The position numbers and the translations under genes are program-made. The notes beneath the pieces were generated by a model, which saw only the letters and a list, made by a program, of their open reading frames with translations, searched no databases and was not told the DNA's origin. Below, piece after piece: positions 1 to 43,425 of a stretch of DNA of 43,425 nt. Position 1 is the first letter of the stretch; every line of letters begins with the position of its first letter. The stretch spans positions 1 through 43,425 of the forward strand of contig JAILFT010000199.1 in the NCBI GenBank assembly GCA_024697425.1. The letters are read 5' to 3'. This stretch comes from Butyrivibrio sp. GTDB lineage: Bacteria; Bacillota; Clostridia; Lachnospirales; Lachnospiraceae.

Positions 1-2
1 TT

Positions 3-1001
3 GTGGGGATAGTTATCGCGTATGTTATCAATCCCCTTGCAAACTTTTTTGACAGGAAACTTTTTAAGAACATGAAGAGCGTTAAGCTAAGATGGAAGAT
101 CTCATCCATTGTTGCCATCGTTGCTCTGGTGGCATGCGTCACCCTTCTTGGCTTTGCACTGGTGCCGCAGCTGGCGGAGAGTGTGAAGACTCTTTTCTCC
201 AATATGGATATGTATCTGGAAACTCTTCAGTCGTGGCTTCGGGATTTTGAGAAGACCGGAGGGGGCGGACTTTTGGGGCTGGATCTTGCTTCCCTTGCCA
301 ATTTCGGAGACAAGATCATTGATTATATCAGCGGATACTTCTCAGAGAACATGCAGTCCTTTGTTACATCCGGAGCCAATTTCGGAAAGGGCATCTTTGA
401 TGTGGTCATTTCCTTTATCCTTGCGGTTTATTTCCTTCTGGACAAGCGCAGGATAACAGAGGGCTGCGGAAGGCTTATAGCGCTTATTGTCAAGCCTGCC
501 ACCTATGAGAAGATGACCGGATTCTTCACAAGATGCAATGACATCCTTATAAGATATATCAGTGTTGATGTTATCGACGGAATAGTAGTGGGAGTAGTAA
601 ACTTCCTGTTCATGATAATCATGGGAATGCCCTATGCAGCGCTGATCTCCTTTATTGTAGGTATCACAAATCTGGCACCCACCTTCGGTCCCATTGTGGG
701 AGCAGTTATAGGAGCCTTTATACTGGTCCTGGTAAATCCCTGGTATGCACTCTGGTTTTTGATATTTACCATAATCCTTCAGACTGTGGACGGATATATA
801 TTAAAGCCCAGGCTCTTTGGCGGAAGCCTTGGAGTATCGGCACTGATGATCCTTATTTCCATTATTCTCGGCGGAAGACTCTTTGGAGTTGCAGGTATTC
901 TTTTTGCTATCCCGTTTGCGGCAATCTTTGATTTTACCTGGAGGGATTTTGTTATAAAAAAGCTTGAGGAAAGGCATGCTAAGAGGTACAATCAATTGTA
1001 G
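3..1001 (+). CDS. AI-2E family transporter (PerM/YdiK-like), 5' truncated by window edge
   Basis: Multi-TM protein with the family-like pattern ...GITNLAPTFGPIVGAVIGAFILVLVNPWYALWFLIFTIILQTVDGYILKPRLFG...; N-terminus missing. Confidence 0.85.
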   Translation: MGIVIAYVINPLANFFDRKLFKNMKSVKLRWKISSIVAIVALVACVTLLGFALVPQLAESVKTLFSNMDMYLETLQSWLRDFEKTGGGGLLGLDLASLANFGDKIIDYISGYFSENMQSFVTSGANFGKGIFDVVISFILAVYFLLDKRRITEGCGRLIALIVKPATYEKMTGFFTRCNDILIRYISVDVIDGIVVGVVNFLFMIIMGMPYAALISFIVGITNLAPTFGPIVGAVIGAFILVLVNPWYALWFLIFTIILQTVDGYILKPRLFGGSLGVSALMILISIILGGRLFGVAGILFAIPFAAIFDFTWRDFVIKKLEERHAKRYNQL

Positions 1002-1046
1002 AGAAATTTTGTCGAATACAATATATAGACAAAAGGGGGTTATTAT

Positions 1047-1265
1047 ATGGATATTGTAATGAATATTATTGATGGTGCCATCAGCTTCAGTAAGGAAGCG
1101 GTTGATACAGCCATGAATGCGTGGGATAAGCTTGACGACAACAAGAAGAAGCTGTTTATAGGATGCCTCGCCGCATCTGCAGCAATTATCGCAGTTGCAG
1201 TCATTGCATATAAAATCGGTAAAGCCCATGGACAGGATGATTTTCTCGAGGATGAAGATTTCTGA
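1047..1265 (+). CDS. Small single-TM hypothetical protein (72 aa)
   Basis: RBS-like aaaaggggg upstream; one hydrophobic segment LFIGCLAASAAIIAVAVIAYKIG; followed by a terminator. Confidence 0.7.
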   Translation: MDIVMNIIDGAISFSKEAVDTAMNAWDKLDDNKKKLFIGCLAASAAIIAVAVIAYKIGKAHGQDDFLEDEDF

Positions 1266-1293
1266 TCTTCAGGATAAGGCACAACAATAATCT

Positions 1294-1324
1294 GGAGCTT
1301 TCATAACGGAAGCTCCTTTTTTTT
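1294..1324 (+). terminator. Rho-independent terminator
   Basis: Stem GGAGCTT / AAGCTCC followed by 8 T. Confidence 0.85.
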
Positions 1325-1343
1325 AACTGATGGAGAGTGTTTA

Positions 1344-2429
1344 ATGAAGAATTTTCTTAAAGTAGTCGGAGTCATTGTTTTGATAGGCGTGCTCATTGTC
1401 GGCACCGTGATCGGGTATCTTACCATAGATGAATACAATCCTCAGGAAGTTGAGGCGATTGCCATAGAGGGAAATGCCCAAAAGAGTGCATCTTTGGATT
1501 CTTCTATAAGGATCATGAGCTGGAATGTCGGGTACGGAGCCCTGGGAGATAACGCCGACTTTTTCATGGACGGCGGCAAAATGGTGAAATCCGCTACAAA
1601 AGACAGAGTATACTCAAATCTGACCGGCATCATTAAGGAAATAGAGTCGGTCAATCCTGATATCCTGTTTACTCAGGAAATGGACAGGAATTCCACCAGG
1701 TCCTATTTCATTGATGAGAGCGAATATCTCATTAACAATTCTTCCGCAGCGGCATTAAGCGGACAGAGCGCCTTTGCTTACAACTTTAGAGTATCTTTTG
1801 TGCCTCTTCCCGTTCCGCCCATCGGCAGAGTAGAGGCGGGTGTCGGTCTCTTTTCCGGATACAGACTGGATTCGGTTGTAAGACGTAAGCTTCCATGTCC
1901 TTTCACATGGCCTCTAAGGACCATGAACTTAAAAAGATGTCTTGAAGTTGCCAGAGTTCCGATAAGCAACTCAGACAAGGAGCTGGTACTGGTGAATCTG
2001 CATCTTGAGGCCTATGATGACGGAGAAGGCAAGACAGCTCAGACCAATATGCTCAAGGACATTCTGGTGGAGGAGTACGAAAAAGGCAATTATGTCATTG
2101 CCGGAGGCGACTTCAACCAGATCTTTTCCGGAGTTGATTCCAGCATGTATCCGCCTGTGGGAAGTGCCAGCTGGCAGCCTGCAGTTATAGAAGAGAGCCT
2201 TTTTGGGGACGGCTTCAATTTCTATATGGATACTAAGGTGCCCAGCTGCAGATCACTGGATCGTCCGCTGGATACCGCAGTCAGCAAGGATCCTGCGGAT
2301 TTTCAGTACTATATAATTGATGGGTTTATAGTTTCAAAGAACATTGATGTGGAGAACGTTTACACAGATGACCTGGGATTTGTTTCATCCGATCACAATC
2401 CCGTAATTATGGACATCAGACTTGAATGA
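1344..2429 (+). CDS. Endonuclease/exonuclease/phosphatase family protein, membrane-anchored
   Basis: N-terminal TM; IRIMSWNVGYG, FTQEMDR, AGGDFNQ and SSDHNPV motifs of the EEP fold. Confidence 0.85.
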   Translation: MKNFLKVVGVIVLIGVLIVGTVIGYLTIDEYNPQEVEAIAIEGNAQKSASLDSSIRIMSWNVGYGALGDNADFFMDGGKMVKSATKDRVYSNLTGIIKEIESVNPDILFTQEMDRNSTRSYFIDESEYLINNSSAAALSGQSAFAYNFRVSFVPLPVPPIGRVEAGVGLFSGYRLDSVVRRKLPCPFTWPLRTMNLKRCLEVARVPISNSDKELVLVNLHLEAYDDGEGKTAQTNMLKDILVEEYEKGNYVIAGGDFNQIFSGVDSSMYPPVGSASWQPAVIEESLFGDGFNFYMDTKVPSCRSLDRPLDTAVSKDPADFQYYIIDGFIVSKNIDVENVYTDDLGFVSSDHNPVIMDIRLE

Positions 2430-2499
2430 TTTTTCGTGACAGTAAACGTTTAATCACATATAATGTAATAGGTATTAATTTTGAAAGGGGTAAAGTCAG

Positions 2500-3759
2500 A
2501 TGCAACACAAAGTAAAAAGAAATGTAATTGTTGGACAGTCAGGTGGCCCTACAGCGGCCATCAACTCATCACTTGCAGGTGTTTACAGAACTGCGATCGA
2601 CCGTGGATACAAGAAGGTATACGGTATGATCCACGGTGTGCAGGGCCTCATGGAGGGGAGATATGTTGATCTTTCAGATCACATTCAGTCAGGCCTTGAT
2701 ATCGAGCTTCTGAAGAGAACACCTTCAGCTTATCTGGGATCCTGCAGATACAAACTGCCCGAGATCTTTGAGAACAAAGAAGTTTATGAGAAGATCTTCG
2801 AGATCCTCAACAAGCTTGAGATTGACTGCTTCATTTACATCGGCGGAAACGATTCGATGGATACCATCAAGAAGCTTTCCGATTATGCTATTATTTCCGG
2901 TTCACAGATCAGATTCGTCGGATGTCCCAAGACAATCGATAACGATCTTGCACTTACAGACCACACACCCGGTTACGGCTCTGCAGCCAAGTATATCGGT
3001 ACATCTGTAAAAGAGATCATCAGAGACAGCTGGTCACTTGAGACAACAAACGGACAGGTTATCATCGTAGAAGTAATGGGAAGAAACGCAGGATGGCTTA
3101 CCGGAGCAACAGCTCTTGCAAAGGGCGAGGATTGTGACGGACCTGATGCTATCTATCTTCCTGAGCTTCCTTTCGATATGGATGCTTTCATCAAGAAGAT
3201 CAAAGGTCTTCTTAAGAACAAGGCTTCCATCGTAGTTGCCGTATCAGAGGGTATCAGAACCAAGGACGGCAAGTATGTAAGCGAGCTGGGAAATACTATT
3301 GATTATGTGGATGCTTTCGGACACAAGCAGCTTACAGGAACCGCAAGATATCTTTGCGAAGTTGTTTCCAAGGAGTGCGGCTGCAAGACACGTCCCATCG
3401 AGCTATCAACTCTTCAGAGAGCTGCAAGCCACTGTGCATCACGTGTAGATATCCTTGAGGCTTATGAGGTTGGTGGTGCTGCCATGAAGGCTGCTGATGA
3501 AGGCGACAGCGGCAAGATGGTAGTTATTGAGAGACTTTCCGATGATCCTTATCAGGCAGGAACAGAGGTTAAGGACGTTCACAAGATTGCCAACGATGAG
3601 CGTACAGTTCCCAGAGAGTGGATCAACAAGGACGGCACATATGTAACCAATGAATTCATTACCTATGTAAGACCTCTTATTCAAGGCGATGTAGGACCTA
3701 TCATGGTTGATGGTATTCCGAGACATCTTTACAGACCCGGATTCCAGGATATCCTTTGA
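2500..3759 (+). CDS. 6-phosphofructokinase, probably PPi-dependent
   Basis: GQSGGPTAAIN, IGGNDSMDTI and PKTIDNDL motifs; GGND plus PKTIDND favour PPi as phosphoryl donor. Confidence 0.88.
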   Translation: MQHKVKRNVIVGQSGGPTAAINSSLAGVYRTAIDRGYKKVYGMIHGVQGLMEGRYVDLSDHIQSGLDIELLKRTPSAYLGSCRYKLPEIFENKEVYEKIFEILNKLEIDCFIYIGGNDSMDTIKKLSDYAIISGSQIRFVGCPKTIDNDLALTDHTPGYGSAAKYIGTSVKEIIRDSWSLETTNGQVIIVEVMGRNAGWLTGATALAKGEDCDGPDAIYLPELPFDMDAFIKKIKGLLKNKASIVVAVSEGIRTKDGKYVSELGNTIDYVDAFGHKQLTGTARYLCEVVSKECGCKTRPIELSTLQRAASHCASRVDILEAYEVGGAAMKAADEGDSGKMVVIERLSDDPYQAGTEVKDVHKIANDERTVPREWINKDGTYVTNEFITYVRPLIQGDVGPIMVDGIPRHLYRPGFQDIL

Positions 3760-3785
3760 TAAGGACGTAACTACTGCAGGAGACT

Positions 3786-5177
3786 ATGGTCACGTTTAGA
3801 GACGTTGTAGTAATTACAAATAGCGAACTTGATATATTATCTGCAGATGATAACTACAGGGAGTATGTTTGCGAAAGCAGTGCTGACACTGTTTTTGCAA
3901 ACGTTCATCCCGATGATCAGCATCTGCTGTACGAAATAGTAGAGACGCTTTCGGTTAAACCGGAAGCCTCTCTATGTTTTCGTGTCTGTAACAAAAAAGG
4001 CGAATACTGCTGGGTAAGCGCCAACTGTTCACAAATCTTAGAAGGCGAAGGAGAGAACATCCGAATCGAGCTTCGGGATCTCTCAGATCTTGATGACGGC
4101 GTCAAGGCCGTTGAAATCGACTATCTCACAGGACTTCTCAATAAAAAAGCGATAACGGATTATGCAAAGGGATTATGTGCCCCCGATGGGAAGAGGGGAA
4201 TAGTGAACCTGTGCATAATTGACATAGATAATTTCAAGTATATCAATGACACCTACGGACATTCCTATGGTGACAGGATACTGAAGGAAGTTGCGGCCAT
4301 CATTCGTGAGGCCCTGGGTGAAAACGGCAAAGCCGGCAGGATTGGCGGCGATGAGCTTATGATGACCATCGAGAATGTGGATGACAAAGGTGATCTTCGG
4401 GTATTCCTTAAGGGAATAAGAGAGAGGGTTGAAGCTACCCACATCGATGAGAACGGATATCCTATGGTTACGGTATCCATGGGAATCGGAAAATTCCCCG
4501 ATTACGTGCAAAGCTACGATGAACTGTTTAATCTTGCGGACAGGATGCTCTACAGAGCCAAGAGCCGCGGCAAGAACAGATATGTGATCTATAATCCGGA
4601 AATCCATGGGCCGATAGTGAATGGACAGCTGGACGAGACTGCAATGACTGTCAGCCGTGCCACTGCCATAGACAAGACCAGGCTTGTTCTTGAGGGCATG
4701 GAGGGTCTTCTTTACGCCGATACGGAATCTGTTTCTTCAATGCTGATGAAGATAGCTGCTACCTATGACCTGGATGAAGTATATCTCTTTTATAAGGATA
4801 TAAACAAGAGCTTCTATGGGCATAAATGCGCATCTGATTCGGGAAATAATGCCGAGAAGCGGATTTATCAGATTGTGGATTCGGTTTCTGACATTGCATA
4901 TATAATGGAACCGGGGCTGCTTAACCGCTTTAATTCCAACGGAGTACTTGTTATAGATTCTCCCGGGATAGTTTTGAAGGAATTCCCAAAGGCTCTGGAA
5001 TTTTTCGAGAAGAACGGCATAAAGCATGCATTTCTTTACAGAATGATTGATGCTCCTTTTGACGGATATATAGCCATGTATAACACCAGGGAACTGTCAA
5101 GGAAATTCCCTCAGCCGGATATCACTGACCTTACATATTTGAGTAAAATGATGGAAATTGCATTAAAATCTAGATAA
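3786..5177 (+). CDS. PAS-GGDEF (GGDEL) diguanylate cyclase-like protein with extra C-terminal domain
   Basis: PAS-like N-terminus (VHPDDQHLL), DYLTGLLNKKA, IDIDNFKYINDTYGH, RIGGDELMM; about 170 aa remain after the GGDEF domain. Confidence 0.88.
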   Translation: MVTFRDVVVITNSELDILSADDNYREYVCESSADTVFANVHPDDQHLLYEIVETLSVKPEASLCFRVCNKKGEYCWVSANCSQILEGEGENIRIELRDLSDLDDGVKAVEIDYLTGLLNKKAITDYAKGLCAPDGKRGIVNLCIIDIDNFKYINDTYGHSYGDRILKEVAAIIREALGENGKAGRIGGDELMMTIENVDDKGDLRVFLKGIRERVEATHIDENGYPMVTVSMGIGKFPDYVQSYDELFNLADRMLYRAKSRGKNRYVIYNPEIHGPIVNGQLDETAMTVSRATAIDKTRLVLEGMEGLLYADTESVSSMLMKIAATYDLDEVYLFYKDINKSFYGHKCASDSGNNAEKRIYQIVDSVSDIAYIMEPGLLNRFNSNGVLVIDSPGIVLKEFPKALEFFEKNGIKHAFLYRMIDAPFDGYIAMYNTRELSRKFPQPDITDLTYLSKMMEIALKSR

Positions 5178-5234
5178 TATCACACTTTTTTAGAATTTTT
5201 TTTCTAAAAATACGCTAAAACAAGCACTTTGCTG

Positions 5235-5263
5235 TTGTTATGTGTACTTAATAGTAGTAAAAT
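5235..5263 (+). promoter_or_regulatory. Sigma-A-like promoter for the HU gene
   Basis: TTGTTA - 17 nt - TAAAAT. Confidence 0.55.
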
Positions 5264-5304
5264 AGGCAATGTAGTAAATAATTTCTATTTCGGAGGGAAA
5301 ATTA

Positions 5305-5583
5305 ATGAACAAGACAGAACTTATCGATGCAATTGCAAAGGAAGCTAACCTTTCCAAGAAGGATGCAACTGCAGCACTGAACGCTTTCACAGAGACAGTT
5401 ACAAAGGAGCTCAAGAAGAAAGGTAAAGTTCAGCTTGTTGGCTTCGGTACATTCGAGACAACAAAGAGAGCAGCTAGAACAGGTAAGAATCCTCAGACTG
5501 GCGCTGCTATCAAGATTCCTGCTTCTGTAGCACCTAAGTTCAAGGCTGGTAAGGCTCTTAAGGATCTTGTAAACAAGAAATAA
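5305..5583 (+). CDS. HU family DNA-binding protein
   Basis: MNKTELIDAIAKEANLSKKDATAALNAF...GFGTFETTKRAARTGKNPQTG; RBS cggaggg. Confidence 0.97.
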   Translation: MNKTELIDAIAKEANLSKKDATAALNAFTETVTKELKKKGKVQLVGFGTFETTKRAARTGKNPQTGAAIKIPASVAPKFKAGKALKDLVNKK

Positions 5584-5603
5584 TTTAAATCAGTAACAAA
5601 CGG

Positions 5604-5646
5604 GCCGTCGCTTTGGATGTTGAGTCATCTAAGGTGACGGCTTTTT
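5604..5646 (+). terminator. Rho-independent terminator after HU
   Basis: GCCGTC...GACGGC stem extended by inner CTT..GGATG/CATCT..AGG pairing, then TTTTT. Confidence 0.8.
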
Positions 5647-5767
5647 GTGTTAGCGGGGGAATTGATGGTAGCTACAGTAATAACGGAAAGAACGCAAAAA
5701 GAGATACTTAAGGCGCAACAGAATAATCAGTAAGGAAAAAAGATAACCATAGCCGGGGATGTGTCCA

Positions 5768-5796
5768 TTGAAATAATCATAAATATTTTATAAAAT
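5768..5796 (+). promoter_or_regulatory. Sigma-A-like promoter for the GGDEF-EAL gene
   Basis: TTGAAA - 17 nt - TAAAAT. Confidence 0.5.
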
Positions 5797-5831
5797 ATAA
5801 TTACATTTATTTTTTTTACAAGGAGCCATTA

Positions 5832-7493
5832 ATGACGTTTGATAGGAGTTTTGAAAATTTCGTTCAAATACTCTCGGAAGAAGAGGTTACCCCTGAAATA
5901 TCCCCCAGCGCTCTGGCGGACATATCCAAGGAGTTTTCTTTGCGTTCCATTGTGGCGATAGTTTCCTACAAGCCCTATTCAGATAAGGCAGGTGAACCGG
6001 ATACCATCATTCCTCTTTTTGGTCCTGTTCCTAACGAAGAGGCTTCCACATATATGTTTAAGAGCAATATGTCGGGAGACCGCCAGATCACCTACAGGGT
6101 TTACCTTGCCGACAATAAGAAACTCACGGATGAGCAGTACAGAAGCTTCTCTGTGATTATGGATATTCTATCCTTCCATATGGAGAGATTCCTTCTTGTC
6201 AACGTGGTGAAGAAAAGTGCACTGACTCAGTATCTTACCGGGCTTCCAAATTCCGGAGGATACCTTGCGTTTGTCAGCAGCAAGTTTGAAAGCGGTGAGA
6301 TCATGAATTATGACGCTTTCTACTTTAACGTTAAAAGCTTTGGACTTATCAGCCGCAGATACGGAATCGGCGAGGGCGATGAGATCATGAAGCGCTACGC
6401 CAGAAAGCTTAAGGAGTTCTTTGAGGATGATGAGATTCTTGCTCACTTTGGAGGTGACAATTTCACGGCTCTTGTGAAGAAGGAGAGGACCAAGAAGTTC
6501 CTTAAGTATATTGCAGCTGTACCTGTGCGGGGAGAGAAGAACGGTAAGGAAGACGAATTTACACTTTCCGCGGTTGCTGGTGTGTACGCCATTGATGAAT
6601 CCATGAAAAGCCCGAGTCAGGCAATTTCCAGGTCTGTCATGGCCTGCAACTATGCCAAGAATGTGGCCAACAAGCCTTACGTATTTGTCAACAAGGCCAT
6701 GAGCACCAGGATATACAGGCAGAAACAGATAGAGGACAGATATGAAGAGGCTCTTGCCAATGATGAGTTCAGGATCTATCTGCAGCCCAAGGTCAACACC
6801 GAAACAGGCAGGATAGTGGGAGCAGAAGCTCTTGCCAGGTGGTTTTGCAACGGCATAGTTCTTTATCCTACTGAATTTGTCCCTATCCTCGAGCAGGAGG
6901 GAATGGTTGCTTCACTGGATCTTTATGTTCTTAAAAAGACCTGTGAATATATCAGGGAGTGGCTTGATAACGGTATAGAGCCGGTTCAGGTATCCGTTAA
7001 TTTTTCCCGCCGTGACCTCAGCTACAAAGATCTGGCTAATGCTATCAAGGAGACCATAGAAGAGTATAATATCGATCCGAAGTACATAGAAATAGAGGTT
7101 ACCGAAACCGCCAGCGAGGACGAGAGAATCATGATGACAAACTTCCTTGCCAGACTGAGGGACATGAAGATTGCCACAGCCATCGATGATTTCGGAACCG
7201 GTTATTCTTCACTTTCTACTCTCAGGGATTTCCCGGTATCTGTGATCAAGATCGACAGGTCTTTTATCAATAATGATGAGCTCAATACCAACGACGAGAT
7301 TGTTCTTAAGAACATCGTTACCATGGCCAGGGAACTGGGAATAGATGTGGTGACTGAAGGAGTAGAAAGACCTGATCAGACGCAGCTGTTAAAGAACGTT
7401 GGCTGCAACGTAGTCCAGGGATTCCTCTATGACAATCCCATGCCCAAGAAGGACTTTGAAAAGAGACTTATCAAGGGCGTATATGAAGATTAA
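5832..7493 (+). CDS. Degenerate GGDEF (GGDNF) plus EAL protein; predicted c-di-GMP phosphodiesterase
   Basis: AHFGGDNFTAL (degenerate); EAL residues apparently intact: GAEALARW, NFSRRDL, EVTETA, DDFGTGYSSL, IKIDRSF, VTEGVE, VQGFLYDNP. Confidence 0.92.
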   Translation: MTFDRSFENFVQILSEEEVTPEISPSALADISKEFSLRSIVAIVSYKPYSDKAGEPDTIIPLFGPVPNEEASTYMFKSNMSGDRQITYRVYLADNKKLTDEQYRSFSVIMDILSFHMERFLLVNVVKKSALTQYLTGLPNSGGYLAFVSSKFESGEIMNYDAFYFNVKSFGLISRRYGIGEGDEIMKRYARKLKEFFEDDEILAHFGGDNFTALVKKERTKKFLKYIAAVPVRGEKNGKEDEFTLSAVAGVYAIDESMKSPSQAISRSVMACNYAKNVANKPYVFVNKAMSTRIYRQKQIEDRYEEALANDEFRIYLQPKVNTETGRIVGAEALARWFCNGIVLYPTEFVPILEQEGMVASLDLYVLKKTCEYIREWLDNGIEPVQVSVNFSRRDLSYKDLANAIKETIEEYNIDPKYIEIEVTETASEDERIMMTNFLARLRDMKIATAIDDFGTGYSSLSTLRDFPVSVIKIDRSFINNDELNTNDEIVLKNIVTMARELGIDVVTEGVERPDQTQLLKNVGCNVVQGFLYDNPMPKKDFEKRLIKGVYED

Positions 7494-7503
7494 AACGCAA
7501 TAA

Positions 7504-7537
7504 AAAAGCTGTTACCTTCAAAAAGGTAGCAGCTTTT
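7504..7537. terminator. Bidirectional terminator between convergent genes
   Basis: AAAAGCTGTTACCTT / AAGGTAGCAGCTTTT with one G-T pair; A/T-rich flanks on both sides. Confidence 0.8.
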
Positions 7538-7556
7538 ATTGTTATATCCGTTAAGA

Positions 7557-8444
7557 TCAGTCCAGTCTCTTTTTGCCAAAGAAGAAGAGAGCTACGGTAC
7601 CGGGGCCGGTGTGACTTCCGATGGTGGTTCCGATGCTGTATATCTTAACCTTGTTCTTGAGATGAGGGAACCTGGATTCGATGAGATCAGCAACGGCTCT
7701 TGCCTGTTCATAGCAGTCGGAGTTTGAAATGTAACATTCCTGAGCATATTCAAGTCCGTTCTCCGCAAGCTCCTCCATCTTGGCAACCTGTGCCTTCATC
7801 ACTGCGTTGATGCCTCTGAGCTTTGCGCGGACAATAAGTCTTCCCTGATAATCCACATTAAGAAGAGGACAGATCTTGAGGGCTCCGCCGATAATTCCGG
7901 CAGCCTTGGAAACTCTTCCGCCTCTTACAAGGTAAGTAAGATCGGTAACAAAGAACCAGTGCTGACACTCAAGACGATGCTCGATGACCCATTCGTAAAG
8001 CTCATCGATGGTCTTGCCTTCATCGCGAAGATCAGCAAGCTTGTTCATAAGAAGTCCGTAGCCTGCGGATGCGGCAAGAGAATCAACAACATAAACCTTG
8101 CTTCCGGGATATTTCTCAAGTACCTGGTCTCTTGCGATGGTGGCGGAATTCAATGTTCCGGAAATTCCTGAGCTTAAGGTCAGGTGAAGGATATCCTTGC
8201 CCTGCTTGATAATGTTCTCAAAGTATTCAACGTATTCGCCTACGGTAACCTGAGAAGTTTTGGTCATGGCTCCGTTCGCCATGGCTTTGTAGAATTCGTC
8301 AAAAGGATAGGAAACACCAAGATCATCTGAGTAATCCTTGCCATCTACACTGAAATGAAAGCAGATGTAGCTTATGTCTCTTTCCTTGAAATGCTCTGCA
8401 GTCAGATCTGCTGTGGAACAGCAGCTAAGTACATAACTGTTCAT
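7557..8444 (-). CDS. DegV family (fatty-acid binding, FakB-like) protein
   Basis: SCCSTADLTAEHF, TSQVTVGEYVEYFE, LTLSSGISGTLNSA; start placed at MNSYVLS (RBS ggagg) rather than at 8471. Confidence 0.9.
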   Translation of the reverse strand: MNSYVLSCCSTADLTAEHFKERDISYICFHFSVDGKDYSDDLGVSYPFDEFYKAMANGAMTKTSQVTVGEYVEYFENIIKQGKDILHLTLSSGISGTLNSATIARDQVLEKYPGSKVYVVDSLAASAGYGLLMNKLADLRDEGKTIDELYEWVIEHRLECQHWFFVTDLTYLVRGGRVSKAAGIIGGALKICPLLNVDYQGRLIVRAKLRGINAVMKAQVAKMEELAENGLEYAQECYISNSDCYEQARAVADLIESRFPHLKNKVKIYSIGTTIGSHTGPGTVALFFFGKKRLD

Positions 8445-8581
8445 GGGTATAAAGCCTCCGTTTTTATTCAATACTTTATATTAACACCTTTTTGTTACCT
8501 ATGGCAAATAAAAGGGCGTAAAACAGAGCATTTTCTTTCACGGGAGAGATGAGAAGACTGCCTGCGGCAACGAATTTGACG

Positions 8582-8610
8582 TTGACAAAAAACGGTTGTG
8601 ACAATAAAAT
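8582..8610 (+). promoter_or_regulatory. Sigma-A-like promoter for the T-box-pheST operon
   Basis: TTGACA - 17 nt - TAAAAT. Confidence 0.75.
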
Positions 8611-8616
8611 AAGAAA

Positions 8617-8905
8617 CTGTATTAAGACAACATTAAATATGCAAATGCATTGATGATGTCGGCGCATGCCGGAGATGTTGTATCTGTCTTACCAGAGAAT
8701 TGGAGCCACCGGCTGAGAGCTCCACAAGCAACGGATACATACGGAAATTTCGCATCGGAGCAGTCTGGGTGAAACAACAGTAGTCCGGACCGTAGATCTA
8801 CGTTACAGATAATGAAGAGCGTGTTCGGTACAGACCGAATGCGAACATGGGTGGTACCGCGGAGATTATTCGTCCCTTGTGCATTAAATGCACAAGGGAT
8901 TTTTT
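8617..8905 (+). promoter_or_regulatory. T-box riboswitch leader upstream of pheS
   Basis: Canonical T-box GGGTGGTACCGCG (about 8849-8861), Stem I-like GGAGCC..CTGAGAGCTCC, and terminator CCCTTGTGCAT TAA ATGCACAAGGG + T6 at 8874-8905. N=U in the UGGN element fits tRNA-Phe discriminator A. The 5' boundary is estimated from the promoter. Confidence 0.92.
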
Positions 8906-8974
8906 GCGTGAAGCAGTCGAGTCTGCTTCATGCGTATCTGTATCTGCACCATTAGAAAACAGGAGGAAGGAATT

Positions 8975-10021
8975 TTGGAAAACAGCGCATTACATCAACA
9001 AATTGAAGCAATTCGTGAAGAAATCAAGGCGAATTCCGAGAAGCTGGACAGCTCTAAGCTTGTTTACGAGCTTAGAAAGAGTTTTTTGGACAACAAGACC
9101 GGTAAGATTTCGGCTCTTATGAAGGAGATGAAGAACATCGCCGCTGAGGACAGAGCTGAGTACGGCAAGAATGTAAATGAACTTAAGCAGTGGGCCCTTG
9201 CTCAGTTTGATGAGCTTGATAAGAAGATGAAGGAAAAAGAGCTCAAGGCAAGATATGAGAGGGAGAAGCAGGATGTAACAATGCCTGCCAAGATGCGTTA
9301 TCAGGGCAACCTTCATCCTGTAACTCAGATGAGAGAGACTCTTATAGACATCTTCGCGGGAATGGGCTTTGAGATTTACGAGGGCACTGAGATTGAGAAC
9401 GATTACTACAATTTCACAGCTCTTAATACACCTGCCGATCATCCGGCAAGAGATATGCAGGATACTTTCTATTTAAGTCCTGAGTTTCTCCTAAGAACCC
9501 AGACTTCATCAGGTCAGATCCATGTTATGGAGAACAAGAAGCCCCCGATCAAGATTCTTTCACCCGGTAAGGTTTTCCGTTCAGATGATGATGCAACTCA
9601 TTCACCTATGTTCTCACAGATGGAAGGCCTTGTAGTTGATAAGAATGTTACACTCTGTGACCTTAAGGGCGCTCTGGAGACATTTGCTCAGAAAATCTTC
9701 GGCGAAGGAACCACAACAAGGCTTCGTCCCTCATATTTCCCTTTTACCGAGCCTTCGGTAGAGGTTGACTGCAGCTGCTTTGCCTGCGGCGGAAAGGGAT
9801 GTAACCTCTGTAAGGGTACCGGCTGGATCGAGGTTCTCGGTGCCGGCGTAGTTAACAAGAAGGTTTTGGAGAACTGCGGAATTGACTCGGAAGAGTACAG
9901 CGGCTTTGCTTTTGGTATCGGTATCGAGCGTGCAACAATGCTCAAGTACGGCATCAACAACATCAAGCTTCTTTATGAGTCAGACCTTGATGTTCTTAAG
10001 CAGATCGATCACTACGAATAA
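8975..10021 (+). CDS. pheS: Phenylalanyl-tRNA synthetase alpha subunit
   Basis: TTG start after aggaggaagg, protein [16 protein letters not shown]...; class II motifs; [26 protein letters not shown]. Confidence 0.95.
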
Positions 10022-10039
10022 TTTAGGAGGAAACCGAAA

Positions 10040-12460
10040 ATGTTAGTACCTTTAAGTTGGCTTAAAGATTTTGTTGATATAGATATTGAACCCAAAGAGC
10101 TTGAGAAGAAGCTTTTCGACTGTGGATTCGAAGTTGAAGAGTGCTGGGAAGTGGGAAAAGACATATCAAATGTTGTAGTCGGACAGGTTGAAACCTGCGA
10201 GGCGATTCCCGATACTCACCTTCATGCCTGTACAGTTAACGCAGGTGAGCATGGAACTTTTAAGGTTGTCTGCGGAGCAGATAACGTTCAGGCAGGAGGA
10301 AAGTATCCTCTGGCTCTCGTTGGCGCTACAGTTATTGAGACAGAGAGAGACCATGTTACTGTAATCGGTGTTGCAACCATCAAGAAGGGCAAGCTTCGCG
10401 GCTATGATTCAGAAGGTATGCTCTGCTCAGGCGTTGAGCTTGGTGTTAACGAGGATATGTATCCCGGAGCAGGCTATAACGGGCTTCTTGTATTCCCCGA
10501 GGATACAGAGGTTGGTATCGATGTTAAGCCTATCCTTGGCCTTGATGACTGGATCTTTGATGTTTCCATCACAGCAAACAGACCTGACTGCCAGAGCATT
10601 TACGGCCTTGCAAGAGAGGTTGCTGCTGCGCTTGATAAGCCTTTAAAAGAGATTGATCTTTCCTACACAGAGACAGATGTAGAAAACGAGGGATTCAGTG
10701 TAACTGTTGAAGATCCCGATCTTTGCCCCAGATACATCGGACATTATGTCTATGACGTAAAGCTTGCCGAGAGCCCTCTCTGGATGAAGAGAAGACTTGC
10801 AATGGTTGGCAATAATGCGATAAATAACATCGTTGATATTACAAACTACATCATGAGAGAGCTTGGACAGCCCATGCATGCCTTTGACGGTAACTTCCTT
10901 GAGGGCAATAAGATCGTTGTAAGACGCGCTAAGCAGGGCGAGAAGATAGTGACCCTCGATGAGAATGAGTTCGAGCTTACTACAGATAACCTTGTTATCT
11001 GCGACGGCGTAAAGCCTGTAGCTCTTGCAGGTATCATGGGAGGTCTTAACTCAGAGATCCGTGATACAACTACAACAGTCACCTTCGAAGCTGCCAAGTT
11101 CATGCGTGACAATATCCGTAAGAGTTCAAGAGCTCTCGGACAGTCTTCCGATTCATCGGCTGCCTTCTCAAAGGGTGTCTATGAGTACACTACCGTTATC
11201 GCCATGAAGAGAGCACTTCACCTTATTGAACAGCTTGGCGCAGGTAAGGTATCCAAAACTCACGTTGATATCAATACCGGAAACAGCCTTGAGAAAAAAG
11301 AGATGAAGGCTTCCATTAAGAAAGTAAACGGAGTTCTCGGAATTGAAGTTCCCGAAGATGAGATAAAGAGAATCCTTACAAACTTAAGCTTTGAGCCTGT
11401 TATTAACGGAGATGAGCTTACCATCAAAATCCCTGCATATCGTGAGGATATGGAAGATTATCCCGATATCGCAGAAGAGCTTATCCGTATGTACGGTTAT
11501 GACCATGTTGAAGCTACATTCCTTAAGGATTGCAGCGTTACAGTGGGAGGAAGAAACTTAAGGCAGAAGACAGAGCTTCGTATCAAGAGAGCTCTTTGTG
11601 CTCAGGGTGCATATGAGTGCATGCATTATTCATTCTTCTCACCCAGTGACCTTGATCTTCTTGGATTTGCAGAGGATGCGCCCGAGAGAAATGCCATCAG
11701 GATCCTTAATCCCATAAATGAGGACCTGTCTCTTATGAGAACCACACTTGCAGCACAGATGATCCACGCTATTGCAAGAAACCAGAAGAAGGGAACTCTT
11801 GAGGGAAGACTGTTTGAGCTTGGAAACAGATTCGTTCCCAAGTCACTTCCTCTTACCGAATACCCCGAGGAGAAAGCTACTCTTTGCATCGGTATCTTTG
11901 GCGAAGGAGAGGACATCTTCACATTAAAGGGACTTGCACAGAATGTTGCGGATTCACTGCATGTAAGCTTTAAGTATGAAACTTCCGAAAAGACATATCT
12001 GCACCCTTACAGAACTGCAAAGATCCTGTGCGAGGGTGAGGAGGTCGGATATCTTGGACAGATCACCTATGAGATCCAGGATGAGACCGATATGAGAATT
12101 CCTGCTTATATCTGCGAGATAGATCTTTCCGTTCTTGAGAAGTGGTACGACAGGACTCCTGTATTTACTCCGCTTTCAAAGTTTGCTGTTGCTAAGCGTG
12201 ACCTTGCTCTTATCATGGATAAGACAATTACCTGTGGAGAGGTTGAGGAGGCAATCTACGGTTCCTGCAAGTATGTGACCGATGTTAAGCTCTTTGACGT
12301 ATACGAGGGACTTCCTATTCCTCCCACCAAGAAGAGCATGGCCTTCACAATAACCTTCACTCCAAAGGATGAAGAGCTTACAGACGAGATGATAAACGGA
12401 TTTGTGGATAAGATGCTTAGAAAGCTCTCATTCACAATGGGAATCGAAATCCGCAGCTGA
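10040..12460 (+). CDS. pheT: Phenylalanyl-tRNA synthetase beta subunit
   Basis: MLVPLSWLKDFVDIDIEPKELEKKL...; tRNA-binding, B3/B4, B5 and C-terminal anticodon-binding-like regions; RBS aggagg. Confidence 0.96.
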   Translation: MLVPLSWLKDFVDIDIEPKELEKKLFDCGFEVEECWEVGKDISNVVVGQVETCEAIPDTHLHACTVNAGEHGTFKVVCGADNVQAGGKYPLALVGATVIETERDHVTVIGVATIKKGKLRGYDSEGMLCSGVELGVNEDMYPGAGYNGLLVFPEDTEVGIDVKPILGLDDWIFDVSITANRPDCQSIYGLAREVAAALDKPLKEIDLSYTETDVENEGFSVTVEDPDLCPRYIGHYVYDVKLAESPLWMKRRLAMVGNNAINNIVDITNYIMRELGQPMHAFDGNFLEGNKIVVRRAKQGEKIVTLDENEFELTTDNLVICDGVKPVALAGIMGGLNSEIRDTTTTVTFEAAKFMRDNIRKSSRALGQSSDSSAAFSKGVYEYTTVIAMKRALHLIEQLGAGKVSKTHVDINTGNSLEKKEMKASIKKVNGVLGIEVPEDEIKRILTNLSFEPVINGDELTIKIPAYREDMEDYPDIAEELIRMYGYDHVEATFLKDCSVTVGGRNLRQKTELRIKRALCAQGAYECMHYSFFSPSDLDLLGFAEDAPERNAIRILNPINEDLSLMRTTLAAQMIHAIARNQKKGTLEGRLFELGNRFVPKSLPLTEYPEEKATLCIGIFGEGEDIFTLKGLAQNVADSLHVSFKYETSEKTYLHPYRTAKILCEGEEVGYLGQITYEIQDETDMRIPAYICEIDLSVLEKWYDRTPVFTPLSKFAVAKRDLALIMDKTITCGEVEEAIYGSCKYVTDVKLFDVYEGLPIPPTKKSMAFTITFTPKDEELTDEMINGFVDKMLRKLSFTMGIEIRS

Positions 12461-12493
12461 TAAGATGATTTGATTGAAACCTCAGCAGGTGTT

Positions 12494-12530
12494 AAAATAG
12501 TCATTGCTCATGTTAGCAATGACTATTTTT
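12494..12530 (+). terminator. Rho-independent terminator after pheT
   Basis: Perfect stem AAAATAGTCATTGCT / AGCAATGACTATTTT, 6-nt loop, T-tract. Confidence 0.85.
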
Positions 12531-12548
12531 AATTCGAAAGGAGTTTTT

Positions 12549-14048
12549 ATGAATAGAAAAAATGCATGGACAACTTATAACCAGACCCAGCTTAAGGCTG
12601 TAGACAAGTTTGCAGATCAGTACAAGGTTTTCCTTGATAATTCCAAGACTGAGAGAGAAGCCATCGATACTATTGTCAACGAGATCGAGGCTGCAGGCTA
12701 CAGAGAGCTGAACACCCTTATCGGAAGCAAGACCAAGCTTAAAAAGGGCGACAAGGTTTACTCTGTATGGATGAACAAGTCAATTGCCATGTTCCAGATC
12801 GGTTCCGATCCCATGGAAGCAGGTATGAACATCCTTGGTGCACACATTGATTCACCAAGACTTGACGTTAAGCAGAATCCTCTCTATGAGGACAGCAGCA
12901 TTGCGTACCTTGATACACACTACTATGGCGGTATCAAAAAGTATCAGTATGTTGCAATGCCCCTTGCTATCCACGGCGTTATTGTTAAAACCGATGGGAC
13001 CACTGTACAGCTCAATGTAGGTGAGGATGAGGATGATCCCGTATTCTTCGTATCAGATCTTCTTATCCACCTTGCTCAGGAGCAGATGGCCAAGAAGGCT
13101 TCAAATGTTATCGAGGGTGAAGCCCTTGACCTTATTGTAGGAAACAGACCCTTCGTAATCGAGAAGGATGAGAAGGAAAAGGCAGAGAAGAAGAATACCA
13201 AGCTTTCAGCCGGTGAGAAGTATGCCATCGATGCAGAGAAGGCAGAGAAGGAAGAGAGCGGCAAGGTCTCAGGAGCTGTTAAGCGCGGAATCCTGGCAAT
13301 CCTTCACGACCTTTACGGTATCACTGAGGAGGACTTTATCTCAGCCGAGCTTGAGATTGTTCCTGCCGGAAAGGCTAGAGATGCCGGCTTTGACAGATCC
13401 ATGATCCTTGGCTACGGCCATGACGACAGAGTATGTGCATATCCTTCAATGAGAGCCATCCTCGATGTCGGGAATGTAAAGAGAACTTCCTGCTGCATCC
13501 TTGTGGATAAGGAGGAGATCGGATCTGTAGGCGCAACAGGAATGCAGTCCAGATTCTTTGAGAATGCTGTTGCAGAGCTTATGAATCTGACCAAGGAAGG
13601 TTACAGCGATCTGGCTCTTAGAAGATGCCTTGCAAATTCCTGCATGCTTTCCTCAGATGTTAACGCCGGCTTTGATCCCAGCTACGCTTCATGCTTTGAG
13701 AAGAAGAATGCTTCCTACCTTGGAGGCGGACTTGTATTCAGCAAGTTCACAGGTTCCCGCGGCAAATCCGGTTCAAACGATGCCAACGCTGAGTTCATTG
13801 CAGAGATCAGAAAGGCTTATGAGAAGGATAAGATTGTTTATCAGACAGCAGAGCTTGGCAAGGTAGATGTTGGCGGCGGCGGAACCATCGCATACATCCT
13901 TGCCCTCTATGGCATGAACGTTATCGACGCAGGTGTTGCAGTTCTTAACATGCACGCACCGTGGGAAGCCATCAGCAAGGCAGACCTTTACGAAGCATAC
14001 AGAGGATATGTATCCTTCCTTCAGAACATTGATTTCAGAAACCAGTAA
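12549..14048 (+). CDS. M18 family aminopeptidase
   Basis: LGAHIDSPRLDVK, YGHDDRVCAYPS, VDKEEIGSVGATGMQS. Start set at MNRKNAWTT after gaaaggag; the upstream ATG at 12504 lies inside the terminator. Confidence 0.93.
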   Translation: MNRKNAWTTYNQTQLKAVDKFADQYKVFLDNSKTEREAIDTIVNEIEAAGYRELNTLIGSKTKLKKGDKVYSVWMNKSIAMFQIGSDPMEAGMNILGAHIDSPRLDVKQNPLYEDSSIAYLDTHYYGGIKKYQYVAMPLAIHGVIVKTDGTTVQLNVGEDEDDPVFFVSDLLIHLAQEQMAKKASNVIEGEALDLIVGNRPFVIEKDEKEKAEKKNTKLSAGEKYAIDAEKAEKEESGKVSGAVKRGILAILHDLYGITEEDFISAELEIVPAGKARDAGFDRSMILGYGHDDRVCAYPSMRAILDVGNVKRTSCCILVDKEEIGSVGATGMQSRFFENAVAELMNLTKEGYSDLALRRCLANSCMLSSDVNAGFDPSYASCFEKKNASYLGGGLVFSKFTGSRGKSGSNDANAEFIAEIRKAYEKDKIVYQTAELGKVDVGGGGTIAYILALYGMNVIDAGVAVLNMHAPWEAISKADLYEAYRGYVSFLQNIDFRNQ

Positions 14049-14066
14049 TTTAGAAAGATATATCAA

Positions 14067-15128
14067 ATGAGTGAAAATACAGAAATAGGTTTAAGTACGG
14101 CAGACTACTTTTTTGACCTGCCAAAGGAGCTTATCGCCCAGGATCCCCTTGAGAGGAGAGATGAGTGCAGGCTCCTTACCATGGACAAGAAGACGGGCCA
14201 TGTTGAACATCACATTTTCAGTGAGATAATAAACTACCTTGAGCCCGGTGACTGCCTTGTCCTTAATAACACCAAGGTTATTCCCGCAAGACTCCTGGGC
14301 CAGAAAGAGGGCACAGGAGCTGCGGTGGAGATCCTTCTGCTTAAGAGAAAGGAAGCAGACCTGTGGGAGTGCCTTGTAAAACCCGGCAAGAAGCTCCGCC
14401 CCGGCGCAAGAGTAAGCTTCGGTGACGGAATACTTACCGCGGAAGTAATGGATATTGTGGATGAGGGAAACCGCCTTGTCAGATTCTTTTACGAGGGAAT
14501 CTGGGAGGAGGTTCTGGACAGACTTGGCGAGATGCCGCTTCCTCCCTACATCACCCACAAGCTTCAGGACAAGAACATGTATCAGACCGTCTATGCCAAA
14601 TATGACGGTTCTGCAGCTGCGCCCACAGCGGGACTTCACTTCACAAATGACCTTCTTAAGAAGATAGAGGAGAAGGGCGTGGATCTTGCCTATGTTACCC
14701 TTCATGTTGGCCTTGGCACCTTCCGACCGGTAAAGGTTACCAATGTCAAAGAGCACCACATGCACTCTGAGTGGTATCAGGTAACTCAGGAGGCTGCGGA
14801 TAAGATCAATAAGGCAAAAGAGACAGGACATAGAGTTATCTGTGTCGGTACCACCAGCTGCAGAACAATTGAGAGCGCAGCGGATGAGAACGGCCATCTT
14901 GAGGCCTGCAGTGATGATACATCCATCTTTATTTATCCGGGATACAGATTTAAGGTGACGGATTGCCTTATTACCAATTTCCACCTTCCCGAGTCCACAC
15001 TGGTTATGCTTGTGTCGGCTCTTGCAGGAAGAGAGCATGTTCTAAGCGCCTATGAAGAGGCCATCCGGGAGAGATACAGATTCTTTTCCTTCGGTGATGC
15101 CTGCTTTTTCTATGATGAAAAGAAGTGA
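14067..15128 (+). CDS. queA: S-adenosylmethionine:tRNA ribosyltransferase-isomerase
   Basis: [54 protein letters not shown]. Confidence 0.97.
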
Positions 15129-15161
15129 AAATTAGATTTTGCCATAGCATCGTGATACAAT

Positions 15162-15187
15162 GGTTAATAGAAATCACTATTAACCAA
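15162..15187 (+). promoter_or_regulatory. Perfect 10-bp inverted repeat upstream of the PilZ gene
   Basis: TGGTTAATAG aaatca CTATTAACCA, about 20 nt before the ATG at 15207; no T-tract. Confidence 0.5.
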
Positions 15188-15206
15188 TCTTAAACGGGGG
15201 TGCATT

Positions 15207-15563
15207 ATGGAAGATAAGAGAAAACACAAAAGGCTCCAGCTCACCGGTGAGATCATTCTCAAACAGCTGGGAGGATCAGGTGAGGCAACAGCAGCACAGA
15301 TTGAGATCCATGACTGTTCAAGAGACGGTATAGGATTTACAACCGATGCTCAGCTTACTATTGGCAATAACTATGAGGCAAACCTCACTCTTTGGACCAA
15401 GGAAACTCTTCATGTCTTTGTGCAGATCGTAAGAGCATCCAAGGAAGGCAATGATTTCCATTACGGTGGAATCTTCATCGGAATGCCCGACACGGACAAG
15501 ATGAGAATAGAGGTCTATGAGACCGTAGAAGATCAATTGAAAGAACAGGAAAAAAATAAATGA
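15207..15563 (+). CDS. PilZ domain protein, predicted c-di-GMP receptor
   Basis: RxxxR motif (RKHKR) and D/NxSxxG motif (DCSRDG) with correct spacing. Confidence 0.88.
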
Positions 15564-16744
15564 AAATAGCAGTAGTAGGTACAGGTTATGTGGGGCTGTC
15601 AAACTCAGTTCTTTTGTCCCAGTACAATGACGTGGTGGCTGTTGATGTGATACCCGAGAAGGTGGAGATGATCAACAATCGAAGATCACCTATTGTAGAC
15701 AAGGAGCTGGAGGAGTACTTAAAGAAGGACAACTTAAGGCTTGAAGCCACACTTGATGCCTCGTACGCTTTTGAAGGAGCGGATTTTGTTATTGTTTCCA
15801 CTCCTACAAATTATGATGAGAAGCTGAACTACTTCGATACTTCATCGGTGGTAAGCGTTGTGGATCAGGTACGGAAAGAGAACCCTGATGCATATATCAT
15901 CATCAAGTCAACAATACCGGTAGGTTATACCGAGGAACTTTCACAGACCTACAATACAGATCACATAATGTTTTCACCGGAGTTTCTGAGGGAGGGACAT
16001 GCACTTTACGATAACCTCTATCCCTCAAGGATCATCGTGGGCTATGATATTGCAAGTGCTGAAGCCGAGGAGAGGGCGCACCTGTTTGCGGACCTTCTTA
16101 AGCAGGGCGCAGTGAAGGAAAATATTGATGTTCTGTTCATGAACACCACAGAGGCTGAGTCCGTTAAGCTCTTTGCCAACACTTATCTGGCCCTTAGAGT
16201 ATCATTCTTTAACGAACTTGATACCTATGCTGAGGTGAGAGGCCTTAACACCAGAAACATCATTGACGGCGTCTGTCTCGATCCCAGGATCGGAGATTTC
16301 TACAACAATCCGTCCTTTGGTTACGGCGGCTATTGCCTTCCCAAGGATACCAAGCAGCTTCTGGCCAATTACGAGGATGTTCCCAACAACCTGATAACAG
16401 CCATTGTTGATGCCAACAGGACCAGGAAGGACTTCATAGCCGACAGAATATGGGCTCTTCATCCCAAGAAGGTGGGAGTTTACAGGCTCACCATGAAGGC
16501 CGGTTCCGACAACTTCAGGCAGTCTGCTATCCAGGGTATCATGAAGAGGATCAAGTCAAGAGGAATAGAGTGCGTGGTTTACGAGCCCACACTTGATGCG
16601 GAAGACTTCTTTAACTCCAGGGTGGAGAGAAAACTTGAAACCTTCAAGAAGGAATGTGACTTCATCATCGCAAACCGCCTCACACCTGAACTTATGGATG
16701 TGGTGGATAAGGTATATACAAGGGATCTGTTTGGCAACGAATAA
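15560..16744 (+). CDS. UDP-glucose 6-dehydrogenase / nucleotide sugar dehydrogenase
   Basis: [50 protein letters not shown]; overlaps the PilZ gene by ATGA. Confidence 0.93.
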
Positions 16745-16753
16745 GGCAGGATT

Positions 16754-17734
16754 ATGAAGGACATAATGACAGACCAGGATATTATTTCAATCAGTAATGC
16801 AATGATAAACCTCTACCGGGTAATAGTCCTGGTAGAGGATACAAGCTCTTTTTGCCATGTTTATGAATGGGAAAAAGAGCTTTCTTATTTGGCGGTAAAT
16901 GACGGCGACCCATTTGCCGTACTTTGCGACAACATCTACAGAAACATACATCCCGAGGACAGGGAAGAGTTTAAGTTTTTGTCAGATCCTGACAGGATTC
17001 ATGAGGTCCTTTCAAAGCAGATCCATATCTATGGGGAGTGCAGGATAAGACATGAGGACGGTAATTATTACTGGTATGGAATCACCATCTGTAACGCCAA
17101 GGCAAGAGAGTGTGCAAAGGGGCAGGAATATCTTTTCCTGATACAGGACATACATGAGAGCAAATCCAGAGAGGTAAGTGAGAATGCCCAGCTGCTCAAG
17201 ACTCTTTGCAAGCTTGAGAATGAGTATCATACGCTGTTTGAGGAGAATATGACGGATTCTCTTACCGGCTGCTATAACCGCAAGGGTTTTAAGTACTATG
17301 AGACCTTTGCTCTGGAAGAGGCTAAAAAGGCAGATAAGAAGCTGTTTGTATGTGTGCTGGATCTCAATGGACTTAAATATCTCAATGATACCTACGGACA
17401 TGAAGCAGGGGACACAGGAATCAGAACGGTTGCAGATGCGCTTAGGGCGTCTGTGCCGGAGGTGGCCAGGATCATAAGGACGGGCGGTGATGAACTGCTG
17501 GTGTTCGCTGCCCTTGACAGTGACAGCAGCGAACCGGAAGAGATGGGCAGGCGACTTGAGGAGTATCTGGATAATTACAACAAAACCCATGACAATCCAT
17601 TCAGGGTATCTGCCAGCTACGGTTATGTATTTGAGGACATTGATGAGAATGTTGACAGCCTTGAGAAATACATTCAGACAGCAGATGAGAAGATGTACGA
17701 GATGAAGGAGAAGACCGATCCGTATAAGCGGTAA
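16754..17734 (+). CDS. PAS-GGDEF (GGDEL) diguanylate cyclase-like protein
   Basis: NIHPEDREEFKF PAS segment; DSLTGCYNRKGF, LDLNGLKYLNDTYGHEAGD, RTGGDELLVF. Confidence 0.88.
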   Translation: MKDIMTDQDIISISNAMINLYRVIVLVEDTSSFCHVYEWEKELSYLAVNDGDPFAVLCDNIYRNIHPEDREEFKFLSDPDRIHEVLSKQIHIYGECRIRHEDGNYYWYGITICNAKARECAKGQEYLFLIQDIHESKSREVSENAQLLKTLCKLENEYHTLFEENMTDSLTGCYNRKGFKYYETFALEEAKKADKKLFVCVLDLNGLKYLNDTYGHEAGDTGIRTVADALRASVPEVARIIRTGGDELLVFAALDSDSSEPEEMGRRLEEYLDNYNKTHDNPFRVSASYGYVFEDIDENVDSLEKYIQTADEKMYEMKEKTDPYKR

Positions 17735-17778
17735 AGGTGGTGTTTTCATTAAACAATATCGTGTCACCGGAATATAAA

Positions 17779-17815
17779 AATAAATGCCTTCCCCGGGCAG
17801 GGGAAGGCATTTATT
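17779..17815. terminator. Bidirectional terminator between convergent genes
   Basis: Perfect 16-bp stem AATAAATGCCTTCCCC / GGGGAAGGCATTTATT, 5-nt loop. Confidence 0.9.
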
Positions 17816-17816
17816 A

Positions 17817-19145
17817 TCACAATAATCCCTGCAGATCTTTAAAGAAACTGGGATAGGATATTCCAACGCACTCATCGCCGATGATCCTTGTGGTGCCTTC
17901 GGCAGCCAGAGCAGCAATGGCAAAACTCATGGCCAGGCGGTGATCGTCGTGGGAATTGATATCTGCACCCTTAAGGGGATTACCTCCCCGGATGATCATT
18001 CCGTCTTCGGTAGCTTCTATATCACAACCCATAGCTCTAAGCCCGTCTACAACGGTATCGATGCGGTTGGACTCTTTGATCTTGAGTTCGGCGGCATCTT
18101 TTATTATGGTCTCGCAGTCCATGGTGGCTGCAAGTACGGCAACAACGGGAAGCTCATCGATCATGGTGGGAATTTCCTTGCCGCCTATAACAAACTGATG
18201 ATTCTCGTTGCCGTGAAGCTCTGAGTATTTTACCAGGATATCTGCCTTGGGCTCAGAAGTTTCATCAACATTTTCAAGGGTGATGTCTGCACCCATCTGT
18301 TTTAATACTGAGATGATTCCGGCTCTGGTCTTATTGATGCCGACATTTCTTATGAGGATTTCGGATCCCGGAACAATAAGGGCTGCTGCGATAAAGTAAG
18401 CGGCAGAAGAGATGTCTCCGGGAACGTTTATCTTGCGGCCTGTAAGGGGCATTCCAGGATGAAGGATAGCCACGGCGCTTCCGTCTCTTGCAACTTCGTT
18501 ATGAATGTCTGCGCCAAAGGCGGAGAGCATTATCTCAGTGTGATTTCTTGAAAGAGCCGGTTCGTAGACCACGCTGTCACCTTCTGCGTAAAGACCTGCC
18601 AGCATGATGCAGGATTTAACCTGGGCAGAAGCCACGGGATTTCTGTAGTTGATTCCATGAAGCGCCTTGCCGCCTTTGAAGCTTAAGGGCGCGCAGTCAT
18701 TGCCCATAACGGAGGTTACATCGGCTCCCATGCCGGTGAGGGGAGTGATGATCCTCTTCATGGGTCTTTTCTCGATGGATCTGTCCCCGGTGATCATACT
18801 GTCAAAGGGCTGCGCAGCAAGGATTCCTGACATGAGCCTTGTGGTGGTGCCGCTGTTCCCTGTGTAAAGAGTGGTGGTGGGAGCAGTGAAGCTGTGAAGC
18901 CCCTTACCATGCACTGTGATAGTGGGAACACCGTTGGTAGGGCGAACCGCATGATCGATATAAACTCCCAGCTTTCTGAAACAGTCTATGGTGGAAAGGC
19001 AGTCTGCGCTGTTCAAAAAGCCCGTTACCTCTGTAGTGCCTTCAGCCAGAGCACCGAACATGATGCTTCTGTGGGAGATGGACTTGTCTCCCGGTACGAA
19101 AATATCCCCCTTAAGCGGATGGGTTGCTTTTTCCAAAGCAATCAT
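17817..19145 (-). CDS. aroA: 3-phosphoshikimate 1-carboxyvinyltransferase (EPSP synthase)
   Basis: VPGDKSISHRSIMFGALAEG, GNSGTTTRLMSG, DDHRLAMSFAIAAL; start at MIALEKATHPLKG with RBS ggaggt. Confidence 0.96.
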   Translation of the reverse strand: MIALEKATHPLKGDIFVPGDKSISHRSIMFGALAEGTTEVTGFLNSADCLSTIDCFRKLGVYIDHAVRPTNGVPTITVHGKGLHSFTAPTTTLYTGNSGTTTRLMSGILAAQPFDSMITGDRSIEKRPMKRIITPLTGMGADVTSVMGNDCAPLSFKGGKALHGINYRNPVASAQVKSCIMLAGLYAEGDSVVYEPALSRNHTEIMLSAFGADIHNEVARDGSAVAILHPGMPLTGRKINVPGDISSAAYFIAAALIVPGSEILIRNVGINKTRAGIISVLKQMGADITLENVDETSEPKADILVKYSELHGNENHQFVIGGKEIPTMIDELPVVAVLAATMDCETIIKDAAELKIKESNRIDTVVDGLRAMGCDIEATEDGMIIRGGNPLKGADINSHDDHRLAMSFAIAALAAEGTTRIIGDECVGISYPSFFKDLQGLL

Positions 19146-19167
19146 ACAAAACCTCCAATGTAAATCC

Positions 19168-20271
19168 TCAGGTATTTCTTGAGTAGCAGTTGTATCCGTT
19201 ATCTGTAAGGACCTTGTTGGCCTTATCAAGTCCTTCTCTGTCGTGAAGCTCAATCCTTAAGGTTCCGCGCTCGTACTCTCTGTTGTGTACGATTCCGATG
19301 TTCTTGATGTTGATATTGTTATCAGACAAAAGAACCGCCACCTTAGCCAGGTTACCGGGCCTGTCGTCGATATCTACGCGAATATCGTAGACGGTTTTCA
19401 AAGGCCCCCGGGCCATATCGGTAAAGCTTTCTCTGTACTGCCTTGCCAGAGTGAAGAAATCCAGTATCTTATCTTCATCATGCTCATCAATGGCCAGTTT
19501 GATCTCAAAAAGAGAATCGATGTATTTGCCAAGAAGCTCCGAGATATTGTCGGAGTTGGTGTTGCAGATCTGATTCCACATCACGGGAGAGGAAGAGGAA
19601 ATCCTTGTAATATCCTTAAATCCGCCTGCCGCAATGGTTTTCATCAGCTGATCCTCTGAGTCATTGTCATGTACCAGATTGACAAGTGAAGCCGATATGA
19701 CATGAGGAACGTGACTTATGGCTGCCGTGATGTAATCGTGCTGAAGATAGGGGACAATGAGAGGAATGGCACCAAGGCTTTTTACCAGCTCTTCGTAGTC
19801 CTTAAGGCGCTCATCTTCGGTGTCCTCAGTTTTGGTAATGATATAGTAGGCATTCTCAAGGAGCTTCGCCTTCGAATTGCCAAAACCTATGCGCTCGGTT
19901 CCCGCCATGGGGTGGCCGCCGATGAACTGACGGGTGAGCCCCAGCTCTTTTACCAGCTCATGGATCCCGGTCTTTACACTGCCGATATCTGTGACGGTGG
20001 TGTGGGGATCAAGAAAAGGAACAAGCATCTTAAGGTTCTCGTTATTGATCTCAACCGGCGCACAAAGAAAAATGTAGTCGCAGCCGGTAAATTCAGGCCC
20101 GATGGAATACAGGGGCATGTCGATTATCTTCTCTTCAAAGGCTGAATCCACAGTCTCTTTGTGAGGCGTATATGCGATGATCTTGGAATCCGGGGAAAAG
20201 AGCCTGATAGCGCGGGCAATTGATCCTCCGATGAGTCCAAGACCTATAAAACCGTAGGTTTTAGATTCCAT
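19168..20271 (-). CDS. tyrA: Prephenate dehydrogenase with C-terminal ACT domain
   Basis: YGFIGLGLIGGSIARAI, GGHPMAGTERIGF, C-terminal VDIDDRPGNLAKVAVLLSDNNINIKNIGI. Confidence 0.92.
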   Translation of the reverse strand: MESKTYGFIGLGLIGGSIARAIRLFSPDSKIIAYTPHKETVDSAFEEKIIDMPLYSIGPEFTGCDYIFLCAPVEINNENLKMLVPFLDPHTTVTDIGSVKTGIHELVKELGLTRQFIGGHPMAGTERIGFGNSKAKLLENAYYIITKTEDTEDERLKDYEELVKSLGAIPLIVPYLQHDYITAAISHVPHVISASLVNLVHDNDSEDQLMKTIAAGGFKDITRISSSSPVMWNQICNTNSDNISELLGKYIDSLFEIKLAIDEHDEDKILDFFTLARQYRESFTDMARGPLKTVYDIRVDIDDRPGNLAKVAVLLSDNNINIKNIGIVHNREYERGTLRIELHDREGLDKANKVLTDNGYNCYSRNT

Positions 20272-20504
20272 TATTGAAAAAATCTCCCTGTTTAAAGTAA
20301 AGTCTCATGCAACACTATATCACTTTAATGTACGAAAATCAACGCTTTGAGCAGGAAATATAAGCACAATTATATTTGTGCAAAACGTCCGTTTTTACTT
20401 GTTTTAAAAGCGGTTTTTTAGTAAAATGGTTATATGATTTTCTTGGGGAGCTGTAACAAATCTTATACAAAATTCCCAAATACATCCAAACTGGAGGACT
20501 AGAT

Positions 20505-22595
20505 ATGAACGTTTACACGACAGACAAGATCAGAAACGTAGTACTGTTGGGGCATGGCGGCGCAGGAAAGACCACTCTTGCCGAAGCTATGGCATACCTT
20601 GCAGGCATCACATCCCGTATGGGAAAAGTTGAGGATGGCAACACTCTGAGCGATTTCGATAAGGAAGAGCAGAAGAGAGGCATTTCCATCAGCACATCAA
20701 CTATTCCTCTTGAGTGGGACGGACATAAGATCAACCTGCTTGATACTCCCGGCTTCTTTGATTTTGTCGGTGAAGTAGAAGAGGCCATCAGCGTTGCTGA
20801 TGCAGCCATCATTGTTGTTTCAGGTAAGGCAGGAATCGAAGTCGGAACAGAGAGAGCATGGGATCTTTGTGAGAAGTACAAGATTCCCCGTATGTTCTTT
20901 GTTTCCGATATGGATATAGATGACGTATCTTACAGACAGGTTGTTCAGGATCTGACAGACAAGTACGGCAAGAAGATGGCTCCTTTCAATCTCCCTATCC
21001 GTGAGAATGAGAAGTTTGTCGGATATGTTAACGTAATCCAGGAGAAGGGCTTCAGATGGGAAGGCAAGCAGGTTGTTGAGTGTCCTGTTCCCGAGTACAA
21101 CGAAGCTAACCTCAAGCTCTTCAGAGATACTCTTATTGAGACTGTTGCTGAGACATCTGAGGAGTTCATGGACAGATACTTCAACGGAGATACATTCTCA
21201 GAGGCTGAGATCAGAGCAGCTGCCCGCAGCAATGTTTGTGACTGCTCAATCGTTCCCATCGAGATGGGTTCTTCCACACTGTGCCAGGGTATCTACACTC
21301 TGCTTGATGATATCGTAAAATATATGCCCAGCCCAGAGAACCGCAAGATGGCCGGTATCAATACAAATACCAATGAGATCTTTGAGGCTGATTTCGATTT
21401 CTCAAAGCCCAAGACAGCATTTGTATTCAAGACCATGATCGATCCCTTCATCGGTAAGTATTCACTTATCAAGGTTCGTTCAGGTGTCCTTAAGCCCGAT
21501 GATCAGATGTTCATCGCCGGCAAGGATCAGGATGTCAAGATCGGTAAGCTCTACATCCTTCAGGGCAACAAGGCTATCGAAGTTCCCGAGCTCCACGCCG
21601 GAGATCTTGGCGCTCTTCAGAAGCTTGATATTTCAACAGGTGATACCCTTTCAACCAAGGCTAATCCTGTAACCTATGCTAAGATGGATATTTCACAGCC
21701 TTACACCTACATGAGATATCATGCACAGAATAAGGCTGATATCGACAAGATCGCTCAGTCACTGGCTAAGCTCTCAGCTGAGGATCAGACCCTTAAGGTT
21801 GTCAACGATGCCGAGAACCGTCAGACTCTGCTCTATGGTATGGGCGACATGCATCTTGAAGTTGTTCAGAGCAAGCTCAAGAGCGTTTACAAGGTTGACA
21901 TCGACCTCACCAAGCCCAAGGTTGCTTTCAGAGAGACGATCCGCAAGAACTCTGATGTTGAGTACAAGTACAAGAAGCAGACCGGCGGACACGGACAGTA
22001 TGGTCACGTTAAGATGCGCTTCGAGCCTTCAGGCGATCCTTTAACTCCTTATGTATTTGAGCAGGAGGTTGTAGGCGGAGCAGTTCCCAAGAATTACTTC
22101 CCTGCTGTTGAAAAGGGTCTTACAGAGTCAGTTCAGAGAGGACCTCTGGCAGCTTACCCTGTTGTAGGCGTTAAGGCTACTCTTTACGACGGATCATATC
22201 ACCCTGTAGATTCCTCTGAAATGGCCTTCAAGGTTGCAGCATCAGGTGCCTTCAAGAAGGGCTTCATGGAAGCAGGACCTGTTCTTCTTGAGCCCATTGT
22301 ATCCCTTAAGGTTACTGTTCCGGACAACTTCACCGGTGACGTAATGGGAGATCTTAACAAGAGAAGAGGACGTGTTCTTGGAATGAATCCTTCCCTTACC
22401 GGCAAGCAGGTGATCGAGGCTGAGGTTCCCATGATGGAACTTTACGGATATTGCACACAGCTTCGCTCCATGACAGGCGGAAGCGGCGATTTCGAGTATG
22501 AGTTCGTAAGATATGAGCAGGCTCCTTCAGATGTTCAGGCCAAGGAAGTTGAAGCCAGAAAAGACAAGGTTGCTGCTGCCAACGCAGAAGAGTAA
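20505..22595 (+). CDS. Elongation factor G-like translational GTPase (EF-G paralogue) with non-canonical G3/G4 motifs
   Basis: GHGGAGKTT P-loop, DTPGFFDF, FVSDMD, GGHGQYGHVKMRFEP domain IV, EF-G C-terminal domain. Confidence 0.92.
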   Translation: MNVYTTDKIRNVVLLGHGGAGKTTLAEAMAYLAGITSRMGKVEDGNTLSDFDKEEQKRGISISTSTIPLEWDGHKINLLDTPGFFDFVGEVEEAISVADAAIIVVSGKAGIEVGTERAWDLCEKYKIPRMFFVSDMDIDDVSYRQVVQDLTDKYGKKMAPFNLPIRENEKFVGYVNVIQEKGFRWEGKQVVECPVPEYNEANLKLFRDTLIETVAETSEEFMDRYFNGDTFSEAEIRAAARSNVCDCSIVPIEMGSSTLCQGIYTLLDDIVKYMPSPENRKMAGINTNTNEIFEADFDFSKPKTAFVFKTMIDPFIGKYSLIKVRSGVLKPDDQMFIAGKDQDVKIGKLYILQGNKAIEVPELHAGDLGALQKLDISTGDTLSTKANPVTYAKMDISQPYTYMRYHAQNKADIDKIAQSLAKLSAEDQTLKVVNDAENRQTLLYGMGDMHLEVVQSKLKSVYKVDIDLTKPKVAFRETIRKNSDVEYKYKKQTGGHGQYGHVKMRFEPSGDPLTPYVFEQEVVGGAVPKNYFPAVEKGLTESVQRGPLAAYPVVGVKATLYDGSYHPVDSSEMAFKVAASGAFKKGFMEAGPVLLEPIVSLKVTVPDNFTGDVMGDLNKRRGRVLGMNPSLTGKQVIEAEVPMMELYGYCTQLRSMTGGSGDFEYEFVRYEQAPSDVQAKEVEARKDKVAAANAEE

Positions 22596-22608
22596 TATAT
22601 ACGGTTTT

Positions 22609-22644
22609 TCAAACTCCCCCGGGTACCTTCGGGGGAGTTTTTTT
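22609..22644 (+). terminator. Rho-independent terminator after the EF-G-like gene
   Basis: AAACTCCCCC ... GGGGGAGTTT followed by a T run. Confidence 0.88.
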
Positions 22645-22724
22645 ACGCTCGAATAAGGCAGGAAAACAGTAAAATTTATAGTCATTTTATTATTAAATAT
22701 ACGCTTTTGTGATAACATTATGAT

Positions 22725-24668
22725 ATGCGGGAAGAGATGTTTTTAAATTATAATTATATAGGAGAAGCGGCAAGCCTTCTTTTGGGTTGCCTTCTTATGT
22801 TTGTCATGCTGTATACAAGGCCCAAAAAGACCTATGTGTACAGATATGTTTTTACTGGAACCATCTGGTCCATAGCAGCCAGCATCCTTCAGATCCTGAT
22901 AATCATCATCGCCAACAGACCCGGGATTCTTTACAACAGCAAGCTGTTCCCGGTACTTCTTCTTGTATATCTTTTAGTCTATAATGGGGTTCTTTACTTT
23001 ATCTTTTCCTATGTCAATATGATGTCCCTTGCCAGACGCAGGCAGCGAAGGGAATTTTTGCTGATGTACATTGTCCTGTCGGCTATCTATATTACTGCGC
23101 TGATTTTCCGTATGGCCTCAGGCAGTTTCTACACGGTCTATCTTGAATATGTCGATATATTCGGATTTGTCAGGTTTTACTGCATAGCCGGTATCATCTG
23201 TGCTGCAGTATGCTTCTATGCCACTGTTACAAATAAGCACCATATTTCCAGAGTAATCTGGGATACGGTATGCATCTTTGTTCCGGTGGAGATTGCAGTA
23301 CTGCTGATGCAGATCTGGGCAGTGAGGTACTATCATGCGGTATTTGCAGGTATGACTCATTCGGCAATACTCCTTCTGGCGTTTCTTTTATTCCACAATA
23401 TTCCTTATGACGAAGAATCGGGATGCGAGAGCCAGAATGCTCTTGATGAGTTCATTAAGAAGACCATAGGGAAAAGAGATTTCTATCTGGTATTTACCGA
23501 ATTTAAACTCCCCTCGGTTGAGAATCTCATAAACGAAGGGGATATTCAGATAGTGGGCATCAATGCATGTCGCTCCATAGAAGCAATCAGTAATAAGGTA
23601 AGACTCTTCAGACTCTCGGATGATAAATTTGTCAATCTCATAGATGTTCCGGATGAGAAGACTGCTCTTGGTATGGCTAATCAGATAAGAGGTGTCTTTG
23701 ACAGGGTTAAAACGGAGCTGAAGGTTCCTTTCAATTATGTCATCATTACCGGAAAGGTTGATAAGGAACTTAAGGACCCTGTAAAGATAAGACAGTTCTA
23801 TGAATATATTGCCGGTAAATTCGACGGCAAGAACAACAGCTATTACTATGTGGCAGGCGCCAAGGACTATGAAGATTTTGCGGGTATATTTGAAGTCACC
23901 GCTTCGCTGAAAGATATCAGGAACAGGATGGATTACAACGATGAAAGAGTTGTTGTCTATGCACAGCCTATTTACAGCGTAGATTCAGACTCCTTCAGAG
24001 TGGCGGAAGCGCTGATGAGACTGAAGATAGGAGATAAGATCTATTCTCCGGATAAATTCATTCCCATTGCGGAAAAAAGCGGCTGCATACATGCACTGAG
24101 CTGTATAATGCTGGACAAGATATGCAGAGTGGTACAGGATCTGGAAAAATATTACGAGTTTGATGCCATCTCCATTAATATTTCCTCCAAGGAATTGTCC
24201 AGTCAGGAAATGGATACTGACTTTTTGGATATAATCGATAAGTATGATTTTGATGTTTCCAAGATCAGGATGGAGATAACGGAATCCGCCATGTTCGAGG
24301 ATCAGAGTGCTGCGGCAGACAATATGGCAATCCTTGACAGAGCCGGAATCCAGCTGTACCTCGATGATTTCGGAACCGGTTATTCATCCTTTGAGAGAGT
24401 TATGGACTGTCCCGTTAAGACCATTAAGTTTGATAAAACTCTGCTGTACAAATCTCTTGATGATGACAGGATGGATGACATTCTTTCCTACATGATAGAA
24501 GTTTTCAAGAAGAATGGATTTGTAACACTGGTTGAAGGCGTTGAGGACGAGAATCAGAGCAGGTATTCTGTGGAGAGAGGATTTGATTTCATCCAGGGCT
24601 ATCATTACGCAAAGCCCGAGCCTATCGAGGAACTGAAGAAATACTTTACAAGAAAAAGTAATTTTTAA
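22725..24668 (+). CDS. Membrane protein with degenerate GGDEF and EAL domain; predicted c-di-GMP phosphodiesterase
   Basis: Multiple N-terminal TM segments; RLSDDKFV in place of GGDEF; EAL residues AEALMRL, NISSKEL, MEITESA, DDFGTGYSSF, IKFDKTL, LVEGVE, IQGYHYAKP. Confidence 0.9.
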   Translation: MREEMFLNYNYIGEAASLLLGCLLMFVMLYTRPKKTYVYRYVFTGTIWSIAASILQILIIIIANRPGILYNSKLFPVLLLVYLLVYNGVLYFIFSYVNMMSLARRRQRREFLLMYIVLSAIYITALIFRMASGSFYTVYLEYVDIFGFVRFYCIAGIICAAVCFYATVTNKHHISRVIWDTVCIFVPVEIAVLLMQIWAVRYYHAVFAGMTHSAILLLAFLLFHNIPYDEESGCESQNALDEFIKKTIGKRDFYLVFTEFKLPSVENLINEGDIQIVGINACRSIEAISNKVRLFRLSDDKFVNLIDVPDEKTALGMANQIRGVFDRVKTELKVPFNYVIITGKVDKELKDPVKIRQFYEYIAGKFDGKNNSYYYVAGAKDYEDFAGIFEVTASLKDIRNRMDYNDERVVVYAQPIYSVDSDSFRVAEALMRLKIGDKIYSPDKFIPIAEKSGCIHALSCIMLDKICRVVQDLEKYYEFDAISINISSKELSSQEMDTDFLDIIDKYDFDVSKIRMEITESAMFEDQSAAADNMAILDRAGIQLYLDDFGTGYSSFERVMDCPVKTIKFDKTLLYKSLDDDRMDDILSYMIEVFKKNGFVTLVEGVEDENQSRYSVERGFDFIQGYHYAKPEPIEELKKYFTRKSNF

Positions 24669-24687
24669 AATATGCTGATAATTTTCA

Positions 24688-24725
24688 AAGCCGGCTTTTC
24701 GAAAATGAAGAGCCGGCTTATTTTT
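24688..24725 (+). terminator. Rho-independent terminator
   Basis: AAGCCGGCT ... AGCCGGCTT then aTTTTT. Confidence 0.8.
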
Positions 24726-24750
24726 ATACAAAGTCAGTAAATATGCCGCC

Positions 24751-24779
24751 TTGACACTTACGGTATGATTGTATACAAT
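24751..24779 (+). promoter_or_regulatory. Sigma-A-like promoter with 12-bp palindrome overlapping the -10
   Basis: TTGACA - 17 nt - TACAAT; perfect palindrome ATTGTATACAAT at 24768-24779. Confidence 0.75.
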
Positions 24780-24818
24780 TATGCAAGAAATACAATTTCG
24801 AAGATTGTGAGGTTGGTC

Positions 24819-26252
24819 ATGAGCGAGTCAAGTACATTCCAAAATCGTCCGGTGACGATGAATGACAAGAATAATCTTCTTCAGATTGAAGAGCATATGT
24901 ATATTCTTGATGATGTTGAAAAGCCGAACGTATTCAGAAACATGTTCCCCTACGAGGAAGTTCCCAAGATTCCCTTTAACGACAGGATCGTTCCCCATAA
25001 CATGCCTAAGGATATCTGGATAACCGATACCACCTTCAGGGACGGTCAGCAGTCCAGAGCTCCTTATACCACCAAGCAGATCGTGGATATATACGACATG
25101 CTTCATAAGCTTGGCGGCCCTAACGGCATGATAAGGCAGAGTGAGTTTTTCCTGTACAGCAAAAGTGACAGGGATGCTGTCTATAAATGTATGGAGAGGG
25201 GCTATGAATTCCCTGAGGTAACAAGCTGGATCAGAGCCAGTGAAGAGGACTTCAAGCTGGTCAAAGAGATCGGAATGAAGGAGACGGGTATTCTGGTCAG
25301 CTGCTCAGACTACCACATTTTTCTTAAACTTAAGATGACAAGACGTCAGGCCCTTGAACATTATCTTTCTATTGTAAGGGCATGTCTTGAGGAGGGCATC
25401 AGCCCCAGGTGTCATCTTGAGGATATAACGAGAGCGGATATTTACGGCTTTGTTGTTCCTTTCTGTGTGGAACTTATGAAGCTCAAAGATGAATATAAGA
25501 TACCTATCAAGGTAAGAGCCTGCGACACCATGGGATACGGGGTTAACTTCTCCGGTGCTGTTATTCCCAGAAGTGTGCAGGGTATTATCTACGCTATTAA
25601 TACCAACGCAGGTGTACCCAGTGAACTTATCGAGTGGCACGGTCATAATGATTTCTACAAGGCAGTTACCAACTCTACTACAGCCTGGCTGTATGGCTGC
25701 TGCTCGGTTAATACATCCCTGTTCGGTATCGGTGAGAGAACAGGTAACACGCCTCTTGAAGCCATGGTATTTGAGTATGCTCAGCTTAAGGGCCATCTTA
25801 ACGGAATGGACACCAAGGTTATCACAGAGCTTGCTGAGTATTATGAGAAAGAGGTTGGCTTTACGGTGCCCGCCAACACACCTTTTGTTGGCAAGAACTT
25901 TAATGTAACAAGAGCCGGAATCCACGCAGACGGACTTCTTAAGAATGAGGAGATATACAATATCTTCGATACAGAGAAATTCCTGGGAAGGCCTCCTGTC
26001 AGTGCGGTTTCAAACACATCAGGGCTTGCAGGAATTGCCCACTGGATCAACATCCACTACAAACTTAAGGATGAACATGCCCTTACCAAGCAGTCTCCTT
26101 TGGTAACCAGGATCAAGGAGTGGGTTGATGCAGAATATGCCGGCGGAAGAGTAACCGTCATGACTGATAAAGAGCTTGTCCGTGAGATAGAGAAAGTGGG
26201 AAGCGAGCTTGGCATCCGTGTACAGGAAGGAGAGGTCATTAACGTAAAATGA
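24819..26252 (+). CDS. HMGL-like/IPMS-related acyltransferase; probable Re-citrate synthase
   Basis: DTTFRDGQQSRAPYT, EWHGHNDFYKAVTNS, GERTGNTPLE, ITRAGIHADG-like motifs; operon with NADP-IDH. Start at MSESSTF (24819) because the ORF-track ATG at 24765 lies in the promoter. Confidence 0.8.
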   Translation: MSESSTFQNRPVTMNDKNNLLQIEEHMYILDDVEKPNVFRNMFPYEEVPKIPFNDRIVPHNMPKDIWITDTTFRDGQQSRAPYTTKQIVDIYDMLHKLGGPNGMIRQSEFFLYSKSDRDAVYKCMERGYEFPEVTSWIRASEEDFKLVKEIGMKETGILVSCSDYHIFLKLKMTRRQALEHYLSIVRACLEEGISPRCHLEDITRADIYGFVVPFCVELMKLKDEYKIPIKVRACDTMGYGVNFSGAVIPRSVQGIIYAINTNAGVPSELIEWHGHNDFYKAVTNSTTAWLYGCCSVNTSLFGIGERTGNTPLEAMVFEYAQLKGHLNGMDTKVITELAEYYEKEVGFTVPANTPFVGKNFNVTRAGIHADGLLKNEEIYNIFDTEKFLGRPPVSAVSNTSGLAGIAHWINIHYKLKDEHALTKQSPLVTRIKEWVDAEYAGGRVTVMTDKELVREIEKVGSELGIRVQEGEVINVK

Positions 26253-26944
26253 CCGCGCAGATTATGGAAAATCGAGATTTAAAGCAGGAAGTAACCGATA
26301 AGTATTCCCTCAGAGGAAGAGTGTTCCACAGGATCCGTGAGGATATCCTCAACGGCAAATACAAGGATCATGAGGAACTTAAGGAGGTTGCCATCGGCCA
26401 GGAACTGGGAGTTTCCAGAACCCCGGTACGAGAGGCCTTCAGACAGCTGGAGCTGGAGGGACTTATTCAGATAATTCCCAACAGAGGAGCTTACGTCACA
26501 GGCATCAAGGTCAAAGATATCGAGGATATCTATATGATCAGATCAAAGCTTGAGGGACTTTGCGCCAGATGGGCCTGCGAGCATATTACAGAGGAACAGC
26601 TTGAAGAGATGGAGGAGAATATTTATCTGGCCGAATTCCACGCTGCAAGAGGTCACATGGAGCAGATGGCAGAGCTGGATAACCGTTTCCACACCATTCT
26701 CTATGAGTCATGTAATTCCAAGATGCTTGAGCATCTTTTAAAGGACTACCATCAGTATGTGTGGAGAGTAAGACAGAAGACTCTTTCCAGCAGCAGAGGT
26801 GCGGTTTCCAATGTTGAACACAAGTACATCATGGAAGCCATCAAGGAGAAGAATCCGGACAAGGCTGAGGAGCTGGCCAATCAGCATATGATCAACGCCT
26901 TTGAGAACATGGTGGACAACGGACTTCTTGAAATGTTTGATTAA
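26249..26944 (+). CDS. GntR family transcriptional regulator, FCD subfamily
   Basis: wHTH ...GQELGVSRTPVREAFRQLELEGLIQIIPNRGAYVTG; C-terminal helical FCD-like domain; ATGA overlap with upstream gene. Confidence 0.93.
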   Translation: MTAQIMENRDLKQEVTDKYSLRGRVFHRIREDILNGKYKDHEELKEVAIGQELGVSRTPVREAFRQLELEGLIQIIPNRGAYVTGIKVKDIEDIYMIRSKLEGLCARWACEHITEEQLEEMEENIYLAEFHAARGHMEQMAELDNRFHTILYESCNSKMLEHLLKDYHQYVWRVRQKTLSSSRGAVSNVEHKYIMEAIKEKNPDKAEELANQHMINAFENMVDNGLLEMFD

Positions 26945-26982
26945 ATCAGTCTTTATATATAAAGCGCAGAAAGGAATAACTT

Positions 26983-28188
26983 ATGAGCAAGATTCAGATG
27001 ACAACCCCCATTGTTGAAATGGACGGAGATGAGATGACAAGAGTACTGTGGCAGATGATCAAGGATAAGCTGATACTGCCTTACATAGATCTTAAGAGCG
27101 AGTATTATGATCTTGGCCTTAAGAAAAGAGATGAGACCGACGATCAGATAACCGTGGACAGTGCCAATGCCACCTTGAAGTACGGGGTTGCCGTTAAGTG
27201 TGCCACAATTACTCCCAACAATGAGCGTGTTGAGGAGTACGGACTCAAGAAGATGTGGAAGAGCCCCAACGGCACCATCAGAGCTATCCTTGACGGAACA
27301 GTGTTCAGAACTCCCATTATGGTAAAGGGTATAGAGCCCAATGTAAGGACCTGGACAAGTCCCATAACACTTGCAAGACATGCCTATGGTGATGTATATA
27401 AGAATGTAGAGATAAGAGTTCCCGGCCCCGGCAAAGCAGAGCTTCTTTTTACCGGTGAAGACGGAACAGAGATAAGAAAGACCATACACGAGTTTGATGA
27501 GCCCGGTATCATACAGGGCGTACACAACAAGGATTCATCAATCAGGAGTTTTGCGAGAGCCTGCTTCAAGTATGCTCTTTCCGAGAAAAAAGAGCTGTGG
27601 CTTGGAACCAAGGATACCATCAGCAAGACCTACGACAGAAGATTCCGCGAGATCTTTGATGAAGTCTTTGAGGCGGAGTTTAAGGAGGAGTTTGAGAAGG
27701 CAGGGATCACCTACTTCTACACTCTTATTGATGATGCCGTAGCCAGAGTTATGAAGTCCAAAGGCGGCTTTATCTGGGCCTGCAAAAATTATGATGGCGA
27801 TGTTATGAGCGATATGGTATCATCAGCTTTTGGATCACTTGCCATGATGACTTCCGTTCTTGTTTCTCCTACAGGAGTATATGAGTACGAAGCCGCTCAC
27901 GGTACAGTGCAGAGACATTATTACAAGTATCTGAAGGGAGAGCCCACATCCACCAATCCTGTGGCTACAATTTTTGCCTGGACAGGAGCCCTCAGAAAGA
28001 GGGGTGAACTTGATGGAATTCAGGGTCTTTGCGACTGGGCAGATAAAATGGAGAAGGCAACACTTTCCGTTATCGAATCAGGCCGCATGACAGGAGACCT
28101 GGCTCTTATCACTTCACTTCCCAATCCGGTAAAGCTTGGAAGCGAAGAGTTTTTGGATGCTATCGCAGAAGAATTTGGAGCATGTTAA
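26983..28188 (+). CDS. icd: NADP-dependent isocitrate dehydrogenase (eukaryotic-like type)
   Basis: [54 protein letters not shown]. Confidence 0.95.
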
Positions 28189-30156
28189 ATGATTCTTTCG
28201 ATTCACGGAGTAACTAAAAGTTTTGATGGAAAGGACATCCTCAGGGATGCCTCTTTTCATGTGGAAAATAATGAAAAAGTAGCCATTGTGGGCATTAATG
28301 GAGCGGGGAAAACCACACTCCTTAAGCTCATTATAGGGGAACTTTCAGCAGACGAAGGCGAGATCACTTTTTCCAAGGATGTTACCTTTGGTTACCTTGC
28401 CCAGAATCAGAATATAGACAGCAGCAACACAATCTACGAAGAACTCAAAGAGGTCAAAAGAGATGTCATCGACCTTGAGGAGGGCATCAGAGCCGCAGAA
28501 GAGGATATGAAGCATCTTCAGGGAGAAGCTCTTGAACAGCTCCTCAACAGATACACCGCCATGAGCGAAGAGTTCAAGCACAAGGAAGGCTATGCCTGGA
28601 AGAGCCAGGTGCTGGGAGTTGCCAGAGGTCTTGGCTTTGCCGATGAGGAACTTGATAAGAGCATTGCCACGTTATCAGGCGGCCAGAAGACCCGTGTGGC
28701 TCTGGGCAAGCTTCTTTTGCAGAATCCGGATCTTATCATCCTGGACGAGCCCACAAACCATCTTGATATGAGTGCCATCAGATGGCTTGAAAATTATCTT
28801 CTTAACTATAAGGGTGCGGTTATGATCGTATCCCATGACAGATATTTCCTGGATAAGATCACTGACAAGGTCATTGAGGTGGAGAACTGCAGAGTATCCT
28901 CCTTTACAGGCAATTACAGTGCCTATGCTGTCAAGAAGGAGCAGAAGCGTGCCATTGAATGGAACGCCTATATCAAGCAGCGGGCAGAGATCAAGCACCA
29001 GGAAGAGGTTATTGCCAAGCTTAAATCCTTCAACAGGGAGAAATCCATCAAAAGAGCTGAGAGCCGCGAGAAGATGCTGGATAAGATTGAGGTCCTGGAT
29101 AAACCCATGGATGTCAACGACAGCATGAAGATCACTTTAAAACCCATTTGTGAGAGCGGCAATGACGTACTTACCGTAGAGGGACTTGCAAAGTCCTTTG
29201 GAAGTGAAAATCTCTTTTCCGGCCTTGGATTTGAGATCAAAAAAGGTGAGCACGTGGCCATTATTGGCGATAACGGAACCGGGAAAACCACACTTCTTAA
29301 GATAATAAACAAAGCAGAGAGAATGGATGAAGGCACCATTACACTGGGTGCCAAGGTTCAGATCGGTTATTACGATCAGGAGCACCATGTGCTTCACGAC
29401 GAGAAGACTCTTTTCCAGGAGATTTCCGACGCCTATCCGACTCTTAACAATACTGAGATCCGCAACACCCTTGCGGCATTTCTTTTCACCGGAGAGGACG
29501 TATTTAAGCGCATCGGCGACCTTTCGGGAGGAGAGAAGGGAAGGGTAAGTCTTGCGAAGCTCATGCTCTCGGATGCAAACTTCCTCATCCTGGATGAGCC
29601 TACAAACCATCTGGATATCACCAGCAAAGAGATACTGGAGAGTGCCATCGCAGGTTATGAGGGCACTGTTCTGTATGTGAGTCATGACCGCTACTTTATC
29701 AATAAGACTGCCACAAGGATACTGGACCTTACAGGGGGCCAGCTGGTTAACTATATCGGCAATTATGACTACTACATGGAGCATGTGGACGAGAGGATGC
29801 AAAGGCTCCTTGGAGGGGCTGACGCCGAAACTGCAGGCGGAAGGACCACCGGCACAAGGATAGGTACTGTAGCAGGTACATCATCTTCTGATAAGAATTC
29901 TGACGGTGCTCTTGACTGGAAGGCCCAGAAGGAAGCCCAGGCCAAAAAGAGAAAGCAGGAAGCTGCTCTTAAGAAGTGCGAAGAAGAGATTGCAAAGCTT
30001 GAAGAAAGAGACGGACAGATAACGCAGGAGCTTTCGGATCCTTCTGTGGGAACCGATCTTGGCAGGCTCAGAAAGCTTACAGATGAGCAGAATGAGATAA
30101 GCGAAAGACTGTCAGAACTGTACGATCAGTGGGAGTTATTGTCTGAAGAGGGCTGA
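28189..30156 (+). CDS. ABC-F family ATP-binding protein
   Basis: Two Walker A (GINGAGKTT, GDNGTGKTT), LSGGQKTRVALGK, LSGGEKGRVSLAK, DEPTNHLD twice; no TM; C-terminal coiled coil. Confidence 0.95.
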   Translation: MILSIHGVTKSFDGKDILRDASFHVENNEKVAIVGINGAGKTTLLKLIIGELSADEGEITFSKDVTFGYLAQNQNIDSSNTIYEELKEVKRDVIDLEEGIRAAEEDMKHLQGEALEQLLNRYTAMSEEFKHKEGYAWKSQVLGVARGLGFADEELDKSIATLSGGQKTRVALGKLLLQNPDLIILDEPTNHLDMSAIRWLENYLLNYKGAVMIVSHDRYFLDKITDKVIEVENCRVSSFTGNYSAYAVKKEQKRAIEWNAYIKQRAEIKHQEEVIAKLKSFNREKSIKRAESREKMLDKIEVLDKPMDVNDSMKITLKPICESGNDVLTVEGLAKSFGSENLFSGLGFEIKKGEHVAIIGDNGTGKTTLLKIINKAERMDEGTITLGAKVQIGYYDQEHHVLHDEKTLFQEISDAYPTLNNTEIRNTLAAFLFTGEDVFKRIGDLSGGEKGRVSLAKLMLSDANFLILDEPTNHLDITSKEILESAIAGYEGTVLYVSHDRYFINKTATRILDLTGGQLVNYIGNYDYYMEHVDERMQRLLGGADAETAGGRTTGTRIGTVAGTSSSDKNSDGALDWKAQKEAQAKKRKQEAALKKCEEEIAKLEERDGQITQELSDPSVGTDLGRLRKLTDEQNEISERLSELYDQWELLSEEG

Positions 30157-30173
30157 AAAGCCTGTAATATAAG

Positions 30174-30202
30174 TTGACCAATTCAGACTGTAAAGCTATA
30201 AT
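30174..30202 (+). promoter_or_regulatory. Sigma-A-like promoter for the CPBP gene
   Basis: TTGACC - 17 nt - TATAAT. Confidence 0.75.
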
Positions 30203-30241
30203 GAATTGGATTCGAATTGTAAATTCTGCGAGGATATTGCC

Positions 30242-30874
30242 TTGAACAGTTTATATATACCATTTTTGTGGGAGCTTCTGTTTGTTCTTGCCACAATAGT
30301 CTTTCCCAAGGATACATTTTATCTGTTCTTCGTATTCTATCTGGGACTTCTGTACTATTTTTACTTTTTTTACAAACAGTTTTCGTTCCGCAAACTCTAT
30401 AAGAATCTTGGAAGAATAGTAACCTTCTGGATACCGGTGCTGCTTACCTTTGTGGGGATGTATCTGGCCAATTATATCAGGCTGCATCTTTTCCCTGAGA
30501 TATTTGACATCACCAAGGACGGAACGGTTTCTATAATCTACCACAACGATCTCTTTCCAACACTGTTATATGCACTGATGATGATAGTTCTCAAGCCTGT
30601 GGCTGAGGAGCTGTTTTTCAGGAAGGCAATGATCAAGTTCGGAAGCAAGAAGAAGGTATTTGCCTTCACGCTCCTGAGCCTTATTTTGTGTGCCCTTTCA
30701 AGAGCTCACGGACTTCTGGGAATCGCTGAGTGGATGCTTATGGCACTGCCTGTGACTATTGCTTATGTTGCCACCAGAAACATCTATATTTCCCTTATGG
30801 CTCATGTTCTTTTTGAATTCTTTGACAATATCTATTCAGTTGTGTATACTATCGTGAGGATATTCAATAGATAA
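30242..30874 (+). CDS. CPBP family intramembrane (Abi-type) protease
   Basis: Multi-TM; EELFFRKA (EExxxR), later SRAHG and LMAHVLFEF histidines. TTG start at 30242 after gcgagga; the ORF-track start at 30206 is too close to the -10. Confidence 0.75.
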   Translation: MNSLYIPFLWELLFVLATIVFPKDTFYLFFVFYLGLLYYFYFFYKQFSFRKLYKNLGRIVTFWIPVLLTFVGMYLANYIRLHLFPEIFDITKDGTVSIIYHNDLFPTLLYALMMIVLKPVAEELFFRKAMIKFGSKKKVFAFTLLSLILCALSRAHGLLGIAEWMLMALPVTIAYVATRNIYISLMAHVLFEFFDNIYSVVYTIVRIFNR

Positions 30875-31069
30875 ACTTTTTTTAAAACCAGTTGATTTTT
30901 TTTATTTATTGATGTATTTTGTCTATATACACAAGATTTTTTTGTTATGTTCTTTAAACACACGCATTTTTGATGCAGTCGTTTATTAATCCCAAGAGAT
31001 GATAATAGCAAGACATAATAAGTAATACAGACCGGCGCCGGGGATTGTTTGGCGCAGAATGGAGTAAAT

Positions 31070-32551
31070 TTGAGAGAGAAGTACGAGACACTAAAACTTA
31101 ACGACCTCAGAGACATTGCCAAAAAGCGTGGCATTAAGGGTGCAACATCCATGAAGAAGGCAGAGATCATTGATCTTATGTGCGAGCTGGATGAGAAGGA
31201 AGCCAAGGAAAAAGAGGCTGCCAAAGCTCCCGCCAAGCCTGCTAAAAAGAGCGAGAACGCAGAGGAGAAGCCTGCTAAGCCCGCCGGCAGAAAAAAGAAG
31301 ATCGTTGTGACCACCGGTAATGCAGCACCTGCACCTGCTGCCTCAGAGGAGAAGCCGGAGAAGGCTCCTTCAGAGGAGAAAAAGCCTGCTCCCGCAGCCA
31401 AAGAAGAGGCTGAGGATGAGGAGTTTGACGGCGATGTTGCTTCAGGTATCCTTGAAGTAATGCAGGATGGTTACGGATTCATCAGATGCGAGAATTATCT
31501 CCCCGGTGAAAACGACGTTTATGTTGCTCCCAGCGTTATCAGAAGATTCAACTTAAAGACAGGAGATATCCTTAAGGGATTTTCAAGAGCCAAGAAGGAA
31601 ACAGATAAATTTGCCGCTCTTGCAAAGCTTGATTCCGTTAATGGCTTCAAGCCAGAGGTGGCTGCCGGAAGATGGGATTTTGAGAAGATGACTCCCGTAT
31701 TCCCTGACAGCAAGATCGTTCTTGAGCAGCCCGGATGCTCCGTTGCCATGAGAATTATGGATCTGATGTGCCCTATCGGTAAGGGACAGAGAGGAATGAT
31801 CGTATCTCCTCCCAAGGCCGGTAAGACAACACTTCTTAAGGAAGTGGCTAAGTCAATCCTTAAAAACAGCAGAGATATCCATCTCATCATCCTTCTTATC
31901 GATGAGAGACCAGAGGAAGTAACAGATATCAAGGAGTCAATTGAGGGACCTAATGCAGAGGTTATCTATTCAACCTTCGATGAGCTTCCCGAGCATCACA
32001 AGAGAGTTGCTGAGATGGTTATAGAGAGAGCCAAGAGACTGGTTGAGCATGGCAAGGATGTATGTATCCTCCTTGATTCCATCACCAGACTTACAAGAGC
32101 CTACAACCTGGTAGTTCCTCCTTCAGGAAGAACACTTTCCGGTGGTCTTGACCCTGCCGCTCTTCATATGCCCAAGAGATTCTTCGGTGCAGCAAGAAAC
32201 ATGAGAGAGGGCGGAAGCCTTACAATCCTTGCAACTGCACTTATTGAGACGGGATCCAAGATGGATGATGTCATCTACGAGGAATTCAAGGGAACAGGTA
32301 ACATGGAAATGGTTCTCGACAGGAAACTTCAGGAAAAGAGAATTTTCCCTGCCATCAACATTCCCAAGTCCAGTACCAGAAGAGAAGATCTTCTGCTTAA
32401 CGCAGAGGAGCTTGCCGCTATTAACAGTCTTAGAAAGGGCTTTAACGGCATGAAGGCTGACGATGCGGTAGACCAGTGCATCAACCTCTTCTCCAAGACC
32501 CGCAACAATGTTGAGTTTGTTCGTATGGTTGAGAAACAGATCAGATTCTGA
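31070..32551 (+). CDS. rho: Transcription termination factor Rho with extended disordered N-terminal region
   Basis: [72 protein letters not shown] at 31070 preceded by ggag is preferred; TTG at 31049 is possible. Confidence 0.95.
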
Positions 32552-32571
32552 TAAAAATAAGAAAGAAAACA

Positions 32572-32629
32572 TAAGGACGGGGTTAGCGGGCCATATGCAT
32601 GGACCACTAACCCCGTCCCTTAGTTTTTT
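32572..32629. terminator. Long hairpin between convergent rho and PilZ genes; likely bidirectional terminator
   Basis: 12-bp perfect stem GGACGGGGTTAG (32575-32586) / CTAACCCCGTCC (32607-32618), further inner pairing, T-tract on + and T-rich on -. Confidence 0.8.
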
Positions 32630-33500
32630 ATACATCTCTCAGATCAAGAAGATTTTCTATTTCTTTGGCCTGTTTTGCCATCTTTTCATCTCTGCGCTGC
32701 TCACGAAGAGTTTTACCCGGCTGTGGTGATGAGGGGCCTGCCCCGGAAGATGAAGGAGTAATGGTGATGGTAGTGGGCTTTTCCGGAATGAGATCCTTGG
32801 CAAGATCTTCCTCCACTTCCATGATCTGCTGCTCCTGTGAAATATCGGGATTGAGTGAGGTTTCCGGAGCCTTGTCCAGCTCGGTCTGGGTTTCTTTTTT
32901 CTTGGAAGACAGAAGACCGATAAGGTCGACATTCAGGTTGGAAATGCTGCATCCTACCGCTTCCTTGCCCTGAACTTCAAATTTGCGGACAACCATGGTG
33001 GTTATCTCATAGTTATGTAGGGTGGCTCCGTATCTGAACATTACATTGAGAGTATCCCCTACCTTGAGCTTGGTTCCCCGCTCTAAGACAAGTGAGATGC
33101 CTCTCATGGAAATATCGTGAACAAGACAGTTCTTAAGATCCTGATTATTGCCGTTTATGGACATAAGACCAAGCTTTTCAATGTAAAAACGCTCGGCTTT
33201 TCTGGTGTTCTCAGGTTCAAGCTTTGAAGAACTGCGAATCAGGTGGAAATTGCCGTAACGGGTCTTGACCGGGGTGATGGTGGTGGCCATGAACTTATAG
33301 ACCCTGCCGTCCCGCTTGTTGCGGATCTCAACATTGGAGGGCTCCAGGAACTGCATGTATTTCCCGAAATATTCCATTGGTTTAACAAGAAGACCGGCTG
33401 ACACGCCGAAAATAGCCTCGGTCAGAAGAACGATACCGTGGTCATTGATTGAAGCATGGATCTTAACTTCGGAGCCGTTTGAAATATCGTTGACATTCAT
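32628..33500 (-). CDS. PilZ domain protein with YcgR-like N-terminal domain, predicted c-di-GMP receptor
   Basis: RxxxR (RKAER) and DISMRG (DxSxxG). Start at MNVNDISNGSEVK with RBS gggggag; the longer ORF to 34292 overlaps the YggS gene. Confidence 0.85.
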   Translation of the reverse strand: MNVNDISNGSEVKIHASINDHGIVLLTEAIFGVSAGLLVKPMEYFGKYMQFLEPSNVEIRNKRDGRVYKFMATTITPVKTRYGNFHLIRSSSKLEPENTRKAERFYIEKLGLMSINGNNQDLKNCLVHDISMRGISLVLERGTKLKVGDTLNVMFRYGATLHNYEITTMVVRKFEVQGKEAVGCSISNLNVDLIGLLSSKKKETQTELDKAPETSLNPDISQEQQIMEVEEDLAKDLIPEKPTTITITPSSSGAGPSSPQPGKTLREQRRDEKMAKQAKEIENLLDLRDV

Positions 33501-33515
33501 AAGATTTCTCCCCCG

Positions 33516-33543
33516 TTGCATGACTCTAAGTTTATGATATACT
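33516..33543 (+). promoter_or_regulatory. Sigma-A-like promoter for the YggS gene
   Basis: TTGCAT - 16 nt - TATACT. Confidence 0.45.
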
Positions 33544-33587
33544 ACAAAATAGAAAAAATCCAGATAATATCTGGAAGGAGAACACCC

Positions 33588-34286
33588 ATGATAAAAGAGA
33601 ATCTTGAATTTGTTGAGGAGAACATACTCCAGGCCTGTGAAAAGGCAGGCAGGGACAGGTCTGAGGTGACACTCATTGCTGTCAGCAAGACGAAACCGGT
33701 GAGCGATATTCGAAAGGCCATGGAATGCGGCATAAGGACCTTTGGCGAGAATAAGGTCCAGGAGATCAAGGATAAGACAGAGGAGATCACAGAGCCTCTT
33801 AACTGGCATATGATAGGACATCTGCAGGCCAATAAGGTCAAATATCTTCCGGGAAGGGTCTGTATGATCCATTCCGTGGATAACAGAAAGCTGGCAGATG
33901 AAATAGAGAAACAGTTCGCCAAAACGGATACCGTTATAGATGTCCTTATAGAAGTGAATATGGCGGCAGAGGACACCAAGTTTGGTATTACTCCCGAGGA
34001 AACACCGGATTTCGTAAAAGAGATAAGCACTCTTCCTCATTTGAACATAAGAGGGCTTATGACGATTGCGCCTTATACTGAAGATCCGGAGAGCAACAGA
34101 GTCTTTTTCCGGGGGCTTAGAGAACTGAAGAACAAAATAAACGGGATGGGTATACCCAATGTCAACATGGACACGCTTTCCATGGGAATGACGGGAGACT
34201 ATCAGGTGGCAATAGAAGAGGGAGCGACTTTCGTAAGAGTCGGTACCGGTATTTTCGGAGAGAGGGATTATTCTAAAGTACAGTAG
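33588..34286 (+). CDS. YggS family PLP-binding protein
   Basis: LIAVSKTKPVSDI, FGENKVQEIKDK, WHMIGHLQANKVKYL, HSVDNRKLADEI, GMTGDYQVAIEEGATFVRVGTGIFG; RBS ggaaggag. Confidence 0.95.
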   Translation: MIKENLEFVEENILQACEKAGRDRSEVTLIAVSKTKPVSDIRKAMECGIRTFGENKVQEIKDKTEEITEPLNWHMIGHLQANKVKYLPGRVCMIHSVDNRKLADEIEKQFAKTDTVIDVLIEVNMAAEDTKFGITPEETPDFVKEISTLPHLNIRGLMTIAPYTEDPESNRVFFRGLRELKNKINGMGIPNVNMDTLSMGMTGDYQVAIEEGATFVRVGTGIFGERDYSKVQ

Positions 34287-34327
34287 TTCCAAAATCTTAA
34301 ATAAATATAAACGAATTTACACTAAAA

Positions 34328-34377
34328 AAGCCAGATAGTATAATAAATTTATACTGTTTGGCTTATCTGTTTTTTTC
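34328..34377 (+). terminator. Rho-independent terminator after the YggS gene
   Basis: AAGCCAGATAGTATAA / TTATACTGTTTGGCTT fully paired with two G-T wobbles, then a T run after a short gap. Confidence 0.6.
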
Positions 34378-34392
34378 ATGGGAAGGGGATTC

Positions 34393-34665
34393 ATGTTAAA
34401 AACTGTACCCTTATCTAAAAACCTATCCTTGGATCAGCTGAATCACCTGATCGACACAGGTCATGTATTTGTGACGCCCTTTGGGCTCAACAGGACCTGC
34501 TATATTGTGGTGAACCATAAGCCGTTTATGGTCATCGCCACTGACGTGTCTGTGAGGGGAGTGCAGCTTTCGGGTTCATGGTATACCTGGGAAGAAGTGG
34601 AAGCCATGGGCGGTGTTTATGATTCGGAATTTGAAGCTTTAAAGGCTATTGCCGGCGGAGCTTGA
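34393..34665 (+). CDS. Hypothetical protein (90 aa)
   Basis: RBS ggaagggg, ATG at 34393, MLKTVPLSKNLSLDQLNHLIDTGHVF... Confidence 0.65.
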   Translation: MLKTVPLSKNLSLDQLNHLIDTGHVFVTPFGLNRTCYIVVNHKPFMVIATDVSVRGVQLSGSWYTWEEVEAMGGVYDSEFEALKAIAGGA

Positions 34666-34695
34666 CATAAAGCTATTCTTTTGGAGGTCGCTACT

Positions 34696-35847
34696 TTGAG
34701 CTATGCTTTTTACTATATCCAGGCACATATAGCCTGTATCTGTCTTCTGTGTATCATCATGCTGAAGATCAGAAAGAGTATTAACAAGGAATTGTCCCTT
34801 GTGTGCCTTGGAAATCTTGTGGTTATTCTGGCACTTTACTTTGTGGCAGAAATATTCTGGGCGCTGGTAGACAGTAATACCATAGAGTCAACCAGGTCAA
34901 TGCTGTATCTGTCGAATATATTCACTTATATTTTTATAACTCTTGCGGCTTACTACTGGTTTGTTGTGTCCGAGGCGATACAGCGGGACAAATATATTGA
35001 AAATATCACTACCAGGCGTCTTATAGGTACGCCTGTGCTTGTTTCTGCAGTCCTTTGTATTACTGCCTTCAGGACAGGGCTTGTTTTTTATGTGGATGAG
35101 AACAATGTACTTAACGGCGGAAGATTTTATGTGGTACTGGTGATCGTGCCCTTTGGTTATCTTCTGGCAGCATCTGCCAAGGCTTTTCACAGATATCTCA
35201 ACAAGGACCGCTATGCCGACAGGGGAATCTATTTCATGATAGGTATTTTCCCCATCGCTCCTATTATCCTTGGTATATTGCAGGCTATGTACTGGAGAAT
35301 TCCGTTCCTTTGCTACGGTGCCACCGCAGCTGTTTTATACGTGTACATGACCTATATGGAGAACCTTGTTTCCATCGATCCTCTTACACAGACCAATAAC
35401 AGGAATCAGATGTATAAGTATCTGATCACCAAGATGAAGCATGAGGAACCGGGAATGTCTCTTTTCCTTATCATGGTGGATGTGAACAGCCTGAGAGTTA
35501 TAAATGATACCTATGGCCATGCTGAGGGAGACAGGGCTCTTAACAGAGTTTCAAATGCCATCAAGGAAGCCTGCCAGGGAACCCGCAGCAGGATGTTTGT
35601 TTCCAGATACGGCGGAGATGAATTCGTTATAGTTGCGGAGATGGGATACAGAGCAGAAGCAGCCTGGCTTGTGGATCAGATCAGGACTAATTTAAAAAGA
35701 GCTACCGAAGTGGACGGAGCTTCTTATGATATCACAGTAAGTGTGGGCATTTCCCAGTACGACTATCAGGCACCTGTTTCAATACAGGCATTTATTGCCA
35801 GAGCAGATTCAGATCTTTATCAGAACAAAAAACTCAATGTCGGTTAA
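34696..35847 (+). CDS. Multi-TM GGDEF diguanylate cyclase
   Basis: About seven hydrophobic segments; IDPLTQTNNRNQ, VDVNSLRVINDTYGHAEGD, SRYGGDEFVIV; TTG start after ggaggt. Confidence 0.9.
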   Translation: MSYAFYYIQAHIACICLLCIIMLKIRKSINKELSLVCLGNLVVILALYFVAEIFWALVDSNTIESTRSMLYLSNIFTYIFITLAAYYWFVVSEAIQRDKYIENITTRRLIGTPVLVSAVLCITAFRTGLVFYVDENNVLNGGRFYVVLVIVPFGYLLAASAKAFHRYLNKDRYADRGIYFMIGIFPIAPIILGILQAMYWRIPFLCYGATAAVLYVYMTYMENLVSIDPLTQTNNRNQMYKYLITKMKHEEPGMSLFLIMVDVNSLRVINDTYGHAEGDRALNRVSNAIKEACQGTRSRMFVSRYGGDEFVIVAEMGYRAEAAWLVDQIRTNLKRATEVDGASYDITVSVGISQYDYQAPVSIQAFIARADSDLYQNKKLNVG

Positions 35848-35859
35848 AACATTGAGTTT
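35830..35859 (-). terminator. Intrinsic terminator for the small minus-strand ORF, overlapping the end of the GGDEF gene
   Basis: Perfect 11-bp stem AAACTCAATGT / ACATTGAGTTT; the minus strand continues TTTTTTG-type. Confidence 0.65.
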
Positions 35860-35936
35860 ATTGCGCCGATCAGAAGACCGGCCAGTATGAATGCGGCCAG
35901 AATGGCTATCGCATATATAAATTTCATTCTTCCCAT
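35844..35936 (-). CDS. Unannotated 30-aa single-TM protein MGRMKFIYAIAILAAFILAGLLIGAINSMF
   Basis: Strong SD aaaggaggag on the minus strand, ATG at 35936, one hydrophobic helix, terminator hairpin at stop; below ORF-track cutoff. Confidence 0.65.
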   Translation of the reverse strand: MGRMKFIYAIAILAAFILAGLLIGAINSMF

Positions 35937-35972
35937 GCCGCTCCTCCTTTGTTTACGGGCTCTAAACTGTGC

Positions 35973-35986
35973 TATACTATAGTATA
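35973..35986. promoter_or_regulatory. 14-bp palindrome TATACTATAGTATA in divergent intergenic region
   Basis: Perfect palindrome giving a TATACT -10-like hexamer on each strand. Confidence 0.4.
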
Positions 35987-36035
35987 TCCGTATTTTTTCA
36001 ATTAGCAAGCGGAGCAGTATCAGGGGGATAAGTGT

Positions 36036-38771
36036 ATGCAGATATATGTGTCCGGTAATGTTGTAAGAAGCGGTGACGGTTCAGCGGAGCATCCTTTCAG
36101 AACCATTCAGGAAGCTGCCGACATTGCGAAGGCAGGTGATACAGTCTTTGTGGGCCCCGGAGTCTACAGAGAGTGGGTAAGACCTGTCAATCCGGGAACC
36201 GAGAAGGACAGGATAACCTTCATAAGTACCGAGAAGGGCGAGGCCGTTATCACAGGCGCAGAGCGCCTTGGCGTGTGGGAAGCCTTTGAGAATGTCTGGC
36301 GTGTCCGTATTCCCGGAAGCTTTTTCGGAAATTACAATCCTTATATAGATACAGTTCACGGGGACTGGTTTTCTTCCAAGTCTCCAAATCCCCATACAGG
36401 AGAAATATATCTGGACGGCAAGTCGATGTATGAGGTCTTTGACCTCTCTCTTTGCATGCATCCGCAAAAGGACAAACGTTCCTGGGATCCGGAGTTTTCG
36501 ACTTACGTCTGGTACACAGCGCAGGAAGACGGCAATACCATCATCTATGCCAATTTCCGGGGCAAGAATCCCAATGAGGAGAATGTGGAACTCTCTGTAA
36601 GAAAGGCCTGCTTTATGCCTGAGAAGACGGGAGTTGATTACATCACTCTGTGCGGCTTTACCATCAGATGCGCTGCTACTCAGTGGGCACCTCCCACAGC
36701 CTATCAGGAGGGAATGGTAGGCCCCAACTGGGCTAAGGGATGGATAATTGAGGACTGCAACATCTATGAGTCCAAGTGCTGCGGAATCTCGCTGGGTAAG
36801 TACTATCAGAAGGGCAGCAACAATAAGTGGACAACAAACTGGGTTAAGATCGGTTCTCAGACCGAGAGAGACTGCGTATGCCAGGCAGTAAACGAGGGAT
36901 GGGACAAAGAGACAATAGGCTCTCATGTGGTTCGCCGCTGTGACATTCATGACTGTGGCCAGACCGGAATCGTGGGCCATATGGGATGTGTCTTTTCCCT
37001 TATCGAGGACAATCACATCCATCATATCAACAACAAGCATAACCTTGCGGGGGCAGAGATAGGAGGCATCAAGTTCCACGCCGCCATCGATACCATCATA
37101 AGGCGCAACCATATAGATCACTGTACAAGGGGAATCTGGCTGGACTGGCAGGCCCAGGGAACCAGGGTTACCCAGAACTTCATGCATGACAATGTTCCGC
37201 CGGAGGGGACCATCATAGATGACGGACTTTCTCTTGGAGAGGATATCTTTATTGAGGTGTCCCATGGGCCTACGCTCATCGACCACAATCTGCTTCTTTC
37301 GGATATTTCAGCCAGGATCAGTACCCAGGGCATAGCCTTTGTGCACAACCTTATCCACGGCTCTTTTACCTATGTGGGAAGAGGTACGGATGACGGAAGC
37401 AAGAAGATACCCACCAGCAGATTTACACCTTATCATGTCCCTCATTCCACAAAGATTGCGGGATTCATGACCATACAGCACGGAGACGCAAGGTTCTACA
37501 ACAACATCTTTGTTCAAAAGCCCGTAAGACAGGATCTTCTGGATTACTGTGTATCCCAGGGCACGGATACACTGCAGCTCAACAACTTTATCTGCGGAAC
37601 CTGCGTTTATTCAGGGTATCCCACGGCGGCAGAATATTTTGCAAGCTTTAACAAAGAGAAATGCTATAAGTATGGTTCCAGTGACATCTACTACGATCAC
37701 ATGCCGGTGTACACCGGAGGAAATGCCTTCTTCAACGGGGCAAGGCCCTGCGAGAGCGAAGTGGCCGCTCACGTGGACAAGACCCATAAGATCAGCATCT
37801 ATGTGGATTTTGCGGATGGCAGATACACTCTTCACACAAACCTCTACGAGTATCTTCCCAGGGACTATACAATCCCTGTTAATTCCGATGTGCTTGGGGT
37901 AGCCTTTGAGCCGGAGCAGAGATTTGAAAATCCCGATGGCAGCGCCATCATGTTTGACGTGGATTATTTCGGAAGGCGCAGAAGCAGATTCCCTGTGGCA
38001 GGACCTTTTGAGGAGTGCGATACTGACAGGTTCACCGTTCAGTCTGAGGGCTTTGGGCCTTATAAGCTTGGCCACAGACAGAAGGGCAGAATCACGGAGA
38101 AAGCGGATTTACCGCCCAAGGACCCAGAGGACCCCAACTTCATAATTAAGGATTTTGAACAGGCCATGGAGGAAGAGGCTGCAAGAGGGGAAGAGACTGC
38201 AAAAGGGGAAGAGACTGCAAAAGGGGAAGGACCCTTAGAGGAAAAAGAGGATGTGCCTGAGCCCGAAGATATTGTGGCAAAGGTAAATGCCAACATTCTT
38301 CTTACAGGGTGCGATGCTGTCGGTATCTCTTTTCCCTTTGAAGGAAGCCTTTTCAGGGTGAGAGACATGTATGTCAAGGGCAACGAAGTCTGGCTCTATG
38401 ACGGAGTCAACGACAAACTGGTGGAACTGGACTGTGAGTACGGAATCTATCATTCTCCGAAAAAGTGGTCCGTTGGCGCCATGCAGTCACTGGATGTCTC
38501 AGACGATCCCAACTGCGAAGGCTTTGTAAGAACGGCAGGAACGCTTCTTTGCATACTCAGTAAGAGCATGACCCAGGATCCCGCCGACACCTGCCAGGCA
38601 ATTCAGGACAAGGTGAACTCAGGCATTGAGCCTAAGGGCATCAAGATGAGATTCACTCCAAGATATCTTAAGTTCATCAGAAACAAGAAGTTCATCTCTC
38701 TGGAGGATGTGGTATTTCGCATGAGCAGAGGAAGCATGGACATAGTCACGGAGCGGCTTGAAAAGCTCTGA
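36036..38771 (+). CDS. GH120-like right-handed beta-helix glycosidase (probable beta-xylosidase) with C-terminal extension
   Basis: GVYREWVRPVNPG, NVWRVRIPGSFFGNYNPY, AATQWAPPTAYQEGMVGPNWAKGWIIEDC, GIWLDWQAQGTRV, DIFIEVSHGP; matches remembered GH120 pattern; no signal peptide. Confidence 0.8.
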   Translation: MQIYVSGNVVRSGDGSAEHPFRTIQEAADIAKAGDTVFVGPGVYREWVRPVNPGTEKDRITFISTEKGEAVITGAERLGVWEAFENVWRVRIPGSFFGNYNPYIDTVHGDWFSSKSPNPHTGEIYLDGKSMYEVFDLSLCMHPQKDKRSWDPEFSTYVWYTAQEDGNTIIYANFRGKNPNEENVELSVRKACFMPEKTGVDYITLCGFTIRCAATQWAPPTAYQEGMVGPNWAKGWIIEDCNIYESKCCGISLGKYYQKGSNNKWTTNWVKIGSQTERDCVCQAVNEGWDKETIGSHVVRRCDIHDCGQTGIVGHMGCVFSLIEDNHIHHINNKHNLAGAEIGGIKFHAAIDTIIRRNHIDHCTRGIWLDWQAQGTRVTQNFMHDNVPPEGTIIDDGLSLGEDIFIEVSHGPTLIDHNLLLSDISARISTQGIAFVHNLIHGSFTYVGRGTDDGSKKIPTSRFTPYHVPHSTKIAGFMTIQHGDARFYNNIFVQKPVRQDLLDYCVSQGTDTLQLNNFICGTCVYSGYPTAAEYFASFNKEKCYKYGSSDIYYDHMPVYTGGNAFFNGARPCESEVAAHVDKTHKISIYVDFADGRYTLHTNLYEYLPRDYTIPVNSDVLGVAFEPEQRFENPDGSAIMFDVDYFGRRRSRFPVAGPFEECDTDRFTVQSEGFGPYKLGHRQKGRITEKADLPPKDPEDPNFIIKDFEQAMEEEAARGEETAKGEETAKGEGPLEEKEDVPEPEDIVAKVNANILLTGCDAVGISFPFEGSLFRVRDMYVKGNEVWLYDGVNDKLVELDCEYGIYHSPKKWSVGAMQSLDVSDDPNCEGFVRTAGTLLCILSKSMTQDPADTCQAIQDKVNSGIEPKGIKMRFTPRYLKFIRNKKFISLEDVVFRMSRGSMDIVTERLEKL
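38172..38225 (+). repeat. Three tandem 18-bp units in the GH120 C-terminal linker
   Basis: GAAGAGRCTGCAARAGGG x3; units 2 and 3 (38190-38225) identical, unit 1 differs at 2 positions; encodes EETAKG-type repeats. Confidence 0.9.
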
Positions 38772-38800
38772 TAAGTATTAAATGACAAGGATTATATGTA

Positions 38801-40123
38801 ATGGCAACTAATAGAAAAGCTAACTGGTATGAGCTGGATAATGCAGCGAAGATAGTTCCTTCCACCGCAAGAGGAGCCAATACCAGAGTATTCAGATTGT
38901 GCTGCGAGCTCAAGGAGGAGGTAAACTGCGAGATCCTCCAGGAGGCGCTGGACCATACGATAGAGGAATTTCCCTTTTTCAACTGTGTGCTCCACAGAGG
39001 CATGTTCTGGTATTACCTGGAAGACAGCAACCTGTGGCCCGTTGTGGAGGAGGAGAGTACTCCCGCATGCCTTCCCCTTTATATCGCCGGGAAAAAGAAT
39101 CTGCTGTACCGGGTTAACTATTTTGGCAAAAGAATAAATCTGGAGATGTTCCATGTGCTGGCAGACGGCACCGGTGCCTTTATGTTCTTTAAGAGCATCA
39201 TCATCAGATATCTTCAGATCAAACATAATTTAAGCGAGGATATAAAGCCCATAGATGAGTTCTCTGTTGAGGAGAAAAACGTTGATGCCTTCAGTGACAA
39301 TTACAGCAGGCAAAGAGGTCTTAAACAGCTCAATGAAATGAAGGCTGTGAGAGCTTATCAGGTTACGGGAGAGGTGGATGACAACCTGCTTCCCCACCTG
39401 CTGGAGGCTACGGTTTCCAGTCAGAAGTTCCTTGACCTGGCCCATCAATACAATACAACGGTGGGAGTTCTGTGCGTTTCGCTTTATATAAAGGCTGTTA
39501 TCCAGGGGATGAACCGCGGCCAGAAAAAGCGCCACATTGTGGTGTCTGTTCCGGTGAACCTTAGGCAGTTCTTTTCCAGCGGAACAGCGAGAAATTTCTT
39601 CGGAGTTATCAATATCGACTATGACCCTGAGGATTATAACGGGGACTTAAACAGCATTATTGAGCCGGTGGATATGGACTTTAAGGACAAGCTGGCTGAG
39701 GACAATATCGAGAAGACCATGAATTCCTACTCGGCGCTGGAACACAACTTCGCAATCAAGATGGTTCCGCTGCCCATCAAGGACTTTGTCATCGGAAGGT
39801 TTGACAGGGCCGCCAAGAGGGGCGTTACAACCTCCATGTCAAATCTTGGCAGGATCAAGATGCCTGCTGAAGTTGAGGAGTATATCGACAGGTTCAGTGC
39901 TTTCATGACCGCATCCTCGCAGCAGGTGTGCGTATGCTCCTTTAAGGATAAGATGACTTTCGGTGAGGTGTCGCCCTACAAGACCCACAAGACCATGCTG
40001 AACTTTATAAGATGCCTTACAGAGGCAGGTATAGAGGTTGAGCTTGGAACAAACGATTATGATGCAGAGGTTCACAAAGATGCAGATCTGTCCAAAATGC
40101 AAAGTAAAAATAAGAGGAAATAA
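38801..40123 (+). CDS. Condensation-domain-like acyltransferase (alcohol acetyltransferase-like)
   Basis: HVLADGTG (HxxxDG) motif; FPFFNCVLHRGMFWYYLE; VSVPVNLRQFFSSGTARNFFGV. Confidence 0.8.
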   Translation: MATNRKANWYELDNAAKIVPSTARGANTRVFRLCCELKEEVNCEILQEALDHTIEEFPFFNCVLHRGMFWYYLEDSNLWPVVEEESTPACLPLYIAGKKNLLYRVNYFGKRINLEMFHVLADGTGAFMFFKSIIIRYLQIKHNLSEDIKPIDEFSVEEKNVDAFSDNYSRQRGLKQLNEMKAVRAYQVTGEVDDNLLPHLLEATVSSQKFLDLAHQYNTTVGVLCVSLYIKAVIQGMNRGQKKRHIVVSVPVNLRQFFSSGTARNFFGVINIDYDPEDYNGDLNSIIEPVDMDFKDKLAEDNIEKTMNSYSALEHNFAIKMVPLPIKDFVIGRFDRAAKRGVTTSMSNLGRIKMPAEVEEYIDRFSAFMTASSQQVCVCSFKDKMTFGEVSPYKTHKTMLNFIRCLTEAGIEVELGTNDYDAEVHKDADLSKMQSKNKRK

Positions 40124-40745
40124 AGAGTGCTGTCCCCTTTGTCAGGGCAAGCTCAAGGAGACCGAAGGGGAGATAGGTGTCTCTTTTCCCATAATAAAAA
40201 AGAAGCCCATCAGTAATATTACATTTCTGAAGGTATGCACCTTCATTCTGGTGGCATCCGAGATCATATTCACTGCCCTTAATATTATGACCCATGGGGA
40301 GCATTCCTTTATAGGGCCTGTTATGCTGGGACTTTTTGTGGCGTGGGTTACGGTCATCACCACCATGTATATGAGGAACAATCTCATCAAGGTTATCACC
40401 TGGGAAGTAGTGGTGGCCATTGTGGTGGATATCTACATTGACCTGCACACGGGCTTCCACGGGTGGAGCGTTGAATGGATGGTGCCTTCAACTCTGGTGG
40501 CACTGGCAATAGCCACCATTATCATTGCGGCTGCCATTAAGCTGCGGCTGGATGAGTATATTCTTTACATCGTCTTTGATCTGGTGATGGCTCTTTTGCA
40601 GATAATATTCATAAAGAACGGAATGAACAATTTCCCGTGGCCAGCGGCAGTGAGCATTGTGGCTTATCTTATACTGGTTTCGGCAATGGTGATCTTCAGA
40701 TTCAGAGACCTTAGAAATGCTTCAGAGAAAATGTTTAACATGTGA
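40080..40745 (+). CDS. N-terminal zinc-ribbon multi-TM protein (DUF6320-like)
   Basis: MQICPKCKVKIRGNKECCPLCQGKL (CxxC..CxxC) then TM helices; start within the upstream gene, 44-nt overlap. Confidence 0.75.
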   Translation: MQICPKCKVKIRGNKECCPLCQGKLKETEGEIGVSFPIIKKKPISNITFLKVCTFILVASEIIFTALNIMTHGEHSFIGPVMLGLFVAWVTVITTMYMRNNLIKVITWEVVVAIVVDIYIDLHTGFHGWSVEWMVPSTLVALAIATIIIAAAIKLRLDEYILYIVFDLVMALLQIIFIKNGMNNFPWPAAVSIVAYLILVSAMVIFRFRDLRNASEKMFNM

Positions 40746-40757
40746 TCGACTTCAAAT

Positions 40758-41942
40758 ATGAACAGAAAAAACAGACTTAACAGAAAGAACTTAAAGAGCG
40801 GGATCGTGTTCGCCTCCAAGGCCGGAGACTATGTGGAAAACCGCATAGGCAAAGCTATCGAGAACTCCAGGTTCAAGGCGGAAGACCTTCCTGAGAAACC
40901 CGAAGAGATGACCTGGTACAGAGTTCCCCTTGAGAGGGGGCTTTCCGGTGACGGGTCCGAATACTACATATATGTGAAACTGGCTGATCCGAAGAAGCTG
41001 TGTATCTTTTTCTCCGGGGGCGGAGTTGCGTGGAATGAATATACTGCGGCTCGTCCTGTCACCGGAGGCAAAGTTGCTTCGAAGCAGCCTAATTTTTATT
41101 GGAATAACCTGCGTCCCTTCACTCAGATCATGAACATAAATGTGGGGATCACAGACATAATCAGTGACAAAAACCCTTTTAAGGACTGGAGCTTTGTGGT
41201 GATCACATATGCCACGGGAGATTTCCACGTGGGCAACAACGACTATCCCTTCAAGACAGAAGATGGGGGAGAGGACGTTCTGCATTTTCACGGGTATGTG
41301 AATTTCTTAGAGAGCATGAAAGTTTCGACAGCTCTTTTTCCTAATCCCGATACACTGCTGATCGCAGGAAATTCTGCCGGTGCATTTGCTGTGCCTGCTC
41401 TTGCAGGGGAGGTAGTTGACGACTATTATCCCAGGGCAAGGAATATAACGCTTTTTTCCGACAGCGGACAGCTTTTGTACAAGAACTGGAGAAAGACAGC
41501 GAAGAATATCTGGATGGCCAAGGACAGTATCTGGAAGCCGATACACACGGATAATATAACCTACGACTGGTATAAGGACCTTTATGAGAAACACGGAGAG
41601 CGGTTCAGGTATCTGTATTCAAGTTCGGTGAGGGATCATCTCTTAAGTGCGTACTACAATGATATTGTAAACAGGAAGTATGAGACGGATGCGGATGTCC
41701 GGGAAGAGTATTATCAGCAGCTGAAGGTCATGGTGGACCAGTTAAAAGAGCTGACTCCGCATTTCGGAATGTTTATGAATGAGTGGAAGCTGCCTATAAT
41801 CACAATGGGCGGAACAGTCCACACCAGTGTCAGAGAGCCACATTTTGCGTTGTTTACCCAGAACGGGATTTCGATGGCTGAATGGCTCAGAGACGCTGTT
41901 GAAGGTAAGGTCTACGATGTTGGCATGGACCTGATAAGGTGA
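40758..41942 (+). CDS. Pectin acetylesterase/Notum-like alpha/beta hydrolase
   Basis: LCIFFSGGGVAWN, LIAGNSAGAFAVPAL (GxSxG), VVITYATGDFHVGN. Confidence 0.75.
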   Translation: MNRKNRLNRKNLKSGIVFASKAGDYVENRIGKAIENSRFKAEDLPEKPEEMTWYRVPLERGLSGDGSEYYIYVKLADPKKLCIFFSGGGVAWNEYTAARPVTGGKVASKQPNFYWNNLRPFTQIMNINVGITDIISDKNPFKDWSFVVITYATGDFHVGNNDYPFKTEDGGEDVLHFHGYVNFLESMKVSTALFPNPDTLLIAGNSAGAFAVPALAGEVVDDYYPRARNITLFSDSGQLLYKNWRKTAKNIWMAKDSIWKPIHTDNITYDWYKDLYEKHGERFRYLYSSSVRDHLLSAYYNDIVNRKYETDADVREEYYQQLKVMVDQLKELTPHFGMFMNEWKLPIITMGGTVHTSVREPHFALFTQNGISMAEWLRDAVEGKVYDVGMDLIR

Positions 41943-41944
41943 TA

Positions 41945-42115
41945 TCAGTCAACGAAGCACTGTTCAATCTTGTCTTCATATTCTTTACGAAGATAATCGG
42001 GAATATCGTATTCATCCAGAGCTTCTGATACTGACCAGTGCTCATTTACCATTGATCTTAAGATGTTGCGGATAACACGGGAATCCAGAGCTTTGACAGT
42101 AGCAATATTTGTCAT
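41945..42115 (-). CDS. Small hypothetical protein (56 aa)
   Basis: RBS gaggagggg, ATG at 42115, MTNIATVKALDSRVIRNILRSMVNEHWSVSEALDEYDIPDYLRKEYEDKIEQCFVD. Confidence 0.7.
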   Translation of the reverse strand: MTNIATVKALDSRVIRNILRSMVNEHWSVSEALDEYDIPDYLRKEYEDKIEQCFVD

Positions 42116-42155
42116 AACAAACCCCTCCTCACTAAATATCATACACAGTTTTAAC

Positions 42156-42191
42156 TACAATATATTGTATTATAAAATTTTTTACATACAA
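42156..42191 (-). promoter_or_regulatory. Minus-strand promoter with 14-bp palindrome over the -10
   Basis: On minus: TTGTAT - 16 nt - TACAAT; perfect palindrome TACAATATATTGTA at 42156-42169. Confidence 0.5.
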
Positions 42192-42253
42192 GTATTGACA
42201 TTTTCTTAGTTCTGTAAATTGTTGATAAAAAGTATCATTGAGGACAAAAAATT

Positions 42254-43411
42254 ATGGAAATCACACTGGTGGCGCTTGTTTTGTCCATAGCAGGTCTTGC
42301 AGCCTCCCTGTTCTTCGTGGGAGGAGTGGTCTCTTTGGGCTCTCTGGTGCTTGCGGTGCGGCTTTTTCTTAAGGAGAAGTCCATAAAGACAGTCAGGCCC
42401 CTGGCAATATCTGTGGTGGGGGTACTTCTTCCCTTCATTATGTATTTTAATACCTACGGCTTCCATATCCCGGAGAGTGACAGAGGTGTCACATTGATCA
42501 AACGGGTCATATCCACCAATTACAGCCAGCTTGGGCTTATTAAGGAAGAACCTGAGGGGGGTGTGGCTGAAGTGGGTGACCTTGAAAGTCAACCGGAAAG
42601 CGATGGCTCTTTTGCCGGAAATATGGAAGGCGAAGAGATGGTCTATGTGTCAAATTCCGGAAATGCACTTAAAGAAGAGGAACCCGGACCTGACTATGTA
42701 GAGGTTGTTGTAGGGGACGGGCTTGAAGAAAACTACGAGGAGAGCGATACCATCTTTGAAAGTCTTGACAGTATCGATCCCAAAGAGAAGCTTAAAGGTG
42801 GCGTGGTGAGCGTTGCCCCCTCCGATGATGACATGCCCTCCTACGGCGGAATGCCCCTGGGAGTATCTTTGATTGCCCAGTACTTCAGGGAGGACGATCA
42901 CAACTGTAATCCGGTGCTGGTTTTGCGGAATGAAACCGGGCAGACCTACAGGTTTGAGTGCAGGTTTACCGCAAGAGATTCTGAGGGCAATGAGATGGCC
43001 TATTCAGACAAGACGGTGGAGTGCGTGCAAAACGGAAGAGCTTTTGTGTTTGAGGGAAGGTTTGACAAGAAAGAACTTGAGGTCGGCATACCTGATTCCT
43101 ATGAATTTCTGATCTCAAAACGTGACCCTTATGAGGAAGATATGGCGGGGGACGTTAAGGTTTACACCAGAGTTGTGGACAACAGCGCGATACTGACTGC
43201 GGATAACTTAAGCGACAAAAAGGTAAAGGTGGACGCCTATGTTCTTTTCTTCGACGGAAAAGAGCTGGTGGACTGCATGTGGATGATACCTCAGAATACC
43301 GATGAGGTATGCCTTGATCCCGGGACCATGGCTTCGATAAGAGGAGATGCCTACTACAGGTTCGACAGGGTGGAGACATTCTATACAGCATATGAAGCGG
43401 TGGGGGAATGA
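42254..43411 (+). CDS. Hypothetical membrane-anchored protein (385 aa)
   Basis: 2-3 N-terminal TM segments, acidic linker, then a beta-rich domain ending VETFYTAYEAVGE; complete ORF. Confidence 0.7.
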   Translation: MEITLVALVLSIAGLAASLFFVGGVVSLGSLVLAVRLFLKEKSIKTVRPLAISVVGVLLPFIMYFNTYGFHIPESDRGVTLIKRVISTNYSQLGLIKEEPEGGVAEVGDLESQPESDGSFAGNMEGEEMVYVSNSGNALKEEEPGPDYVEVVVGDGLEENYEESDTIFESLDSIDPKEKLKGGVVSVAPSDDDMPSYGGMPLGVSLIAQYFREDDHNCNPVLVLRNETGQTYRFECRFTARDSEGNEMAYSDKTVECVQNGRAFVFEGRFDKKELEVGIPDSYEFLISKRDPYEEDMAGDVKVYTRVVDNSAILTADNLSDKKVKVDAYVLFFDGKELVDCMWMIPQNTDEVCLDPGTMASIRGDAYYRFDRVETFYTAYEAVGE

Positions 43412-43425
43412 GGATTCCTGATTCA

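Follow-up and report, generated by a model that had tools for sequence, protein, structure and literature searches.

A conserved 30-codon gene for a predicted membrane microprotein beside a GH120 gene in Butyrivibrio

Prli42, a stressosome miniprotein of the Firmicutes, is about 31 aa long and combines a basic N-terminus with a single helix. Small single-helix membrane proteins of bacteria typically bind a larger protein of the membrane and act through it (PMC7267776, PMC6813294). In work on bidirectional promoters, basal activity did not suffice for competition between polymerases unless one of the two sides was strongly activated (PMC12825309). Here we describe a short gene from Butyrivibrio sp. 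that resembles the first of these systems in size and predicted topology and that adjoins a candidate promoter region of the last kind. The window is a stretch of 43,425 nt (contig JAILFT010000199.1 of assembly GCA_024697425.1), in which the initial annotation had proposed a complete gene for a 30-aa membrane protein, possibly a regulator or stress peptide, antisense to the region between a GGDEF gene and a GH120 gene.

Coding status and predicted topology of the 30-codon gene

The proposed Shine-Dalgarno sequence (aaaggaggag), start at 35936 and stop at 35844 were all confirmed on the minus strand, where 30 sense codons run from an ATG at 35936-35934 to a TAA at 35846-35844 (Table 1). The CDS lies between the stop of the GGDEF gene (35847) and the start of the GH120 gene (36036), and its stop codon overlaps that of the GGDEF gene, so that the two CDSs have 4 nt in common (35844-35847).

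Table 1. Features of the peptide locus and its neighbors in the window
Feature	Position	Strand	Remarks
Membrane GGDEF (diguanylate cyclase-like) gene	34681..35847	+	Convergent with peptide gene
Terminator-like hairpin, possibly bidirectional	35830..35859	-	Covers peptide and GGDEF stop codons
30-aa micropeptide CDS, MGRMKFIYAIAILAAFILAGLLIGAINSMF	35844..35936	-	ATG to TAA; homologues in 53/79 genus genomes; pN/pS 0.27
Shine-Dalgarno aaaggaggag	35941..35950	-	Ends 4 nt before peptide ATG; SD-like motif at 46/48 homologues
Putative GH120 extended -10, TGCTATACT	35970-35978	+	Overlaps palindromic region
Palindromic TATACTATAGTATA, putative shared -10 region of divergent promoters	35973..35986	.	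Recurs in many relatives as TATAATTATA
Putative peptide -10, TATACT	35986-35981	-	Within palindromic region
Candidate peptide -35, TTGCTA	36003..36008	-	16-nt spacer; consensus match only
GH120 beta-xylosidase-like gene, 911 aa	36036..38771	+	No evident signal peptide; D370 and E407 align with D382/E405 of XylC; C-terminal domain at aa ~740-911
GH120 C-terminal domain (CTD), ~170 aa	38255-38768	+	Conserved; no Pfam match

A six-frame search of 194 relatives recovered full-length matches in ~46 genomes of the same genus, with identity down to 45%, and no credible match to the peptide outside Butyrivibrio. Across the 79 genus genomes, a profile of 44 members gave 49 clear matches and a wider profile gave 53; among 397 genomes spanning the family, strong profile scores came from two genus members only, and no non-genus peptide was recovered, the other matches being weak and mostly pieces of longer ORFs. 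The outcome that would have told against the gene, in which the flanking genes are kept and the peptide is not, is contradicted by its retention across ~53 species; a cultured strain among the carriers is B. hungatei DSM 14810.

Among 46 distinct 90-nt homologues, synonymous positions are almost saturated (mean pS 0.76) whereas mean pN is 0.21, and entropy by codon position is 0.74/0.38/1.44. Frame 0 is free of stops in 48/48 homologues and frame +1 contains at least one in 48/48; the 30-aa forms are exactly 30 codons long, save two members of 31 aa. Because the CDS is overlapped in the window at its last 4 nt only, the constraint acts on the peptide itself. The low pN relative to pS and the open frame 0 place it among small proteins encoded by sORFs of ~50 codons or fewer and kept by protein-level selection. 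On these comparisons the ORF is almost certainly a genuine protein-coding gene, and conservation, pN versus pS, and the openness of frame 0 strongly support the proposal of a complete gene, with its own ribosome-binding site, for a small membrane protein.

The members conform to the consensus M[GA]RMK[FY]IYAIAILAAFILAGLLIxxIxSLF, in which M1 and A9 never vary and R3, K5, Y8, I12, G20, and F30 hardly ever do. An 18- to 20-residue hydrophobic stretch (F6-I25) preceded by R3/K5 points to a single-pass membrane protein with one predicted helix at about residues 6 to 25, whose N-terminus should be cytoplasmic (N-in) under the positive-inside rule because R3 and K5 lie at the N-terminus. Positions 9, 11, 14, 15, 19, and 20 carry small residues in 89 to 100% of members, producing a conserved small-xxx-small-xxx-small face (A11-x3-A/G15-x3-A19, then G20) of a kind that is typical of packed membrane helices; this face would be suited to packing on another helix.

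Searches of the 44 members against Pfam and NCBIfam returned no family above cutoff, and no account of the peptide turned up in a literature search on its sequence motif and on small proteins of Butyrivibrio; it apparently represents an undescribed family that belongs to none of the named families tested. Matches to DUF4244 (21/44 members, best E 0.0013) were dismissed as noise, with the window member at E 0.052 and 13.4 bits, where the curated cutoff is 27. For KdpF, CydX, AcrZ, and MgrB there was one KdpF match at E 0.088 and none above cutoff, and the neighbors are GH120 and GGDEF genes rather than a cognate operon. Rfam returned nothing credible, as exemplified by mir-891 at E 0.31, whose 22 bits fall well short of the cutoff (90).

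The hairpin at the stop codon has the perfect 11-bp stem that had been reported (12 with a G-T pair), folds at -17 kcal/mol (z -5.3), and was matched in stability by 0/200 shuffles. The TTTTTT run said to follow it fared less well, as half lies within the stem and only TTT follows (tail TTTGTTCTGA). We rate the peptide terminator as moderate because the T-run is half buried and no more than 3 of the stem's pairs are G-C. The hairpin folds at -13.8 kcal/mol on the plus strand and could also serve the GGDEF gene; neither its sequence nor its position is kept in relatives. The reported overlap of the peptide stop and terminator with the GGDEF 3' end is present in the window, where 4 nt of CDS are shared, but the suggested convergent interference finds no support as a selected feature: the 3' ends are often 100 to 500 nt apart in relatives, and G068 and G058 carry both genes on one strand. 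We therefore rejected antisense or convergent interference, since the overlap is not kept in relatives.

Linkage to the GH120 gene and the putative divergent promoter region

The neighboring GH120 protein aligned with XylC (3VST) at E 8e-141, with the catalytic Asp and Glu (D382 and E405 in XylC) kept. Its CTD occurs as one copy in 71/79 genus genomes and also in one other sampled family genome, where no peptide was found near the CTD gene; the predicted structure of this domain is poor (AlphaFold pLDDT 41). The CTD further occurs joined to different N-terminal parts, in G044 (L125, 478 aa) and, outside the genus, in G388 (L136 3076-3870, 265 aa), as well as on truncated GH120 proteins in L123 and L124 (444-476 aa), which together suggest that the CTD has a role apart from catalysis. 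B. hungatei MB2003 encodes GH120 enzymes of 861 aa (xyl120A) and 664 aa (xyl120B) (PMC5716241), sizes consistent with a long CTD form and a short paralogue. One relative has an in-frame TGA inside its GH120 gene (G031:C23:17191-19872), reflecting a broken copy or an assembly error.

The peptide lies within ~0.35 kb of the single GH120-CTD gene in 49/53 genomes. Arrangements counted by hand from listed coordinates were divergent in 45/53, as in the window, and tandem in 4/53, with the peptide 3-17 nt upstream on the same strand in an operon-like layout. The tandem members, from four basal genomes (G033, G037, G048, G051), are 26-27-aa forms such as MKFEPVACLLVIAGFVIAGILVHLFL, whose homology is judged from a short, hydrophobic sequence; that of G037 reached E = 0.0099 with the 30-aa profile alone, yet is exactly at the GH120-CTD locus. 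As exceptions, the peptide is beside a dinB-like gene in G041 and G061, is 4.2 kb from GH120-CTD in G057, and is present in G053, a genome without GH120-CTD. In the last, the homologue (L078, about 2001-2096) appears to be followed closely, in the same orientation, by a histidine-phosphatase-like gene. A clade of about 12 genomes keeps GH120-CTD with the peptide undetected, and inspection by eye found no diverged peptide upstream of GH120 in these relatives.

In a tree of GH120 N-termini, divergent peptide loci form a large clade with few outliers, ten loci lacking the peptide form a clade, and the tandem forms group together, although long branches make the deep order unsure and leave gain versus loss unsettled. 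The peptide and the CTD are both essentially limited to Butyrivibrio. That the linkage occurs in two different arrangements argues for function rather than inherited synteny alone. The clade that lacks the peptide, together with the four genomes in which it is unlinked, shows that any partnership of the peptide with GH120-CTD is neither obligate nor exclusive.

The two divergent genes appear to share a control region, with candidate -10 elements that overlap and can be read both ways at the palindrome and in relatives. On the peptide side, relatives carry near-consensus TTGACC-17-TATAAT or TTGTAT-17-TATAAT, overlapping a GH120-strand extended -10, and 34/48 loci have such an extended -10 no more than 150 nt from the start codon of the peptide, versus 7.7% of shuffles. 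Because basal activity of bidirectional promoters is so low (PMC12825309), mutual exclusion of peptide and GH120 transcription is not to be assumed.

We tentatively favor a reading in which the peptide is a genuine N-in single-pass microprotein, with a promoter overlapping that of GH120, that is accessory to the cytosolic GH120-CTD protein. The peptide gene would have a promoter of its own with a -10 shared in part with the divergent GH120 promoter, and both might thus fire from one control region. In the membrane it may recruit or tune the GH120-CTD protein, perhaps as a membrane adaptor; an alternative target would be a membrane partner, e.g., a sugar importer of the same pathway. Membrane location, shared expression, and physical partnership are each points that we infer; so is the passage from genomic linkage to contact, and from there to recruitment or tuning. 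We favor the GH120-CTD partnership because the linkage persists in both arrangements and because peptide and CTD are alike in being narrowly distributed. The earlier suggestion of a small membrane regulator is thus plausible, yet the neighbor that the peptide tracks best is the GH120-CTD gene; we found nothing in support of a stress peptide.

Other candidate roles of the peptide

The peptide might instead regulate the adjacent membrane GGDEF protein by helix contact with its N-terminal membrane domain, as part of a c-di-GMP module to which GH120 is a mere neighbor. We regard this as unlikely, and it stays alive because of the same-strand placement in G068 and G058, where the peptide relative is ~200 nt upstream of the GGDEF gene; that of G058 (MKNIDFKYAFIMFIAIILGALFTSLFFKIIF; L137 897-992, plus strand) has an SD-like motif and belongs to a genome with no detected GH120-CTD. 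A GGDEF gene is likewise adjacent in most peptide-bearing genomes, but G070 and G042 have the peptide with GH120 and this GGDEF not nearby, the tandem forms are directly before GH120, and GGDEF remains next to GH120 in the clade that lacks the peptide. A PilZ-domain gene at 32628-34292 (minus strand) is close to the membrane GGDEF gene in the window, a possible c-di-GMP module beside GH120, and a conserved ORF of ~100 aa (LDQLNHLIDTGHVFVTPFGLNRTCYIVVNHKPFMVI...) is located between the two at about 34348-34662 (plus strand), in an order kept in relatives.

If the peptide acted like SgrT, MgtR, or AcrZ on a membrane protein encoded elsewhere (e.g., a sugar transporter), its locus would be a matter of co-regulation with xylo-oligosaccharide use. 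The persistence of the peptide at unrelated loci in G041, G061, and G053 is in keeping with this idea, as is the common modulation of larger membrane proteins by small single-helix proteins encoded elsewhere (PMC7267776, PMC6813294). However, the 49/53 linkage to GH120-CTD exceeds what co-regulation requires and no candidate partner was identified, and we consider it doubtful that a distant protein is the target.

A type I toxin-like hydrophobic peptide (Fst/Ldr/TisB-like), checked by an antisense RNA that might arise from GGDEF read-through or an opposing promoter, is improbable. The size and hydrophobicity of the peptide would suit such a toxin, a candidate plus-strand promoter opposes the peptide 5' UTR, and 2/44 members weakly match Pfam Fst_toxin (best E 0.031); these matches are below cutoff, though, no Rfam antitoxin RNA was found, and the peptide is a single-copy gene at a conserved metabolic locus across species.

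We give almost no credence to a regulatory uORF, leader peptide, or chance ORF without functional product, for although the peptide immediately precedes GH120 in the same orientation in four genomes, it cannot be a GH120 leader in cis in the 45 genomes where it is divergent, and its strong amino-acid-level purifying selection and fixed length refute the idea for this majority.

Comparison with described systems

Returning to the GH120-CTD partnership, its most extended form would be a genus-specific two-part system in which the microprotein recruits or controls a cytosolic carbohydrate-active enzyme via the CTD, placing intracellular xylo-oligosaccharide breakdown at the membrane under one bidirectional promoter; this fuller version strikes us as rather unlikely. 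Control of GH120-CTD by the peptide, if it occurs, would be unusual in that the target of a membrane microprotein would be a glycosidase of the cytosol. Our findings add a conserved and apparently undescribed microprotein family, with a candidate partner, to a rumen genus that is important in ruminant plant-fiber breakdown. Because the 93-nt gene is below usual annotation cutoffs, the peptide may be absent from the models used to study Butyrivibrio.

The putative control region recalls the pseudo-symmetrical bidirectional promoters of Warman et al. (PMC12825309), in that divergent genes are separated by a palindrome with a candidate -10 that can be read in either direction; it differs in that it flanks a microprotein gene and a GH120 gene. 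The peptide itself is like Prli42 in coming from the Firmicutes and in its ~30-aa length, basic N-terminus, and single predicted helix, but none of the 44 members matched Prli42 in an hmmscan against NCBIfam (E<=10). Like AcrZ, MgtS, MgtR, KdpF, and CydX, it is of the often unannotated kind that has at most 50 aa, one hydrophobic helix, and its own Shine-Dalgarno sequence. It differs from these proteins in having no above-cutoff match, in its restriction to one genus, and in being linked to the gene of a cytosolic glycosidase, not to an operon for a pump or transporter.
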